Shown here: piece after piece, positions 1-64,000 of the stretch | Layout: the number at the start of each line of letters is the position of its first letter | Numbering within the stretch: the stretch's first letter is position 1 | Origin: Thetidibacter halocola | Lineage (GTDB): Bacteria; Pseudomonadota; Alphaproteobacteria; Rhodobacterales; Rhodobacteraceae | Length of the DNA stretch: 64,000 nucleotides | Assembly (NCBI RefSeq): GCF_018224955.1 | Contig: NZ_JAGTUU010000001.1 | Location: 372,001 to 436,000, forward strand | Direction: 5' to 3' | Translations under genes and position numbers: made by a program | Notes under the pieces: model-generated | What the model was told of the DNA's origin: nothing | What the model saw: the letters and a program-made list of their open reading frames with translations, nothing else | Database searches by the model: none

Positions 1-1315
1 GCCGGTCTGCCGAAGGGGCGGGATCGAGATCTATGAAGCGCTTGGGCGATCCGGCGCGGTGCAGGTAGCGCGCGAGCCGGTGCGAACCGAAGACCAGCCG
101 GTCATGCTCGGCCCGCAGCGCGCTCCAGTCCGCGAAGGTCGCCTCGATCCGTGCGCGGTTGCCATGCCAGGCGGTCATCTTGGCCTGGTAGCGACCCCAG
201 CATTCCGCGCCGATCCGGCCCGAAGCGTCGAGCCAGGCAAAGCTGTCCTTCACCGCTGCCTCGCGCGTGCCGACCCCTGGGAACAGGCGGTCAGTGTCCA
301 GCCCCTCTTCCTCGACACGCTCGCAGAACACTTCCCAGGCGGCGGCGCGGATGACCGAGCCGACTCCCACCTGCGCGCCGTGCAGGCCAGTGGGTTCGTG
401 CAACTCGCCCGCGACCATGTCGAACATGTGGCTGACGAGATGCTCCATCCCCGACAGCGAGGCGGTGGTGCCGCCCACGCCGGTCACGATCCCGCGCATG
501 GCGAGCGCGGTGGCCAGGCGGGCGCAGGCTTCGGGCTCTCCGGTGCCGACACCGGTCGACCACTCCTCGACGCCCTCTCCGCAGAGGCCCAGCATTTCCA
601 GCAGGACGGGCGCGTATTTCGGGTCCATCCCCATGCGCGAGGCCAGATACCAGTCGCCCGGCGCGGCATACATCGACAGAAGCTCGCCAAAGCCCGAGGC
701 GTTCAGGTAATGCGGCGCGTCGGCGATCACGCGGGTGTCGGTCAGCACGGCCTCGGGCCAGCGCGACAGCAGCGTGGTCTTGACCCCGTTCTGCAGGACC
801 ACGGCGAAGTTGTCGGTATAGCCGTCGACAGAGGCTGCGGTCTGCACCACAACGTGCACCGGCACGCCTGCCCGCTCGGCGGCGATCTTGGCGACGTCCG
901 TTATGGTGCCGCCACCGACCGACACGATCACGTCGGCGCCTACCGAGGCGCGCGCGGCAGCGTCCAGCACGGGCTCATCCGCGTGCAGGATGGCATGGCC
1001 GTCATCCAGCGTGACGCGGGTCACGGCATAGCGCGCCCGCAGCAGAGCCTCGACCTCGGCCTTCAGGTCAGCCGCACCCCGCCGGATCGTCACGGGGTCC
1101 ACGATCATGCGGACTTCGGTCGACCGGCTTGGCGGCCTGCCGGCGGTCAGCAGGTGGCGGTCGATCACCTCGGTCAGCTGCGAGAGCACCTCGTCCGAGA
1201 TATGCACCTCGGCCATGTCGAGCGCGGCGAACTGGCGGTTCGGGTCGTTCTCGGCCAGCACCTGCCGCACGCGGTCGAGCCGGGAAAGATCGCTGAGGAC
1301 GAGATCGAGGGGCAT
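1..1315 (-). CDS. AraM-like sn-glycerol-1-phosphate dehydrogenase (3' end cut by window)
   Basis: Family role: NAD(P)-dependent, metal-requiring interconversion of dihydroxyacetone phosphate and sn-glycerol 1-phosphate, or oxidation of a related polyol phosphate. The translated product has the nucleotide-binding motif VSVGGGTITDVAK (about residues 130-142), the downstream SVDGYTD segment and His-containing metal-site stretches (HLVSHMFDM, GLHGAQVGVG) expected for the iron-containing alcohol dehydrogenase/AraM family. About 438 residues are visible and the stop lies beyond the left edge, so it is nearly complete. The ATG has a good GGAGG about seven bases upstream. It is the last visible gene of the leftward operon, 30 bases after the ABC permease, which suggests a role in catabolism of the imported compound rather than in archaeal-type lipid synthesis. 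The true substrate is not known. Confidence 0.85.
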   Translation of the reverse strand, partial: MPLDLVLSDLSRLDRVRQVLAENDPNRQFAALDMAEVHISDEVLSQLTEVIDRHLLTAGRPPSRSTEVRMIVDPVTIRRGAADLKAEVEALLRARYAVTRVTLDDGHAILHADEPVLDAAARASVGADVIVSVGGGTITDVAKIAAERAGVPVHVVVQTAASVDGYTDNFAVVLQNGVKTTLLSRWPEAVLTDTRVIADAPHYLNASGFGELLSMYAAPGDWYLASRMGMDPKYAPVLLEMLGLCGEGVEEWSTGVGTGEPEACARLATALAMRGIVTGVGGTTASLSGMEHLVSHMFDMVAGELHEPTGLHGAQVGVGSVIRAAAWEVFCERVEEEGLDTDRLFPGVGTREAAVKDSFAWLDASGRIGAECWGRYQAKMTAWHGNRARIEATFADWSALRAEHDRLVFGSHRLARYLHRAGSPKRFIDLDPAPSADR

Positions 1316-1345
1316 GGGAACCTCCGGTTTCCGGTTGTTGGGGCG

Positions 1346-2356
1346 TCAGCGCTGCGATCGGCGGTCGAGCATCACCGCGATGATGATGGCCACGCCGATC
1401 ACGACGGGTTGCAGGTTGGGTGAGACGTTCAGAAGTGCCATGCCGTTGCGCAGCACGCCGATGATCAACAGGCCGATGAAGGTGCCGAACATGCCGCCCG
1501 ACCCGCCCGACAGGCTGGCGCCGCCGATCACGACGACCGCGATGACAGAAAGCAGGTCCCCTGCCCCGGCCGTGGGATGCGCCGAGTCGAGCCGTGCGCC
1601 CAGGATCAGCCCGGCCAGTGCCGCCAGAAGCCCGGCGATGACATAGACCAGGATCTTGACCTTCTGGGTGTCGATGCCGGACAGCCGCGCCACTTCCTCG
1701 CTGCCGCCTATGGCATAGAGCGCGCGGCCCGTCGGGCGGAAGTTCAGCCAGAAGGCCACCGCCAGGTATACAGAGACGAGGATGATCATCTCGAGCGGGA
1801 TGCCTGCCACGCGGATGGTCGCCAGCGCCGTGAACCACTCGGGGAACCCGGTGACCGGCCCGCCATTGGTGACGAACAGCGCGATCCCCGAACAGGCCGA
1901 CATGGTGGCCAGCGTGGCGACGAAGGGCTGGATGCGCCCGTAGGTCGACAGGATGCCGTTGACGAAGCCCACCAGCGCTCCGACGCCCAGACCCACCAGA
2001 GTCGACAGGACGAAGGGCACGCCGAAATCGCGGTAGAGCCAGGCGTTGACCATCAGGCTGACGGCCAGCACGGCCCCCACCGACAGGTCGATCCCGCCGA
2101 TCAGGATGACCAGCGCGGCGCCCGCCGCCATGATCCCGATCTCGGAGACCTGGCTGAAGATGTTGATGAAGTTCCGCGTCGTCAGGAAATAGGGCGAGAG
2201 CCACGAGAAGACGACGCAGACCAGGATCAGCCCCAGCAGCGGCCCGGGAATTGCGCCATAGACGGCCCGGATCACTCCGAACAGCCGGCCCGCGCCCATC
2301 GTCAGGCCCGTGCCCGCCGCCCGCGCCGTGTCCACGTTGTTGTTGAGTTCCGACAT
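1346..2356 (-). CDS. Sugar ABC transporter permease (RbsC/BPD_transp_2 type)
   Basis: Inner-membrane channel of a ribose/xylose-type ABC importer, 336 residues with roughly nine hydrophobic spans. It carries the family's conserved GGIDLSVGA stretch after the third span, the FVATLATM segment and the cytoplasmic loop YAIGGSEEVARLSGID that contacts the ATPase. A GTG nine bases upstream is also in frame, but the AGGCGG Shine-Dalgarno sits at normal spacing only for the ATG used here. It follows the ATPase gene after a 12-base gap and precedes the AraM-like gene, so the transporter is cotranscribed with the oxidative enzymes. Substrate cannot be read from sequence; a polyol or pentose is likely from context. 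Confidence 0.93.
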   Translation of the reverse strand: MSELNNNVDTARAAGTGLTMGAGRLFGVIRAVYGAIPGPLLGLILVCVVFSWLSPYFLTTRNFINIFSQVSEIGIMAAGAALVILIGGIDLSVGAVLAVSLMVNAWLYRDFGVPFVLSTLVGLGVGALVGFVNGILSTYGRIQPFVATLATMSACSGIALFVTNGGPVTGFPEWFTALATIRVAGIPLEMIILVSVYLAVAFWLNFRPTGRALYAIGGSEEVARLSGIDTQKVKILVYVIAGLLAALAGLILGARLDSAHPTAGAGDLLSVIAVVVIGGASLSGGSGGMFGTFIGLLIIGVLRNGMALLNVSPNLQPVVIGVAIIIAVMLDRRSQR

Positions 2357-2368
2357 GACAGGCACCGC

Positions 2369-3898
2369 CTATGCTGAGGGTTCGAGTTGGGGCCGGACGG
2401 CCTTGCCGCCCACCGCGAGGGCCATGACGCTTTCGGGGGTCGCGTCCTTGCGGTCGAGGATGCCGGTCTGCCGGCCCTCGCTCATCACGAGCACGCGGTG
2501 CGACAGGCCCAGGACTTCCTCCAGTTCGGAGGACACGACGATCACGGCGATGCCGCTGGCGGCAAGGCCGCGGATGATCTCGTAGATCGCCATCTTGGCG
2601 CCGACATCGACGCCGCGGGTCGGTTCGTCGACGATGAAGACCTTGGGCTCCCTGACCAGCCACTTGGCCAGGAGAACCTTCTGCTGGTTGCCGCCCGACA
2701 TCGAGCCCACAGGCAGGCCCATGCGGCCCCGGATGTCGAAGCGGTCGCGCTGGGCGCCGCCCATCTCGGACACGTCCGAGGGCCGGATCATGCCGAAGCG
2801 TTGCAACGTCCGCTCCCACGGCAGGGTGATGTTGGCCGCCGCCGCGCGGTCGAGGTTCAGGCCCAGGCCCTTGCGGTCCTCGGGCACCATGACGATGCCA
2901 GCGGCGATCGCCGCCTTGGGCGACACGGCATGGACCTTGACGCCGTCGACCTCGATTGTGCCCGTGTCGGCCCGGTCGGCGCCCGCGATGGCGCGGACGA
3001 CATCCGTGCGCCCGGCACCGACAAGCCCGGCAAACCCCAGGATTTCGCCCTGGCGCAGCGTGAACGAGATATCCCCGAAGGCGCCGTCGCGGCCCAGCCC
3101 GTCCACCCGCATCGCGATCCGGTCACCGCTGGGCTGCGGCGCATGGTGTTCGAAGGTGAATTCGCGGCCGACCATCGCGTTGATCAGGTCCTGCTTGGCG
3201 ACCGGCATCCGGTGCCACTCGGCCACCTTGTTGCCATCGCGGAAGCAGGCGACGTGATCGGCCAGCGTGGTGATCTCGTCCAGCCGGTGCGAGACATAGA
3301 TCACCCCTGCCCCATCCTCGCGCAGGCGGTAGATCTGTTCGAAGATCAGCGCCGCGTCGGCTTCGCCCAACGAGGCGGTGGGTTCGTCGAAGATGATGTA
3401 GCGCGGGTCGCGCAGCAACGCCTTGGCGATCTCGATGCCCTGCTGGCGGGCCATCGACAGGCCACGCACCCGGCGGCGCGGGTCGATCCGCATGCCCAGG
3501 CGAGCCAGCACCGCGTGGCTCTGTTCCTCCATCGAGGCGCGATCGACGCGACCGCCGCGCATCGGCAGGCGACCGAGAAACAGGTTCTCGGCGACCGACA
3601 GTTCGGGCAGCAGGCGGATTTCCTGGTGGATCAGCGCGACACCGCGGGCCAGCGCGTCGGACGGCGACTGCGGCGCATAGGGCGCGCCGTCCAGCACCAT
3701 CTCTCCGCCCGAAGGCGCGACGACGCCGGCGATGATGTTGTTGAACGTGGACTTGCCCGCGCCGTTCTCGCCGATCAGGCCCAGGACCGTGCCGGGGCGC
3801 AGCGTCAGGTCGACGGATTTCAGCACCTCGATGCTGCCGTAGGACTTGACGATCTTCCGGCAGACGAGGCCGGGCTCGGAATGCGCTGCGTCGAACAT
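2369..3898 (-). CDS. Sugar ABC transporter ATPase, duplicated (RbsA/MglA type)
   Basis: ATP-hydrolysing subunit of the importer, 509 residues with two ABC modules in tandem. The first has a canonical Walker A (GENGAGKST), a diverged signature (LSMARQQGIEIAKA) and Walker B YIIFDEPTA. The second has the degenerate P-loop (GLVGAGRTD) usual for RbsA, a canonical signature (MSGGNQQKVLLAKW) and Walker B VFIVDEPTRGVD. Length and layout match the CUT2 class. It lies between the binding protein and the permease, giving a complete three-gene importer. Confidence 0.95.
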   Translation of the reverse strand: MFDAAHSEPGLVCRKIVKSYGSIEVLKSVDLTLRPGTVLGLIGENGAGKSTFNNIIAGVVAPSGGEMVLDGAPYAPQSPSDALARGVALIHQEIRLLPELSVAENLFLGRLPMRGGRVDRASMEEQSHAVLARLGMRIDPRRRVRGLSMARQQGIEIAKALLRDPRYIIFDEPTASLGEADAALIFEQIYRLREDGAGVIYVSHRLDEITTLADHVACFRDGNKVAEWHRMPVAKQDLINAMVGREFTFEHHAPQPSGDRIAMRVDGLGRDGAFGDISFTLRQGEILGFAGLVGAGRTDVVRAIAGADRADTGTIEVDGVKVHAVSPKAAIAAGIVMVPEDRKGLGLNLDRAAAANITLPWERTLQRFGMIRPSDVSEMGGAQRDRFDIRGRMGLPVGSMSGGNQQKVLLAKWLVREPKVFIVDEPTRGVDVGAKMAIYEIIRGLAASGIAVIVVSSELEEVLGLSHRVLVMSEGRQTGILDRKDATPESVMALAVGGKAVRPQLEPSA

Positions 3899-3935
3899 GT
3901 CCGTCTGGCTCCTCGGCGGGATTCAGGGGGTGGGC

Positions 3936-3962
3936 GGGCCCGGGTGGGAGAGAACCGGGCCC
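3936..3962 (-). promoter_or_regulatory. Intercistronic GC hairpin after the binding-protein gene
   Basis: Arms GGGCCCGG (3936-3943) and CCGGGCCC (3955-3962) pair perfectly round a 11-base loop in the 74-base gap between binding-protein and ATPase genes. There is no T-run. Such stems after the first gene of binding-protein operons commonly protect the upstream message from 3' decay and so raise binding-protein levels; that role is inferred. Confidence 0.55.
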
Positions 3963-3972
3963 GTCCGGGGCG

Positions 3973-4956
3973 TCACATGTTGTTGGCGGCCGGACCGTAG
4001 AAGTCGGCGGCATTCACGCCGCCCACGGAGTCGCCCGTCACCAGCACGGCATCCTGGTATTGCAGTTCCGGGATGTCGCCGCCCTCGCCGTTGATGACCT
4101 TCACCGCCTGTTCGACGGCCATGTAGCCCATCGTGTAGGGGATCTGGGCCATCGTGGCCTGAGTCAAACCTTCCTGAATGGCCTTCAGCTGCGTCGGAAA
4201 GCCGTCGATGCCGACCGAGATCAGGTCGGTGCGGCCTGCCTGGCGCGCGGCCTTGGCGGCGCCCAGCGACATCGCATCGCTTTCGCCGAACACGGCATCC
4301 AGATCGGGATGCGCGGTCAGGATGTTCTGCGTCGCCTTGAAAGCCTCGTTCTCGTCCCAGTTCGCGGTCTGGATCGCCACGACCTCGATGTCGGGATGCG
4401 CGGCCAGCGCCTCTTCGCAGCCCTGGGTGCGCTGGATCTCGGCGGTCGAGCCCAGAACGCCCTTGAGGATCGCGATCTGGCCCTTGCCGCCCATCTGGCC
4501 GAACATCCAGGTGCACAGGTCACGCGCGGCCTTGACGCTGTCGGTGGCGATGTAGGTCACCAGGTCGCCGCTGCCCGTTTCCGGACGCTGGTCGACGGCG
4601 ATGACCGGAACGCCCGACCGGTTGGCAGCCTTGACGCCGGCCGCGGCTGCGGTGCTGTCCTGCGAGATGAAGACCAGCGCACCGATCTGCTGGACGAGCA
4701 GGTTGTTCACCTGGTCGATCTGCTGGCGCGAGTTGTTGTTCGCGGCCTGCACGTTCAGCTCATAGCCCAGGTCCTCGGCCGCGGCGCGCATGCCGTCAAC
4801 GGCGGCGATGTAGAACAGCGACTTCTGGTCGGCCACGGACACGCCGATCACCGGCTTGCTGTCGGCCATCGCCAGGGAAGGCGCCAGCGCCGCGGCGCAG
4901 GTCGCGCCGAGCAGCGCATTCAGAACGGCACGGCGTGCCAGGGTAAACGTTTTCAT
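3973..4956 (-). CDS. Periplasmic sugar-binding protein (RbsB-like)
   Basis: Solute receptor of the first ABC importer, 327 residues. It starts with a Sec signal (MKTFTLARRAVLNALLGA, cleavage probably after AMA) and continues with the type I periplasmic-binding-protein fold of the ribose family: IGVSVADQKSLFYIAAVDGM at the first strand, the NNLLVQQIGALVF segment and the hinge region near VDQRPETGSG. GGAGGAGACC precedes the ATG. The 66-base gap to the upstream E2 gene holds a short hairpin (5003-5018), so partial termination or processing may separate enzyme and transport expression. Confidence 0.92.
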   Translation of the reverse strand: MKTFTLARRAVLNALLGATCAAALAPSLAMADSKPVIGVSVADQKSLFYIAAVDGMRAAAEDLGYELNVQAANNNSRQQIDQVNNLLVQQIGALVFISQDSTAAAAGVKAANRSGVPVIAVDQRPETGSGDLVTYIATDSVKAARDLCTWMFGQMGGKGQIAILKGVLGSTAEIQRTQGCEEALAAHPDIEVVAIQTANWDENEAFKATQNILTAHPDLDAVFGESDAMSLGAAKAARQAGRTDLISVGIDGFPTQLKAIQEGLTQATMAQIPYTMGYMAVEQAVKVINGEGGDIPELQYQDAVLVTGDSVGGVNAADFYGPAANNM

Positions 4957-5002
4957 GACCGGGTCTCCTCCAGATGTGTCATGGTCTTCGTTGAGCGATG
5001 GG

Positions 5003-5018
5003 CGGGGCCTTGGCCCCG
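5003..5018 (-). other. Short GC hairpin between E2 and binding-protein genes
   Basis: CGGGGC and GCCCCG pair round a four-base CTTG loop just after the E2 stop codon. No T-run follows, so it is not a convincing terminator; it may be a processing or stabilising element. Confidence 0.35.
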
Positions 5019-5022
5019 TCCG

Positions 5023-5697
5023 TCAGTGCGGGGCGCCCGTTTCCAGGCGGGTCTTGAGGTCTGCCAGGAACGCAGCCGCACGGGCCCCGTCCACGGCGCG
5101 GTGGTCGCTGGTCAGGGTGAATTCCGCGATCGGGCGCCACTCGGGCGCGCCGTCGTTCCAGACCTGGCGACGGGTGGTGCCACCGACGGCCAGGATGGCG
5201 ACCTGCGGCGGGTTGATGATGGCGGTGAAGCGCGCGACGCCGAACATGCCGAGGTTCGACACGGTGAACGTCCCGCCCATCACCTCGGCGATGGCGATGC
5301 GCCCGGCCTTGACCTTGTCGACCAGAGCCTTTCGACGCTCGGCGATCCCGGCCAGGTCCAGCGCATCAGCACCGTGGATCACCGGGACGGTCAGGCCCCG
5401 GTCGGACGCCACGGCGAGGCCGAGGTTGACGGCGTCGTATTCGACCACGCATTCGTCCTGCCAATGCGCGTTCAGCGCCGGGTGCCGGGTCAGTGTCGCG
5501 GCCACATCGGCCAGGATCACGTCGGTCAGCGTCACGCCGGGGGCGCGGCGGGCCGTGGCCTCGGTCATGTCGATTTCGACCGTGACCGGGAACATAGGCG
5601 CGGTCCAGGCGGCGTTCATCGCCCGCACCATCAGCTTTTCGGTCTTGCCCAGGGCGCGGAGCCGGCCCTGCGGGGCGTCGTGAAGGGTGTCGGGCAT
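5023..5697 (-). CDS. Stand-alone E2 acyltransferase catalytic domain of a 2-oxoacid dehydrogenase complex
   Basis: Transfers an acyl group from lipoyl-lysine to coenzyme A. The 224-residue protein consists only of the CAT-fold catalytic domain and ends in the active-site motif DHRAVDG near residue 195 (His as base). The lipoyl domain and the peripheral-subunit-binding domain that normally precede it in one ~400-residue chain are absent. A separate 80-residue lipoyl protein lies three genes upstream in the same operon, so the E2 function is split. It begins 12 bases after the aldolase stop with AGGAG ahead of the ATG. How this E2 binds E1 and E3 without a binding domain cannot be told from sequence. 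Confidence 0.9.
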   Translation of the reverse strand: MPDTLHDAPQGRLRALGKTEKLMVRAMNAAWTAPMFPVTVEIDMTEATARRAPGVTLTDVILADVAATLTRHPALNAHWQDECVVEYDAVNLGLAVASDRGLTVPVIHGADALDLAGIAERRKALVDKVKAGRIAIAEVMGGTFTVSNLGMFGVARFTAIINPPQVAILAVGGTTRRQVWNDGAPEWRPIAEFTLTSDHRAVDGARAAAFLADLKTRLETGAPH

Positions 5698-5709
5698 GGC
5701 GGCGGCTCC

Positions 5710-6573
5710 TCAGGCGGCCTTGGCGTGCGCGGCTTTGCCCGCGCAGCCGTATTGCTGCATCTTGTGGATCGTCGCCTCGACCATGCGGGCGCGGCCCTCG
5801 GCCATCGCCTCTTCGAGCTGGCGGTCGCCGCGGGCGAACACCGCCTCGAGCCCGGCGCGGAAGGCGTGGCGCAGGTCGGTGTCGGCGTTGAACTTGTGCA
5901 CACCGGCGGCGCGAGCCTCGATGATCTCGCGCTCGGTCAGGCCTGAGGCGCCGTGCAGCACCAGCGGGATGCCGGTCGCGGCCTTGATCTCGCGGATGCG
6001 CTGGATGTTGATCGGCGCCAGCGGAATGCCCGGGATGACGCCGTGCACGATGCCGACCGAGATGGCGAGATAGTCGATCCCGGTTTCGGCGACGAAGCGG
6101 CGGGATTCTTCGACATCGGTATAGTAATCCTCCCAGTCGACGCTTTCGCCGGCATCGGGGATCTTGCCCAGCTCCGCCTCGACGGGCACGCCGAAGGCAT
6201 GGGCGATCTCGACCACCTTGCGGGTCGTCGCGATGTTTTCCTCGAAGGGCAGGTGCGCACCGTCATACATGACCGAGCTGAAGCCCAGCTTGAGCGCCTC
6301 CATCACCTCGTCCCAGGACCCGTGGTCCAGGTGGATGACGTACTTGGCATTCGACCGTTCGGCGATCCGGCGGGTCATATCGAAGGCGCGCGTGACGCCC
6401 ATATGCGGGATGATGGCGCGGCCGACCTGCATGAACACGGGCGAGTCCGCCTGTTCGGCGGCCCAGAGCAGCGCCTCGGTCGTCTCTTCGTTGTGCATGT
6501 TGTAGGCACCCACGGCATAACCGCCGCGCCGCGCGTTCTCGATGATCTCTCTGGGGTTCGACTGGGGGTTCAT
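5710..6573 (-). CDS. Class II (metal-dependent) fructose-bisphosphate aldolase family protein
   Basis: Reversible cleavage of a ketose phosphate to dihydroxyacetone phosphate plus an aldehyde. The 287-residue protein has the family hallmarks in order: the catalytic/metal segment HLDHGSWDEV (about residue 80), GAHLPFEENIA, AELGKI, the zinc-ligand histidine in GIVHGVIPGIP and VLHGASGL. Length is typical of the GatY/KbaY/Fba class. The open frame continues upstream, but the start used here (MNPQSNPREI) has a GGAGAG ribosome site and family-like length. Its place between a GlpD-like dehydrogenase and E2 suggests it cleaves a phosphorylated intermediate of the pathway rather than serving glycolysis. 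Confidence 0.92.
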   Translation of the reverse strand: MNPQSNPREIIENARRGGYAVGAYNMHNEETTEALLWAAEQADSPVFMQVGRAIIPHMGVTRAFDMTRRIAERSNAKYVIHLDHGSWDEVMEALKLGFSSVMYDGAHLPFEENIATTRKVVEIAHAFGVPVEAELGKIPDAGESVDWEDYYTDVEESRRFVAETGIDYLAISVGIVHGVIPGIPLAPINIQRIREIKAATGIPLVLHGASGLTEREIIEARAAGVHKFNADTDLRHAFRAGLEAVFARGDRQLEEAMAEGRARMVEATIHKMQQYGCAGKAAHAKAA

Positions 6574-6601
6574 GGCTGGTCTCTCCGGTTGTCGGGTGGG
6601 G

Positions 6602-8266
6602 TCACTGGGCCGCGATGGTGGCGGCGTGCGCCGTCTGGCCGGGCACGTCGAAGCGGCGGATGTAGGCGGTGTAGGTCTCGATCTCGCGGCGGCGGCGTTC
6701 GGCGCTCCAGCCTTCGCGGGTGGCAAGGATGTCGGCGGCGCGGTCCAGCGCCTTGCGGCCACAGGTGCCGTTCAGCCCGACCATGATGCGCCGGATCAGC
6801 GCGTCGGCCAGCGTGCGGCAGAACTCGGTCTCGAAGGTAAAGACCAGCTCGGCGGCGATCGCGCCCGAGTCCGGGTCGAACACCTCGAGCAGGGCCGGGT
6901 CTGCCCCGGCAAGCGCCAGGATGTCGCCAGCCCGCGACCCGTAGAGCGACACCAGCCGGGCGACGGTTTCGGCGCTGGCCTCGGTGGTTTCGGTCAGCCG
7001 CCGGCGATAGGCGTCGAAATCGTCGACACGGGCGCCGGGGAACAGGGTCTTCGCCGTGGTGCAGCGCGGCGCCTTGCGGCCCAGCCGGGCAAAGATCAGG
7101 TCGACGGTTTCCTCGGCCAGGCTGCGATAGGTGGTCAGCTTGCCGCCGATGATGGACAGCAGCCCCCGGCACTCCGGCGCGTGGTCATGGATGACGTGGC
7201 TGCGCGGCACTTTCCATTCGGATTTCTCCGGCACGTATGGCAGCGGGCGCACACCGCTGTAGGTGTAGAGGATGTCGGCCTCGGTCAGGTTCGCCTGGGG
7301 GATGAGGCTGTTGACCTCGCCCAGCAGGTACTCGACCTCGGCCTCGTCGGCCTTGGCAAGGTCGGGGTCCTCTTCGAACTTCTTGTCGGTGGTGCCGATC
7401 AGGTAACGCTCGCCCCACGGGATCACCAGGACAAGCCGGCCATCCTTGCGCGACTCGTAGTAGATCACGTCGCTGGGCGCGCCTGGGAACGGGTCGACCA
7501 CCAGGTGGCTGCCCTTGGCGCCGCCGATATGGCGCTTGCCCCCGGCGGTCTGGCCCTTGAGCACAGCGTCGACCCAGGGACCGGCTGCGTTGACCGCAAG
7601 CCGGGTGTTCAGCGTATGCCGCGCGCCGGTCAGCTGGTCGGTGAAGGTCACGCCGGTCAGGCACTCGCCCTCCTGGACAAAGCCGTCGACGCGGGAATGG
7701 GTGAAGATGTGGCAGCCCTCGGCGGCGGCGGACAGCGCCACCTCGGCGCAGAGCCGCTCCGACCAGATCACCTGCCCGTCCATGAAGATGGCCGCGCCCT
7801 GCAGCCCGTCGCGGTGCATGCCGGGAAAGCGCCGCAGCGTCTCGTCCCGGGACAGAACCTTGTGGGCGTTCGTGCTCTTGTCGAAGGACAGCACGTCATA
7901 GGCGATCATGCCCGCCCGCACCGTCCATTTCGAGCGGCGGTTGTGGGCGTAGAACGGCATCATCAGCGGCACCGGCTTGACCAAGTGCGGCGCGAGGCGG
8001 AACAGGCGTTCGCGTTCGCGCAGGGATTCCCGCACCAGGCGGATGTCGCCCTGTTCGAGATAGCGCAGACCGCCATGGATCAGACGGCCCGACCAGCTGG
8101 ACGTCCCGCTGCCGATGTCTTCCTTCTCGACCAACGCCACGCGCAGGCCGCGCGCCGCGGCGTCGCGGGCGATGCCCAGCCCGTTGATCCCGGCGCCGAT
8201 CACGACGAGGTCGTAGACGGCCCCCGGTTCGGGGCTGCGTGCGGTCTTGGACTCCGGCTTGGTCAT
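6602..8266 (-). CDS. FAD-dependent glycerol-3-phosphate dehydrogenase-like protein (GlpD/EryB type)
   Basis: Membrane-associated flavoprotein family that oxidises glycerol 3-phosphate, or erythritol phosphate in EryB members, passing electrons to quinone. The 554-residue product begins with the FAD-binding fold VVIGAGINGLGIARDAAARG and the GlpD segment SGRLIHGGLRYLEQGDIRLV, then IGTTDKKFEEDPD, the GVRPLP motif and the C-terminal helical domain. It lies between the lipoyl-domain and aldolase genes. Together with the SorC-type regulator and FGGY kinase across the divergent promoter the set resembles an erythritol (ery) system. The exact polyol phosphate is not known. Confidence 0.92.
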   Translation of the reverse strand: MTKPESKTARSPEPGAVYDLVVIGAGINGLGIARDAAARGLRVALVEKEDIGSGTSSWSGRLIHGGLRYLEQGDIRLVRESLRERERLFRLAPHLVKPVPLMMPFYAHNRRSKWTVRAGMIAYDVLSFDKSTNAHKVLSRDETLRRFPGMHRDGLQGAAIFMDGQVIWSERLCAEVALSAAAEGCHIFTHSRVDGFVQEGECLTGVTFTDQLTGARHTLNTRLAVNAAGPWVDAVLKGQTAGGKRHIGGAKGSHLVVDPFPGAPSDVIYYESRKDGRLVLVIPWGERYLIGTTDKKFEEDPDLAKADEAEVEYLLGEVNSLIPQANLTEADILYTYSGVRPLPYVPEKSEWKVPRSHVIHDHAPECRGLLSIIGGKLTTYRSLAEETVDLIFARLGRKAPRCTTAKTLFPGARVDDFDAYRRRLTETTEASAETVARLVSLYGSRAGDILALAGADPALLEVFDPDSGAIAAELVFTFETEFCRTLADALIRRIMVGLNGTCGRKALDRAADILATREGWSAERRRREIETYTAYIRRFDVPGQTAHAATIAAQ

Positions 8267-8301
8267 CGTGTCGCTCGCGCGTCGAAGGGTTGGGGAAAGC
8301 C

Positions 8302-8322
8302 GGGGGCGCAGGATGCGCCCCC
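8302..8322 (-). other. GC hairpin between lipoyl-domain and GlpD-like genes
   Basis: GGGGGCGCA (8302-8310) pairs fully with TGCGCCCCC (8314-8322), a nine-base stem with a three-base loop. On the transcribed strand it is followed by CGGCTTTCCCC, without a real T-run. It could act as an attenuator or message stabiliser between the E1/lipoyl genes and the rest of the operon. Confidence 0.4.
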
Positions 8323-8336
8323 AAGGCGGGTTTCGC

Positions 8337-8579
8337 TCAGTCGTCGGTCTCGATGATCGCGATCACGGTGCGGACCTTGGCGTCCTCGCCGTTCTGCACG
8401 AGGATCTCGGACAGGATGCCCGTTGCGGGGGATTCCAGTTCCTGCGTGGCCTTCTCGGCCTCGATCTCGGCCAGGGGTTCGTCCTCGGCGACGCGGTCGC
8501 CGACCTTCTTCAGCCACTCGGTGACCGTTCCTTCGCTCATGCCCATGCCCCACTGGGGCAGCAAAACTTCGACTTTCAT
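8337..8579 (-). CDS. Free-standing lipoyl-domain protein
   Basis: Swinging-arm carrier of a 2-oxoacid dehydrogenase complex, made only of one biotinyl/lipoyl domain of 80 residues. The fold runs from VEVLLPQWGMGMSEGTV to the hairpin turn IEAEKATQELES, where Lys43 is the expected lipoylation site, and closes with SEILVQNGED. It has no E2 catalytic or subunit-binding domain; those activities are encoded separately further down the operon. Its ATG overlaps the E1-beta stop as TGATG, indicating translational coupling. A lipoyl synthase gene sits in the divergent unit, which may supply its cofactor. Confidence 0.93.
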   Translation of the reverse strand: MKVEVLLPQWGMGMSEGTVTEWLKKVGDRVAEDEPLAEIEAEKATQELESPATGILSEILVQNGEDAKVRTVIAIIETDD

Positions 8580-9598
8580 CAGCCAACTCTCCGGTTTTCA
8601 GCGTTCAACTGGTCCGCACAGACCGCCTCGATGGCGGCGACGATGCGTTCCCTGGTGGGATAGATCTGGGCCTCCAGCGCGGGGCTGAAGGGCACCTGCA
8701 TGTTCAGCGCGCAGACCCGCTTGATCGGGGCGACGAGCGCATGCTGCGCCTTGTCGGCGACGACCGCCGCGATCTCGGCCGCGGCGCCGCAGGTGCGGTG
8801 CGCGGGTTCCGCGATCACCAGCCGCCCGGTCTTGAGCACCGAGCGCACGATGGTCCCGGTATCCAGCGGCACCAGCGTGCGCGGGTCGATCACCTCGCAG
8901 GAGACGCCGCGCGCCGCCATGTCCTCGGCGGCCTGGAGCGCCAGCGGCAGGCTGCCCGACACGCCGACGACGGTCACGTCACAGCCTTCGCGGCGGGTGC
9001 GCGCCACGCCGAAGGGGATGCGGTATTCCTCGTCCGGGACCTCTTCCTTGGCGCCCCAGAGCGGCACAGCCTCGAAGGTCAGGACCGGGTCGTCGCTGTC
9101 GATCGCGCTGCGCAGCAGGCCCTTGGCGTCATAGGCCGAGGCCGGCGCCATGATCTTGAGCCCGGGGACGTTCATGAACATCGGATAGGGCCGGTCGGAA
9201 TGGTGCGCCCCGGTGTTCAGCCCGTAGAACATCGCCGACCGGAACACGACCGGGATCGAGCTTTGCCCGCCGAACATGTAGCGGTTCTTGGCGGCCTGGT
9301 TCACGAACTGGTCCATCGCCATGTAGAGGAAGGACGAATAGGACAGGTCGACGATGGGACGCAGCCCGGTCATCGCCGCGCCGATGGCGGTGCCGACGAT
9401 GGCCTCTTCGGAGATCGGCGTGTTGCGGATGCGGTTCTTGCCGAATTGCTGGACGAAATCGCCCTGCTCGGCCCGCTGCTTGCCGCCGCCGGTGGTGCCG
9501 TAGACGTTGGCCTCGACATCCTCGCCGATGATGATGACGCGCGGATCGGCGGACATCGCCTCCTGCTGGGCGGCGCCGATGGCGCCGATATAGGTCAT
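8579..9598 (-). CDS. 2-oxoacid/acetoin dehydrogenase E1 component, beta subunit
   Basis: Thiamine-diphosphate-dependent E1-beta chain, 339 residues. Motifs include IGEDVEANVYGTTGG, the E1-beta segment RIRNTPISEEAIVGTAIGAA, the GGQSSIPVVFRS stretch and the C-terminal transketolase domain with VIDPRTLVPLD. Length matches the alpha2beta2-type E1 of pyruvate, branched-chain and acetoin dehydrogenases. The start MTYIGAIG lies five bases after the E1-alpha stop. The residues that set substrate choice cannot be judged by eye; the close partner of a polyol pathway suggests an acetoin-like or other 2-keto substrate. Confidence 0.93.
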   Translation of the reverse strand: MTYIGAIGAAQQEAMSADPRVIIIGEDVEANVYGTTGGGKQRAEQGDFVQQFGKNRIRNTPISEEAIVGTAIGAAMTGLRPIVDLSYSSFLYMAMDQFVNQAAKNRYMFGGQSSIPVVFRSAMFYGLNTGAHHSDRPYPMFMNVPGLKIMAPASAYDAKGLLRSAIDSDDPVLTFEAVPLWGAKEEVPDEEYRIPFGVARTRREGCDVTVVGVSGSLPLALQAAEDMAARGVSCEVIDPRTLVPLDTGTIVRSVLKTGRLVIAEPAHRTCGAAAEIAAVVADKAQHALVAPIKRVCALNMQVPFSPALEAQIYPTRERIVAAIEAVCADQLNAENRRVG

Positions 9599-9603
9599 GA
9601 CAC

Positions 9604-10608
9604 TCACAGGACGTCCTCCAGGTCGTATGCGTCGGTGAAGAGGTGCTCGAAGGCGACCGAGGGCTCGGGATCGGGGCTTTCCAGCGCGAAACTCGCGCAA
9701 TCCTCGACCTCCTGCGCGATCTCGGCCTCGATGGCGTCCATTTCGGCCGCCGTGGCGATCCCGGCGGCGATCAGCGCCTCGCGGAACAGCACGATGGGGT
9801 CGCGCGCCGTCCAGAACTGCTTTTCCTCGGAGTTGCGGTAGTCGACGTTGATGCGCAGCCCTTCGGAATGCTCGCGGAAGCGGTAGGTCATTACCTCGAC
9901 CAGCGAGGGGCCCTCGCCCCGGCGCGCCCGGTCGACGGCCTCGGCCACGGCGTCGTAGACCGCCATGACATCCTGGCCGTCATCCACCCGCACGCCCGGC
10001 ATGCCGAAGCCCGCGGCGCGGTCGACGATCCGCCCGCCCGTCACCGTGTGCGACGGCGTCGACAGCGCGTAGAAGTTGTTCTCGCACAGGAAGATGACCG
10101 GCAGCTTGTAGGCCGAGGCGAGGTTCATCGATTCATAAAGCACGCCCTGGTTGGCCGTGCCGTCGCCGAAGAAGGTCAGCGCCACGCGATCTTCACCCAG
10201 CACCTGCGCCGACAGGCCCGCGCCGACGGCGATCGGGATCGACGATCCGGTGATGCCCGACTCGCCCAGGCTGCCGACCGCGTAATCGGCCAGGTGCAGC
10301 GACCCGCCCTTGCCCTTGCAGACACCGGTCGCCTTGCCGACGAGCTCCGCCATCAGCGGGCCCAGCGGCGAGCCCATGCCGATCGGGTGGCCGTGGCTGC
10401 GATGGTTGCCGGTCATGTGGTCGCCCGACTTCAGCGCCATGCAGGCGCCGACGACCTGCGCCTCCTGGCCGATGCTGGTGTGCACCGTGCCAGGGATGTA
10501 GCCGCGCTTGACCATCTTGGAGGCCCGCTCGTCGAAGAGGCGGATCCGCAGCATCCGGCGCTGCATCTCCAGCAGCGTCTCCCGGGCAAGTTTTTCGCTG
10601 ATCTTCAT
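9604..10608 (-). CDS. 2-oxoacid/acetoin dehydrogenase E1 component, alpha subunit
   Basis: Thiamine-diphosphate-binding E1-alpha chain, 334 residues. It shows the conserved HTSIGQEAQVVG segment, NHRSHGHPI, and the thiamine-diphosphate motif running from GDGTANQG to LCENN, then the phosphorylation-loop-like region YRFREHSEG. A GTG nine bases upstream is in frame, but AAGG spacing favours the ATG used here. It is the first gene of the leftward operon, reading away from the SorC regulator across a promoter region that carries TTGATAC inverted repeats. No E3 (dihydrolipoamide dehydrogenase) gene is present in the window, so E3 must be shared with other complexes. Confidence 0.94.
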   Translation of the reverse strand: MKISEKLARETLLEMQRRMLRIRLFDERASKMVKRGYIPGTVHTSIGQEAQVVGACMALKSGDHMTGNHRSHGHPIGMGSPLGPLMAELVGKATGVCKGKGGSLHLADYAVGSLGESGITGSSIPIAVGAGLSAQVLGEDRVALTFFGDGTANQGVLYESMNLASAYKLPVIFLCENNFYALSTPSHTVTGGRIVDRAAGFGMPGVRVDDGQDVMAVYDAVAEAVDRARRGEGPSLVEVMTYRFREHSEGLRINVDYRNSEEKQFWTARDPIVLFREALIAAGIATAAEMDAIEAEIAQEVEDCASFALESPDPEPSVAFEHLFTDAYDLEDVL

Positions 10609-10870
10609 GTTTTGCACCTTTTGATCTGGCTTGGATTATTTGTATCAAGTCAAAACCGATCAGGCAAGAACATTTGATACGCGTCAGCGCATTTGCTTCA
10701 CGCAGCCATGGCCCACACTGCCGCATACATAAGGAGATTATGCCGCCCAACTTCGTTTATTCCTGTTTTCACAGGCGGATGACGGAACGGAACACCATGA
10801 CCCACTGGACGAAACGGCAAACTTGATCCATATTTCAGGTCAACGAGCATATGTGGCAGAGGATTTCGCG
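10609..10870. promoter_or_regulatory. Divergent promoter region with TTGATAC/TTGATC repeats
   Basis: The 262-base gap between the leftward E1-alpha operon and the rightward SorC regulator is visibly richer in A+T than its surroundings. It contains an inverted pair GTATCAA (10642-10648) and TTGATAC (10674-10680), a TTGATC at 10621-10626, and TTGATC...GGTCAA across 10823-10843, just before the regulator's ribosome site. The same TTGATC half-site forms the centre of the palindrome before the kinase gene, so these are probably binding sites of the SorC-type protein. I cannot place -10/-35 boxes with confidence. Confidence 0.55.
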
Positions 10871-11839
10871 ATGAAAGATCTGGACAAGAAGTCGACCGAT
10901 ACGGCCCGCGCGGCGTGGCTCTACTACATCGAGGAGTTCACGCAGAGCCAGGTGGCCGACAAGCTGGGGGTCAGCCGCAGCACCGTGATTCGCCTTCTGC
11001 AGCGGGCGCGAGAGACTGGCCTGGTCACGATTTCACTGGGCGTCTCGCAGGAAACCTTTGAACTCGAACGCGATCTTGAACGGATCTTCGGGCTTCAGAC
11101 CGTCCGGATCGTGCCAGAGGCAGAGGACGGAGAGACCCAGCGCCGCTGGCTCGGTCAGGCCGCGGCAGGGACGTTGCAGGAAATGGCGCGCAAGGATTCG
11201 ATCCTCGCGGTCAGCTGGGGCCGCACCCTGCGGGCCATGGCCGACTCGCTGCAGGGCGAGGTCACGGTCCCGGGAATGAAGACCGTGGCGTTGATCGGCG
11301 GGCTTCACAACGCGGACCGCGGCACGAATCCCTATGAAGTGGCCGAGATCGTCGGCCAGTTCTTCAAGGCGCCGGCGCGGGCGCTCTATGCCCCGGTCTA
11401 CGTCCGCAACGCGGAAACGGCCGCCGGGCTGATCAGCGACACCGGCCTGAACGAGGCGCTGGACATGGCGCGGCGTGCGTCGCTGGTGGTGTTCAGCGTG
11501 GGGTCGCTCAGCGAAAAGGCGACGATGCTGCAACTGGGCTATGTCAATGCCACGGAAAAGGAATTCCTGATGCGCAGCGGCGCGGTGGGCGACATCGCCT
11601 GCCGGTGGATCGACGCCAACGGCGCACCGGTGGAATTGCCGCCAACGATTCATCCGATCGGGATCTCGCTGAACGACATCAAGCGCATTCCCGAACGCCT
11701 GCTGGTGGCGGGCGGCGCGTCCAAGGCGCAGGCGATCCTGGCCAGCCTCAAGGGCGGCTACGCGACGCACCTGATCACCGACGAGGCCGTGGCCGCCACG
11801 CTGCTCGCCGAAGCCCGGGACCACGTCGACGCGAACTGA
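10871..11839 (+). CDS. SorC-family transcriptional regulator (EryD-like)
   Basis: Sugar-responsive DNA-binding regulator. The 322-residue protein has an N-terminal helix-turn-helix (FTQSQVADKLGVSRSTVIRL, about residues 24-43) followed by the sugar-isomerase-like effector-binding domain typical of SorC/DeoR-C proteins (LAVSWGRTL, VALIGGL, VVFSVGSL, RLLVAGG). The open frame extends 16 codons upstream, but AGAGGA six bases ahead of this ATG fixes the start. It lies divergent to the E1-alpha operon and 94 bases ahead of the FGGY kinase, with palindromic TTGATC elements on both sides, so it very likely controls both units. The effector would be a phosphorylated or free polyol (inference). Confidence 0.92.
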   Translation: MKDLDKKSTDTARAAWLYYIEEFTQSQVADKLGVSRSTVIRLLQRARETGLVTISLGVSQETFELERDLERIFGLQTVRIVPEAEDGETQRRWLGQAAAGTLQEMARKDSILAVSWGRTLRAMADSLQGEVTVPGMKTVALIGGLHNADRGTNPYEVAEIVGQFFKAPARALYAPVYVRNAETAAGLISDTGLNEALDMARRASLVVFSVGSLSEKATMLQLGYVNATEKEFLMRSGAVGDIACRWIDANGAPVELPPTIHPIGISLNDIKRIPERLLVAGGASKAQAILASLKGGYATHLITDEAVAATLLAEARDHVDAN

Positions 11840-11863
11840 ACCACTTGTGCATTATCAGAACAT

Positions 11864-11889
11864 ATGCTTCAATTGATCAAGTGAAGCAT
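11864..11889. promoter_or_regulatory. Near-perfect 26-base palindromic operator before the kinase gene
   Basis: Positions 11864-11876 mirror 11877-11889 with a single mismatched pair (11872/11881). The centre is TTGATCAA and the outer arms are ATGCTTCA and TGAAGCAT. It sits 45 bases ahead of the kinase ATG, between regulator and kinase. The TTGATC half-site recurs in the divergent promoter, pointing to the SorC-type regulator as the ligand. No T-run follows, so it is not a terminator. Confidence 0.7.
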
Positions 11890-11933
11890 CACGGGCGGCA
11901 CGGCGTGCGCCCGGTAGGGACCGGAAGAACGGC

Positions 11934-13442
11934 ATGATACTGGGCATCGATCTGGGAACCTCGATGGTGAAGGCCGCGCTGTTTTCGGCCGAGGGCGACT
12001 GCCTGTCGGTCGCCTCGCGCCGCAGCAGCCCGCGCGCCCTCGGCGGTGGCCGGATCGAACAGGATTTCGAGGAAATCGTGACCGCGGTCGGCGCCGTGGT
12101 GGCCGAGGCCTGCGCCGGCCACCCTGCCCCACAGGCCATCGGCATCACCGGGCAAAGCGACGGCCTTTGGCTGCTGGACGAAGAGGCGCGCGGCGTGCGG
12201 CCCGCCGTGTCGTGGCTCGACGACCGGGGCAATCCCTATCTTCAGGGCTGGATCGACAGCGGCGCTTTTGCAGGCGTCTTTCGCCGCAACGCGAACGCAA
12301 TCTTTCCGGGCAGCCATGCGCCGCTGATGGCGGCCTTGCGCGACGGCGACCCCGATGCGCTGGCGCGGGCGCATACCGCCAGCTACCTCAAGGATGGGAT
12401 CCTGCAACGGCTGACCGGCGCGCGCGTCACCGACGCTTCGGACGCCTCGCTGCCCTTTCTCGACATCCGCAGGCGCGACTACGACGACGAGATCCTCGCC
12501 CTTCTCGGGCTGGAAGAGTACAGGCGGCTGCTGTCCCCCGTGATGCCCGCGCCGGGTCAGGCCTTTGCGCTGAACGCCGCCGGCGCCGCGCTGACCGGCC
12601 TGCCCGAGGGCATCCCGGTGCATGCCGGCCCCTTCGACCTGCCTGCCTGCGCGATGGGTGCGGGGGTGCGGGCGGTGGGCGACGGGCTGATCGTGATCGG
12701 CACGACGCTGGCCTGCGAGGTGCTGACCGACCGGATCGACACGACCGCCGACCCGGTGGGCATGACGCTGTGCATGCCGCAGGACGGGCTCTGGCTGCGG
12801 GCCATGCCGGCGACCGTGGGCACCGCGACGCTGGACTGGATCCTCGAGATGATCGGCGCGACCCATGCCGAGGTCGACGGGTTGCTGGCCCAGTCCCGCG
12901 CCGGCGCGAACGGCGCGAACGCCCTGCCCTTCTTCTCGGCCACCGGGGAACGCGCGCCTTTCGTCGACGTGCGCGCGCGCGGGCAATTGTCCGGTCTCAG
13001 CACCGCGACCACCCGCGCGGATCTGGTGATGGCGGTGTGCGAATCCGTGGCCTATGCCGCACGGCACTGCATCGAGGCAGCGGGCCTCTCGGGTCGCGTG
13101 TCGGTCTGTGGCGGCGGCTCGAACTCGGCCACCTGGAGCCAGATGGTCGCCGACGTGCTGCAACGCCCGCTGCACGTCGCCCGGCGCCCCGAGGTAGGCG
13201 CCCGGGGCGCTGCCATCGCCGCAATGGACGTGGCCGGGATCGCCTATGACCCAGCGGTCTGGACCCAGTCAGAGGCCGTGATCGAGCCGCGCCGCGAGAC
13301 CGCCGCGGCTTACGCATCCGGCTTTGACCGCTATCTCGACACCGTGGCCTCGGCGCGCGCCCTGTGGAACCGCGCCCCGGCCAGACCGCAAAGGAATGCC
13401 CATGCCCCGCGACCTCAGCAACCCGTCCGAGCGACATCCTGA
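11934..13442 (+). CDS. FGGY-family carbohydrate/polyol kinase
   Basis: ATP-dependent phosphorylation of a sugar or polyol. The 502-residue protein has the ASKHA phosphate-1 motif at the N-terminus ([15 protein letters not shown]), the substrate-side segment [18 protein letters not shown], the second-domain GTTLACEVL, and the adenosine region [18 protein letters not shown] followed by [10 protein letters not shown]. Length matches xylulose, glycerol and erythritol kinases. Its pairing with a GlpD-like dehydrogenase and SorC regulator favours a polyol such as erythritol, or a ketopentose; this is inference. Its last 41 bases overlap the start of lipA. Confidence 0.92.
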
Positions 13443-14355
13443 AAAGGCACGCCGCAGCGACACGCCACGCTTGCCGAAACCGGACTGGATCCGGGTCAAG
13501 GCGCGCGCCGGCGAAGGCTACAAGCGCACGCTCGACATCGTGCGCGAGCACAAGCTGACCACGGTCTGCGAAGAAGCCGGCTGTCCGAACCTGGGCGAAT
13601 GCTGGAACCAGGGCCACGCGACCATGATGATCATGGGCGAGATCTGCACGCGCGGCTGCACCTTCTGCAACGTGGCGACCGGACGCCCGGACGCGCTGGA
13701 CGTGTTCGAGCCGGGCCGGGTGGCGGACGCGGTCGCGAAGCTGGGGCTGAGCCACGTGGTGATCACCAGCGTCGACCGCGATGACCTGGAGGATGGCGGG
13801 GCGGCGCATTTCGCCCAGACGATCCGCGCGATCCGCCACCGTGCCCCCGGCACCACCATCGAGATCCTGACGCCCGACTTCCTGAAATGCGCGCCCGGCG
13901 CACTGGAAACCGTCGTCGCCGCGAAACCGGACGTGTTCAACCACAACCTCGAGACCGTGCCGCGCCTCTACCCCGAGGTGCGACCCGGCGCGCGCTATTT
14001 CCATTCGCTGCGGCTTCTCCAGCGGGTGAAGGACCTCGATCCGCAGATCTTCACCAAGTCCGGCCTCATGGTCGGCCTTGGGGAAAGCGCGGCCGAGGTG
14101 CGGCAGGTCATGGACGACATGCGCGCGGCGGATGTCGATTTCCTGACCATCGGGCAATACCTGCAACCGACGCCGAAACACCATGCCGTCGACCGCTTCG
14201 TGACGCCCGAGGAGTTTTCCAGCCTCGACAAGGTGGCCTGGGGCAAGGGCTTTCTCATGGTTTCGGCCAGCCCTCTGACCCGCTCGAGTCATCACGCCGG
14301 CGCGGATTTCGAGCGGCTCCGGGCTGCGCGCGAACAGCGGCTCGCCCGCCTCTGA
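13402..14355 (+). CDS. lipA: Lipoyl synthase
   Basis: Radical-SAM enzyme that inserts two sulfur atoms into octanoyl-lysine on lipoyl domains. Both iron-sulfur motifs are present: the auxiliary cluster [12 protein letters not shown] (about residues 56-67) and the radical-SAM CTRGCTFC (about residues 81-88), and the protein ends with the usual LTRSSHHAG serine-ligand region. It is 317 residues, normal length. The chosen ATG has AAGGA at good spacing and lies inside the end of the kinase gene. Placement beside an operon encoding a separate lipoyl-domain protein suggests a dedicated or additional copy; whether the genome has another lipA cannot be seen. Confidence 0.96.
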
Positions 14356-14381
14356 CGATCAATTAAAAAGGACGACAGGAC

Positions 14382-14828
14382 ATGACCAAGGCGCTTCGTT
14401 TCGCCTTTCTGAAGGCGCGTTGGCACGCGGATATCGTGGATCGGGCGCATGAGGGCTTTGTTGCCCGGATCGAAGAGCTGGCGCCGGGGACGCGCGTCGA
14501 CGCCTTCGACGTGCCCGGCGCCTTCGAGCTGCCGCTGCTGGCGCAACGGCTGGCCAAGACTGGCGACTATGACGCCATCGCCGCGGCCGCGCTTGTGGTC
14601 GATGGCGGCATCTACCGGCATGATTTCGTGGCGCAGGCGGTGGTCTCGGGGCTGATGGAGGTGCAGTTGCGCACCGAGGTGCCGGTGCTTTCGGTGTCGC
14701 TGACGCCGCATCACTTCCAGCTCTCCGACGATCATGTCGGGTTCTTCCGGGCGCATTTCGTGCGCAAAGGGCGCGAGGCCGCCGATGCAGCGCTGGCCGT
14801 GGTGCAAGCCTTGGTTCCTCTCAGCTGA
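14382..14828 (+). CDS. ribH: 6,7-dimethyl-8-ribityllumazine synthase, RibH2 type
   Basis: Penultimate step of riboflavin synthesis, joining the ribitylamino-uracil with a four-carbon butanone phosphate. The 148-residue protein has the active-site pieces FLKARWH, the GAFELPLLAQRL segment, VDGGIYRHDFVAQAVV with the catalytic His, and SLTPHHFQ, which is the signature of the decameric RibH2 type known in Brucella and rhizobia. AGGA precedes the ATG, 26 bases after lipA. As a stray single riboflavin gene it may support flavin supply for the pathway's FAD enzyme, or be a regulated second isozyme. No FMN riboswitch is visible ahead of it. Confidence 0.93.
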   Translation: MTKALRFAFLKARWHADIVDRAHEGFVARIEELAPGTRVDAFDVPGAFELPLLAQRLAKTGDYDAIAAAALVVDGGIYRHDFVAQAVVSGLMEVQLRTEVPVLSVSLTPHHFQLSDDHVGFFRAHFVRKGREAADAALAVVQALVPLS

Positions 14829-14854
14829 TCGGCTGACGAACCGGCCATGAAAAA

Positions 14855-14876
14855 GGGCGGCCAAGGCCGCCCTTTT
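14855..14876. terminator. Bidirectional rho-independent terminator
   Basis: GGGCGGC and GCCGCCC pair round a four-base loop, flanked by AAAA on the left and TTTT on the right. It lies between the convergent ribH gene and the second ABC operon and can terminate both. Confidence 0.9.
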
Positions 14877-14899
14877 CGCTGTCTGACGGTCGCCCGGCT

Positions 14900-15922
14900 C
14901 TACTTGATGACCAGTCCGCGCGTCCGCGTCGTGGTCAGCGCCACCACGAGGATGATGAATATCCCATAGACGAGGCTTTGCGCCTGCGCGCTGAAGCCCA
15001 GCGCCTGGATCGCGATCGGCACGAAGGCCACGGTCAGCGCGCCGAAGATCACGTTCAGTGGGTTGGTCAGCCCGCCCGAGATCGAGGTCCCGCCGACCAG
15101 TGCCGCCGCGATGCCCGGCAGCAGCAGGTTGCTGCCCAGGCCGCTGGCCGAGGCCGAGCCGCCCTGCGCCACGATGCACAGGCCTGCCACCGCGCCAGTA
15201 AAGCCCGACACAGCGAAGGTGATCGTCTTGATCCGGCGGTGCGGCACCGCCGACAGGATCGCGCCGCTTTCATTCTTGCCGACCGCCGTCATGTTCTGGC
15301 CAACCACGGTAAAGCGCAGCAGCACCCAGTAGGCCACCGCCACCAGAACGCCGATCCAGAAGGTCAGCGGCACGAAGGCGAGGCTGGTGTTGTAGAAGGC
15401 CGTGACCAGCTCGCGGTTCTGCGTCAGGTAGATCGTCTGCGAGTCCGAGATCACCAGTGCGGCGGTCTGCAGGATGCCCAGCGTGCCCAGCGTCAGCGCA
15501 AAGGACGGCACCTGGGTATGCGCCAGGACAAAGCCGTTCAGCGCGCCCACAAGCGTCATCAGGACCAGCACGCCGAGGATGCCCGCCACGCCCAGCTGCG
15601 GCACCCAGAGCGCCAGCAGGATCGCCCCCAGCATGCTGATCGCGGCGTTGGACAGGTCGATCGAGCCGATGTTCAGCACCATCGCCTGCCCGACCGCCAC
15701 CAGCAGGATCGGGGCCGCGGTCGCTGCGACGATCGAGATGCCGAAGGGACCGAGGTAATTTGGGTTGAAGATCCCCACCACCAGCAGCATCGCGAAGAAG
15801 ACGAGCGGCGGCGCAATCGTGTGCCACGCCGCGAATTGGCGAAATGCCTTCATGGGGGCGATCCCCTTTGCCCTGCGCTTTTCAGCAGGAAAGTCGGAGG
15901 AATTTGCGAGTTCGTAGGTCAT
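14900..15922 (-). CDS. Sugar ABC transporter permease, second system (distal)
   Basis: RbsC-type inner-membrane subunit, 340 residues with multiple hydrophobic spans, including VLNIGSIDLSNAAISMLGA, TQVPSFALTLGTLG and the ATPase-contact loop MTAVGKNESGAILSAVPH. Its ATG overlaps the ATPase stop as ATGA, so translation is coupled. The first 23 residues are hydrophilic, and a downstream Met (MKAFRQFAA) could be the true start. It is the last gene of the leftward operon that also holds the dipeptidase and epoxide hydrolase. The system has two different permeases, so a heterodimeric channel is likely. Confidence 0.92.
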   Translation of the reverse strand: MTYELANSSDFPAEKRRAKGIAPMKAFRQFAAWHTIAPPLVFFAMLLVVGIFNPNYLGPFGISIVAATAAPILLVAVGQAMVLNIGSIDLSNAAISMLGAILLALWVPQLGVAGILGVLVLMTLVGALNGFVLAHTQVPSFALTLGTLGILQTAALVISDSQTIYLTQNRELVTAFYNTSLAFVPLTFWIGVLVAVAYWVLLRFTVVGQNMTAVGKNESGAILSAVPHRRIKTITFAVSGFTGAVAGLCIVAQGGSASASGLGSNLLLPGIAAALVGGTSISGGLTNPLNVIFGALTVAFVPIAIQALGFSAQAQSLVYGIFIILVVALTTTRTRGLVIK

Positions 15923-17448
15923 ATCATCTCCGCCACGATTTCCTTGATTGCCAGGTCGCTTCCGCTGCTCAGGTCGTGGCGGGCGGATATCTGTCCGTCG
16001 CGCAGCACGAGGATTTCATCGGCCATGTCCAGCGCCTCCTCGATCGTGTCGGGGATCAGGACGACCGCGGTGCCGTTCTTGCAGGCCTCGCGGATCTGGG
16101 CGTTGACCGCCTGCGACACGCCCACGTCGAGGCCACGCAGCGGGTGGTCCAGCATCAGCACCCGCAGGTCCGGCGAGTTCAGCCACTTGGCGAGAACCAC
16201 CTTCTGCTGGTTGCCACCCGAGAACTGGTCGAGCGGCTGCGTGATGTCGTTGGGGTTCACGTCGAGCCGGTCGAACCAGGTCTGCGCCGTGCGCGCCATG
16301 CGCCCGGGATGCAGCAGAGGGCCGACCATGGCCGTCTGGCGGTGCACCATGGCGATGTTGCGGGTGCCGGAATAGCCGCCGATCATGCCCTCGACCTTGC
16401 GCTCGGCGGGGACATAGGCCAGCCCGGCGGCGACCGCCTTGCGGATCGACCAGTTGCTGACCTCCTGGCCGTTCACCAGCAGCGTGCCCGCATCGGGCTT
16501 CCCGGCGCCAAACAGCGTCCGCATCAACGCCCCGCGTCCCGAGCCGTTGGTGCCCACCAGCGCGGTGATCCGGCCCGGGTGAACGGCGAAAGAGATGTCG
16601 CGAAACTTGCCGTTCACCGTCAGGCCGCGCGCCTCGATAGCGGGCGTTGATTGCGCCGGCGTGGCCGCGCGCGCCCGCGTCACGGCCACCGGCGCATCGT
16701 CCACCATCGCCTTGAACAGGTCCTGCTTGGTTACACCTTCGGTGCTGCGGTCACTGGTCAAAGAGCCGTGCCGCATGACCACGACCCGGTCGCAGATGCG
16801 CAGGACCTCGTCCAGCCGGTGCGAGACGAAGATGACGCTGGCAAAGCGGCGCAGCTTGCGGATCTCGCGTTCCAGCACCTCGACCTCGGCCTGTTCCAGA
16901 ACGGCGGTCGGCTCATCGAGGATGATCAGCGGCGTCGCGTCCTTGCCCGGCTCGACACAGACCGCGCGGGCGATCTCGACCATCTGGCGGTCGACGAAGG
17001 ACAGGTCGCCGACCCGCGCCCGCGGGCTCAGCTTGACACCGATCTTGTCGAGCACGGCCGAGGCGTTGCGGTTGATCTCGCCCCAGTTCCGGATGCCGAA
17101 ACGGCTCAGGCCGCTGCGGTCCTGGTTCTGCAGCGCGATGTTCTCGGCCACGCTGAGGTTGGTGAACAGCGACTGTTCCTGGTGCACCACGCCGACGCCT
17201 GCGCGGAACGCGTCGTTCGGGCTGCGGAAGTTCGCGGGTTTGCCGTTGATCTCCATCGTGCCTTCGTCGGGGCGCTCGATCCCGGCGAGGATCTTGAGCA
17301 GGGTCGACTTGCCGGCGCCGTTCTCTCCGGTCAGGCCGATCACCTCGCCACGCGCGATGGTCAGCGAGACATTGTTCACGGCCTTGACCTTGCCGAAGGA
17401 GCGGCTGACGTTCGTCAGCTTCAGGACTGGGGGAATTGCACTGGTCAT
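15919..17448 (-). CDS. Sugar ABC transporter ATPase, duplicated, second system
   Basis: RbsA-type energising subunit of 509 residues. The first module has Walker A GENGAGKST, signature LSFVDRQMVEIARAV and Walker B LIILDEPTAVLE; the second has the degenerate GTNGSGRGAL, signature FSGGNQQKVVLAKW and VLMLDHPLRGLD, in which the usual Walker B Glu is replaced by His. The open frame runs on far upstream over the permease gene in another reading frame; the real start (MTSAIPPVLKL) is set by ATGA overlap with the permease stop. Confidence 0.94.
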   Translation of the reverse strand: MTSAIPPVLKLTNVSRSFGKVKAVNNVSLTIARGEVIGLTGENGAGKSTLLKILAGIERPDEGTMEINGKPANFRSPNDAFRAGVGVVHQEQSLFTNLSVAENIALQNQDRSGLSRFGIRNWGEINRNASAVLDKIGVKLSPRARVGDLSFVDRQMVEIARAVCVEPGKDATPLIILDEPTAVLEQAEVEVLEREIRKLRRFASVIFVSHRLDEVLRICDRVVVMRHGSLTSDRSTEGVTKQDLFKAMVDDAPVAVTRARAATPAQSTPAIEARGLTVNGKFRDISFAVHPGRITALVGTNGSGRGALMRTLFGAGKPDAGTLLVNGQEVSNWSIRKAVAAGLAYVPAERKVEGMIGGYSGTRNIAMVHRQTAMVGPLLHPGRMARTAQTWFDRLDVNPNDITQPLDQFSGGNQQKVVLAKWLNSPDLRVLMLDHPLRGLDVGVSQAVNAQIREACKNGTAVVLIPDTIEEALDMADEILVLRDGQISARHDLSSGSDLAIKEIVAEMI

Positions 17449-18416
17449 TTCGCCACCTTCAGGGCTCCGCGCGTGGGCCAGGCCACGGCGACGATTGCGA
17501 CGATGAGGATCGCCCCGAACACGCCCGACTGGAAATCCGGATCGACACCGGCCAGCACCAGCCCGTTGTTCAGGATGATCAGGAGAAAGACGCCGAGGAT
17601 CGAACGCAGGACACCGCCCTCGCCCCCGCCCAGCGCCGTGCCGGCGATGACCGCGGCGGGGATCACGGTGAAAAGCTGGCCGAACCCGATATCGGGTGAG
17701 CCGGAGCCCAGTTGCATCGTGGCGAGGATGCCCGCCAGACCGCTCAGGCAGCCAGCGACGGTGAAGGCTGCTATCTTGATCCGGTCGACGGCCATGCCGC
17801 CGCCGCGGGCGATGGTCTCGTTGTTGCCGACGGCCAGGACGCCGCGGCCGAAGCCGGTGTAGTTCGAGGCAAGGATGCCGCCCAGGATCACGACCGCCGC
17901 CAGCCAGAAGGAATTCGGCAGGCCCAGCGACAGGCGGCTCGGCCAGCGGGCGAGCGCCTCGCTGGTGAGGCTCGGCAGCATGCCGTTGCCGTAAAGCAGG
18001 ATGGCGATGCCAAGGCCCACATACCACGTCCCCAGCGTCACCACGAAGGACGGCACCTTGAGCTTGGCATGCACGAGGCCGGACAGCAGACCCAGGCCAA
18101 GACCCAGACCGATGGCGATCACCCAGGCCCAGGGCCCGAGGTCGAGCGCGTGGCGTGTGTTGGGCGACAGCAGGATCCAGGCCATGCCCGAGGCGCCCAT
18201 GACGCCCTCGACCGACAGGTCGATGGAGCCCATCTGGATCACCAGCGTCGCGCCGACCACCACGATCAGCGGCACCGAGGCCTGGTAGAGGACGTTCTGA
18301 AGGTTCTCGATGCTTCCGAACCTCGGGTTGAGGATCGAGAAGATCACGATCAGGACCAGGATCGAAACGATCAGGCCGATCGGGCCCTTGATGCTTCTGG
18401 ACAGGATGCTTTGCAT
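17445..18416 (-). CDS. Sugar ABC transporter permease, second system (proximal)
   Basis: 323-residue RbsC-like membrane protein, the partner of the distal permease. It contains LVIQMGSIDLSVEGVMGASG, KVPSFVVTLGTWYVG, the cytoplasmic loop VLAVGNNETIARGGGM and the C-terminal segment GTALGGGEGGVLRSILG. Order in the operon is binding protein, this permease, ATPase, second permease. It shares only moderate similarity with its partner, consistent with a heteromeric channel. Confidence 0.93.
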   Translation of the reverse strand: MQSILSRSIKGPIGLIVSILVLIVIFSILNPRFGSIENLQNVLYQASVPLIVVVGATLVIQMGSIDLSVEGVMGASGMAWILLSPNTRHALDLGPWAWVIAIGLGLGLGLLSGLVHAKLKVPSFVVTLGTWYVGLGIAILLYGNGMLPSLTSEALARWPSRLSLGLPNSFWLAAVVILGGILASNYTGFGRGVLAVGNNETIARGGGMAVDRIKIAAFTVAGCLSGLAGILATMQLGSGSPDIGFGQLFTVIPAAVIAGTALGGGEGGVLRSILGVFLLIILNNGLVLAGVDPDFQSGVFGAILIVAIVAVAWPTRGALKVAK

Positions 18417-18462
18417 GATGGGTCTCGCTCTGGTTCCCGATGCGGTCTGGGGGCGACCTGGA

Positions 18463-18497
18463 CTTTCCGGCCGGAACGGGGGGCTCCGGCCGGAAAG
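18463..18497 (-). promoter_or_regulatory. Strong intercistronic hairpin after the second binding-protein gene
   Basis: A 13-base perfect stem: CTTTCCGGCCGGA (18463-18475) with TCCGGCCGGAAAG (18485-18497) and a nine-base loop, within the 92-base gap between binding protein and permease. No T-run follows on the transcribed strand. It occupies the same operon position as the hairpin in the first ABC operon and probably stabilises the binding-protein message. Confidence 0.6.
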
Positions 18498-18508
18498 CGG
18501 GTCGGGTC

Positions 18509-19657
18509 TTACATGTTCGGCAGCACCTCGGGACCGGCGCCGACCAGCGGTACGGGCTGGGTATCCCAGGGGCCAGCCTCGACCAGGCGGGCGACAAAGG
18601 CGTCGGCGGCGCCGGGCTCGTCATACTGCAGGTACTGCTCGTAGTTCTGCGGCGTGACGCAGCTCAGCTTGAACAGGCTCTCGCGCTTTTCATCGGGCAG
18701 CTCGCTGGGCGTGATCTGGCCCGAGGCGGCGAGATAGGTGGTGTAAAGCCCGATGGCCGAGGCCATATAGCCGCGGTGGAAGGTCTCGCCGACGATGGCG
18801 TTGCCGCCGCGGCCCGAAATGATGTCCTCAAGCGTCTTGGGGTAGAGGCCGTCCGACGAGAACTTGACCTTGTCCAGCAGCCCGGCATTCTCGAACGCCT
18901 GCATGGCGCCGATCTGCATGCCGTCATCGGCCGCCCACACGCCCTTGATCTCGTCGCCATACTTGACGATCAGGTCCTGCGCGTTGCGGGCGCCCAGCTG
19001 CGGGTCCCAGTTCGACGGGCGTTCCTCGAGGATCTTGATGCCGGGATAGTTCTCGGCGATCTCGGCGCGGAAGCCGGCGACGCGGGTCTGGCTGGTGGTG
19101 CTGTCCTGCACGCCCGGCAGCATCACGACGCTGCCCTCGCCGCCCAGCGCATCGGCAAGCGCCTGCGCGCCGCAGCGGCCGGATTCGACGCCCGGGTGCT
19201 TCTGGAAGGCGACGAAATGGTCGCCCACGTTCTGCGGCTTGAACTCGTCGGGCTTGTTCCACCAGATCGAGACATAGCCGCGCGCGCGGCCCACGGCGTC
19301 GACGATCGGCGGCGCGTCCGAGCTGGCGACGGTGTTGACGAACATGATCGGCTTCTTGCCGCTGGCAAGGATCGCCAGGATGTTCGAGATCGAGGTCTGC
19401 GACGAGTTGTTCGAGTTGACGATCTCGAGCTTGATGCCCAGCGCCTTGGACACCGCCTCGGCGCCCTCGATGTTGGAGATCATGTAGGGGTTGGTGGTGT
19501 TGATCACCGAGGCGACCATCACCCACTCGTCGGGATTGAACCCTTCGGGATGGGCGAATTCGGCAAGCGCGGCAGTGCTGCCGAGGCTCGCGATCATGGC
19601 GGCGGCGACGGCGGCCGCGCCGAACTGGCGGCGGGTGGTCTGGAACAGCGTTTTCAT
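18509..19657 (-). CDS. Periplasmic substrate-binding protein of the second ABC system
   Basis: Solute receptor of 382 residues with a Sec signal containing a twin-Arg-like RRQFGAAAV and cleavage near ALA-EF. The mature part has a type I binding-protein fold (VMVASVINTTNPYMISNI, VNTVASSDAPPIVDAVG, VWAADDGMQIGAMQAF). Two adjacent ATGs exist; AGGAGG spacing favours the second. It lies directly downstream of the epoxide hydrolase gene with a 37-base gap. The length and aromatic-rich pocket region (YVSIWWNKPDEF) set it apart from the first receptor, so a different ligand is expected. Confidence 0.9.
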   Translation of the reverse strand: MKTLFQTTRRQFGAAAVAAAMIASLGSTAALAEFAHPEGFNPDEWVMVASVINTTNPYMISNIEGAEAVSKALGIKLEIVNSNNSSQTSISNILAILASGKKPIMFVNTVASSDAPPIVDAVGRARGYVSIWWNKPDEFKPQNVGDHFVAFQKHPGVESGRCGAQALADALGGEGSVVMLPGVQDSTTSQTRVAGFRAEIAENYPGIKILEERPSNWDPQLGARNAQDLIVKYGDEIKGVWAADDGMQIGAMQAFENAGLLDKVKFSSDGLYPKTLEDIISGRGGNAIVGETFHRGYMASAIGLYTTYLAASGQITPSELPDEKRESLFKLSCVTPQNYEQYLQYDEPGAADAFVARLVEAGPWDTQPVPLVGAGPEVLPNM

Positions 19658-19694
19658 CATGTCCTCCTCTGGGATGTTCTGGCTGTAGGGGGGG

Positions 19695-20930
19695 TTAGCG
19701 AAGGGTGGCGAAGAAGGTGCGGACGTCGTCCACGAACAGGTGCGGCACCTCGAGCGGGGCGAAATGGCCGCCGTCGTCGTGGACGCGATACTGCTTGAGG
19801 TTGAAATACTTCTCGGTCCAGGTCATGGGCGGCTTGTAGATCTCGCCCGGGAAGATCGAGACGGCGGTTGGCGCGCCCACGACCGGAAAGCGGTTGTGGC
19901 TGGGCTGCCAGGGATTGCCGCGGCATTCCCAGTAATACCGGCAAGACGTGCCGCCGGTGTTGGTCAGGAAGTAGACCGCCGCCGTGGTGACGAGGTCCTC
20001 TTTCGGCCAAACCCTCTCGAAGGCTTCGGTGCCCACGCCGCGCTCGGCCAGACCCCAGAAATACCGCTTCTCGGTGATCCAGGCGAGTTGCCCGGCGGGG
20101 CTGTCGGCGACCAGCGCGGCCAGGGTCTGAGGCTTGGTCAACTGGATCTCGCCGTAACCGCTCTCGCGTTCGACGAACAGCTTGCCACGCTCGAACCAGC
20201 CAGCCTCTTCTGGGCTGTATTCGCTGGCGGCGGGCAGGCCCAGGATCGGGTCGAACTTGACACCCTCGGGCTGGTCGGGATGGGCGGGCAGGTAATGGCT
20301 CATCTGCGCCGGGAAGTGCGTGTAGACGCCGATCACGTCCTTTTCGTACTTGTGGCCGTGCTGCTGGGCCACCAGCGCGCCCCAGTCGCCGCCCGCCGTG
20401 GCGTATTTCTCGTAACCGAGGACGTCCTTCATCAGCGCGTTCTCCAGGTCGGCTGTCTTCCAGAAGTTCCAGCCGGTCGTGTTCAGCGGCGAGGAAAAGC
20501 CGTAGCCCGGCAGCGAGATCAGCACGACGTCGAAGCTGTCCTCTTCGCGGCCACCATGCGCCACGGGGTCGGTCAGCGGGCCGATCACCTTGCGCAGGTC
20601 CCAGAAGGTCCAGGGCCAGCCGTGGTGGATCAGCAGCGGCATCGGGTTCTTGCCCTTGCCCTTGACGTGGATGAAGTGCAGCGGCACGCCCATCAGGTCG
20701 ATCTTGTAATGCGGCAGCTCGTTCATCCGCCGCTCGACGTCGCGCCAGTCGTACTCGTTGATCCAGTAGTCGATCAGTTCCCGGTGATACGCGGTGTTAT
20801 AGCCATAGCGCCAATCGTCGTTGGCATAGTCGTTCGGGAACCTCGTCCGCTTCAGCCGCGCCATCAGGTCGTCGAGCTGGGCCTGCGGGATGTGGATCTC
20901 GTAGCGGGTCGCGCTCTGGTCCAGGGGCAT
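19695..20930 (-). CDS. Microsomal-type epoxide hydrolase
   Basis: Alpha/beta-hydrolase family enzyme that opens epoxides to diols through an aspartyl ester. The 411-residue protein has the N-terminal epoxide-hydrolase domain (FPNDYANDDWRYG, about residues 33-45), the oxyanion motif HGWPWTFWDL, the nucleophile elbow GGDWGALVAQQ with catalytic Asp, and the C-terminal His in DDGGHFAPLE. Cap tyrosines that would activate the epoxide are present in the YYWECRGNPW region. No signal peptide. It lies between the dipeptidase and the second importer in one operon, which is unusual for this enzyme and suggests a role on the imported compound. Confidence 0.9.
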   Translation of the reverse strand: MPLDQSATRYEIHIPQAQLDDLMARLKRTRFPNDYANDDWRYGYNTAYHRELIDYWINEYDWRDVERRMNELPHYKIDLMGVPLHFIHVKGKGKNPMPLLIHHGWPWTFWDLRKVIGPLTDPVAHGGREEDSFDVVLISLPGYGFSSPLNTTGWNFWKTADLENALMKDVLGYEKYATAGGDWGALVAQQHGHKYEKDVIGVYTHFPAQMSHYLPAHPDQPEGVKFDPILGLPAASEYSPEEAGWFERGKLFVERESGYGEIQLTKPQTLAALVADSPAGQLAWITEKRYFWGLAERGVGTEAFERVWPKEDLVTTAAVYFLTNTGGTSCRYYWECRGNPWQPSHNRFPVVGAPTAVSIFPGEIYKPPMTWTEKYFNLKQYRVHDDGGHFAPLEVPHLFVDDVRTFFATLR

Positions 20931-21016
20931 GTCGTGTCCTCCCTTGATTGGGCAAGCCGGTATCGGTCGCAGACTCTGCGTTCTCGGCCTTGTCCGGTGT
21001 GTGGTGTCTGGTTCGG

Positions 21017-22483
21017 TTACTGGTTGAGGCTGCGCATGACGTCCTTGATCAGCGGCCAGACGCGCGCTGCCGAGGTATGGTCCATGCTTTCTTTCGGGGA
21101 ATGCAGGTCAAAGAGGTTGGTCCCGATGCCTATCGTGTCGAGCCCGTCGATCCGCTGGGTGAACATGCCCAGTTCGAGACTGCAGACCGACACCAGCACG
21201 TCGGGCTTGCACCCCATGACGCGCTCGTAGCTCTGCCTGGCGATCTCGAGCATGCGCGAGTTCGGGTTCCACGGGAATTCCGGCGCGTCGAGGCCGATTT
21301 GTTTCGCCCGTACGCCCTCGCCCGCGAGGTCCGCAAGCTGCATCATCTGGTCCAGCAGCAGGTGCTTGCGCGAGGTGACGGCACTGGTGATCGTGCTGGT
21401 GATCTCGACCCGGTCACCGGCGGTGATCATCAGGCCGATGTTGTTCGAGGTCTCCCAGTTGCCGGGAACCTCGAGGTTCTGGTTGGTGATGCCGTTGGGC
21501 AGCAGCGCAATGACCTGCACCAGGCGTTTCGCTGCCGCCTCCGACATGACACGCTCGGGGCGGGCATCGCTGCGGCTGATCTCGATGCGCATGCCGGGAT
21601 CGGCGCGGCGGAACTCGGCCTTGATGTCGCCTGCCAGCGCCTCAACCGCCTTGGTGACGGTGGCAGCCTCGGTTTCGGCCACCAGCAGCGTCGCCTGCGC
21701 CTCGGCCGGGATCACGTTGTTCTGCACCCCGCCCGAGACCCGCGCGACGGCGACATTGCCCGCCTTCATCGCGGCCCGCAGCAGCCGGCCCAGTATGGCG
21801 ATGGCGTTGCCGCGTTCGAGGTGGATGTCGAACTCGCAATGCCCGCCAAGCAGGCCGCGGATATCAACGATCAGCGCCAAGTGGCCCGCAGGCGCCGCCT
21901 GCCATTCGGTGTCGACGTCGATCCGGCAGGACACGTCGCCCGAACAACCGGCCAGCAGTTGCTTTTCCTCGATCCAGTTGAAATCGATCATGCGCTTGCC
22001 GGTGAGCTTGGTCAGGTCGACATTATCACCGCCGACCTTGCCCATCTCTTCCATCACCGTCATCACGCATTCCAGCGGCGGGTGCGGGATGTCGTCGGAG
22101 TCGAGCAGCGCCAGCATGTAGGAGATGCCCAACCCGTTGTCTGCGCCAAGGGTCGTGCCCTCGGCCCGGATGCGGTCGCCATCGACCTTGAGCGTCACGC
22201 CCTGGGTGGCGAAATCGTGGGTCACGCCTTCGTCCAGCTTGCAGACCATGTCGATATGGCCGTGCAGGATCACCGTGGGCGCAGCCTCATAGCCCGGCGT
22301 GCCCGGCTTCTTGACGATGATGTTGTCGAGTTGGTCGCGGTGATACTCCAGCCCGCGCGTCTCGGCGAAGGCGGCGATGTAGTCGGTCGCGTCCTTCTCG
22401 TGCTGCGAACAGCGATGCCGCGCAGAGAGTTCCTCGAAGAAAAACATCACTTCCTTCGGCTCGATAGTCTCCAGAACCCGCAT
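21017..22483 (-). CDS. pepD: Aminoacyl-histidine dipeptidase-like M20C peptidase
   Basis: Di-zinc exopeptidase family (PepD, beta-alanyl-histidine dipeptidase) of 488 residues. Metal-site motifs run in order: HGHIDMVCKLDEG (His and Asp), TTLGADNGLGISY (bridging Asp), MTVMEEMGKVGGDN (catalytic Glu) and DLHSPKESMDH near the C-terminus (last His). The start MRVLETIEP has GGGAGGAC upstream; the longer open frame is not needed. It is the first gene of the six-gene leftward operon. Its substrate may be a dipeptide or another amide. Confidence 0.92.
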   Translation of the reverse strand: MRVLETIEPKEVMFFFEELSARHRCSQHEKDATDYIAAFAETRGLEYHRDQLDNIIVKKPGTPGYEAAPTVILHGHIDMVCKLDEGVTHDFATQGVTLKVDGDRIRAEGTTLGADNGLGISYMLALLDSDDIPHPPLECVMTVMEEMGKVGGDNVDLTKLTGKRMIDFNWIEEKQLLAGCSGDVSCRIDVDTEWQAAPAGHLALIVDIRGLLGGHCEFDIHLERGNAIAILGRLLRAAMKAGNVAVARVSGGVQNNVIPAEAQATLLVAETEAATVTKAVEALAGDIKAEFRRADPGMRIEISRSDARPERVMSEAAAKRLVQVIALLPNGITNQNLEVPGNWETSNNIGLMITAGDRVEITSTITSAVTSRKHLLLDQMMQLADLAGEGVRAKQIGLDAPEFPWNPNSRMLEIARQSYERVMGCKPDVLVSVCSLELGMFTQRIDGLDTIGIGTNLFDLHSPKESMDHTSAARVWPLIKDVMRSLNQ

Positions 22484-22609
22484 CGTGTCCTCCCGGTTCT
22501 TCCCATGTTCTCCGGTCGGAGGCTGCCGACCGAAGCGATCCACACCCGTCGCGTCCCCGGCGCGCTACGCGCTCCTCCAACCGGGTTGCCGCGACTCACT
22601 TTACAAACT

Positions 22610-22760
22610 CGATATGCACCAAATGATCACAACATGATCATGTGTACCACAGACTTTTTTTTGGCAATGATGTTTTTAACTTCGGCTGGCTCCCATTTGT
22701 TGCCTGCTGAAAAACGTAGACATAAAATCACTTATTATCTTATAGTTAAGTAAATCCACG
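22610..22760. other. AT-rich patch with a 12-base palindrome, upstream of pepD
   Basis: The base composition falls sharply below that of the flanking DNA, with runs such as TTTTTTTT and TTATTATCTTATAG. ACATGATCATGT at 22632-22643 is a perfect palindrome about 150 bases ahead of pepD and may be an operator. The patch also marks the edge of the gene-poor stretch 22484-24459 and may be part of its foreign DNA. In 22760-23400 I see no gene I can support. Confidence 0.45.
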
Positions 22761-23416
22761 TCATCGTCTCGGCACACCCAAACCACAATGACACAAACCG
22801 GTTGTCATTCCGAAACTGCTGCAAGCACAGATGAGCCAGAGGAATCCAACACGCTTCATGCCCAGCCTGCTACACGCAAGGCACGGCCTTCAGTGTTGAT
22901 CTCATCACTTGGACGAGCCTTCACGTCGCAGGGGATTAGAGAAACTGCGGACGTGTCGCATGCGATTGACCTCGCCCAGGTTTGCGGGATCGCCAGAACA
23001 CCGTGCAAGCCGAGGGTCGCGATACTGTTTTTGAATGCGCAAGAAGGACAGAAGCCCGAAATCGAGCGGTCGGTCATCGTTGCGGCACCGCCCGAGTGAC
23101 AACGACGGATCGGAAATACCGGTCTTCTCGACAAAGAACTCATGAGGTTGCTTGATGCGCTGATGGATCGGTTAGAGTTTCGCGGCGCCTTGCCGGGGTC
23201 CGCGGACCGACAGAAGACCCGCCTCCTGTGACAGCCCCGCCTTCCAGGAGCACGAATGAGCCAGACAGGAAGCCAACCATCAAGACTTGATCCGGTCGAG
23301 CCTTGGCGCGGCACTCAATCAGTCGGAGCGGCCGAGTGAAGGATCAGAATGCAACATTCGGTGCAACACGACTTCGGAGATGGGCAAAACGCCAGGAAAA
23401 CAAGGGGTCCGGGGGC

Positions 23417-23512
23417 TCACACCATCCAGTGCATCATCGGCGCCACGGAAAGGCGCGCCGTGCGCTGCATGTCGGCGTCGTTCAGTGGTGTTGGCTGGCG
23501 ATCAACGGGCAT
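23417..23512 (-). pseudogene. Fragment resembling the 5' end of dusA
   Basis: The short frame ends in MQRTARLSVAPMMHW and then stops three codons later. The tRNA-dihydrouridine synthase DusA begins with a very similar LSVAPMMDWTD stretch, and nothing else of DusA follows here. The 5' end of dusA is a documented integration site of genomic islands and prophages, so this may be a decayed attachment-site duplicate. The call rests on about a dozen residues. Confidence 0.4.
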
Positions 23513-23611
23513 GCATCTTGCCGTCCTGCGTCTCTGCCGGACCTTGAATCCGCCCAGTGCGCCAAGGCGGTCGGCCTTGGACGCGCGTTTTGACACAGGC
23601 ATGCCCCTCCG

Positions 23612-23977
23612 TCAAAGCCCTTCGACTGTGAACTCCGCCGATCCGGCCCAGACAAGCCGCCACCGTGCGCCGGGGCGGACGTTCTGCACGATGCCCCGAT
23701 CGAAAGCGACAAGGCAACGCCCGCCGGGATGATGGACGGACGGGTAGACCAACCCGCGATGCCCATCGCCGCGCAAGTCGCGCGCCAAGCGCTGTCCTGC
23801 CGGGTAACCGGTTGCCGTGTCGGGATCGAGTGCAGGATGCGACTGACCGTGCAGGTCGGGAAAGTCACCGATGAAGTCCGCCAGCAACCCGACGTAGCGG
23901 GCCTCATGCTCGAAACGCCCGACGTAACCCAGTTCGCGGGTGCGGTGAAAGCCGACCTCCTGCGCGCTGGTCAGCAT
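23612..23977 (-). pseudogene. 5'-truncated RES-domain toxin gene
   Basis: About 120 residues match the C-terminal part of RES-family proteins (NAD+-degrading toxins of Xre-RES modules): SAQEVGFHRTREL, then YPAGQRLARDLRGDGHRGLV followed by YPSVHHPGGRCLVAF, then the closing VRPGARWRLVWAG strand. The N-terminal half with the first catalytic Arg is missing and upstream DNA does not supply it; no Xre antitoxin gene is next to it. The only in-frame ATG (23977) has no clear ribosome site. Probably a relic, although a short product is possible. Confidence 0.6.
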
Positions 23978-24459
23978 GTCCCATCGTCGTCTCCCTTGTC
24001 GGTTCAAGGTCTCACAACCTAAACCTTCTCCGAAGATCGGCGATGACCGCCAGCGTCACCCACGGCCGCGCGCTGCGCTACGCCGGAGGCTCCGCGCGCG
24101 GCCTCTTACACCGTCACCCGGGACATTGCCGTCGCGCTTGGACGCACGGAACACCGTGTGGCGCGCGGCCGTGTTCCGTCGCCCGTCGCTCGACCTCGTG
24201 CGCGTCGCAGACCGAGGCGAAAGGGTGGCTCTATGCGGCTGTGTCCAAGACGGTCTGTTTGTCGTTCCCGAGTGCGGAGGGCGCCTGGATATCAGGTGTG
24301 CGGGGTGAGGTGGCGGCCTCAAAGTCGCGGAGGCCCGTAGTCCACACCCATTATTAGCCATTGATCTCCACAGACCCATTTGGGTGACATCGTGGTCGAC
24401 ATCGGTCATATTTTGTTGGGTTTTTGACGGATTTTGGCAGTCCCTCCGGGCCTACCATC

Positions 24460-25230
24460 TTACGTCCCGGCCTGCGCGCGCCGCCAGGCTGTTGCGCGCC
24501 GTTCCCAGCGCTGCACGAGGCCGTATTCGATGGCCAGCATCACGGCGGTGAAGCTGAGCGCATAGGCCAGCACGGACGCCGTATCGAACATCTGGAAATA
24601 CAGGTGGATCTGGAACCCCACCCCGTTCGAGCGGCCAAGGAACTCGACCACCAGGACGATCTTCCAGATCACCGCCAGCCCGCTGCGGGTCGAGGCGGCG
24701 ACAAAGGGCATCAGCTGCGGCCAGATCACGTGGCGCAGCCGCGCCAGCGGCGACAGGCGGTAGACGCGCGCCATCTCGGACACCTGCGGGTCCATCGCGC
24801 GCACGCCCTCGCGGATCGTCACCGTCACCATCGCGGTCTTATTAAACGCGACCGCGACGATGGCCGCCACCTCGTTCAGCCCGATCCACAGGTAGCACAG
24901 CACGATGATCACCAGCGCGGGCAGGTTCAGGAACACCGTCACCCAAGGGTCCGCCCAGCGGTTCAGCCGCGGCATCAGGCCCAGCACGATCCCCAGCGCA
25001 CAGCCCACGCCCATCGCCAGCGCAAAGGCCATGACCACGCGCCACAGCGTCCAGGACATGTGCAGCCACAGTTTACCACTGGCGGATTCGCGCGCCACCA
25101 CCTCGGCCACGACCCAGGGCTGCGGCAGGATCGAGGGGTCGCCCCCCGCCCAGGCGGCCAGGATCCAGACCCCGACAAGCCCCGCCAGAGAGATCGCCGC
25201 AACCGGCAGCGCGCCGTCCCGTTCCGCCAT
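24460..25230 (-). CDS. ABC transporter permease, nitrate/sulfonate/taurine type (orphan)
   Basis: 256-residue SsuC/TauC-like membrane subunit with about six spans and the EAA-type loop EMARVYRLSPLARLRHVIWPQ that docks the ATPase. Start MAERDGALP has GGAGG upstream; the very long open frame that continues past it is antisense to the NosR-like gene. No ATPase or binding protein accompanies it. A matching ATPase and binding protein without a permease lie at 39782-41413, so the three probably form one importer split by 15 kb. It is divergent from the NosR-like gene. Confidence 0.9.
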   Translation of the reverse strand: MAERDGALPVAAISLAGLVGVWILAAWAGGDPSILPQPWVVAEVVARESASGKLWLHMSWTLWRVVMAFALAMGVGCALGIVLGLMPRLNRWADPWVTVFLNLPALVIIVLCYLWIGLNEVAAIVAVAFNKTAMVTVTIREGVRAMDPQVSEMARVYRLSPLARLRHVIWPQLMPFVAASTRSGLAVIWKIVLVVEFLGRSNGVGFQIHLYFQMFDTASVLAYALSFTAVMLAIEYGLVQRWERRATAWRRAQAGT

Positions 25231-25338
25231 GATGGATCCTCCCTGCAGCCAGCCTATACCGCGCGGGGGGCGCCCGCCAATCCTCCCCCCACCAAGGTCG
25301 CATTCACCGGCGCGAGGCCCCCGCCTAACCTGCCGCGC

Positions 25339-27447
25339 ATGATGTCCCGGCTGCTTTCCGTCCTGCTGTTGATCCTGGCCGCCGCCCTGCCCGCGCGGGC
25401 CGAACCCGTCGACGTGGAAACGCTGTCCAGCCACATCTTTGCACCCATGTCGCTGGGGTCGCAGATCTCGGACGACGGGGTGTATGAGCTGCTGAATTCC
25501 GGCGGCGCGCATGCCGGATACGTTTTCCAGACCGAACCCATGGCCCCGCTGCCCGGCTTTTCCGGTGCGCCGATCAACATGCTGGTGGTGCTGGACCTCG
25601 ACGGGCGCTTCCTGGACGTCAAGCTGCTGAACCACAACGAGCCGATCTTTGTCAGCGGGCTGGGAGAGGCGCCGTTCCACGCCTTCATGGAGCAATACAG
25701 GGGCCATTCGATTTCCGACAGCCTGGTGGTCGGCACGCCTTATGGTGGCGGGTCCGAGGGCAGCGGGCTGGTCTATCTCGACGGCGTGACCAAGGCTACC
25801 GCCAGCGTCCGAATCGCGCATGAATCGATCCTCGCCGCCGCCCTTCAGGTCGCGCGCGAGAAGATGGGCGGCGTGGCCAGCGGCCCGCCCGCCTTTCCCG
25901 ACCCGACGGTCGACGAGGCGCTGACCTGGGATGACGCGGTGGCGCAGGGTCTCATCACCCGCCACACCGTCAGCAACGCCGAGGTGCAGGCCCTGTTTGC
26001 CGGCACGGTCTGGGACGATGACGACCCGGACGCACTGGACGAGCCCGAGGCCCCCTATCTCGACCTCTGGATCGCCGACCTTGGCCCCCGCTCCATAGCA
26101 CGCGCCGTGCTCGCCCCCGGCACGCTGGCCGAACTTGACCGCTTCACCGAGATCAGCACCTTCGACGAGCCGATCCTCGTTGTGGAAACCGCGCGCCACG
26201 GCCTTGTCTCGCCCGATTTCGTGCGCAACACCGCGCCGGACTGGATCGGCGCGGAACAGAACGGCTTTCCCATTGCCCTGCGCGACGCCGACCTGTTCGT
26301 CGAACTGTCGCCTGACGCCCCCGAGGCGCTGCATGACGGGCGCGCGCTGATCCTGCGCACCGACCGGCGGTTGGGCTTCGACCCGGCCGCACCCTGGACG
26401 GTGAATGTGCAGTCGGTGCGCGAACACGGCATGTTCCAGCCCGAGATCGGCCATGTCACCCTGACCGCCCAACACCAGACGCCAGAGCGGTTTTTCACCC
26501 GCCCCGGCGTGGTCGAACGCCTGTCCCCCTTCGAGGAAGCGATCCGCAACCGCGAGGGCGACCTGATCGTGCTGGCGGGTTTCCTGACCCTGCTGCTGCC
26601 AGTGCTGTTCTTCGCCCAATCGCGCCTGGCGGGGCTGCGCGCCTTCACGCCGGTGCGCCTGATGATCCTCGCGGGCGTTCTGGGTTTCGTCGGCTGGTGG
26701 GGCCAGGGGCAGTTGTCCATCGTCACGCCGCTCGCCGCGCTGCAAACGGCGATGGCGGGCGGCAGTTTCGCCTTCCTGCTCTACGATCCGTTCGGGCTGC
26801 TGGTCTGGGCGGGCGCCATTGCGGGCTTTGTCCTCTGGGGGCGCGGGCTGTTCTGCGGCTGGCTTTGCCCCTTTGGCGCGATGCAGGAATTCGCGCATCA
26901 CCTCGGCCGCCTGCTGCGCCTGCCGAAATGGGAGCCCTCGCGCGCCTGGGACCAGCGGATGAAGAAGGTGAAATACCTAGCCCTCTTCGGTCTGGTCGCC
27001 GTGACCGTGATCCGCCCCGAACACATGGACAAGGCCGCCGAGATCGAACCCTTCAAGACCGCGATTACCACCTTCTTCCTGCGCGAATGGTATTACGCCG
27101 CCTATGCCGCGCTCTGGCTGGCTCTGGGGATGTTCGTGTTCAAGGGCTTCTGCCGCTATCTCTGCCCGCTGGGCGCGCTGATGGCCATCGGCGGGATGCT
27201 CCGCTTGCGCCGCTGGATCCCGCGCCGGATCGAATGCGGCAGCCCCTGCCAGCTTTGCGCCGTGAAATGCCAGTATGGCGCCATCCGCAAGACCGGCGCG
27301 GTGCAATACGACGAATGTTTCCAGTGCCTCGACTGCGTGACGATCCATGACGACGAGACGCGCTGCGTGCCGCTGATCCTCAAGGGCCGCTCGGGCCAGC
27401 GCCGGCCTCGCGCCACGGGCCACCCCAACACGGTGCCAGCAGAATGA
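25339..27447 (+). CDS. NosR/NirI-like flavoprotein with iron-sulfur centres
   Basis: Membrane electron-transfer protein of 702 residues. In order: Sec signal (MMSRLLSVLLLILAAALPA), a periplasmic FMN-binding domain with the flavinylation motif DGVTKAT (Thr154), a long periplasmic region, then membrane spans from about residue 415. The spans carry CGWLCPFG (about 507) and CRYLCPLG (about 605), and two cysteine clusters CGSPCQLCAVKC and CFQCLDC follow near the C-terminus. This matches NosR, which feeds electrons to N2O reductase, but no nos gene is present. It is translationally coupled to apbE. Its neighbours are oxidative enzymes, so a different periplasmic partner is likely. Confidence 0.88.
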   Translation: MMSRLLSVLLLILAAALPARAEPVDVETLSSHIFAPMSLGSQISDDGVYELLNSGGAHAGYVFQTEPMAPLPGFSGAPINMLVVLDLDGRFLDVKLLNHNEPIFVSGLGEAPFHAFMEQYRGHSISDSLVVGTPYGGGSEGSGLVYLDGVTKATASVRIAHESILAAALQVAREKMGGVASGPPAFPDPTVDEALTWDDAVAQGLITRHTVSNAEVQALFAGTVWDDDDPDALDEPEAPYLDLWIADLGPRSIARAVLAPGTLAELDRFTEISTFDEPILVVETARHGLVSPDFVRNTAPDWIGAEQNGFPIALRDADLFVELSPDAPEALHDGRALILRTDRRLGFDPAAPWTVNVQSVREHGMFQPEIGHVTLTAQHQTPERFFTRPGVVERLSPFEEAIRNREGDLIVLAGFLTLLLPVLFFAQSRLAGLRAFTPVRLMILAGVLGFVGWWGQGQLSIVTPLAALQTAMAGGSFAFLLYDPFGLLVWAGAIAGFVLWGRGLFCGWLCPFGAMQEFAHHLGRLLRLPKWEPSRAWDQRMKKVKYLALFGLVAVTVIRPEHMDKAAEIEPFKTAITTFFLREWYYAAYAALWLALGMFVFKGFCRYLCPLGALMAIGGMLRLRRWIPRRIECGSPCQLCAVKCQYGAIRKTGAVQYDECFQCLDCVTIHDDETRCVPLILKGRSGQRRPRATGHPNTVPAE

Positions 27448-28313
27448 GACGCCGCCGTTTCCTGACCCTCGCTGCCGCCTTCGCCTGTGCCCCGCGGCTC
27501 GCCCATGCCAACACCTGGCAGGGCCGCGCGCTGGGGGCAGAGGTCTCGGTCACGCTCAGCGGCCCGCGCGAGGCGACCGAAACCGCGCTGGCCGCGATCC
27601 CCGCACGGCTGGAGCAGGTCGAGCGCCTGTTCAGCCTCTACCGCGCCGACTCGGCGCTGGTCCGGCTGAACCACCGCGGACGGTTGACCACGCCCCACCC
27701 GCTGTTCGCCGCGCTGATGGATCTGGCCGACCATGCCCACAGGCTTAGCGGCGGCCTGTTCGATCCGACGGTGCAGCCGCTCTGGCAGGCGCTGGCCCGC
27801 GGAGAAGACATCGATGCGGCCCAGAGGGCCATTGGCTGGGCCCGCGTCACAAGCGGCGGAGGCATCACCCTCGGACCAGGTCAGGCGCTGACCCTGAACG
27901 GCATCGCGCAAGGCTTCGCCACCGACCTCGTGACGAAGGATCTGCGCAGGCAGGGCTTTGTCCGCGCACTGGTCGATATCGGCGAGCAGGTGGCATTGGG
28001 AGGGCCTTACAGGCTCGGCCTTGTCGATCCGGAATACGGTCTTGTCGGCCAGCGCACGCTGACCGCCGGCGCCATCGCCACATCCAGCCCCGGCGCGCTT
28101 CGACTTGGCGAGGCCACACATATCCTGTCTCCCGACGGCCGCCCGCCGCTCTGGTCCACGATCAGCATCGAGGCGCCAACGGCCACGCTGGCCGACGCGC
28201 TATCGACCGCCGCCGTCTTCATGGACGAACCCGCGTTGAGAGCCCTCAAAAGCCGCGCTGCCCTGCACAGGATCACCGCGGTCGCGTCGAACGGCGATCT
28301 CCTCACGCTCTGA
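27444..28313 (+). CDS. apbE: FAD:protein FMN transferase
   Basis: Attaches FMN covalently to a Thr/Ser of target flavoproteins in the periplasm. The 289-residue protein begins with a Tat-like signal (RRRRFLTLAAAFACA) and carries the ApbE segments GGLFDPTVQPLW, LTLNGIAQGFATD, RALVDIGEQVALGG and the metal-site region ATSSPGALRLG with THILSPDG. It overlaps the NosR-like stop by ATGA, so that protein's DGVTKAT motif is its obvious substrate. Confidence 0.93.
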   Translation: MRRRRFLTLAAAFACAPRLAHANTWQGRALGAEVSVTLSGPREATETALAAIPARLEQVERLFSLYRADSALVRLNHRGRLTTPHPLFAALMDLADHAHRLSGGLFDPTVQPLWQALARGEDIDAAQRAIGWARVTSGGGITLGPGQALTLNGIAQGFATDLVTKDLRRQGFVRALVDIGEQVALGGPYRLGLVDPEYGLVGQRTLTAGAIATSSPGALRLGEATHILSPDGRPPLWSTISIEAPTATLADALSTAAVFMDEPALRALKSRAALHRITAVASNGDLLTL

Positions 28314-28324
28314 GGCTTCTACTG

Positions 28325-28345
28325 GTTCCAAATACTCCGGGGGGT
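28325..28345 (+). repeat. Partial copy of the ACTCCGGGGG intergenic repeat
   Basis: AATACTCCGGGGGGTGAGG just after apbE resembles the core of the fuller copies at 29317, 36005 and 37555 but lacks the CTTCATCTTGCC arm and the CAGAG hairpin. It is probably a degraded copy. Confidence 0.4.
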
Positions 28346-28439
28346 GAGGACCGGTCCGCGCAGCGGCAAACCTGCCAGCAGCAGGTTTGAGGTCCGCACG
28401 AGGCGGAGCCCCGAGGCGCCACGGACCCGCCAAAAGGAT

Positions 28440-28467
28440 ATCCCCCGGGCGTTTCCACCCGGGGGAT
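28440..28467. terminator. Rho-independent terminator between apbE and coxM
   Basis: ATCCCCCGGG (28440-28449) pairs perfectly with CCCGGGGGAT (28458-28467). On the minus strand the stem is followed by ATCCTTTT, so it can end the cox transcript; in the plus direction the tail is weak. The two genes are convergent. Confidence 0.65.
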
Positions 28468-28489
28468 TCCACAAGCAGCAATCCGACGA

Positions 28490-29281
28490 TCAGTGCGCGG
28501 CGGCAACCGCCCGCTTCGTCATCACGCCGACCAGGTGCGCCCGGTAGGCGCCTGTGCCATGCAGGTCCGAGATCATGCCATCGGCCGGAACCGTCAGCCC
28601 CGCCAGCGCGTCGGGCGAGAACTTCGACGACAGCGCCGCCTCGGCCTCGGTCCATCGGAACACCCCGCCTTCGGAAGCGCCGGTCACCGCGACGCGGACG
28701 CCATCCGCGTATTTCGCCACGAAGACCCCCGTCAGCGCAAAGCGCGATGCAGGCTGCTCGAACTTCATGTAGGCGGCCTTTTCCGGGATCGGAAAGCGGA
28801 CCTCGGTGATGATCTCACCCTCGTCCAGCGCGGTCGTGAACATGCCCTGGAAATAGTCGTCCGCCGCGATCTGGCGCTTGTTTGTCACCACCGTCGCGCC
28901 CGAGGCCAGCACTGCGGACGGGTAACAGGCCGAGGGGTCGTTGTTGGCCAGCGACCCACCGATCGTGCCGCGGTTGCGCACCGCCGGATCGCCGATATTG
29001 CCCGCCAGCGCCGCCAGTGCCGGGTAATCCGCGGCCGCCTCGCGGGCCACCACCACGTGCTTCGTGCCGCCGCCGATCGCCAGCTTGCCATCATCGGTCT
29101 TGCACACGCCCTGGATCTCGGCCAGCCCGGACAGGCTGACCAGCACCGAGGGGCTGGACAGGCGCTGCTTGAGCGTCGGGATCAGGGTCTGGCCACCGCC
29201 CAGCGGCAGTGCCTCGTCCTGGGCCAGGGCCTCGATGGCGTCCGCCACGGTCGCGGGCCGCACCACGTCGAATGAATACAT
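28490..29281 (-). CDS. coxM: Molybdenum hydroxylase FAD subunit (form II CO dehydrogenase, medium)
   Basis: FAD-binding subunit that takes electrons from the 2Fe-2S subunit, 263 residues. It has the two flavin motifs expected: GGGQTLIPTLKQR near residue 30 and TIGGSLANNDPSACYPS near residue 110, followed by the CO-dehydrogenase flavoprotein C-terminal domain. Last gene of the leftward coxG-coxS-coxL-coxM series; a 99-base gap to coxL holds a copy of the intergenic repeat with a strong hairpin. Confidence 0.93.
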   Translation of the reverse strand: MYSFDVVRPATVADAIEALAQDEALPLGGGQTLIPTLKQRLSSPSVLVSLSGLAEIQGVCKTDDGKLAIGGGTKHVVVAREAAADYPALAALAGNIGDPAVRNRGTIGGSLANNDPSACYPSAVLASGATVVTNKRQIAADDYFQGMFTTALDEGEIITEVRFPIPEKAAYMKFEQPASRFALTGVFVAKYADGVRVAVTGASEGGVFRWTEAEAALSSKFSPDALAGLTVPADGMISDLHGTGAYRAHLVGVMTKRAVAAAH

Positions 29282-29316
29282 CTTCTTGTCCTCCCTTGGC
29301 AGACAGGGACCACTGC

Positions 29317-29369
29317 CCCTTCATCTTGCCAGATAAACTCCGGGGGTCCGGGGGCAGAGCCCCCGGTCC
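29317..29369 (+). repeat. Intergenic repeat, copy A (CTTCATCTTGCC...ACTCCGGGGG...hairpin)
   Basis: Contains CTTCATCTTGCCAGATAAAC, then TCCGGGGG and the hairpin CCGGGGGC-AGA-GCCCCCGG (29348-29366; one spare G). Copies B (36005-36053) and C (37555-37620, inverted) share the same order of elements. It lies between coxL and coxM and, since its stem is palindromic, it may also modulate the coxM transcript. Confidence 0.75.
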
Positions 29370-29380
29370 TGTCCTCTGGA

Positions 29381-31744
29381 TCAGCCGTGCATCGCCGCCC
29401 AGACGCGTTGCGGCGAGGCGGGCATGTTGATGTGCTCAACCTTGTGGCCGCCCGATTGCAGCGCGTCGATCACCGCGTTGATCACGGCAGGCGGCGAGCC
29501 GATGGCCCCGGCCTCGCCGCAGCCCTTCACGCCAAGCGGGTTGTGCGTGCAGGGCGTGGCGCAACTGTGGTCCACGCTGTAGAACGGCACGTCGTCGGCG
29601 CGCGGCATCGCGTAGTCCATATAGGACGCGCTCAGCAGCTGGCCGTTCTCGTCATAGGCGCAGCTTTCCAGCAGCGCCTGACCGATCCCCTGGGCAAGCC
29701 CGCCATGGACCTGGCCCGAGACGATCATCGGGTTGACGATGTTGCCGAAATCGTCCGCCGCCGCGAACCGCTCGATCGTCACCTTGCCGGTCTCGGGGTC
29801 AAGCTCGACCTCGCAGGCATAGGCGCCGGCCGGGTAGGTAAAGTTCGACGGATCGTAGAAGGCCGTCTCCTCAAGCCCCGGTTCGAGGTCTTCCAGCGGG
29901 TAGTTGTGCGGAACGTAGGCCGCCAGTGTCACATCGCCCCAGGCCACCGACTTGTCGGTGCCCGCGACGCTGAACTTGCCGTCCTTCAGCTCGATATCGG
30001 CCTCGGAGGCTTCCAGAAGATGCGAGGCGATCTTCTTCGCCTTGTTGATGATCTTCTCGGTCGCCCGGACCATGGCCGAGCCGCCGACCGCCAGCGAGCG
30101 CGAGCCATAGGTGCCCATGCCCATCGGGATCTTCGACGTGTCGCCGTGCACGATGTCGATCATCGATTCGTCGATGCCCAGCATCTCTGCCACCACCTGC
30201 GGGAAGGCCGTTTCGTGACCCTGACCATGGCTGTGGCTGCCGGTATAGACGCTGATCGTCCCGGTGGCATTCACCCGGACCGTGGCGCTTTCGTACAGGC
30301 CCGCACGCGCACCCAGCTGCCCCACAAGGTTCGACGGCGCGATGCCGCAGGCCTCGATGTAGCAGTTGACGCCAAAGCCGCGCAGCTTGCCCTTCGCCTC
30401 GGACGCCTTGCGGCGCGCGGCGAAGCCCTTGATGTCGGCCATTTCCTCGAGCTTGTTCATCGTCGCGTTGTAGTCGCCCGTGTCATAGACCACGGCGACC
30501 GGGGTCTGGTACGGGAACTCGGTGACGAAGTTCTGCCGGCGCAGCGCAATCGGGTCGACGCCCAGTTCGCGCGCCGCCTTGTCGATCACCCGCTCCAGCT
30601 GGAAGGTCGCCTCGGGACGGCCTGCGCCGCGATAGGCATCAACCGGCACGGTGTTGGTGAACACGGCCTTCACGTTCACGTAGATGTTCGGCGTCTTGTA
30701 GTTGCCAGCCATCAGCGTGCCATGCAGCCAGGTCGGAACCGACGGCGCGAAGGTGGACAGGTAGGCGCCCATGTTCGCCAGCGTCTCGGTGCGGATGGCG
30801 ACAAAGTTGTTGTCCTTGTCCAGCGCCAGCTCGATCTTGGTCACGTGGTCACGGCCATGCGCGTCCGACATGAACGCCTCGGAGCGCGATGCCGTCCACT
30901 TGACCGGGCGGTTGATCTTCCGCGCGGCGAAGGTGACAAAGGCCTCTTCGGCATAGTGGAAGATCTTGGTGCCGAAACCGCCGCCCACGTCGGGCGCCAC
31001 AACGCGCAGCTTGTGCTCGGGGATGCCGAGGACGAAGGCGCCCATCAGCAGCCGGATCACGTGCGGGTTCTGGCTGGTGGTGTAGAGCGTGCTCTCGTCA
31101 TTGGCGCGGCTGTAATCGCCCACGGCCACGCGCGGCTCCATCGGATTCGCGACAAGGCGCTGGTTCACCAGCTCCAGCGTCGTGACGTGCGCGGCGTTCT
31201 TGATCGCCTCGTCCACGGCGCCCTTGTTGTCCTCGACGAAGCCCCAGTCGTAGCAGAGGTTCGAGCCGATATCGTCATGCACCAGGGGTGCGCCGTCGCC
31301 CAGCGCGGCCTTCATGTCGACGGCTGCGGGCAGTTCCTCGATGTCGAGCACGATCGCCTCGGCGGCGTTGCGCGCCTCTTCGAGGCTGTCGGCCACCACG
31401 GCGGCGATGGGATCGCCCACGTGACGCACCTTGCCCTGCGCGAGCACCGGGTGACCCGGCTCCTTCATCGGCTGGCCGAACCGGTCGGTGACCTGCCAGC
31501 CGCAGGGCAGACCGCCCACGCCCTCGAAATCCTTGCCGGTGAAGATGCGGACGACGCCCGGCATCTTCTCGGCGTCCGAGGTGTCGATCCTGTTGATCTT
31601 TCCATGCGCCACGTCCGAGCGCAGGAAATAGCAATAGGTCTGGCCGTAGACGTTGATGTCGTCGGTATACTGACCGGCTCCGGTCAGGAAGCGGACGTCC
31701 TCGCGCCGCTTCGGGCTTGCGCCGATGCCATGATCCTTCGGCAT
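29381..31744 (-). CDS. coxL: Molybdenum hydroxylase large subunit (form II CO dehydrogenase/aldehyde oxidase type)
   Basis: Catalytic subunit binding molybdopterin cytosine dinucleotide, 787 residues. The active-site loop reads AYRGAGR (about residue 370), which defines form II rather than the CO-oxidising form I (AYxCSFR). The conserved base Glu is in [12 protein letters not shown] near the C-terminus, and [20 protein letters not shown] and the GYxQ-like cofactor loops are present. Start MPKDHG is set by GGGAGGAC. Form II enzymes have uncertain substrates; the PQQ alcohol dehydrogenase nearby makes an aldehyde plausible. Confidence 0.94.
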
Positions 31745-31843
31745 TCTCGTGTCCTCCCTAAGGGTCGGTGCGTATCGGAACGCACCCTGTATCTGTCTGT
31801 GTTCAGTCGGCAGGGTGCGCGCGGACACGCACCGCTGTGCAAA

Positions 31844-32329
<486 letters not shown>

Positions 32330-32402
32330 CGTCTTCCTCCCTGGAAATTCCTGTTGTCCCTGCCCCGCGCATCGGCCGGGGCCTCAATCCATCCGTCGTC
32401 CG

Positions 32403-32927
32403 TCAGGACACGATCCGTTTCAGCCAGCTTTTCTTCTTGGTGCCGTCACCCTCGGCGCCCGCCTCGGGCGCGGCGTCGGGATCGGCCGGCCCCTCGACCG
32501 CCTGCTGGAAATTCTCGAAGAACTGGTCGGCCATCTTCTTGGCGAAGCCGTCGATGATGCGGCTGCCCAGCTGCGCCAGCTTGCCGCCGACCTTGGCCTC
32601 GACGTCGTAATGCAGCATCGTGCCGGCCTCGGTCGGCTCCAGCCGCACGGTGGCGCCGCCCTTGGCGAAACCGGCAGCCCCGCCCTTGCCCTCGCCCGAC
32701 AGCGTCACCAGGTTGGGCTCGTCCATGTCCGACAGAGTGACCTGGCCCTTGAAGGTGGCCTTCACCGGCCCGACCTTCTGCACCACGGTCGCCTCGAAGC
32801 CTTCCTCGGCGCTGCCCGCCATCTCGGTGCAGCCAGGCACGCAGGCCTTGAGCACTTCGGGGTCGAGGATCGCGGACCAGACCACTGACTGCGGGGCCTT
32901 GATCTCTCGGGAATCGCTCATCTGCAT
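32403..32927 (-). CDS. coxG: CoxG-like SRPBCC protein
   Basis: 174-residue START/SRPBCC-fold protein of the CO dehydrogenase subunit G family (REIKAPQSVVWSAILDPEV, LKACVPGCTEM), thought to anchor or help mature the molybdenum hydroxylase at the membrane. A basic tail ending KKSWLKRIVS fits membrane docking. First gene of the cox unit; a motif at 32976-32992 shared with other promoters in this island lies about 50 bases before its ATG. Confidence 0.9.
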   Translation of the reverse strand: MQMSDSREIKAPQSVVWSAILDPEVLKACVPGCTEMAGSAEEGFEATVVQKVGPVKATFKGQVTLSDMDEPNLVTLSGEGKGGAAGFAKGGATVRLEPTEAGTMLHYDVEAKVGGKLAQLGSRIIDGFAKKMADQFFENFQQAVEGPADPDAAPEAGAEGDGTKKKSWLKRIVS

Positions 32928-32975
32928 GGGTGTGTCCTCATTCTCGGGCGCCAGCCTAGGCGCGCCGCCCCAAGG

Positions 32976-32992
32976 GGCATATTAGACCAATG
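32976..32992 (-). promoter_or_regulatory. Shared promoter motif, coxG copy
   Basis: Read on the minus strand this is GGCCATTGGTCTAATAT. It aligns with the motifs before the 34831 gene (ACATTGGTCGTATTG) and the 41413 gene (CCAATGGTCGTATTC) at nearly the same distance (45-51 bases) from the start codon. It is probably an activator site of a common regulator (inference). Confidence 0.5.
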
Positions 32993-33012
32993 GCCATAGC
33001 GGGCCACGCATT

Positions 33013-33930
33013 TCACCATTGCGGCGGATGATGCGTCAGCCCGTAGGCCTCGAAGATGCCGGCGATGCGACCGTCGGCCAGGGCCTCGGTCACCGCATCG
33101 CCCACGGTGTATGCCAGCGGACGGTAGGCGAAATGCACCGCAAGGCCTAGCGTCCATTTCGATTTCGCCAGGCCCGGCAGCGGCGGTTCATGCACCGCCA
33201 CCCCCTCGCCCGCGAAGAACTCCAGCTGGGCCAGCGGCCCCATCGCGGCCATGACCTCGCCCGCGTTCAGCGCCGCCATCGCGGCCTGCATCGTGGGATA
33301 GCGCCGTACGCCCGCCGCCGTCTGACCGCCGGCGAAACCCGTCAGGTAGAAATCCGAGATCGCGTCGTTCTCGACGGCAACCGTGTCGAACCGGAAATAG
33401 GCCGGCACCGGGCCGCCATCGGGATAGTCGGCCTCGCGATAGGCGATGGCGATGCGTTCCTCCTGGTATTGGCCCGGAAAGACCACCTGCTCGACCCGGC
33501 ACTGGAAGGTGCTGTCATAGGGCATGCGCAACATCGCGTTCGACACCGCGCCGCCCACGACCGGCCCCTTCCAGATGTTGTTGAGAAGGTCCGCCTCGAG
33601 GTTCTCGCCCGCCGCGACGAAGTGAAAGCGAGGCTCGACCCCGACATACTCGGCCACCAGACGCGCGATCTCGACATCGATGCCGCGCGGCTGGCCCTTG
33701 TCTTCCCAGCTGTAGGGGGCGAAATCCTCATACAGCGCAAAGGTCATGAAACCGCGCTCGACGATCGCGTCCAGGTCCTGCCCCACGATGTCGCGGCTGG
33801 CATTCTGTGGCCTCGCCTGCGGCACCCAGTCGGCGCAGGGATCGGCCGCCAGCGCGGGCGACATCGTCAGAACCAGCGCCAGGCCCGCGCGCATCATCCC
33901 GCTGCCAAAGCAGCGCAACACCCCCTGCAT
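33013..33930 (-). CDS. Quinoprotein-associated substrate-binding protein (MoxJ/XoxJ-like)
   Basis: Periplasmic protein of about 305 residues with a signal peptide (MMRAGLALVLTMSPALAA) and an amino-acid-binding-protein fold: AIVERGFMTFALYEDFAPYS, IDVEIARLVAEYVGVEP and the two-lobe pattern. In methanol dehydrogenase clusters such proteins (MoxJ/XoxJ) assist enzyme assembly or activity rather than import. ATG and two GTG starts are close together; I use the ATG. It follows the c550-type cytochrome by 35 bases and is probably cotranscribed with it. Confidence 0.88.
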   Translation of the reverse strand: MQGVLRCFGSGMMRAGLALVLTMSPALAADPCADWVPQARPQNASRDIVGQDLDAIVERGFMTFALYEDFAPYSWEDKGQPRGIDVEIARLVAEYVGVEPRFHFVAAGENLEADLLNNIWKGPVVGGAVSNAMLRMPYDSTFQCRVEQVVFPGQYQEERIAIAYREADYPDGGPVPAYFRFDTVAVENDAISDFYLTGFAGGQTAAGVRRYPTMQAAMAALNAGEVMAAMGPLAQLEFFAGEGVAVHEPPLPGLAKSKWTLGLAVHFAYRPLAYTVGDAVTEALADGRIAGIFEAYGLTHHPPQW

Positions 33931-33965
33931 CACCGTCACGCTCTCCCCTTCGGTCCGACCTGCGC

Positions 33966-34655
33966 TCAGTGTGCCGCGGAAAGCCCGATGGTCAAGGCCT
34001 CTGCCGCCTGCCGGAACCCGTCCTGCGAGCCGTCGATCAGAACGGCGGCGCGGCTGGCGGCGCTGTCGGCCACCGGCGCGCCGGACAGGGTCGCGATCCC
34101 GGCGGCGATCTCGGTCAGCTGGGCCTTCATCCCGTCGCTGTCCGCGCCCGAGGGATCCTCGGACCAGGCGACCAGCGTGTCGCGCATGCCCTTCAGCTCG
34201 TCCGCCACCTCTTCCATGCTGGCATCGTCGGGGCGCGTCTCGATGTAGGTGCGGATCGCCCAGGCGGCCTCCTGCCCCAGCAACTCGCCGAAGGCCGGCA
34301 TCTTGGTGATGCCGTTCTGGGTATAACCGACGCGGAATCGCTCGACATACCACTCGTCGCCATATTCCTCGGCCTCGAGAAAGCGCAGGTCGGGGGCCAG
34401 CCCGCCCGAGATCACCTCGAGCCCGTGGCACCGCGCGCAGTTCTGGTTGTAGCCCGAGGCGCCAATCTTGACCGCGGCGGCCCAGACTTCTTCACCCGCC
34501 GCTTCGGCGCGGTAGGGGTTCTCGGTCAGCCATTCCTCGCCCACCGTGGGCAGGCCTGCGGTATCGACCGCCTGCGGGGCCACGTCGCCATGGGCGAAGG
34601 CCAGCGCGGGGGCCAGGATGAGCGCGGCCGCAGCCGTGGTGATGATCGATTTCAT
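33966..34655 (-). CDS. Cytochrome c550-like electron acceptor (PedF-type)
   Basis: Periplasmic monohaem cytochrome, 229 residues. A Sec signal (MKSIITTAAAALILAPAL) precedes the haem site CARCHGLEV at about residue 74; a methionine in ITKMPAFGEL is the likely sixth ligand. The long C-terminal extension is found in cytochromes paired with quinoprotein alcohol dehydrogenases. It accepts electrons from the PQQ enzyme and passes them to oxidase (family knowledge). GGGAGGACATGTC precedes the ATG. It is divergent from the PQQ-associated binding-protein gene, sharing a 175-base control region. Confidence 0.88.
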   Translation of the reverse strand: MKSIITTAAAALILAPALAFAHGDVAPQAVDTAGLPTVGEEWLTENPYRAEAAGEEVWAAAVKIGASGYNQNCARCHGLEVISGGLAPDLRFLEAEEYGDEWYVERFRVGYTQNGITKMPAFGELLGQEAAWAIRTYIETRPDDASMEEVADELKGMRDTLVAWSEDPSGADSDGMKAQLTEIAAGIATLSGAPVADSAASRAAVLIDGSQDGFRQAAEALTIGLSAAH

Positions 34656-34720
34656 GACATGTCCTCCCGGATCGTGTCCGTTCCCGTTGCCATGGTGATA
34701 CTGCACACCGCCGTCGCGCG

Positions 34721-34788
34721 GCCATTGGACTTTCGTGGCGCGCGGGCGGCGCGGCCGGACAATCCGGGCAGACATTGGTCGTATTGAG
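34721..34788. promoter_or_regulatory. Divergent control region with two CATTGG motifs
   Basis: Between cytochrome (leftward) and binding protein (rightward). CATTGGTCGTATTGAG at 34773-34788 faces the rightward gene, 43 bases from its ATG. GCCATTGGAC at 34721-34730, read on the other strand GTCCAATGGC, faces the cytochrome and matches the site at 41464-41480 in its GTCCAATGG part. I could not define -10/-35 elements. Confidence 0.5.
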
Positions 34789-34830
34789 CCCCGTCCCCCC
34801 GTGCATACAGTCACCCCAAGGGAGGACAGG

Positions 34831-36003
34831 ATGACGCGTATCCGCACGACGATCGCGGCGCTGCTTGGCGCCGCCCTTGCCCTTGCCGCGCCCGCGATGG
34901 CGCAGGAGGTCAGGGTCCAGTATCTGAAACAGGCCGTGCCACAGCCGCCGGTCCTGTCGAATCTCGACCCGATCCCCGAGAATCTGGGACTGCAAGGCGC
35001 GATCCTGGGCCTCGAGGACAACCGCACCACTGGGCGTTTCCTGGGGCAGGACTGGATTCTGATGACCGAAACCGTGCCCGAGGACGGCGATTTCCTTGTG
35101 GCGATGCGCACGGCGCTGGCGCAGACCGACCTGCTGATCCTCGACGCGCCCGCCGCGACCCTGCTCGCCGCGGCCGACCTGCCCGAGGCGGCGCAGGCGC
35201 TGATCCTGAATGCCGGCAGCCCTGAGACGGCGCTGCGCGGGGCCGAGTGCCGCGCCAACGTGCTGCACACCCTGCCCTCGCGCGCCATGTTGGCCGATGC
35301 CCTGATGCAGTTCCTCGTGACCCGCCGCTGGGATCGCCTCGCCCTGATCGAGGGCGAAGGGCCGGGCGACGCCGACCAGGCCGCCGCCCTGCGCGCCAGC
35401 GCCACCAAGTTCGGCCTTCGCATCCGGATGGAAAAGACCTGGTCCTTCGACGCCGACATGCGCCGCAACGCCAGCCAGGAAGTACCGCTGTTCACCCAGG
35501 ACCTTGGCGAATATGATATGCTTCTGGTGGCCGACGAGGCGAACGATTTCGCCCGCTACATCCCCTTCAACACCTGGCTGCCCCGCCCCGTCGCCGGCGC
35601 CGAGGGGCTGCGGCCCGTGACCTGGGACCGGGTGATGGAGCAATGGGGCGCCGCGCAGCTGCAATCGCGCTTCCTCGAACTCGCGGGCCGCCCGATGCTG
35701 GACCGCGATTACGCCGCCTGGGCTGCGATCCGAGCCATCGGCGAGGCGGTGACGCGGACAAAGGCCACCGACGCGCCCAGCTTGCGCGCCTACATGCTGG
35801 GGCCGGACTTTGAGCTGGCGGGCTTCAAGGGTCGCCCGATGACCTTTCGTAACTGGAACGGACAGATGCGCCAGCCGATCCCGCTGGTCGATCGCGGCGC
35901 ACTGGTGGCACAGGCCCCGCTCGAAGGCTTCCTCCATCCGCGCAGCGAACTCGACACGCTGGGCCTCGATCAGCCGGAATCCGGATGCGAGGCCTTCGAA
36001 TGA
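34831..36003 (+). CDS. PQQ-dependent alcohol oxidation-associated ABC substrate-binding protein
   Basis: 390-residue exported protein with a Sec signal (IRTTIAALLGAALALAAPA) and a Leu/branched-chain receptor-like fold. It belongs to the subgroup found beside PQQ alcohol dehydrogenases (PQQ_ABC_bind type). GGGAGGACAGG precedes the ATG. It heads a rightward series of beta-propeller, small exported protein, ABC ATPase and permease genes. Its ligand is unknown; in these clusters the system has been proposed to move the alcohol or a product. Confidence 0.85.
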   Translation: MTRIRTTIAALLGAALALAAPAMAQEVRVQYLKQAVPQPPVLSNLDPIPENLGLQGAILGLEDNRTTGRFLGQDWILMTETVPEDGDFLVAMRTALAQTDLLILDAPAATLLAAADLPEAAQALILNAGSPETALRGAECRANVLHTLPSRAMLADALMQFLVTRRWDRLALIEGEGPGDADQAAALRASATKFGLRIRMEKTWSFDADMRRNASQEVPLFTQDLGEYDMLLVADEANDFARYIPFNTWLPRPVAGAEGLRPVTWDRVMEQWGAAQLQSRFLELAGRPMLDRDYAAWAAIRAIGEAVTRTKATDAPSLRAYMLGPDFELAGFKGRPMTFRNWNGQMRQPIPLVDRGALVAQAPLEGFLHPRSELDTLGLDQPESGCEAFE

Positions 36004-36004
36004 C

Positions 36005-36053
36005 CCTTCATCTTGCCCGCTAAACTCCGGGCTCCGGGGCAGAGCCCCGGTCC
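36005..36053 (+). repeat. Intergenic repeat, copy B
   Basis: CTTCATCTTGCCCGCTAAAC followed by TCCGGG and the hairpin CCGGGGC-AGA-GCCCCGG (36034-36050). Same element as copies A and C. It fills most of the 75 bases between the binding-protein and beta-propeller genes. Confidence 0.75.
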
Positions 36054-36078
36054 CGCCCCCGCTACAAGGACCGACGCC

Positions 36079-37041
36079 ATGAAATCCGCGCCGCTGATCG
36101 CCCTCCTGCTCCTCGCCGCGCCGGCCGGTGCCGACGAGATCTGGGTCACGAACGAAAAGGACGACACGATCAGCGTGATCGACATCGCCACGCTCGAGGT
36201 CGTGCGCACCATCCCGACGGGCGAACGCCCTCGCGGCATCACCTTCAGCCACGATTACTCCGTGGTCTACATCTGCGCCTCGGACAGCGATGCGGTGCAG
36301 GTGATGGACCCGGTGACAGGCGAGATCCTGCACGACCTGCCCTCGGGCGAGGACCCCGAGCAATTCGTCCTGCACCCCGACAACCGCCACCTCTACATCG
36401 CCAACGAGGACGACGCGATCACCACCGTGGTCGATGTCGAGACCCGCAGCGTGGTGGCCCAGATCGACGTCGGCATCGAGCCCGAGGGCATGGCCGTTTC
36501 TCCCGACGGAAAGATCGCCATCACCACCTCGGAAACCACCAACATGGCGCATTGGATCGACACGGAAACGCGCCAGCTGTTTGCCAACACGCTGGTCGAC
36601 TCGCGCCCTCGTCACGCCGAGTTCGTCAAGGACGGGACCGAGCTCTGGGTCAGTTCCGAGATCGGCGGCACGATCACCATCTTCGACGTGGCGACGCAGA
36701 CCGAAAAGGCCAAGATCGCCTTCGAGGTGCCGAACATGCATCCCGATCGGGTGCAACCGGTGGGATTCGAGTTCACCAACGGCGACACGCATGCCTTCGT
36801 CGCTCTGGGGCCGTCGAACCACGTCGCCGTCGTCAATGCCGAGACCTACGAGGTCGAGGACCTGATCCTGGTGGGCCGCCGGGTCTGGCACATGGCCTTC
36901 AACGCCGACCGCTCGTTGCTGTTCACGACGAACGGGGTCTCGGGCGACGTGACGGTGGTCGACGTGGCACGGCGCGAGGCGCTGAAATCCATCAAGGTCG
37001 GCCGCTTTCCCTGGGGCGCGGCCTTTCGCCCAGCCCAGTGA
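36079..37041 (+). CDS. YVTN-type beta-propeller protein, PQQ-alcohol-dehydrogenase associated
   Basis: 320-residue exported protein (signal MKSAPLIALLLLAAPAGA) made of repeated beta-propeller blades with the pattern VTNEKDDTISVIDIATLEVV, ICASDSDAVQVMDPVTG, IANEDDAITTVVDVETR, and later WVSSEIGGTITIFDVATQ and TNGVSGDVTVVDVARR. Length suits seven blades. Proteins of this subgroup occur next to PedABC-type ABC genes; their job is not established. AAGGA lies eight bases before the ATG. Confidence 0.87.
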   Translation: MKSAPLIALLLLAAPAGADEIWVTNEKDDTISVIDIATLEVVRTIPTGERPRGITFSHDYSVVYICASDSDAVQVMDPVTGEILHDLPSGEDPEQFVLHPDNRHLYIANEDDAITTVVDVETRSVVAQIDVGIEPEGMAVSPDGKIAITTSETTNMAHWIDTETRQLFANTLVDSRPRHAEFVKDGTELWVSSEIGGTITIFDVATQTEKAKIAFEVPNMHPDRVQPVGFEFTNGDTHAFVALGPSNHVAVVNAETYEVEDLILVGRRVWHMAFNADRSLLFTTNGVSGDVTVVDVARREALKSIKVGRFPWGAAFRPAQ

Positions 37042-37067
37042 CGTCCACCGACAGGAAAGGAACCGCC

Positions 37068-37532
37068 ATGATCCGCAGACTGCTTGCCGCCTCGGCCCTG
37101 TGCCTGCTGCCCGCCATCGCCGCTCTGGCCGACAGCCATGCCACCGCCGATGACGACGACACGGGGTTCGGCCTTGCCGGCCTGCTGTCCGCCGGCAACA
37201 AGGCCGATCTCGAGCCGATCCAGTTGTCGGCCGGGATGCCGCTGACCTCGGCACCCTGGGTGCTGAAATCCGGCACCTATTACGAGTTCGAGATCCAGGG
37301 CGACGGCAGCCAGGAACTCGGGCTGGTCGGGCCGGAATTCTTTCGCGCCATCTGGATCGACGAGATCGTCGTCGAGGGACTGGAGATCCGGCCCCTGGGA
37401 TTGGACAGCATCGAGTTCGACGAGGCAGGCGAGATGGAGATCGGTTTCATCGCGATCAAGCCCGGCCGATACTACCTGAAGGTGCCCGGCAGCACGGGCG
37501 AGACGCAGCGGCTGGAGATCGTGATTGAATGA
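37068..37532 (+). CDS. Small exported protein of unknown function in the PQQ island
   Basis: 154 residues with a Sec signal (MIRRLLAASALCLLPAIA) and an acidic mature part of predicted beta strands (LKSGTYYEFEIQGDGSQEL, FIAIKPGRYYLKVPGS) that could form a cupredoxin-like or Ig-like sandwich. No Cys or clear metal site is visible. It lies 26 bases after the beta-propeller gene in the same orientation, so it is part of the alcohol-oxidation unit. Function not recognised. Confidence 0.8.
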   Translation: MIRRLLAASALCLLPAIAALADSHATADDDDTGFGLAGLLSAGNKADLEPIQLSAGMPLTSAPWVLKSGTYYEFEIQGDGSQELGLVGPEFFRAIWIDEIVVEGLEIRPLGLDSIEFDEAGEMEIGFIAIKPGRYYLKVPGSTGETQRLEIVIE

Positions 37533-37554
37533 GCATCTCGGTGGCAAGCGCGGC

Positions 37555-37620
37555 ATGGGGGCTCTGCCCCCGCCCCTTCGGGGCTCCCCCGGAGTTTATC
37601 GGGCAAGATGAAGACGGGAC
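37555..37620 (-). repeat. Intergenic repeat, copy C (inverted)
   Basis: Read on the minus strand: CTTCATCTTGCCCGATAAAC, then TCCGGGGG, AGCCCCGAAGGGGCG (an extra small hairpin) and GGGGGCAGAGCCCCC. It is oriented opposite to copies A and B and carries an insertion between core and hairpin. Confidence 0.75.
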
Positions 37621-37661
37621 CGGGGTTTTGACGCCACGCGGCAAGGCGCGAGTGTGAGGGC

Positions 37662-38375
37662 ATGAGCCTTTCCGTCCAGGAACTGTCCTTTTCCTATGGC
37701 GCAAAACGCGCGCTGGACGCGGTGTCCTTCGAGGCCGCGCCGGGCCGGTTCACCGCCTTGCTGGGGCCGAACGGGGCGGGCAAGTCGACGCTGTTCTCGC
37801 TATTGACGGGGCTGTTCGTGGCGCCCTTGGGGCGGATCGTAGTGGCCGGGCATGACATGGCCAGCGCGCCGCGCGCGGCGCTGGCGGCGATGGGCGTGGT
37901 GTTCCAGCAGCCGACGCTGGATCTGGACCTGAGCGTGCGGCAGAACCTGCGCTACTTCGCGGCGTTGCATGGCTTGTCGGCGCGGGTGGCGGATGCCCGG
38001 ATCGACGCCGCGCTGGACCGTCTGGACATGCGCGAGCGCGCCGGGGAAAAGGCGCGCGCGCTGAATGGCGGGCACCGGCGGCGCACCGAGCTGGCGCGGG
38101 CCCTTCTGCACGAGCCGCGCGTGCTGTTGCTGGACGAGCCGACCGTGGGACTGGATGCCGCCGCGCGCGCCGCGATCACCGTGCATGTGCACGATCTGGC
38201 GGCGGGCGGACTGACCGTGCTGTGGGCGACGCACCTGACGGACGAGGTCCTGCCGGATGACGACCTGATCCTGCTGCATCGCGGCAAGATCGAGGCCGCG
38301 GGGCGCGCGGGCGACCTGCATGGCGCAATGCCGCTGAAGGACTGGTTCCTGACCCGCACCGGAGAGCCCGCATGA
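37662..38375 (+). CDS. ABC transporter ATPase (PedB/PQQ-associated)
   Basis: 237-residue single ABC module with Walker A GPNGAGKST, Q-loop FQQPTLDLDL, Walker B VLLLDEPTVGLD and switch His in WATHLTDE. The signature is LNGGHRRRTELARAL rather than LSGGQ, a Gln-to-His change I associate with this PQQ-linked subgroup. It is coupled to the permease by an ATGA overlap. Layout (single ATPase plus ABC-2 type permease) suggests export. Confidence 0.9.
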   Translation: MSLSVQELSFSYGAKRALDAVSFEAAPGRFTALLGPNGAGKSTLFSLLTGLFVAPLGRIVVAGHDMASAPRAALAAMGVVFQQPTLDLDLSVRQNLRYFAALHGLSARVADARIDAALDRLDMRERAGEKARALNGGHRRRTELARALLHEPRVLLLDEPTVGLDAAARAAITVHVHDLAAGGLTVLWATHLTDEVLPDDDLILLHRGKIEAAGRAGDLHGAMPLKDWFLTRTGEPA

Positions 38376-39163
38376 CCCGCTGGAGCGTGGCCTTTGGCGC
38401 CATCGCCTCGCGCGAGGTTCTGCGTTTCGTGCACCAGCGCGAGCGGTTCCTCGCCGCCTTGGTGCGGCCGCTGGTCTGGCTGCTGGTCTTTGCCGCCGGG
38501 TTCCGCGCCGCGCTGGGCCTCGCGATCACGCCGCCCTACCAGACCTACATCCCCTACGAGACCTACATCCTGCCGGGCCTGTGCGGGATGATCCTGCTGT
38601 TCAACGGCATGCAATCCTCGCTGAGCCTCGTCTACGACCGGGAAACCGGCTCGATGCGCCTTCTGCTGACTGCACCACTGCCACGGGGCTTCCTGCTGTT
38701 CGCGAAACTGTGCGGCGCGACCTTCATCGGCATCCTGCAAGTCTATGCCTTTCTCGGCATCGCCGCGGCCTTTGGCGTGGATGCGCCCGCCTGGGGTTAT
38801 CTCGCGGTGCTGCCGGCGCTGGTGCTGGCGGGGCTGATGCTGGGCGCGCTGGGGCTGGCGCTGTCGTCCTTCATCAAGCAGCTCGAGAATTTCGCCGGGG
38901 TGATGAATTTTGTCATCTTTCCAATGTTCTTCCTCAGCTCGGCGCTCTACCCGCTGTGGAAGATGGCTGAAAGCTCGCGGCTGCTGCACGACATCTGCCT
39001 CGCCAACCCGTTTACTCATGCGGTCGAGCTGATCCGTTTCGCGCTCTACCTGCAATGGAACGGCTGGGCGCTCTTGTGGACCGGGCTGGCGACGGTCGCC
39101 TTCATGGCGCTGGCGCTGTGGGGCTATGATCCGGCGCGCGGGCTGGTGCGGCGCAAGGGCTGA
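38372..39163 (+). CDS. ABC-2 type transporter permease (PedC-like)
   Basis: 263-residue membrane protein with six spans of the ABC-2 family. The conserved segment SLVYDRETGSMRLLLTAPLPR and the later ENFAGVMNFVIFPMFFLSSALYP (shown here only in part: NFVIFPMFFLSSALYP) with PFTHAVELIRF match drug/polysaccharide exporter permeases and the alcohol-linked PedC group. Partner of the preceding ATPase. A TGGTCGTAT motif (reverse strand) follows its stop codon. Confidence 0.9.
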   Translation: MTRWSVAFGAIASREVLRFVHQRERFLAALVRPLVWLLVFAAGFRAALGLAITPPYQTYIPYETYILPGLCGMILLFNGMQSSLSLVYDRETGSMRLLLTAPLPRGFLLFAKLCGATFIGILQVYAFLGIAAAFGVDAPAWGYLAVLPALVLAGLMLGALGLALSSFIKQLENFAGVMNFVIFPMFFLSSALYPLWKMAESSRLLHDICLANPFTHAVELIRFALYLQWNGWALLWTGLATVAFMALALWGYDPARGLVRRKG

Positions 39164-39165
39164 GG

Positions 39166-39175
39166 GATACGACCA
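39166..39175 (-). promoter_or_regulatory. GGTCGTAT motif before the Sel1-like gene
   Basis: ATACGACCAT on the plus strand, i.e. ATGGTCGTAT on the minus strand, 58 bases before the 39233 ATG. It matches eight bases of the motif before the 34831 and 41413 genes, but the orientation is opposite to the gene, so it is a weak call. Confidence 0.3.
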
Positions 39176-39232
39176 TCGCGGTGCTGCGCGGCATGCCCCA
39201 CCCGTGCTAGTCTGGCCGAAAGGAGACCGCTC

Positions 39233-39763
39233 ATGCGACCGACCCTGACCCTTTTCTGCCTGCTCTGCGCCGCGCCGTTGCTGGCCGAGGACTATGGCAC
39301 GCTGAATCCCGAGGAGATGACCTGGGGCAGCAACATTGCCAAGCTGGAACGGGGCGAGATCACCATGCCGCTTTGCGCCAGCGGCTACATGATGACGAAA
39401 TCGGGCGACCACGACACTGCGCGCAAGATCTTCGAGGCCTGCGCCGCCGCTGGCTATACCGGCACGATGACCTGGATGTCCTACATGGAAAACAACGGCT
39501 TCGGTGGCGACTACAACCCGGACGCGGCCGCCGACTGGGATCGCCTTGCGGCGGAACGCGGCGACCCGGTGGGCCTGTTCAACCACGGGCTGAACCTGCT
39601 GCGCGGCCATGGCATCGCGCGGGACGAGGCCGAGGGCAAGCGCATGGTGGAGACCGCTGCAGAGGCGGGGCTGGACATCGCGCAGGCGCTGATCGCGGCG
39701 GAGTGGGACCTGGACGCGGTGACGCCAGACGCTGACAACTGGCGGTATGCGCCGTCCTTCTGA
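39233..39763 (+). CDS. Exported Sel1-repeat-like protein
   Basis: 176 residues with a Sec signal (LTLFCLLCAAPLLA). The C-terminal half has helical Sel1/TPR-type repeats (AADWDRLAAERGDPVGLFN, GLNLLRGHGIARDEAEGKR, MVETAAEAGLDIAQALI). Such repeats mediate protein contacts. Two cysteines (CASGY, CAAAG) could form a disulfide. It ends the rightward PQQ-associated series and converges with the next ABC pair. Specific role unknown. Confidence 0.82.
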   Translation: MRPTLTLFCLLCAAPLLAEDYGTLNPEEMTWGSNIAKLERGEITMPLCASGYMMTKSGDHDTARKIFEACAAAGYTGTMTWMSYMENNGFGGDYNPDAAADWDRLAAERGDPVGLFNHGLNLLRGHGIARDEAEGKRMVETAAEAGLDIAQALIAAEWDLDAVTPDADNWRYAPSF

Positions 39764-39781
39764 GCGACGGCTTGCAGGGGC

Positions 39782-40435
39782 TCAGCCAGTCTGCTGCGAC
39801 GCCGCCAGCCGGGCCGGGTTGCCCTCCAGCAACAGGATGCGGTCCGCGAGGCGGCGCGCCTCTTCGGGCGCATGGGTGACCAGCAGCGTCGTGACCGTGC
39901 GCTTGGCGCGCAGCCGCTCGAACAGGCTCATCATCTCGTCCGCCAGCGCCGCGTCCAGTGAGACGAAGGGTTCGTCCATCAACAACAGGTCCGGCTCGCC
40001 GGCAAAGGCGCGGGCCAGCGCTATGCGGCGCTGCTGACCCAGGCTGAGTTGGCCGGGAAACCGGTCGCCGCGCCCGCCCAGACCCACCTCGGCCAAGGCA
40101 ACCTCGGCCTTGTCAGCGGAAATGCGCAGCGGGATCAGCAGGTTGTCGCGCAAGTTGCGCCAAGGCAGCAAGACCGGTTCCTGAAAGACCATCGCCAGGC
40201 GTGCAGGCCGGTCGACCTGGCCGCGATGGCGCGTCTCGATCCCGGCGAGGACCCGCAGCAACGTGGATTTTCCGATGCCCGAAGGGCCGGTCAGCGCCAC
40301 CGTCTCGCCCCGGCCCAGCGTCAGGTCGATGGGCCCGAGGATCGGCGTACCGCCCAGGCTGAGCCCGGGCAGCGACAGGCGCGCGACCGCGTCGCGCGCC
40401 GGGGCTGTTGCGTCATGCACCAGACGCAAGGCCAT
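39782..40435 (-). CDS. ABC transporter ATPase, nitrate/taurine type
   Basis: 217-residue importer ATPase: Walker A GPSGIGKST, Q-loop FQEPVLLPW, signature LSLGQQRRIALARA (LSLGQ instead of LSGGQ), Walker B LLLMDEPFVSLD and switch VTHAPEEA. It starts three bases after the binding-protein stop. No permease is adjacent; the orphan permease at 24460 is of the matching class. Confidence 0.92.
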   Translation of the reverse strand: MALRLVHDATAPARDAVARLSLPGLSLGGTPILGPIDLTLGRGETVALTGPSGIGKSTLLRVLAGIETRHRGQVDRPARLAMVFQEPVLLPWRNLRDNLLIPLRISADKAEVALAEVGLGGRGDRFPGQLSLGQQRRIALARAFAGEPDLLLMDEPFVSLDAALADEMMSLFERLRAKRTVTTLLVTHAPEEARRLADRILLLEGNPARLAASQQTG

Positions 40436-40438
40436 GGA

Positions 40439-41413
40439 TCACGAACCCGGCTGCACGAACAGGCCCGCAGGCAGGTCCGTGGCATCGCCCACCAGTTCGG
40501 TGCCGCCCAGCTCGGCCATCAGGCGCAGCATCTTCGCCGCGGCGGCCTCGTCGACGGGACCTGGGGTCGGGATGCCCGCGCGATAACCCGCCTTCAGCGC
40601 GGAGAATTGCGCATCGTTCGCGGCGTTCATCAGCGGACGCAGGCGGTCCCACTCGGCATCCGAGTTGGCCAGCAGGTCCTTGGCGTCGCGCGAGGCGCCC
40701 GCCAGCGCGTCGACCAGCGCAGGATTGTCGCGCAGCATCTCGCCTTTCAGGACATAACCCAGCAACGGTGTCTGCGGATCCAGCCCCAGCGCAATGGCGG
40801 CCTCGTCCACAGTAACCAGCGGCCGCATCCCGCCGGCCTCCATCTTGGCCAGGAAGTGCCAGAAGTTGATCGCGCCGCCCAGTTCGCCCTGCAGCGCGGT
40901 CTTGAAGATCAGCGGCGGCGCGCCAAAGACCTGCTCGGTTTCGGCGGCCAGGTCCATGCCGTGCTCCTGCTGGGCATAGGCGCGCAGGATCAGCCAGGAC
41001 TTGTCCAGCGGGCTGCCGGCGATTCCGATCTTTGCGCCCTTGAGGTCGGCCAGCGACTTTGCCGGGGAATCGCCCGGCACCATCAGCGCGCCGACCGCCC
41101 GGCTATAGGGAATGAAGACGTAATCATGCCCCGCCGCGCGCTGCCGCGCGACCCAGAGCCAGTCCGACACGATCACGTCCGCCGCGCCGCCCTGGAAGGC
41201 GACCTGCGCCGCAGGTCCCCCCGCAACGCCCTGCACGTCCAGCGAGAACCCGCGAGCCGTGTCGAAGCCGTTGTGCTTGATCGTGTCCAGTTCCCAATTC
41301 ACCGTGCCGGATTCCAGCACCGCGGCGCGCAGCACCGGCACCTCTGCCAGCGCCAGCGACGACGTCGCGACAAGCGCGGCAACCGCCGCGCGGATGGTTT
41401 GCATCATAGCCAT
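40439..41413 (-). CDS. Substrate-binding protein, NitT/TauT type
   Basis: 324 residues with a Sec signal (TIRAAVAALVATSSLALA). The mature part follows the SsuA/TauA pattern: VNWELDTIKHNGFDTARGF, VAFQGGAADVIVSDWLWV, DLKGAKIGIAGSPLDKSW. GGGAGGACAAC sets the start. Similar proteins occur in methanol and PQQ-alcohol gene clusters; the ligand is unknown. A CCAATGGTCGTATT motif lies 51 bases upstream. Confidence 0.9.
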   Translation of the reverse strand: MAMMQTIRAAVAALVATSSLALAEVPVLRAAVLESGTVNWELDTIKHNGFDTARGFSLDVQGVAGGPAAQVAFQGGAADVIVSDWLWVARQRAAGHDYVFIPYSRAVGALMVPGDSPAKSLADLKGAKIGIAGSPLDKSWLILRAYAQQEHGMDLAAETEQVFGAPPLIFKTALQGELGGAINFWHFLAKMEAGGMRPLVTVDEAAIALGLDPQTPLLGYVLKGEMLRDNPALVDALAGASRDAKDLLANSDAEWDRLRPLMNAANDAQFSALKAGYRAGIPTPGPVDEAAAAKMLRLMAELGGTELVGDATDLPAGLFVQPGS

Positions 41414-41463
41414 GTTGTCCTCCCGAACTTCGACATGACCCTATCAGCCCGGCGGCTGCGCTG

Positions 41464-41477
41464 AATACGACCATTGG
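41464..41477 (-). promoter_or_regulatory. Shared promoter motif, 41413-gene copy
   Basis: AATACGACCATTGG on the plus strand; read leftward CCAATGGTCGTATT, 51 bases before the binding-protein ATG. It is the best match to the motif at 34773-34788 (GGTCGTATT identical). The same control region carries an FNR-type box for the rightward cytochrome. Confidence 0.55.
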
Positions 41478-41489
41478 ACAGGGCCACCG

Positions 41490-41503
41490 TTGATCTGGAT
41501 CAA
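41490..41503. promoter_or_regulatory. FNR/FixK-type box
   Basis: TTGATCTGGATCAA is a perfect match to TTGAT-N4-ATCAA. Its centre lies 67 bases before the cytochrome ATG, which would put the start of transcription about 26 bases before the ATG if it acts as a class II (-41.5) activator. It implies low-oxygen or redox control of the cytochrome. Confidence 0.7.
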
Positions 41504-41563
41504 CACCGCGTGACGCTGCACGGGCCTAGCCTGCCCTCGTATCGCAACCAAAGGAGAGACCCC

Positions 41564-41965
41564 ATGACCCGCCTGCTGAGCGCCGCGCTGTGCCTTGTCG
41601 CCCTGCCCGCCTTCGCCGACACGTTCGAACAGGTCAAGGTTGCGGCGGGCCAGAGCCTGTTCGAGGCCGAATGCCGCCGTTGCCACGCCACGGATTCCAG
41701 CGACCCGTCCTATGGCCCGCCGCTCGAGAACGTGCTGTATCGCGCCGCGGGAAGTGTTGCGGATTACGACTATTCGATTGCGCTCGAGGCCTCTGGCATC
41801 GTCTGGACCCCGGCCGCCCTGCGCGCCTGGATGGAGGACAATGACGGCTTCATGCCCGGCACCAAGATGCGCCATGTCGGCATCGAGGACCGCACGGTGC
41901 AGGACTTCATCCTAGCCTACCTCACGTCCATCAGCCCGCAGGACAACCGCGCGATCCAGAAATGA
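41564..41965 (+). CDS. Small periplasmic cytochrome c
   Basis: 133 residues: Sec signal (MTRLLSAALCLVALPAFA), class I haem site CRRCHATDSSDPSYGPP at about residue 36, and a Met ligand in FMPGTKMRHVG. Resembles cytochrome c2/c552-type carriers. AAGGAGAGACCCC precedes the ATG. Lying ahead of the PQQ alcohol dehydrogenase, it could be an alternative electron acceptor used at low oxygen given its FNR box (inference). Confidence 0.9.
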   Translation: MTRLLSAALCLVALPAFADTFEQVKVAAGQSLFEAECRRCHATDSSDPSYGPPLENVLYRAAGSVADYDYSIALEASGIVWTPAALRAWMEDNDGFMPGTKMRHVGIEDRTVQDFILAYLTSISPQDNRAIQK

Positions 41966-42075
41966 TGCCGCCGCGCCCGGAGTGGTTGCGCCGCTCTGCG
42001 CGATCGGGTTGACCGCCCGGCGGACCCGGGGTTTGCATCAAGGTGCCCGCAACCAGAAAGTCGCAGAGGGGCGCC

Positions 42076-42651
42076 ATGCCGAATGACAGTGCGAGCCCGG
42101 AACCGGGCGTCAGGCCGCCTCCAGACCCGCTTCCCGCAGGGGTTTCGGTCTGGCGGTACCAGTCGATGCCCCGGCTGCTGCGCCGGGGCAATCTGCGCGA
42201 CCAGTACGATTTCCATCCCTCTGGCCTCGTGGTCTTTTCCTGCGCCGATCCCGATTGGCCCGTGCTGTTTCAAGCGGGCGAAGGCGACACCCACCGGTTC
42301 AGTGCGTCGCCCGACACGATTCGCCGGCTCATCGGCGTCCTGCGCGATCACGTCCCGCCGCTCGAGGCGGCGCGCCGGCGGATGCCCCGGCGCTGGGGCC
42401 TGTTCCCGCCAAGACCGCACCTGTCGTGCATCGAGGTCGGCGATGATATCCGCGTCACCTTTGAGCGCGGACGGTGGGGCATCCAGAAAAAGGGACTCTG
42501 GATGGGTGTGCACCGGCTGCACACGGCAGAGTTGCAGGCCCTGGCGGACGTTCTGGCACACCTGATCGGCGCGGACCGCCCCGGTTCCGACGATTCGGTT
42601 GAGGATGAGTCGGGTGATTCTCCTGCCATCCTGTCAAGTCGCCAGAAGTAG
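42076..42651 (+). CDS. Hypothetical protein
   Basis: 191-residue protein with no signal peptide or membrane span and no family I recognise. It is rich in Arg/Pro, with a central beta-rich part ([39 protein letters not shown]) and an acidic tail ([14 protein letters not shown]). GAGGGG precedes the ATG; third-position GC bias agrees with coding. It lies between a cytochrome and the alcohol dehydrogenase but has its own spacing on both sides (110 and 118 bases). Confidence 0.6.
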
Positions 42652-42769
42652 TACGACCCAAGTCGCGTATCGCCCCCGACCTTGCCCCGTATACTCCAGC
42701 CCCAGACCGGCCCCGACTGCCGCTTGCAGCCGAGACCATACCGAAGCCTTGTTCATGGGAGGAGACAGA

Positions 42770-44536
42770 ATGAACAGATTCGTCGCCGCCGTCGCCCTGA
42801 GCCTGCTCGCCGCTACCGGCGTCCAGGCCAACGTGACGGAAGATATGCTGGCCAACGACCAGGCGAGTGCCGCCGATGTCGTCACGAACGGCATGGGTCG
42901 TCACCTGCAGCGGTATTCGCCGCTCGAAACCCTCAACAAGGAGAATGTCGGCAACCTCGTTCCCGCCTGGGCCTTCAGCCTCGGCGGCGAAAAGCAGCGC
43001 GGCCAGGAAACCCAGCCGCTGGTGCATGACGGGATCATGTACATCACCGGCTCGTATTCGCGGATGTATGCCATCGACGTGAAGACCGGCCGCGAGCTCT
43101 GGCAATACGACGCCCGCCTGCCCGAAGGCATCCTGCCCTGCTGCGACGTCATCAACCGCGGCGCAGCGCTCTGGAACGACAAGGTCATCTTCGGCACGCT
43201 CGACGCGCGCCTGGTAGCTCTGGACGCCAAGACCGGCGATGTGGTCTGGAACAAGAAGATCGCCGACTATAAGGCGGGCTATTCCTATACCGCCGCGCCG
43301 CTGATCGTGAACGGCCTCGTCGTGACCGGCAACTCGGGCGGTGAATTCGGCATCGTCGGCGAAGTGCAGGCCCGCAATGCCGACACCGGCGAGCTGGTAT
43401 GGACCCGTCCGGTGATCGAGGGCCACATGGGCACACTCAATGGCCAGGAATCCACCATGACCGGCACGCTGAACGCGACCTGGCCGGGCGACATGTGGAA
43501 GACCGGCGGCGGCGCCACCTGGCTGGGCGGCAGCTATGACGCGCGCACCGACACGTTGATCTTCGGCACCGGCAACCCGGCGCCCTGGAACAGCCACCTG
43601 CGCAATGCGGGCACCCCGACGGACGGGAATGCAGGCGACAACCTGTATGCGGCCAGCCGCATCGGCATCGACCCGGCCACCGGCGAGATCAAGTGGCATT
43701 TCCAGACCACCCCGCGCGAGGGCTGGGACTATGACGGCGTGAACGAGGTCGTGGCCTACGACGCCCGCGACGGCAGCCAGCGCCTCGCCACCGCCGACCG
43801 CAACGGCTTCTTCTACGTGCTCGATGCGGCGGATGGCGGCTATGTCGGCTCTGTGCCCTTCGTCAAGGACATCACCTGGGCAAGCGGCATCGACGAGAAC
43901 GGCCGCCCGATCTTCATCGAGGAAAACCGGCCCGGCAATCCCGCCGCGGCAGCCGATGGCAAGAAGGGCGATGTCGTTTTCTCGTCGCCCGGCTTCCTCG
44001 GTGGCAAGAACTGGATGCCGATGGCGTTCTCGCAGCGCACCGGCAATTTCTACGTCCCCTCGAACGAGTGGGGCATGGATATCTGGAACGAGCCGGTGAC
44101 CTACAAGAAGGGCGCGGCCTACCTGGGTTCGGGCTTTACCATCAAGCCCAACTACGAGGACCACATCGGCAGCCTCAAGGCGATCGACCCCGACACGCTG
44201 GAGGTCAAGTGGGAGGTCAAGAACGAGGCTCCGCTCTGGGGCGGCGTGATGACCACCGCCGGCGGCCTGGTGTTCTACGGCACGCCCGAGGGCGAGTTCG
44301 TGGCGCTGGATGACGAGACCGGCGAACAGCTGTGGTCCTTCCAGACCGGCTCGGGCATCGTCGGGCAGCCGGTGACCTGGGAACAGGACGGCGAGCAGTA
44401 TGTATCGATCGTGTCCGGTTGGGGCGGCGCGGTGCCGCTCTGGGGTGGCGAAGTGGCCAAGAAGGTCAACTACCTCAACCAGGGTGGCATGGTCTGGACA
44501 TTCCGCCTGCCCAAGGAACTGGCCTCGGCCAACTGA
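42770..44536 (+). CDS. PQQ-dependent alcohol dehydrogenase with lanthanide-type active site
   Basis: Periplasmic quinoprotein oxidising primary alcohols (perhaps methanol or ethanol) to aldehydes. 588 residues: Sec signal ([20 protein letters not shown]), eight-bladed propeller with repeated W-docking motifs, adjacent Cys124-Cys125 ([10 protein letters not shown]) that form the ring disulfide facing PQQ, and WDYDGVNE at 320, in which Asp320 is the catalytic base and Asp322 occupies the position that ligates a lanthanide in XoxF/PedH. There is no fused cytochrome domain. GGGAGGAGACAGA gives a strong ribosome site. Two cytochromes, a MoxJ-like protein and PedABC-like genes are nearby, but no PQQ biosynthesis genes in the window. 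Confidence 0.93.
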
Positions 44537-44559
44537 TCCCTCGCGGATCGAAACCAGAG

Positions 44560-44595
44560 CGCCCGGCGGTTTCCGTCGGGCGTTTTGGTTTTTTT
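44560..44595 (+). terminator. Rho-independent terminator after the alcohol dehydrogenase
   Basis: CGCCCGGCGG (44560-44569) pairs with CCGTCGGGCG (44573-44582) with one G-T wobble and a TTT loop, followed by TTTTGGTTTTTTT. Strong and correctly placed 23 bases after the stop codon. Confidence 0.92.
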
Positions 44596-44695
44596 GAGCC
44601 CATGGCCGCGCCCTGCTCAGGCCGGGCGCGCAGCAAGCACCTGTTACCCTCTCTTTCAAACCGCGAGAGCATCCGATCGATATTTCCACCCTTGG

Positions 44696-44709
44696 TTGAT
44701 ATGCGTCAA
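44696..44709. promoter_or_regulatory. FNR/FixK-type box upstream of the unknown-function pair
   Basis: TTGATATGCGTCAA fits TTGAT-N4-(A/G)TCAA. It is about 150 bases before the 44858 ATG, in the otherwise featureless 44596-44857 gap, so the leader would be long if it drives that gene. Confidence 0.45.
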
Positions 44710-44857
44710 ATTCATCCGCCGGAATGCGGCCCATAGTGCCCAAGCGCTTGCCCGGATCGGGGCGCGGAAACGGGCCAGGTTTCGATCGGCCCCGTGAATT
44801 CCGGTCATCGGGCCCGCACCGCGGCGCAGACTCAAGATCGCCCGCATGGAGGACAGG

Positions 44858-45982
44858 ATGCCCGAAGAAGACACGCTCTTTACCGACGAGGAATTGCAGG
44901 ACATCAGCACCGCGGCCGCGCTTGCGGCGGCGGGATGTTCCGCCGTATCCGCCGCGGCCGCTCCGACCTGCTGGGCGGTGGCCGGCGGTGCGATCAGCGC
45001 CTTGTACACGGCGGACTGGATCTGGGACAATCTCGTGCCTGATGCGGTCAAATCCTTCATCTACGACCACGTGGCGGCCGAGGGTGTGTTCGACTGGCAG
45101 ACCCTCTATGACCCGATCTACAAGTTTTGCGTCGAAAGCCATGCGAAGGCTGTGCTGTCGGTCGATGCTGCCTGGGCCGAGATGCACGGCCAGCCGCCCG
45201 GGCCCTCACCCGCCGGGGCGTTCCTGAACGACTGGGTCAACCGAAACGGCTGGCGCAAGGCAGTCGAGGTCGATTTCAAGGTCGACGGCAAGATGCGCTG
45301 GATGAAGCTTCGCCCCGACCTGGGCCCCTGGGTGATCGAGTGGGGCCCAAGCATGCCGAAACGCGCCGACACCGGAGGCAAGGAGGCCTTTGCGAAGACG
45401 ATCGTCAACATCCTGACGGCGCACCGGCTGTCCGTCCTTCAGCGCGCGGTGCAGGAAACGCTGGTTTTCACGGCGCTGTCGCTGACCGGCACGGCGTGGA
45501 AGGTCTATGCTGGCCCGGTCCGCGAAGCGGTTTGGGTGCATGGCAGTTCTGTCACGCCCGAACGCCGCGGCGACCTGTCTGCGGCGCAGGTCTTTGGCAG
45601 TGGCGCGCGCTATCACGCGAAACCGGGACAGCGGGCCTGGTTTCACGTCCAGGTGCCCACGCCTGCGCTGATCGACGACATCCGCCCGGTCTGCACCAAG
45701 ATATTCCTGATGTTCCAGACCAGCGGCGCGCGGATGGAGGCGCTTCATGTCTATGACGGCGCACACAGGGTCGCGCAATTCGATGACCTCGCTTTCGATG
45801 GCGATCATCACATCGGTTTCGACGCGGCCAACGCCCGGCTGCTCTTTCCCTGCCCGACGATCCAGAGCGGGTTGAGCCTGTCGTCGCTGATTCATTTCGG
45901 TCCGGGCGTTGCCTCCGGACAGAGCACGGATCCCTGGGTGCACTTCACGACCGCAGGGGCGGATTTCAATCGTTCGGCCTGA
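44858..45982 (+). CDS. Unknown protein: hydrophobic leader-like N-terminus plus C-terminal domain shared with next gene
   Basis: 374 residues. Residues 1-20 are acidic (PEEDTLFTDEELQDIS); 21-55 are small and hydrophobic with two Cys (AAAGCSAVSAAAAPTCWAVA) and a GG, resembling a bacteriocin-type leader and core. A middle part of about 160 residues is unrecognised. From about residue 232 (REAVWVHGSSV) to the end it is clearly paralogous to the entire 46016 product: WFHVQVPTPALIDDIRP, LHVYDGAHRVA, FTTAGADF. I recall that domain as a family of unknown function (DUF6623-like). GGAGG sits five bases before this ATG. An FNR-type box lies upstream. Confidence 0.8.
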   Translation: MPEEDTLFTDEELQDISTAAALAAAGCSAVSAAAAPTCWAVAGGAISALYTADWIWDNLVPDAVKSFIYDHVAAEGVFDWQTLYDPIYKFCVESHAKAVLSVDAAWAEMHGQPPGPSPAGAFLNDWVNRNGWRKAVEVDFKVDGKMRWMKLRPDLGPWVIEWGPSMPKRADTGGKEAFAKTIVNILTAHRLSVLQRAVQETLVFTALSLTGTAWKVYAGPVREAVWVHGSSVTPERRGDLSAAQVFGSGARYHAKPGQRAWFHVQVPTPALIDDIRPVCTKIFLMFQTSGARMEALHVYDGAHRVAQFDDLAFDGDHHIGFDAANARLLFPCPTIQSGLSLSSLIHFGPGVASGQSTDPWVHFTTAGADFNRSA

Positions 45983-46015
45983 GCGCCGCGACAACCGAAG
46001 ATACGGAGCGATACC

Positions 46016-46492
46016 ATGATCAAGCGTGCAGTCTGGGTTCACGGCAACGCCGTGGTCGCCGAACGCCCAAAGGACCTGACCGAGGAAATCCGGATCGGTT
46101 GGGGCAGCAAGTTCCAGCTGCGGGCCGGGACGAGGAACTGGTTCCATGTCTCGATTCCGACACCTGTCCTGATCGACGATGTCCGCCCGAAACTGGCGCG
46201 GGTCTTTGTGCTGTTCAAGACATCCAAGCCGGAAAGCGGCGGTGTCTTCATCGGCTCGACCCTGGAAAAGCTGCACGTCTATGACGGTCACAATCGCGTC
46301 GCTGCGATCACCGGAATGCGCACCGGGAACCACGCGAACGCCATCGACAGCGCCAACACCTGGGAATTCGACGCGCCGCTGTCGATCTTCAGCGGGCTTG
46401 GACTGTCGATGGAGATCAGCGCGGCACAGGTCGGCACGGACACGACGCCCCAACCGGTCGAGTTCGCGACCATCGGCGCCGACTTCGTTTAG
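46016..46492 (+). CDS. Single-domain paralogue of the preceding unknown protein
   Basis: 158 residues consisting only of the beta-rich domain that ends the previous protein: RAVWVHGNAVVAERPKDL, WFHVSIPTPVLIDDVRP, LHVYDGHNRVAAI and FATIGADFV. No signal peptide, no Cys. It starts 33 bases after its partner (ACGGAGCG ribosome site), so the two were probably made by tandem duplication followed by addition of an N-terminal part to the first. Function unknown. Confidence 0.85.
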   Translation: MIKRAVWVHGNAVVAERPKDLTEEIRIGWGSKFQLRAGTRNWFHVSIPTPVLIDDVRPKLARVFVLFKTSKPESGGVFIGSTLEKLHVYDGHNRVAAITGMRTGNHANAIDSANTWEFDAPLSIFSGLGLSMEISAAQVGTDTTPQPVEFATIGADFV

Positions 46493-46567
46493 ACGGTCGC
46501 CCGAAGGCGGACCGGCGTGTGCCTTGAGAGCAAGGCCGGGGATCGCTGCCAGCGTCGGTCCTTGCCC

Positions 46568-48115
46568 TCAGCGGGCCTTGAACAGTCCGCCCAGGATACC
46601 GCGCACGATGCGGCGGCCCGTGGTGCCGGTGAGTTCCTTCATCACCATCGAGCCCACCTGTTCGCTCAGGCTTTTCTCGCTGCTCTTGCGGCTGCGCGGG
46701 GCGGGGTCGTCCACGCGGCTGCCGGAATAGCGGCGCGCCGCCTTGAACTCGCGTTCGGCTTCCTCGGCCTCAACCTCGCGCCGTTCCGCCTCGGCGGCCG
46801 CTTCGGCGGCCTTTGCGGCGCGGGCGGCCAGGATCTCGTGGGCCGAGTCGCGGTCGATCCGCGTGTCGTATTTCCCGGCGAGGTCCGAGCCCCTCATCAC
46901 GCCGCCGCGCTGTGCCGGGCTGATCGGGCCGAGTTGCGACGAGGGCGGCCGCACCAGTGTCCGTTCGGCGATGCCGGGCACACCCTTCTTTTGCAGGAAG
47001 GACGTGACGGCCTCGCCGACGCCGACCTCGCGGATCGCCGCCTCGATGTCGAAGCGCGGGTTCTCGCGATAGGTCTCGGCCGCCAGCTTCAGCGCCTTGC
47101 GGTCGCGCGCGGTGAAGGCGCGCAGCGCGTGCTGCACGCGGTTGCCCAGTTGCCCGAGGATGTCCTCGGGGATGTCGTCGGGATTCTGGCTGATGAAGAA
47201 CACGCCGACGCCCTTGGAGCGGATCAGGCGGGCCACCTGCTCGACCTTGTCGACCAGCGCCTTGGGCGCGCCGTCGAACAGCAGGTGCGCCTCGTCGAAG
47301 AAGAAGACCAGCCTGGGCTTGTCCGGGTCGCCCACCTCGGGCAATTCCTCGAACAGTTCCGACAGCAGCCACAGCAGGAAGGTCGCGTAAAGCCGGGGCG
47401 AGCCCATCAGCGTGTCGGCGGCGAGGATGTTGACCTGCCCGCGTCCGTCCGGGGCGGTGCGCATCAGGTCCGACAGGTCCAGAGCCGGTTCGCCGAACAG
47501 GTTGGCACCGCCCTGGTTCTCCAGCACCAGCAGCCGTCGCTGGATCGCGCCGACAGAGGCCGGAGAGATGTTGCCATAGCGCAGCGACAGGCCGTCGCGA
47601 TTCTCGCCGACCCAGACCAGCAGCGCGCGCAGGTCCTCGAGATCGAGCAGAGGCAGCCCGTCTTCATCCGCCAGCCGGAAAGCGATGTTCAGCACGCCTT
47701 CCTGCGCCTCGGACAACTCCAGAAGCCGCGACAGCAGCAGCGGGCCCATCTCGGCCACGGTGGTGCGCACCGGGTGGCCCTGCTGGCCGAACAGGTCCCA
47801 GAAAGTCACCGGGTAATCGCGATAGGCGAACTCGTCAAAGCCGATCTTGGCGGCGCGCTCGGTGAAGGGGGCGTGCAGCTTGCCCGTTGGATCGCCCGGC
47901 ATGGCAAGGCCCGACAGGTCGCCCTTGACGTCCGACATGAAAACCGGAACGCCCGCATCGGAAAAACCCTCGGCCAGGATCTGCAGGGTGACGGTCTTGC
48001 CGGTGCCGGTGGCCCCCGCGATCATGCCGTGCCGGTTGGCGTAATTCAGCGCCAGAAACTGCTTTTCACCATAGTCCGGGCCGCCCCCGCCCACGAAGAT
48101 TCCATTTGTCAACAA
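46568..48115 (-). CDS. HerA-like helicase/ATPase (DUF853, YjgR type)
   Basis: 515-residue P-loop ATPase with Walker A GATGTGKTVTLQ near residue 35, SDVKGDLSGLA, Walker B RLVFFFDEAHLLFD and sensor VFFISQNPDDIPEDILGQLG, then a charged coiled-coil stretch (AEAAAEAERREVEAEEAERE) and a conserved C-terminus TGRRIVRGILGGLFK. Length and order match the DUF853/YjgR group of unknown role. It uses a TTG start; GGGAGG five bases upstream supports it and no suitable ATG is near. Convergent with the 46016 gene. Confidence 0.9.
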   Translation of the reverse strand: MLTNGIFVGGGGPDYGEKQFLALNYANRHGMIAGATGTGKTVTLQILAEGFSDAGVPVFMSDVKGDLSGLAMPGDPTGKLHAPFTERAAKIGFDEFAYRDYPVTFWDLFGQQGHPVRTTVAEMGPLLLSRLLELSEAQEGVLNIAFRLADEDGLPLLDLEDLRALLVWVGENRDGLSLRYGNISPASVGAIQRRLLVLENQGGANLFGEPALDLSDLMRTAPDGRGQVNILAADTLMGSPRLYATFLLWLLSELFEELPEVGDPDKPRLVFFFDEAHLLFDGAPKALVDKVEQVARLIRSKGVGVFFISQNPDDIPEDILGQLGNRVQHALRAFTARDRKALKLAAETYRENPRFDIEAAIREVGVGEAVTSFLQKKGVPGIAERTLVRPPSSQLGPISPAQRGGVMRGSDLAGKYDTRIDRDSAHEILAARAAKAAEAAAEAERREVEAEEAEREFKAARRYSGSRVDDPAPRSRKSSEKSLSEQVGSMVMKELTGTTGRRIVRGILGGLFKAR

Positions 48116-48149
48116 TCCGCCCTCCCAGCCGTGCGCACCCGAACATACT

Positions 48150-48261
48150 ATCTTAACCAGTTGCTGCCAGTGTCATTCGTGCCCAAGGCGTCATGTCCTC
48201 TCCTGTCTTGGGCAGACTTCCTCCCTGTCAGACTGGCCGCGCCCTCGGGCGCGGCTTTTTT
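48150..48261 (+). ncRNA. Candidate small RNA ending in a strong terminator
   Basis: No gene reads rightward here, yet a strong rightward terminator is present: GCCGCGCCC/GGGCGCGGC (48236-48255) followed by six T. Just before it are a CCCAAG...CTTGGG stem (48182-48213) and an unpaired CTTCCTCCCTG, the anti-Shine-Dalgarno kind of loop common in Hfq-bound RNAs of this group. The 5' end and promoter are not clear; TACTAT near 48147 is a possible -10 box. It lies between two divergent genes. Confidence 0.4.
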
Positions 48262-48301
48262 CATGTGCCCAATGCGCATGATTATTTGATCAAGAAGCCT
48301 G

Positions 48302-48396
48302 TTGACCGCCGCGCATTGTTTTCGTAGCGTTCGGGCAATGACAAAGTCGGCCAGTCCGGCAGGGAGAAAAAAGGAAGAGGGCCACAGGCCCTCTTC
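48302..48396. promoter_or_regulatory. Promoter-like pair and 10-base hairpin in the HerA-IalB gap
   Basis: TTGACC (48302-48307) and TAGCGT (48325-48330) are 17 bases apart, a plausible sigma-70 promoter facing the IalB gene. It is followed by AGGGAGAAAAAAGG and the perfect stem GAAGAGGGCC/GGCCCTCTTC (48374-48396). Read leftward, the stem is followed by CCTTTTTT and would be a rho-independent terminator for an antisense transcript. The rest of 48116-48590 shows nothing else I can support. Confidence 0.45.
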
Positions 48397-48590
48397 TGCA
48401 TTTTCAGCATCCTGCCAGACCGTTGCGTGCCGTTCTTCAAGTGCCTCATTTTCGGAATGCCGGGTATCTGGGCCGGCTTTCGCCGATCCGGGGGCGGCAT
48501 CGGGCAGCAGGTCTGGAATTCCTTCCTGACACTCGCCTAGTCCCGTGTTAATCGAATGCCAACCAGAACGCAGGCATGCAGAGGACACCC

Positions 48591-49229
48591 ATGAAACATT
48601 CGCTCACGCTCCTGACCACCATCGCGGCGCTCGCCGCGGCCCCCGCTCTATGGGCACAGGAGACAGCGCCCGCAGACCCCGCTCAGCCCGCAGCCGAGGC
48701 GCCGGCCGATTCAACTGGCATCGAAGGCACCCCCGGCGGCACGCTGGACGTGGGCGAAGAAGTGGCAAACCCGAACCAGCCGCGGACCTACATCAAGGAG
48801 ACCTTCAACGATTGGTCCCTGCAATGCCTCCAGGTGCAGGAAAACCCTGAGGTCTGCCAGATGTCCCAGCTGCTGAAGGAGCCCAACGGCGGCGGCGTGG
48901 CAGAGGTCAGCATTCTTCGGGTGCAGGACGCCGGCCAAGCCGTGGCGCAGGGCACGTTTATCGTGCCGCTGGAAACGCTGCTCAGCGCCAAGCTCACCAT
49001 CCAGGTGGACAATGGCCCGGCACGGCGCTGGGATTACACCTACTGCGACCAAATCGGCTGTTATGCGATCGTCGGGTTCACCGCCGAGGATATCGACCGG
49101 TTCAAACGCGGCGCAAAGGCGCAGATCACGCTGATTCCCGTGCGTGCTCCGGACCAGCGGGTTGTCGTCGACATGCCGCTGTCGGGCTTCACCGCAGCCT
49201 ATGACAGCGTGACGGCGATCACCCAGTAA
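48591..49229 (+). CDS. IalB-family (invasion-associated locus B) exported protein
   Basis: 212 residues: Sec signal (MKHSLTLLTTIAALAAAPALWA), a low-complexity Ala/Pro/Glu linker to about residue 60, then the IalB domain with paired Cys (WSLQCLQVQENPEVCQMSQ; YCDQIGCYAIVGF). The family is widespread in alphaproteobacteria with unclear, possibly envelope-stress, roles. GAGGAC before the ATG sets this start five codons inside the longest frame. Confidence 0.9.
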   Translation: MKHSLTLLTTIAALAAAPALWAQETAPADPAQPAAEAPADSTGIEGTPGGTLDVGEEVANPNQPRTYIKETFNDWSLQCLQVQENPEVCQMSQLLKEPNGGGVAEVSILRVQDAGQAVAQGTFIVPLETLLSAKLTIQVDNGPARRWDYTYCDQIGCYAIVGFTAEDIDRFKRGAKAQITLIPVRAPDQRVVVDMPLSGFTAAYDSVTAITQ

Positions 49230-49251
49230 AACCGGTTTCAGCTTTCGACAG

Positions 49252-49279
49252 CCCCCGGCCGTCCTCGGCCGGGGGTTTT
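49252..49279 (+). terminator. Rho-independent terminator after the IalB gene
   Basis: CCCCCGGCCG and CGGCCGGGGG form a perfect ten-base stem with a TCCT loop, followed by TTTTCCTTT. It lies between convergent IalB and lpxB genes. Confidence 0.88.
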
Positions 49280-49293
49280 CCTTTGTCGCAGGG

Positions 49294-50451
49294 TCAATGG
49301 CGCGTCGCCGCCGCCGCAATGCCGTCCAGCACGGCGCGCGCCGCGCGCTCGCCGGGATGGGGGCCACCCGCACCCAACCGCTCCATCGTCAGGCGCATGG
49401 CCTCGCGCTGGTCACCGGGATCGTCCAGCACGCGCAGCGCCGCCTCGGCGATCCAGTCGGCGCGGCAGCGGTTGCCGATGAATTCGGGCACCGCGCGGGT
49501 TTCCGACACCAGGTTCACCAGCGTCACGGAATCGACCCGCAGCATCCGTCCAATGATCTGCCGGCTGAGCCAGCTCATGTCATAGGCGATAACCATCGGC
49601 GTGCCATTGGCCGCCAGTTCGAGGGAAACCGTGCCCGAGGCCGCCACCGCCAGGTCGGCGGCGCGGAAGGCCGCGCGCTTGGCGCTGCCATCGTCCTTGC
49701 GCGGGTCGATCACCAGGGGCGTGCCGGGCCAGCGCGGCACCTCTTCGGCCAGTTTCGCCGCCACCGCGGGGGCGGCCGGCAGGACCAGCCGCAGGTCGGG
49801 GCGCGCCGCGTGCAGGCGCCGGGTCACATCCTGAAAGATCGGCAGCAGCCGCGCGATTTCCGACCGGCGCGACCCGGGAAGCAGCAGCACCATCGGTCCG
49901 TCGATGCCATGCGCCGCGCGAAAGGCGGCGACCTCGGTCTCGGTGGCGATCGGGTCGGTCACCACCGGGTGCCCGACGAAATCGCAGCGCATGCCCGCAG
50001 CCTCCATGTAGGGCGGCTCGAAGGGCAACAGCGCCAGGACCTGGTCCACATGCGCGGCCATCTTCGCCGCGCGCCCCGGCCGCCAGGCCCAGACCGTTGG
50101 GGCGACGTAATGCACCGTGCGCACGTCGCCGGCGGCCTTGACCAACCGCGCCACGCGCAGGGAAAACTCCGGCAGGTCGATGGTGATCAGCACGTCGGGG
50201 CGCTGCGACACCACCGCGTCGGCGGTCTGGCGGATGCGGGCCTTGAGATGGCGGTATTCGCGCAGGATCTCGGCCACGCCCATGACGCTGATTTCGTCCA
50301 TGGGAAAGAGGCTGTGCAGGCCCTCAGCCTCCATCCGCGCGCCGCCGATGCCTGTAAAGGTCACGTCCGGCACCAGCCGCTTGAGCCCGGCCATCAGCGC
50401 CGCGCCCAGCTTGTCGCCCGAGGCCTCGCCCGCGGTGATGAAAACGCGCAT
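49294..50451 (-). CDS. lpxB: Lipid-A-disaccharide synthase
   Basis: Joins UDP-2,3-diacylglucosamine and lipid X to the lipid A disaccharide at the inner membrane. The 385-residue GT19 protein opens with ITAGEASGDKLGAALMAGLK and has TGIGGARMEAEGL, VLITIDLPEFSLRVA, YVAPTVWAWRPGRA and LLLPGSRRSEIARLLP. Its ATG overlaps the lpxI stop by one base (TGATG). Final gene of the leftward envelope operon. Confidence 0.97.
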   Translation of the reverse strand: MRVFITAGEASGDKLGAALMAGLKRLVPDVTFTGIGGARMEAEGLHSLFPMDEISVMGVAEILREYRHLKARIRQTADAVVSQRPDVLITIDLPEFSLRVARLVKAAGDVRTVHYVAPTVWAWRPGRAAKMAAHVDQVLALLPFEPPYMEAAGMRCDFVGHPVVTDPIATETEVAAFRAAHGIDGPMVLLLPGSRRSEIARLLPIFQDVTRRLHAARPDLRLVLPAAPAVAAKLAEEVPRWPGTPLVIDPRKDDGSAKRAAFRAADLAVAASGTVSLELAANGTPMVIAYDMSWLSRQIIGRMLRVDSVTLVNLVSETRAVPEFIGNRCRADWIAEAALRVLDDPGDQREAMRLTMERLGAGGPHPGERAARAVLDGIAAAATRH

Positions 50452-51329
50452 CAGGCGCCCCTCTCGCGGATCCAGAGGAACAGGCCCGCCCGGTCGCAGG
50501 CGGCGATGACGCGGGCACGGTGCAGCACCATCACGCCGCCCGCCTCGATCACGATGCCCGACAGACCCGCGCGGGCCACCGTGTCGACCGTGTCAGGGCC
50601 GATTACCGGCAGATCGGCGCGACGATCCTGCTGCGGCTTTGGTGCCTTGAACAGGATACCCTGCCCTGGCCCGTCGATCCCCGACAGCCAGTCTGCCGCC
50701 GCGCCCAGCAGGGCGCCTGCATTGTCCATCAGCATCCCGACCGCATCGCCCGCGTCAGCGCTGGGCGACAGGCGGCGCAGCATGGCGTCGGTGCCGTCGG
50801 CCTGCTCGCGCGCGACCACGGCACCGCCGCGAACCACGCAGGCTTGGCCCTGGTCGAGTGCGCCCATCTGCGCCACGGTGGCCTCGCCCAGGGCGGCGTC
50901 TGTCGCGATCTCGGGTACGGGTTTCGCGCGGGTGGGCACGCCGGCGGGCGGCAGCAGCGCGGGTGCGGCATCCTGCGCGGCCAGCACGTCGAAACCGGCC
51001 TCGGCAAAGAGTTCCAGCACGATGCGCAGCGCGCCGTCGTCGCCCATCTCCAACGCCTGTAGGAAACGCGGGACAAAGGGTTTCGTCGCATCGTCCAGCG
51101 CCGCCGGGTCGAAATCGGGACGGCGGATATGACCGCAGAAACAGACCCGGTCCACGCCGCGCGCCTTCAGCCAGACCAGCAGGCTGCCCAGTGTCTCCAG
51201 CCGAAAGCGGATGTCGGGCACCAGCCCCTCGGGCTCGAAACCGTGCAGCGCGCAGATCACCGGCGACTCGGGCAAAGCATCGGCGATGGCGCGCGGCAGA
51301 TCGCCCGCGCCACAGATCAGCGCCAGCAT
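50451..51329 (-). CDS. lpxI: UDP-2,3-diacylglucosamine pyrophosphatase, LpxI type
   Basis: Cleaves UDP-diacylglucosamine to lipid X and UMP; LpxI replaces LpxH in many alphaproteobacteria. 292 residues starting MLALICGAGDLP, with VCFCGHIRRPDF, GDDGALRIVLELFAEAGFDV and the C-terminal AGLSGIVIEAGGVMVL. A GTG three codons upstream is in frame, but the family starts at this Met. Located between lpxA and lpxB. Confidence 0.95.
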   Translation of the reverse strand: MLALICGAGDLPRAIADALPESPVICALHGFEPEGLVPDIRFRLETLGSLLVWLKARGVDRVCFCGHIRRPDFDPAALDDATKPFVPRFLQALEMGDDGALRIVLELFAEAGFDVLAAQDAAPALLPPAGVPTRAKPVPEIATDAALGEATVAQMGALDQGQACVVRGGAVVAREQADGTDAMLRRLSPSADAGDAVGMLMDNAGALLGAAADWLSGIDGPGQGILFKAPKPQQDRRADLPVIGPDTVDTVARAGLSGIVIEAGGVMVLHRARVIAACDRAGLFLWIRERGA

Positions 51330-51360
51330 GGCCCGCACCCCGCAGATGCTGCCCGCACCA

Positions 51361-52149
51361 TCAGCCCGGCGTCAGGAAATGGCGATCACTGTCGCCAAGA
51401 ATGAAGTCGACGATCTCGCGCACATAGTCGCTTTGCGTCTCGTCGCCCAGCCGCCTTGCCCGGTCGGCGAAGGCCCCCTCGCCCTGCGCCAGCATCTGGA
51501 AGGCGGCACGCAGCGCGGTGATGTCGGCGCGCGACACGCCGCGCCGTTTCAGCCCCACCAGGTTCAGCCCGTCCAGCTTGCCGCGCGGCGCCTGGACGAG
51601 GCCGTAGGGGATCACATCGTTGGTCACCATCGTGACCGCGCCGATGATCGCACCGCGCCCGATGCGCACCCATTGGTGCACGCCGGACAGCCCGCCGATG
51701 ATCACGTCGTCCTCGATCACGCAATGGCCGGCCAGTGCCGCGTTGTTCACGATGATGACCCGGTTGCCCACCTGCGCGTCATGCGCCACGTGGCAGCCCG
51801 CCATGAACAGACCGTCATCGCCCACGCGGGTCACGCCGCCGCCGCCCTCGGTGCCGGTATTCATCGTCACGTGCTCGCGGATGCGGTTGCGCTTGCCGAT
51901 CTCGAGCCGGGTCTTCTCGCCCCTGAATTTCAGATCCTGCGGGATCTCGCCGATCACCGCGAAGGGAAAGATCGCCGTCTCGTCGCCGATGAGTGTGCGT
52001 CCGGTGACGGCGACATGGCTTTTCAGCTCGACGCCCGCGCCCAGCGTGACCTCGGGGCCGACATGGCAGAAAGGACCGATCCGGCAGCCCGGCCCGATCG
52101 TCGCGCCGTCCTCGATCACTGCAGAGGGATGGATCACGCTGTCGCTCAC
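51361..52149 (-). CDS. lpxA: UDP-N-acetylglucosamine O-acyltransferase
   Basis: First step of lipid A synthesis. 262 residues of left-handed beta-helix hexapeptide repeats ([20 protein letters not shown]) with catalytic His in [12 protein letters not shown] and the C-terminal helical domain. A GTG start overlaps the fabZ stop as GTGA, giving the normal family length; the longer frame upstream runs antisense-free through fabZ and is not needed. Confidence 0.96.
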
Positions 52150-52607
52150 GCCGGGATATCCATCATCGCGGTGAACTCGGCCTCGGCCGCCATCTCTCCG
52201 TCCACCTCGGCGACGCCGCCGAATTTCCAGACCCGCGCGCCGGGCTTGCCGCGCAGCGTGGTCAGTTTCATCCGCAGCTGGTCTCCCGGCGTGACCTTGC
52301 GGCGGAACTTGCACTTGTCGATGGACATGAAATAGACCTTCATCTCCTTGTCGGCCATGTCCAGCGCGCAGCCCACCATGACCGCCGCCGTCTGCGCCAT
52401 CGCCTCGACGATGGTGACGCCCGGCATGATCGGCAGGCCGGGAAAATGGCCCTGGAAATGCGGCTCGTTCATCGTGACGTTCTTGATCCCGACTGCGCTG
52501 GCATAGCCGTCGATCTGCTCGACCCGGTCGACCAGGAGGAACGGGTAACGATGCGGCAGGATGCGCTGGATCAGCTGGATGTCGGCGCGGGTGGGCGTGT
52601 CTGTCAT
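52146..52607 (-). CDS. fabZ: 3-hydroxyacyl-ACP dehydratase
   Basis: Dehydrates 3-hydroxyacyl-ACP in fatty-acid elongation. 153-residue hot-dog fold with [14 protein letters not shown], catalytic His in [15 protein letters not shown] and Glu in TIVEAMAQ. Coupled to lpxA; the shared substrate pool explains the linkage. Confidence 0.97.
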
Positions 52608-52679
52608 GCGGTTCGGGCCTTCCTGTCCTTGATTGGCGAAACCCCTAGCAACCGCCGCCGCGCGGGGCAAGCGCCGCGC

Positions 52680-53321
52680 TCAGTCGGCGGCGGGCGCCGC
52701 TGGCGATGCCGGGGTCTCGGGCGGGGCGGGCTGCGCCGGGGATTCGGGCACAGCCTCGGGGGCCGGGGTCAGCGCACTGCCGTCGCCGATGGCGCCGTCG
52801 ATAAGCTCGATAGCCTCGTCGGTGACATCGATCGCATCCGCCGCCACGAAGACCGCGCGCAGTTCCAGGATGACGGCGGCGCTGGCCTGCTGCATCAGGG
52901 TGCCCAGGACCGGGCGCGCGGCCTCGGCGAACTGGCGCCGGGCGGCCTCACTGCGCGCGCCGAGAGAGCGGGCCTTTTCATCCTGCTCGCGCCGAAGCCG
53001 CTGCACCTTTTCGTCAAAGGCCTCGGCCAACACGCGAAACGCGCCCGCCTCCATCGCGGGCCGGCGCTGGGTGAGGCTGCGCTCTTCCTCGACCAGTTCG
53101 GCCTCGATGCGGCGGTTCTCGGCGGCGATGGCCTGGCCCTCGGACTCAAGCTCGGCGCCGATCCGCGCGCCGAACGCGCTTTCCGAGAACGCGCGTTCGA
53201 AGTCGATCACCAGGACCGCGCTCTGTACGAAGCCGGATGAGACGGGCTCGCCCAGGGATAGGCCCTGGGCCACGCCCATCGCGGGCGCAAGGCACAGGGC
53301 CAGCGCCGCAAGACCCCGCAT
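52680..53321 (-). CDS. ompH: OmpH/Skp-like periplasmic chaperone
   Basis: 213 residues with a signal peptide (MRGLAALALCLAPAMGVAQ), a long charged coiled-coil middle (EGQAIAAENRRIEAELVEEE, KVQRLRREQDEKARSLGARS) and a Pro/Ala-rich tail absent from E. coli Skp. Carries unfolded outer-membrane proteins to BamA. Its ATG overlaps the bamA stop by TGATG. Confidence 0.92.
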   Translation of the reverse strand: MRGLAALALCLAPAMGVAQGLSLGEPVSSGFVQSAVLVIDFERAFSESAFGARIGAELESEGQAIAAENRRIEAELVEEERSLTQRRPAMEAGAFRVLAEAFDEKVQRLRREQDEKARSLGARSEAARRQFAEAARPVLGTLMQQASAAVILELRAVFVAADAIDVTDEAIELIDGAIGDGSALTPAPEAVPESPAQPAPPETPASPAAPAAD

Positions 53322-55708
53322 CAGAACTGGGTCGAGATGGTCAGGTCGAAGTTGAGCGCCTTGTCGAACGACCGTTTCTTGAGCGGCTCCGAGAAGTTCA
53401 GGCGCAGCGGCCCGATGGCGCTGTCCCAGAAGATCGAGAAGCCGACGACATGCCGCGCATCGAACCCGTCAGAGACGACAGAGCCCGTGGCATTCGACTT
53501 GGTCGCGCTCGACAGGCCCCAGACAGAGCCCACGTCGTAGAACAGGCCGCCGGAGATGCCGTATTCCTCGGGAAGGCCCAGCGGGAATTCGGCCTCGAAC
53601 CGGGCCACGGCAAAATAGTTGCCGCCCAGCGGATCGTCGACGCCGGTGGCCTTGTTGATCTCGCGCGGGCCGATGCCGCCATATTCAAAGCCGCGCATGA
53701 CGTTCGGCCCCATCAGGAAGCGATCCGTCACCCGGCCTTCGCCCTGGGAATAGTTCAGTGCCCCAGCCTCGACAGAGGCGCGCAGCGTGACTTCCTCGGA
53801 CAGGACACGGGTCTGCGCGACCGCGCGCACCGTCGACTTGATGAAGGTCGTATCGCCACCAAGACCGGCGAAATCCTGGCCGAACTCCAGCAGCACGCCG
53901 GAATTCGGGTTCAGGCCCGCGCGGCGGGTGTCAAAGCTGTAGGTATAGCCGAGATAGCTGTCAAAGCGCTCGCCCTCGGCGGCCTCGGCCGTGACGATGC
54001 CGCCCACCGCGGTGCCGGTGTTCAGGCTGATGTCGGAATAGCTGAGGCCGTAGCGCAGTTGCAGGCGCCCGTTCTCGGAGACCGGAAACTCGAAGCTGGG
54101 GCTGAACAGGCCCGAGGTCGTATCGTAATCCGCCGCGAGGTTGTCGGTCTCGTTATAGCTGAGCCCGACGCCGAAGGTCACGTCGCGCGCCAGGAAGGCG
54201 GGTTCGGCAAAGCTGAAGCTGTAGGCCCGGGCGCTGCTGGACGTGTTGATCGACAGGCCCAGTTGCTGGCCCCGGCCGAGGAAGTTGCGTTCGGAAAAGC
54301 CGATCGCCGCGCCGAAGCCATTGGTGGTCGAGTAGGACCCGCCGAAGGACAGCGAACCGGTGGGCTGTTCCTCGACATCGACCTCGACGACGACCTGCTG
54401 CGGGGTCGATCCCTCGCGGGCGTTCACCTGCGCGTCCGCGAAATAGCCAAGCGCGCGGATGCGTTCGGCGGATTCGCGGATAGCGCGCGGGTTGAACGGG
54501 TCGCCCTCTACCGTGCTGAACTGGCGGCGCACGACGCGGTCAAGCGTGGTGGTGTTGCCCTCGATATCGATGCGCTCGACGAAGATGCGCTCGCCGCGCG
54601 TCAGCAGCAGCTCGACATCCAGCGTAAGGTCGCGCTCGTTGCGGTTGATGCGCGGCTCGACACGGACGAAATTGAGCCCCTCGCGGATGGCCAGCCGTTC
54701 CAGCCGCGCGATCTCGGATTCGACGAGCGCGGGCGAATAGACCTTGCCCGACTTGAGCTTGACCGCCGACCGGAACAGGTCGACATTGACCTCGGGCAAG
54801 TCGGAATCGACGGAAACCTCGCCCACGCGGAACTGCTGGCCCTCTTCGACGTTGAACGTCACGAAGAACCCGTCGCGCTCTTGCGAAAGCTCGGAATTCA
54901 CCCCGGTGATGCGAAAATCGACATAGCCGCGCGAGGCGTAGAAATCACGCAGCAACTGCTTGTCGAACTCGATCCGGTCCTCGACAAAGGTGTCGCGGCG
55001 GATGATGGCGCGCAGCAGGCCGGCCTGCTTGGTGTCCAGCACCCGACGCAGGCGACGGTCGGAATAGGCGTTGTTGCCGACAAAGCCGATACGCTCGATC
55101 TCGGCGACGCCGCCCTCGAATATCTCGAAAACAAGGTCGATGCGGTTGTCGCTGCGGCGGATCACCTTGGGGGTGACGCGCGCCGCGATGCGGCCCTGCA
55201 CGCCATAGGCCTCGGAGATCAGCTGGGCATCCTGCTCGGCAAGGCGCGGATTGAACACGCGGCGCGATTCGGACTTGATCAGCGGCAACAGGTCCTCGTC
55301 CTTGATGCGCGAGTTGCCCTCGAAGCTGATGCGGTTGACCGTTGGATACTCGACCACCTTGATGACCAGCCGCGAGCCCTGCGGAATGATCTCGACCTCT
55401 TCGAACAGGCCCGAGGCGACAAGGCGCTGGTAGGCGTCATTGAGTTCGGCCGCGCTGACCGGCTGGCCGCGCGCGATGCCGGCATAGGACAGGATCGTGC
55501 CTGCCTCGATCCGGGTATTGCCCTCGATCGCCACGGAACTGAAACTGTAGGATTGCGCCTGCACCTGTTGCGGGGCGCCCGAAACGCCAACCGAAAGTGC
55601 CAGCGCGATGGCCACGGCCTTCGCTGCGCCGGAAAGGTGTGCGGCGGCACGACCCTTGGTGCGGCGATTGTCTTCACGCGGCCCGCGCGTGTTCTCCACT
55701 GCCCACAT
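53321..55708 (-). CDS. bamA: Outer membrane protein assembly factor BamA
   Basis: Core of the Bam complex that inserts beta-barrel proteins. About 795 residues: N-terminal signal region (AAKAVAIALALSVGVSGAP), five POTRA domains (first strand FSSVAIEGNTRIEAGTIL), and a 16-stranded barrel ending in LTISTQF with the C-terminal Phe. The start is uncertain: this ATG lacks a clear ribosome site and a GTG 12 codons upstream is possible. Confidence 0.97.
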   Translation of the reverse strand: MWAVENTRGPREDNRRTKGRAAAHLSGAAKAVAIALALSVGVSGAPQQVQAQSYSFSSVAIEGNTRIEAGTILSYAGIARGQPVSAAELNDAYQRLVASGLFEEVEIIPQGSRLVIKVVEYPTVNRISFEGNSRIKDEDLLPLIKSESRRVFNPRLAEQDAQLISEAYGVQGRIAARVTPKVIRRSDNRIDLVFEIFEGGVAEIERIGFVGNNAYSDRRLRRVLDTKQAGLLRAIIRRDTFVEDRIEFDKQLLRDFYASRGYVDFRITGVNSELSQERDGFFVTFNVEEGQQFRVGEVSVDSDLPEVNVDLFRSAVKLKSGKVYSPALVESEIARLERLAIREGLNFVRVEPRINRNERDLTLDVELLLTRGERIFVERIDIEGNTTTLDRVVRRQFSTVEGDPFNPRAIRESAERIRALGYFADAQVNAREGSTPQQVVVEVDVEEQPTGSLSFGGSYSTTNGFGAAIGFSERNFLGRGQQLGLSINTSSSARAYSFSFAEPAFLARDVTFGVGLSYNETDNLAADYDTTSGLFSPSFEFPVSENGRLQLRYGLSYSDISLNTGTAVGGIVTAEAAEGERFDSYLGYTYSFDTRRAGLNPNSGVLLEFGQDFAGLGGDTTFIKSTVRAVAQTRVLSEEVTLRASVEAGALNYSQGEGRVTDRFLMGPNVMRGFEYGGIGPREINKATGVDDPLGGNYFAVARFEAEFPLGLPEEYGISGGLFYDVGSVWGLSSATKSNATGSVVSDGFDARHVVGFSIFWDSAIGPLRLNFSEPLKKRSFDKALNFDLTISTQF

Positions 55709-55812
55709 GGTAACAACCCGATCTGAAATCCCTCGGAATGTCACTATCGGGAATGGGGGGCCTTGTCAAAACCGCGTGGCGCGGTTTTCCGCATCCGTGG
55801 CAGACGCGCCTC

Positions 55813-55944
55813 TCAGTGCAGGATCGAACCCAGCCAGGCACCGGCGAAAAGCGCGAAAACGATGGTGCAAATGTAAAGCAGCCGGTCCCAGTTGATGGTC
55901 ACCAGGAGGCTCACGCTGCGGTATCCGGCGGCAATCGTCTGCAT
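55813..55944 (-). CDS. 43-residue single-span membrane microprotein
   Basis: A small frame with a convincing ribosome site (AGGAAAGGA eight bases before ATG). The product begins MQTIAAGYRSVSLLVTINWD and its second half, LLYICTIVFALFAGAWLGSI, is one hydrophobic span. It lies in the 380-base gap between rseP and bamA, same strand. I recognise no named family; gene size, codon bias and ribosome site argue it is real. Confidence 0.65.
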   Translation of the reverse strand: MQTIAAGYRSVSLLVTINWDRLLYICTIVFALFAGAWLGSILH

Positions 55945-56036
55945 GGATTCGGTCCTTTCCTGCGTGCAGACAGGCTAGCGCGACATTCGGGCAGGAATTT
56001 GACGTGCATCGGGCGGATTGTGACCGAAGGGAACGA

Positions 56037-56062
56037 CAATGCCCGGCACGGACCGGGCATTG
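56037..56062 (-). terminator. Hairpin downstream of rseP
   Basis: CAATGCCCGG (56037-56046) pairs perfectly with CCGGGCATTG (56053-56062). The leftward tail is TCGTTCC, a poor T-run, so termination may be partial; it lies between rseP and the microprotein gene. Confidence 0.5.
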
Positions 56063-56088
56063 TGGACATTCCGGCGACGATGACCCGC

Positions 56089-57435
56089 TCAGGGACAGAA
56101 AATGTCGTTCGACAGGGCAAAGACCATCAGGCCCAGGATCACCGTCAGCCCGATCGACATCAGCACGCGCAGCGCCTTGTCCGAGGGCGGACGGCCCGAT
56201 ACCGCCTCGTAGGCGTAGAAAACCAGATGCCCGCCATCCAGAACCGGCACCGGGAACAGGTTCAGCAGGCCCACGGCGGTCGACAGAACGGCGATGAACC
56301 AGATGAAGCTGGCGGTGCCTTGGCTGGCCATGTCGCCGCTGGTCTCTGCGATGCCGATGGGCCCGGACAGGTTGCAGCTGCTGATCCGGCCTGTCACCAT
56401 GTGCCACAGACCAGAGATCGAGCCCTGCATGATCGCGCCCACCTGCTCGACCCCGCCCCACAGCGCCGCGCCAAATCCCAGCGACTGCGTCGCCGGCTCG
56501 AACGCCATGCCACCGACGATGCCGATGCGATAGAAGGTCTGGAAACTGTTGTCGGGCTGCGGCTCGTCCACGCGGCGCGGCGTCAGCGTCATGTCCAGAA
56601 TCTCGCCGTCGCGCCAAACCGCGATGTCCAGCGGCGCCCCTGCAGAGCTTTCGACGCTGTCCTTGAGCTGGGCAAAGGCAAAGATCTCCTGCCCGTCGAT
56701 GGCGGTGATCACGTCGCCCGGGCGCATGCCGATGTCACCCGCCGCCGAGCGCGGCACGATCTGCGTGGCGATGGGCGGCAGGACATACGGCCCGGCCACG
56801 TCGATCCGCGCGCCGTCGCGATCCACCGTGTAGGTCAGCTGCGGCGCAACCGGCAGGGACTTCAGGAATTCATCATAAGCGACGCCATCCTCGAACGAGG
56901 GTGGCGTGCGCCCCTCGATCGCCAGCACCGTATCGTCCGAGCGCAACTCCTGCGCCACAGGCAAGGTGCGCAACTCGCCCACGGTCAGCGGGTCGGCCAC
57001 CTCGCCACGCATCATGAAGACGCCGGTGAAGATCACGATCGACAGGATGAAGTTGAAGATCGGCCCCGCCGCCACCGTCGCCGTGCGCGCCCAGAGCGGT
57101 GCCCCGGCCATGGTCGAGCGCCGCTGTTCCTCGGTCATGCCGGCCAGCGCCTCGGTGTCGGTGCTGGCCGAACTGGGATCGCCGTCGCCACGGAATTTCA
57201 CATAGCCGCCAAAGGGAAGCGCCGCGAACTGCCATTTCGTGCCGTGCCTGTCGACGCGCGAGAACAGGACGGGACCAAACCCCAGCGAGAAGACCTCGGC
57301 GTAGATTCCCGACCACTTGCCCACGATGTAATGGCCGTATTCATGGATCGCGACGATCACCGAAAGGGCCACGACAAAGGCGACAAGCGTCCAGAGGACG
57401 CCGCCGAAATGCGGGATCAGGCTGGTCAGGTCCAA
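56089..57435 (-). CDS. rseP: Site-2 metalloprotease RseP
   Basis: Intramembrane zinc protease of the sigma-E-type stress pathway and signal-peptide clearance. 448 residues with HEYGHYIVG in the first span, two PDZ-like regions (SAAGDIGMRPGDVITAIDG) and NLFPVPVLDGGHL near the C-terminus. It uses a TTG start: no ATG gives the conserved N-terminus DLTSLIPHFG. Lies between dxr and bamA as is usual in this group. Confidence 0.96.
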   Translation of the reverse strand: MDLTSLIPHFGGVLWTLVAFVVALSVIVAIHEYGHYIVGKWSGIYAEVFSLGFGPVLFSRVDRHGTKWQFAALPFGGYVKFRGDGDPSSASTDTEALAGMTEEQRRSTMAGAPLWARTATVAAGPIFNFILSIVIFTGVFMMRGEVADPLTVGELRTLPVAQELRSDDTVLAIEGRTPPSFEDGVAYDEFLKSLPVAPQLTYTVDRDGARIDVAGPYVLPPIATQIVPRSAAGDIGMRPGDVITAIDGQEIFAFAQLKDSVESSAGAPLDIAVWRDGEILDMTLTPRRVDEPQPDNSFQTFYRIGIVGGMAFEPATQSLGFGAALWGGVEQVGAIMQGSISGLWHMVTGRISSCNLSGPIGIAETSGDMASQGTASFIWFIAVLSTAVGLLNLFPVPVLDGGHLVFYAYEAVSGRPPSDKALRVLMSIGLTVILGLMVFALSNDIFCP

Positions 57436-57480
57436 AACGTCGCGCCCCCTGTTATTGCGCTCTTCGGTCGGGCCGCGCCG

Positions 57481-58653
57481 TCAGGCCCCGCCCGCGATGA
57501 TCTCGCGGGCCGTCTGCCTAGCGAGATGGTCCGCATGGTGGACGTTATCAAGAGTTATCGCGGCATCAATAAGGCCCGATTGGGCCGAAAGGCCGGAGAG
57601 CACGTCCTCGACGACACCCGCCATGCGTGTAAATCCGATGCGCCGCGCGATGAACCCGTCCAGCGCCTCTTCCTTGGCGGCGTTGAACACCGCGCCCGCC
57701 AGGCCGCCCGCCTGCATCACCTCGCGCGCCAGCCGCAGCGCCGGCCAGCGAACCTCGCAAGCCTTGCGGAAGGTCAGGCTGCCCAGCGCCGCCAGGTCCA
57801 GCCGCGCCACCGGCAGGTCGCGGCGTTCCGGGTAATGCAGGGCAAAGCCGATGGCGTGGCGCATGTCGGGCGGCCCCACATGCGCCATCAGAGCCCCGTC
57901 GCGGAAGCCGACCAGCGCGTGAATCAGGCTTTCGGGATGCACCACGGCCTCGATCTGACTGGGATCGACGCCGAAAAATTCACGGGTTTCAATCAGTTCC
58001 AGAGCCTTGTTGAACATGGACGCGGAATCGATGGTGATGCGCTGGCCCATGTCCCAGTTGGGATGGGTCGCGGCCTCTTCGGGCGTGGCATTCGCCAGCG
58101 CCTCAAGCGGCCAGTCGCGGAAGGCGCCGCCAGAGGCGGTGATGACGATGCGCTCGACCGTGGCGATATCCTCGCCGATCAGTGCCTGGAACACGGCGGA
58201 ATGCTCGCTGTCCACCGGCAGGATGGTGGCGCCATGCGCCTTCGCCGTCTCCAGCATCAGGCGGCCCGCGCAGACCATGCTTTCCTTGTTGGCCAGCGCC
58301 AGCGCCGCCCCCTGCCTCAGTGCGCGCAGCCCCGGCTCCAGCCCGGCGGCGCCGACAATGCAGGACATGACCCAGTCCGCCGGCCGGTCCGCCGCCTCGA
58401 GCAGCGCCGCACGGCCCGCCGCGGCCTGGACGCCCGAGCCCGCCAGCGCGTCGCGCAGCGCGGGCAGTTGCGCCTCGTCCGCGGTGACGGCGACCTCCGC
58501 CCCCAGGCGGCGCGCGTCAAACGCCAGTTGCGACACGTTGCGCGCGCCGCTCAGCGCCACCACGCGATAGGCGTCCGGGTCGCGGGCGATCAGGTCTATC
58601 GTGTTCTGTCCGATCGAGCCCGTCGCGCCGAAGATCGAGATGGCACGCGTCAT
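57481..58653 (-). CDS. dxr: 1-deoxy-D-xylulose 5-phosphate reductoisomerase
   Basis: Second step of the MEP isoprenoid pathway, NADPH-dependent. 390 residues with SIFGATGSIGQNTIDLI at the N-terminus, LANKESMVCAG, PVDSEHSAVFQAL and SASMFNKALELIE for metal and substrate. ATGA overlap with the cdsA stop. Confidence 0.97.
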   Translation of the reverse strand: MTRAISIFGATGSIGQNTIDLIARDPDAYRVVALSGARNVSQLAFDARRLGAEVAVTADEAQLPALRDALAGSGVQAAAGRAALLEAADRPADWVMSCIVGAAGLEPGLRALRQGAALALANKESMVCAGRLMLETAKAHGATILPVDSEHSAVFQALIGEDIATVERIVITASGGAFRDWPLEALANATPEEAATHPNWDMGQRITIDSASMFNKALELIETREFFGVDPSQIEAVVHPESLIHALVGFRDGALMAHVGPPDMRHAIGFALHYPERRDLPVARLDLAALGSLTFRKACEVRWPALRLAREVMQAGGLAGAVFNAAKEEALDGFIARRIGFTRMAGVVEDVLSGLSAQSGLIDAAITLDNVHHADHLARQTAREIIAGGA

Positions 58654-59438
58654 TGCACCCCCGGGGGAAAGCCCACGATCTGCCCGGCGATCAGGATGAA
58701 CAGCGCCGCGCCCAGCATCCCGTCGAACCGGTCCAGCAGGCCGCCATGGCCGGGAATCAGGTGCGAGCTGTCCTTGACGCCCTCGCGCCGCTTCAGCGCG
58801 CTTTCACCGATATCGCCGATCTGGCTGGCCATGCTGACCGCGATGGAAATGCCCGCCAGCCCCGGCCCAGCAGCCGTCGCCTTGGCGAAGAGGATTCCGA
58901 CCACCGCCGCGCCAATCCAGCCCGCCACCGTGCCCGACCAGGTCTTTTTCGGACTGACGAGCGGCCAGAGTTTCGGCCCCCCGATCATCCGCCCCGCGAA
59001 ATAGCCCGCGACGTCCGTGACCACCACGACCAGTACCAGCCAGGCCATCCAGACCAGCCCGAAATCGTCGCGCACCGCCATCATGCCATAGCCCGCCAGC
59101 AGGATCAGTGCGGTAAAGACCGCGTAGGTCGCAGCGCGCCGCTCCATCCGGGCGAACCCCAGCATCGAGGGCAGCATCAGCAGCGGCAGGGCAAAGCCGG
59201 GCGGGATCTCGGCCGCGATCAGCGCGGCGGCGGCGGCGGCGGCACCGAGAATGTATTGCGAGGCCGAGCGCGCGGTATCCAGCATCGACACCAGCTCCCA
59301 AACCATCAGCCCGCAGATGACGGCGATCAGGATGTGGAACCACAGACCGCCGGCCCAGACCGCGGCCATGCCGACCGCCACCAGCCCCACGCCCGAGGCG
59401 ACTCGGGCGGCCAGATCCTCCCAGCGTGGGTCGCTCAT
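58650..59438 (-). CDS. cdsA: Phosphatidate cytidylyltransferase
   Basis: Makes CDP-diacylglycerol. 262 residues, about seven membrane spans, with the C-terminal signature from KRREGVKDSS to HGGLLDRFDGM. The start MSDPRWEDL overlaps the uppS stop by ATGA. Confidence 0.96.
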   Translation of the reverse strand: MSDPRWEDLAARVASGVGLVAVGMAAVWAGGLWFHILIAVICGLMVWELVSMLDTARSASQYILGAAAAAAALIAAEIPPGFALPLLMLPSMLGFARMERRAATYAVFTALILLAGYGMMAVRDDFGLVWMAWLVLVVVVTDVAGYFAGRMIGGPKLWPLVSPKKTWSGTVAGWIGAAVVGILFAKATAAGPGLAGISIAVSMASQIGDIGESALKRREGVKDSSHLIPGHGGLLDRFDGMLGAALFILIAGQIVGFPPGVQ

Positions 59439-60160
59439 GCCGAGACGGCCCCGAAACGCCGGTCGCGACGGCCATAGCTCTGCGACAGGCGCGCCAGTTC
59501 CTCGGCGGTGAAATCGGGCCACAGCGTGTCGACGAACTCGTATTCCGCATAGGCCGATTGCCACAGCAGGAAGTTGGAAATCCGCGCCTCGCCGCTGGTG
59601 CGGATCACCAGGTCTGGATCAGGCAGAACGCAGGTGTCGAGATACTTTGGCAAGGTTTCCTCGGTCACGTCCTGGGGGCGCAGCCGGCCTGCCTGCACGT
59701 CCTCGGCCAGCCGCTTCGTGGCCCGCGCCACCTCGTCCCGGCCGCCATAGTTCAGCGCGATGGTCAGGTTGGTCCCGGTGCAATGCGACGTCATCTGCTC
59801 GGCCTCGTCCATCAGGGTCCGCAGCTTGGCGTCCAGGCGCGGTCGGTCGCCGATGAATCGAACGCGCACGTTTTCCTTCACGAAGGCCTGCATTTCCTTC
59901 ATGATGTAGCGCCGGAACAGGCTCATCAGCCCGGCCACCTCGACTTGGGTGCGCTTCCAGTTTTCGGTCGAGAAGGCAAAGATCGTCAGATACTTGATGC
60001 CCAATTCGGGGCAGGCCTCGACGACCTCGCGGACGCGCTTGGCGCCGCGCTGGTGGCCGAACAGGCGCGGCCGGTTGCGCATCTGCGCCCAGCGCCCGTT
60101 GCCGTCCATGATGATGGCCACGTGATGCGGTCCATCGGTTTCACGGAAGGCTTTGGGCAT
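59435..60160 (-). CDS. uppS: Undecaprenyl (isoprenyl) diphosphate synthase
   Basis: cis-Prenyltransferase producing the lipid carrier of cell-wall precursors. 241 residues with IIMDGNGRWAQMRNRPRLFG, FAFSTENWKR, NYGGRDEV and LVIRTSGEARISNFLLWQ. First gene of the leftward envelope operon (GAGAGGATAGACC before ATG); a divergent M48 protease starts 121 bases away. Confidence 0.97.
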   Translation of the reverse strand: MPKAFRETDGPHHVAIIMDGNGRWAQMRNRPRLFGHQRGAKRVREVVEACPELGIKYLTIFAFSTENWKRTQVEVAGLMSLFRRYIMKEMQAFVKENVRVRFIGDRPRLDAKLRTLMDEAEQMTSHCTGTNLTIALNYGGRDEVARATKRLAEDVQAGRLRPQDVTEETLPKYLDTCVLPDPDLVIRTSGEARISNFLLWQSAYAEYEFVDTLWPDFTAEELARLSQSYGRRDRRFGAVSA

Positions 60161-60281
60161 GGTCTATCCTCTCGGGTTCTGCCCTGTGATAGCGCAAGCG
60201 CGCGGGAAGGACAAAGCGCAAAGTCGCAAAGCCGTGAACGCCCCCGGTTGCGCATCGCCGCAGGCGCGCCATATTCCCCCC

Positions 60282-60968
60282 ATGCTCAAGTTCACGCCCA
60301 TCCTTCTCGCCATCCTCTACGCGCTGGTGATGTATCGCTTCTCGGTCTGGCGCACCGCGCGCGAGCTCGACGCGCGGTCGACCGAGCTGGCCGATGCCGG
60401 GCTGAGGCGGCTGACCGACAGGATGGCGGCGGCCCTGTCGCTGCCGCGCATCCGCGTGCATGTCTACGAGATCGAGCCGATCAACGGGCTGGCCGCGCCG
60501 GATGGGCGGATCTTCATCACAAGGGGATTCTACAACAAGTACCGTGCCGGCGAGGTCTCGGCCGAGGAACTGGCCAGCGTGATCGCACATGAGATGGGGC
60601 ACGTCGCGCTGGGCCACACGCGGCGACGGATGATCGACTTTTCCGGCCAGAACGCGCTGCGCACCGCGCTGGCCATGGTGCTGAGCCGGTTCCTGCCGGG
60701 CGTCGGCGTGGCGATTGCCAACATGCTGACCTCACTGCTGGCGGCGCGGCTGTCGCGGTCGGATGAATACGAGGCCGACGAGTATGCAGCAGCGCTGCTG
60801 GTCAAGGCGGGAATCGGGCTGGCGCCGCAGATCTCGATGTTCCAGAAGCTCGACGCCATGACGCAGGCGCGCGCGGGCGCCGTGCCCGCATGGCTGATGT
60901 CGCACCCCAAGACGGCAGAACGCATCGCCGCCCTGCGCGCGCTCGAGGACAAGTGGGAAAAGGCCTAG
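60282..60968 (+). CDS. M48-family metalloprotease
   Basis: 228 residues with one N-terminal span (LKFTPILLAILYALVMYRF), the zinc site SVIAHEMGHVALGH near residue 103, a second hydrophobic stretch (LPGVGVAIANMLTSLLAARL) and the third ligand in DEYEADEYAA; ends with SHPKTAERIAAL typical of HtpX/M48 proteins. Probably membrane protein quality control. No strong ribosome site is visible before this ATG. Confidence 0.9.
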   Translation: MLKFTPILLAILYALVMYRFSVWRTARELDARSTELADAGLRRLTDRMAAALSLPRIRVHVYEIEPINGLAAPDGRIFITRGFYNKYRAGEVSAEELASVIAHEMGHVALGHTRRRMIDFSGQNALRTALAMVLSRFLPGVGVAIANMLTSLLAARLSRSDEYEADEYAAALLVKAGIGLAPQISMFQKLDAMTQARAGAVPAWLMSHPKTAERIAALRALEDKWEKA

Positions 60969-60975
60969 GCGGGCC

Positions 60976-62127
60976 TCACACCCCGTCCGCTGGCAGCAGT
61001 CGGAACGACGCCTCGGCCACGTCCTGACCGTTGACTTGCAGGATCACCGCGTGCGGACCGGGATGCAGGCGAAAGGTCGTTGCGTCCCCCTTCAGCCGAT
61101 GCGCCTTTTCCAGCCGCAGCGCCGCGCCCGGCCCGACCTGCCCCTTGCCCAGCTTGAACACCTTTTCCGCCGCCCCCGTGGGTCGGTGAAAGCGCAGCCG
61201 GTAATCCGCCAGCACCGGCAGGTCGGCATCCGCGCCGATCTCGGCCACCACCGGCAGCGCCTCGCCGATGCGCACGGACCCTGGCAGGATCAGCCGCGCC
61301 CGCAGCGTGCCGTCTGTCCGGTAGCCCAGGAGCGCCAGCGCATCCGGCTCGCCCCGCTCAATCGCGGTGCGCAGTGCGTGCCGCGTGATCCAGGCCATTT
61401 CCCGCGCATCTTGCAGGCCGGCCCGTTGCCAGGCGGCCAGCCGCGCGGGCACAAGGTCCGGCACCAGTTTCCCGATATCGTTCATGTGGTTGGCCACCGA
61501 CCGCGTGACATAGCGCGTGGGGTCCGCATGCAGCACGTCGAGGAAACGCAGCGGCACACGCGGGTCCAGCGTGATGTTGCGCGCCCAGGGCAGACGCGGC
61601 CGCGTGCCCTCGCTGACCAGCCGACGGACATGGTAATTGTCGTCCTGCGCCCACCGGTCCAGCCGCGCCAGGGTCTCGTCCGGCCAGCGGTTCAGAAAGG
61701 GACGGATGTAGAACTCCATCGAGAACCGCTGCGTCGCCGCGTGCAGCAGGTCCAGCGCCCGCTCGCGGTGATCCTCGAGTCCGTGCCTTGCGGCGAGGAT
61801 GCCCGGCACCGCGTGGATGAAGCGCCCGAAATCGTCGTCGGTGCGCGACGGGTCGAGCGGCGGCGGCATCGCGGCCTCCAGCGCCTCGGCCATGGCAGGA
61901 AAATCGCGCGGCAACTGCGCCTCGATGCAATCGGCGATCCAGTCGAGTCGCTCCAGCAGGCCGCGCCCGGTCAGCCCGCCGACGGCCTGGGCACGAAAGC
62001 GCGCGGCGTCGAATCCCGACAACACGGCATAGTCCCGCGCCAGGTCGGCCACCGTTCCCTCGTTGAACAACTGGTCGGCAAGCGAGAACCCGGCCCCGCC
62101 GCCCTGCCCGTCCGGTCCGCGCGCCAT
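60976..62127 (-). CDS. AlkC-like DNA alkylation repair protein
   Basis: 383-residue HEAT-repeat DNA glycosylase family member. Hallmarks are FIRPFLNRWPDETLARLDRW, DDNYHVRRLVSEGTRPRLPW and YVTRSVANHMNDIGK. After about residue 275 it has an extra beta-rich (Ig-like) C-terminal domain (LRLEKAHRLKGDATTFRLHP, PHAVILQVNGQDVAEASF), an arrangement known in the AlkC branch. Removes 3-methyl purines. Convergent with the M48 gene, seven bases apart. Confidence 0.9.
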   Translation of the reverse strand: MARGPDGQGGGAGFSLADQLFNEGTVADLARDYAVLSGFDAARFRAQAVGGLTGRGLLERLDWIADCIEAQLPRDFPAMAEALEAAMPPPLDPSRTDDDFGRFIHAVPGILAARHGLEDHRERALDLLHAATQRFSMEFYIRPFLNRWPDETLARLDRWAQDDNYHVRRLVSEGTRPRLPWARNITLDPRVPLRFLDVLHADPTRYVTRSVANHMNDIGKLVPDLVPARLAAWQRAGLQDAREMAWITRHALRTAIERGEPDALALLGYRTDGTLRARLILPGSVRIGEALPVVAEIGADADLPVLADYRLRFHRPTGAAEKVFKLGKGQVGPGAALRLEKAHRLKGDATTFRLHPGPHAVILQVNGQDVAEASFRLLPADGV

Positions 62128-62155
62128 CGGTGCCTCCTGTCCGGTCTCCGCCGCC

Positions 62156-62965
62156 TCAGCCCTTGCGCAGGTCGCCGCCCGAGAGCCGCGCCATCACGGC
62201 CAGCGCCTCTTCGACAGTCGCCACGGCGCTGTCCGGGGCAAGAAGGCGCACGAAATCGGGCTGGTCGCGCACGACCTGTCCGCTGATGACGACATGGATG
62301 GCCGGATTCGCTGCCCGGACCGCCAGCACCAGCCGCGCCAGCGCCTCGGCCGACGACTCGCCGCCAGATGACAGGCCCAGCACGACGCAGGCCAGCCTGT
62401 CGATCTCGGCAAGGATCTGGTCATGGTCGGCATTCACCAGCGTGCTCACGTCCCAGCCGTGCTGGCGGAACAGTTCCGCCGCCATCTCGACGCCAAGACT
62501 GTGTTCCTCGCCCGGCACCAGCGCGAACAGCACCTGCTCTGCCCTCGTGATCCGCGGCGGCGGCAGGCGGTCGCGCAGGTCATGGACCAGCTCGTAAAGC
62601 CGCCAGGCCGCGACCGTCACCTGCACGAAGCTGGCCTCGCTGTCTTCCCACATCTGGCCCAGACGCACCGCGGCCTCGGCGAGGTAGCCGACATAGAGCC
62701 GGTCCAGTGAAAGGCCGCTTTCCTGCAGATCGTTCAGGATGAACCGCGCGTCCGAAGGATCGTCTGACAGAACCGAGGCACAGAGGCGGTCGATGACCGC
62801 GCTCTGCGTCTGTTCCGCCGCACCCGGAACACGGGTGCGCGCCTGCGCCATGCGGATCACCACCTCTCGTGCGAGGTCGTTCAGCGCGTCCTCGGACAAG
62901 GCCGAGCGCAGCGCGGAGACCCGCGAGAGGGTGATAGTCAAGTCGGGGTCGGACTGATCCGGCAT
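62156..62965 (-). CDS. Cobalamin-binding regulator (AerR/PpaA-like)
   Basis: 269 residues. The helical cap (VIDRLCASVLSDDPSDARFI, YLAEAAVRLGQMWED) and a Rossmann-like B12-binding domain with EEHSLGVEM (His as the cobalt ligand candidate) and VVLGLSSGGESS are arranged as in AerR/PpaA, the light-sensitive B12 proteins that act with CrtJ/PpsR on photosynthesis genes. No photosynthesis gene is visible here. The ATG after GGATGGGGAC is preferred to an upstream TTG. Confidence 0.82.
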   Translation of the reverse strand: MPDQSDPDLTITLSRVSALRSALSEDALNDLAREVVIRMAQARTRVPGAAEQTQSAVIDRLCASVLSDDPSDARFILNDLQESGLSLDRLYVGYLAEAAVRLGQMWEDSEASFVQVTVAAWRLYELVHDLRDRLPPPRITRAEQVLFALVPGEEHSLGVEMAAELFRQHGWDVSTLVNADHDQILAEIDRLACVVLGLSSGGESSAEALARLVLAVRAANPAIHVVISGQVVRDQPDFVRLLAPDSAVATVEEALAVMARLSGGDLRKG

Positions 62966-63075
62966 GTCCCCATCCGTTATTCTCTGGGCAGGCAAGCTAT
63001 TGATTCATTCAAGATGTATCTTGCCTGGTCGTCCGGTGTCGATCCCTTTCGTCGGTTTCGGCGACCGGCTTGGCA

Positions 63076-63855
63076 TCAGAGAGTAGCGTTGGTCGCGCCG
63101 CCGTCCAGCAGGATGTTCTGCCCCACGATGAAACCCGCATGTTGCGAACACAGGAACGCGCACATCGCGCCGAACTCGGCCGCGGTGCCGTAGCGGCGGG
63201 CCGGGATGGTAGCGGCACGGCGGGCGCGGGCCTCTTCGATCGGGATGCCCTCGGCCTTGACCACGCCGCCATCCAGAGCGTTGGCGCGGTCGGTGGCGTG
63301 GATGCCGGGCAGCAGGTTGTTGACGATCACGCCCTTTGGCGCCACCTGCCGCGCGGTGCCCGCGACATAGCCGGTCAGCCCGGTGCGCGCCGCATTGGAC
63401 AGGCCCAGCTGCGGGATCGGCGCCTTGACCGATTGCGAGGTGATGTTGACCACCCGGCCCCAGCCCCGGTCGGCCATGCCCGGCATGAGGGCGGTCATCA
63501 GCGCGATGGGCGTCAGCATGTTGGCGTCGAGAGCGCGGATGAAATCCTCGCGCCCCCAGTCCGACCACAGGCCCGGCGGCGGGCCGCCCGCGTTGGTCAC
63601 CAGGATGTCGACCGCGCCCGCGGCCTCCAGAACCCGCGCGCGTCCTTCCTCGCTGACGATATCCGCGGCAACGGTCGTCACCGACACCTGGAACCGGTCG
63701 CGGATCGCCTGCGCCGTGGCCTCCAGCGCCTCTGCGCCGCGTGCGTTCAGCACCAGGTCCGCGCCGGCCTCGGCCAGCGCCTCGGCACAGCCGCGTCCCA
63801 GCCCCTTGGACGAAGCGCAGACCAGCGCCCTCTTGCCGCGAATTCCCAGATCCAT
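63076..63855 (-). CDS. Short-chain dehydrogenase with altered catalytic motif
   Basis: 259-residue Rossmann-fold SDR: ALVCASSKGLGRGCAEAL (cofactor loop), LVTNAGGPPPGLWSDW, VVNITSQSVKAPIP and the closing GQNILLDGGATNATL. The usual YxxxK is replaced by SNAAR, so the Tyr proton donor is missing although the Ser region is kept. A subgroup of FabG-like proteins shares this; their activity is unclear. Confidence 0.9.
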   Translation of the reverse strand: MDLGIRGKRALVCASSKGLGRGCAEALAEAGADLVLNARGAEALEATAQAIRDRFQVSVTTVAADIVSEEGRARVLEAAGAVDILVTNAGGPPPGLWSDWGREDFIRALDANMLTPIALMTALMPGMADRGWGRVVNITSQSVKAPIPQLGLSNAARTGLTGYVAGTARQVAPKGVIVNNLLPGIHATDRANALDGGVVKAEGIPIEEARARRAATIPARRYGTAAEFGAMCAFLCSQHAGFIVGQNILLDGGATNATL

Positions 63856-63982
63856 GCGCGTTTCCCCTCACGTCTTGTCCATCGCCGGCAAAAACCCGGC
63901 GCCGGTCCCAGTTGATGCCATATTTCCCTGCCAGACAACCCGCGCTAGCCTGCGACAGGACCGACCCGGGAGAGCAGACAGG

Positions 63983-64000
63983 ATGACCGACCCGCGACCA
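63983..64000 (+). CDS. Start of a gene cut by the right edge
   Basis: GGGAGAGCAGACAGG precedes ATG at 63983 and six in-frame codons (MTDPRP) run to the edge. Nothing more can be said of the product. Confidence 0.5.

Follow-up and report, generated by a model that had tools for sequence, protein, structure and literature searches.

A DUF6623 gene pair downstream of an FnrL-type box in Thetidibacter halocola

Within the stretch of Thetidibacter halocola DNA that we analyzed (64,000 nucleotides, hereafter the window), we identified two neighbouring genes, P1 and P2, which share a DUF6623 domain and are likely to be under the control of FnrL, and hence linked to low oxygen. The best explanation of our results, which we hold with moderate confidence, is that P1 and P2 are an FnrL-linked pair in which DUF6623 acts as a binding or assembly module and the stand-alone P2 positions the helical domain of P1. 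DUF6623 had already been catalogued as a family; what is new here is its predicted fold, its fusions to enzymes and the close-neighbour pairing of its genes. With this fold, these fusions and a recurrent two-gene logic, the function of an uncharacterised family becomes testable, and the family gains, from the window, a member that has an N-terminal domain still to be explained and is likely switched in an oxygen-linked way.

The P1-P2 locus and its FnrL-type box

Both tandem open reading frames of the original prediction were confirmed, and the locus comprises the following features:

44550..44595, + strand: hairpin and T-run, likely terminator 3' of the PQQ alcohol dehydrogenase gene
44696-44709, + strand: FnrL/FNR-type box TTGATATGCGTCAA, 148 bp before the P1 start, an exact TTGAYNNNNRTCAA
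44848..44852, + strand: GGAGG, likely ribosome-binding site of P1, judged from sequence
44858-45982, + strand: P1, 374 amino acids
44858..45520, + strand: P1 residues 1-221, no known family, predicted mostly helical in a low-confidence model
44903..45007, + strand: hydrophobic Ala-rich stretch, P1 residues 16-50, with Cys27, Cys38 and GG43
45521..45979, + strand: P1 residues 222-374, DUF6623 domain (PF20328, 41.3 bits; cut-off 27)
46005..46008, + strand: GGAG, likely ribosome-binding site of P2, judged from sequence
46016-46492, + strand: P2, stand-alone DUF6623 protein, 158 amino acids (PF20328, 36.8 bits; cut-off 27)

P1 and P2 lie head to tail with a gap of 33 bp and may form a two-gene unit, a proposal that carries the moderate confidence given to the best explanation as a whole. 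They are located beside a PQQ alcohol dehydrogenase cluster, and the upstream gene encodes the dehydrogenase itself (TIGR03075, above cut-off). The hairpin between this gene and P1 (20 pairs, -34.9 kcal/mol and seven T at its end, by RNA folding of 44546-44600), which was absent from the list of a simple terminator scan, likely separates P1-P2 from the dehydrogenase gene. The downstream gene is HerA-like as judged by eye, with no match in NCBIfam. In 14 of 17 relative genomes, the gene on the far side of this HerA-like gene still lies within 1.5 kb of it, but none of their 19 loci, several of which are cut short, has P1, P2 or the dehydrogenase within that distance; the P1-P2 neighbourhood is consistent with a lineage-specific block. 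The PQQ-dependent alcohol dehydrogenase cluster itself spans window positions 37662-44536 and includes ABC transporter genes (TIGR03864 and TIGR03861) together with the TIGR03075 dehydrogenase.

The FNR-type box of the original prediction proved to be an exact TTGAYNNNNRTCAA, a pattern that occurs at two sites in the window against 0.08 expected, and at 42 sites genome-wide against 2 for a reversed-pattern control. Published sites for FnrL in Rhodobacter capsulatus follow the pattern (T/C/A)TGA-N6-TCAA (PMC4634722). The genome also encodes fnrL (453.8 bits; cut-off 300), which adjoins one of the 42 sites. P1-P2 thus shows both sequence features expected of a member of an FnrL regulon, as a consensus site precedes it and its genome encodes fnrL. 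We inspected what lies beside 31 of the 42 sites and scanned ten neighbouring proteins of our own selection: six scored above cut-off (ccoN, ccoG, hemN, an FtrB-type regulator, a TsoY-family protein and an RND adaptor), NarK-like (its gene cut short), rhodanese-like and GntR-like proteins scored below it, and one had no family match. Since the box is exact, the sites outnumber the control so clearly, and ccoN, ccoG, hemN and fnrL lie beside such boxes, FnrL control of P1-P2 is likely. That the box is accidental or serves another gene, P1-P2 not being oxygen regulated, appears unlikely to us. Such a reading would agree with the failure to find a sigma-70-like promoter at P1-P2, with the distance of 148 bp between box and start codon, and with the several scanned box neighbours that are not known low-oxygen genes, but it has to accommodate an exact match of a pattern so enriched over its control, a site downstream of the likely terminator of the upstream gene, and the presence of fnrL. 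A second exact FnrL-type box lies at window positions 41490-41503, between a divergent gene (no NCBIfam match) and a cytochrome c550-like gene (below cut-off) that belongs to the PQQ alcohol dehydrogenase cluster.

The DUF6623 domain and the N-terminal part of P1

The original prediction described P2 as equal to the C-terminus of P1. The motifs listed for the two proteins (WVHG, WFHV-PTP-LIDD, LHVYDG and GADF) are indeed common to both, but "equal" was an overstatement, as P2 is 44% identical to the last ~150 residues of P1. When P2 was used as query against its own genome, it matched only itself and P1 (E 1.6e-27, far beyond chance). The shared domain corresponds to Pfam DUF6623 (PF20328), with matches spanning P1 residues 224-318 and P2 residues 1-107; the term "unknown-domain pair" is therefore apt in that the domain has no assigned function, but not in that it is a catalogued family. 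No paper on DUF6623 (PF20328) was found in the library searched. In an alignment of 43 rows, both window copies included, the columns W7, H9, G10, E16, G28, W42 and H44 are invariant, and the W-x-H-G, E, G and W-x-H columns of the DUF6623 relatives are thus kept in P1 and P2. By eye, no obvious signal peptide is present at the start of P1, P2 or most relatives examined, and two relatives (L010 and L129) have Tat-like starts.

Structure prediction, proposed for both proteins, gave a confident result for P2 and for the DUF6623 part of P1, but not for P1 residues 1-221. The AlphaFold2 model of P2, with the 43 aligned rows as input, has a mean pLDDT of 93.9 and a pTM of 0.88, and is all-beta, with ten strands and no helix of at least four residues listed; the pLDDT blocks of the corresponding part of P1 lie at 92-98, except two at 69 and 82. 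The best Foldseek matches of the P2 model were the EphA7 ligand-binding domain (E 3.3e-4) and CBM16 (E 9.5e-4), and the best VIA-align match was the CBM BT0996-C (Z 9.8), others being a mannanase CBM, CBM61, an astacin MAM domain, CBM86, CBM4, CBM27, Cry and Eph. Among the best 50 fold matches listed, Z ranged from 8.1 to 9.8 over 113-140 residues at 4-12% identity, and MAM (Z 9.0) and Eph (8.9) came nearly equal to the top CBM. Since even models without a clear match typically reach a top Z of 7 to 8 in VIA-align, the value of 9.8 indicates a common fold, not a function. We conclude that DUF6623 is, as a high-confidence predicted fold, a common jelly-roll-type beta-sandwich. The predicted fold of P2 is like that of the jelly-roll CBM4, 6, 27, 61 and 86, Eph ligand-binding and MAM domains, whereas the sequences in the matches listed are only 4-12% identical, and the predicted likeness is no proof of membership in these families. 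By sequence, P2 had no match among solved structures and P1 nothing better than E 0.24. For P2, a PHROGs scan returned one weak match only (E 0.071) and a PADLOC scan one weak match (JAB, E 0.048); PADLOC was empty for P1, and a role as a defence system was rejected on these PADLOC results.

P1 residues 1-221 matched nothing in four libraries (Pfam, NCBIfam, PHROGs and PADLOC), as the original prediction had it for the middle part of P1, and contain neither HExxH nor GxSxG. Their model is mostly helical, with a pLDDT of 38-73 by block of ten. The acidic, leader-like start was confirmed, with D or E at 7 of the first 15 positions, and the small hydrophobic stretch with Cys and GG is present at residues 16-50, although its hydrophobicity is mild (best 19-residue Kyte-Doolittle mean 1.55, weak for a membrane helix). 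The N-terminal part is probably coding, because its codon-position GC (0.63/0.49/0.84) resembles that of the neighbouring PQQ dehydrogenase gene (0.61/0.47/0.87). A search of 385 genomes of the class recovered its own copy and two partial matches (E 5-7e-4 per genome; 69 and 77 residues; 34% and 29% identity), which are likely due to chance given that 385 genomes were searched. None was found in plasmid records or in IMG/VR, the latter in a scan seeded by short peptide patterns, which distant relatives can escape. The suggested search for the fusion in other genomes thus came out negative: the P1 architecture, a 221-residue orphan N-terminus followed by DUF6623, was present in none of the fetched loci and, the two doubtful partial matches aside, in none of the 385 genomes. 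At the level of sequence, this domain is without convincing relative. A phage origin was rejected, as three IMG/VR scans (P2, the P1 N-terminal part and the 43-row alignment), whose short-pattern seeding can miss distant sequences, returned no relative, and a search of 50,697 phage records with P1 gave none with an E of 1 or less.

DUF6623 pairs and enzyme fusions in other genomes

DUF6623 is rare and scattered. Among 198 genomes of the family, the P2 query matched one, the genome it came from. Counts of genomes with PF20328 above cut-off, each of which includes the centre genome, were 2 of 398 for the phylum, 2 of 247 for that of Fibrisoma and 2 of 246 for that of Micromonospora; the domain was found in none of 14 control genomes. 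A contig scan yielded 31 DUF6623 loci (labelled L below) out of 75 pattern matches, assigned by record titles to Bacteroidota, Actinomycetota, Clostridium, Chloroflexi, proteobacteria, Phycisphaerae and methanogenic archaea, the archaeal ones being short MAG contigs for which mis-binning is possible. Plasmid records with DUF6623 were only those of Nonomuraea and Gordonia.

The domain is attached to the N or the C end of catalytic domains, namely metzincins, matrixins, a subtilase and likely alpha/beta-hydrolases; the HEAT-like and alpha/beta-hydrolase labels used here are based on below-cut-off Pfam scores. In cassette A, found at eight loci of Bacteroidota, Sphingomonadales and Micromonospora (L019, L021, L024, L029, L030, L032, L034 and L035), a DUF6623-metzincin gene is followed by a HEAT-like gene and then a stand-alone DUF6623 gene. 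All eight fused proteins carry HExGHxxGxxH and LMTG; of two scanned with Pfam, one scored above the matrixin and reprolysin cut-offs and the other did not. The HEAT-like gene was recognised by clustering at seven loci and by tblastn at L035, and of three such proteins scanned, two fell just below the HEAT_2 cut-off and one had no match; its product may act with the protease as a partner, or inhibit it. Cassette A and the window pair have in common that a stand-alone DUF6623 gene comes after a fused one on the same strand. The two differ in that the cassette A metzincins have HExxH and DUF6623 at the N end, with the HEAT-like gene between the copies, whereas P1 is without HExxH and has DUF6623 at its C end, with no gene between P1 and P2.

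Seven scan loci (B: L023, L026, L027, L028, L031, L033 and L038, with L130 as an eighth relative) encode a PG-binding domain, a matrixin domain and a C-terminal DUF6623, an arrangement confirmed by Pfam in 3 of 3 scanned. HEFGHxLGLRH is present in 7/7, and RCGMPD in 5/7, the other two having RCAMPD and RCGVHD, and L130 RCGNAD. These bacterial fusions are MMP-like in their series of PG-binding domain, cysteine-switch-like motif, matrixin catalytic domain and DUF6623. The motif RCGxPD resembles the cysteine switch of animal MMPs, which have hemopexin at the place where the bacterial fusions have DUF6623. A small related ORF lies 5' of the matrixin fusion at five loci, and neither of two scanned gave a match above the Pfam cut-off. 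The other layouts are two subtilase-type DUF6623 genes in tandem (C: L020, one scanned); a stand-alone DUF6623 gene followed by DUF6623 with an alpha/beta-hydrolase-like part (D: L022 and L025 by Pfam below cut-off, L128 by likeness to these); and tandem stand-alone DUF6623 genes (E: L036). The hosts in D are two methanogen MAGs and a deltaproteobacterial MAG, pointing to cross-domain transfer or mis-binned contigs.

More than one copy was present in 12 of 31 genomes or records with a match and in the window genome, and the copies are close neighbours in 13/13; since one genome holds two pairs, there are 14 pairs in all. Twelve of these join a fused and a stand-alone DUF6623 (eight of cassette A, three of D and the window pair), in keeping with the predicted related partner next door, and the other two are one fused with fused and one stand-alone with stand-alone. 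In eight pairs the copies are separated by the single HEAT-like gene, and are thus neighbours but not adjacent. The 19 single-copy genomes or records, which include some incomplete MAGs and one plasmid record in which a partner could be missed, comprise 7 with a matrixin fusion only and 12 with a stand-alone gene only. Four further genomes, from the scans of the Fibrisoma and Micromonospora phyla, gave one match each. Pairing of DUF6623 genes is thus recurrent but not obligatory.

The window copies are sisters in our trees, with a support of 91/97 in the first tree (not starred) and of 98/97 after removal of the longest branches. In both trees, identical rows were collapsed and the L007 rows dropped, so that the Alteraurantiacibacter pair (L007/L024) is absent; the second also lacks the long branches L040, L039, L009 and one L036 row, and L128-L131 are in neither. 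Grouping of P2 with the stand-alone genes of cassette A was rejected (AU p 0.003, a value weakened by the group having been named after the first tree was seen). By these trees, the window pair is a separate duplication with a fused and a stand-alone gene; as the window copies are sisters and the cassette A grouping is rejected, this layout probably arose more than once.

Possible roles of P1 and P2

DUF6623 is small, a predicted beta-sandwich, and attached N- or C-terminally to catalytic domains that are unrelated to one another; in this it resembles an accessory module that is itself non-catalytic. We infer that it would bind a surface ligand (glycan or protein), its own kind, or both, and that this binding would position whatever is fused to it. 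P2 would then be the stand-alone partner of P1, and the two, probably regulated in the cell by FnrL and so tied to low oxygen, would place the 221-residue helical domain, and with it a putative activity, at a target, as the DUF6623 proteases and hydrolases elsewhere are likely placed. The lack of an obvious signal peptide on P1, P2 and most relatives is a poor fit with a surface role.

That same lack on P1 and P2 would suit a tentative alternative, in which they serve inside the cell as a stress or scaffold pair at low oxygen, with DUF6623 as the part that binds a metabolite or protein and the hydrophobic N-terminus as a tether of P1 to the inner membrane. The FnrL-type box and the location beside the PQQ alcohol dehydrogenase cluster would be equally at home there, but the titles of many top fold matches name extracellular modules, two relatives have Tat-like starts, and the hydrophobic stretch of P1 is weak for a membrane helix. 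We consider it very unlikely that P1 is the toxin or bacteriocin-like effector of the original prediction, its acidic start and GG stretch being a leader and membrane-active part, with P2 as immunity protein. The acidic residues, the Cys and GG in the hydrophobic stretch and the two adjacent related genes suggested it, yet no C39 leader peptidase (PF03412) was found in the genome, as compared with 8 of 14 control genomes that have one, and neither a toxin family nor, in Pfam and NCBIfam up to E 10, a leader or bacteriocin family matched P1, although short leaders can be missed; on the absent peptidase and leader family, the bacteriocin-like N-terminus was discarded. Immunity is likewise disfavoured: what P2 has in common with P1 is the accessory domain and not the orphan part, and a stand-alone DUF6623 often occurs with no fused gene beside it, as in the 12 single-copy genomes or records above, which argues that it is not simply an antidote to the fused one.

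Beyond the preferred reading of P1-P2 as an FnrL-linked pair, it is possible, though speculative, that DUF6623 is a portable pairing or targeting module in general, in which fused and stand-alone copies assemble and the cargo is swapped, being a metzincin, a matrixin, a subtilase, an alpha/beta-hydrolase or, in the window, the new helical domain under FnrL. P1-P2 would then be a low-oxygen version with a new cargo class. Were DUF6623 such a module, this would explain scattered hypothetical proteins encoded beside proteases.
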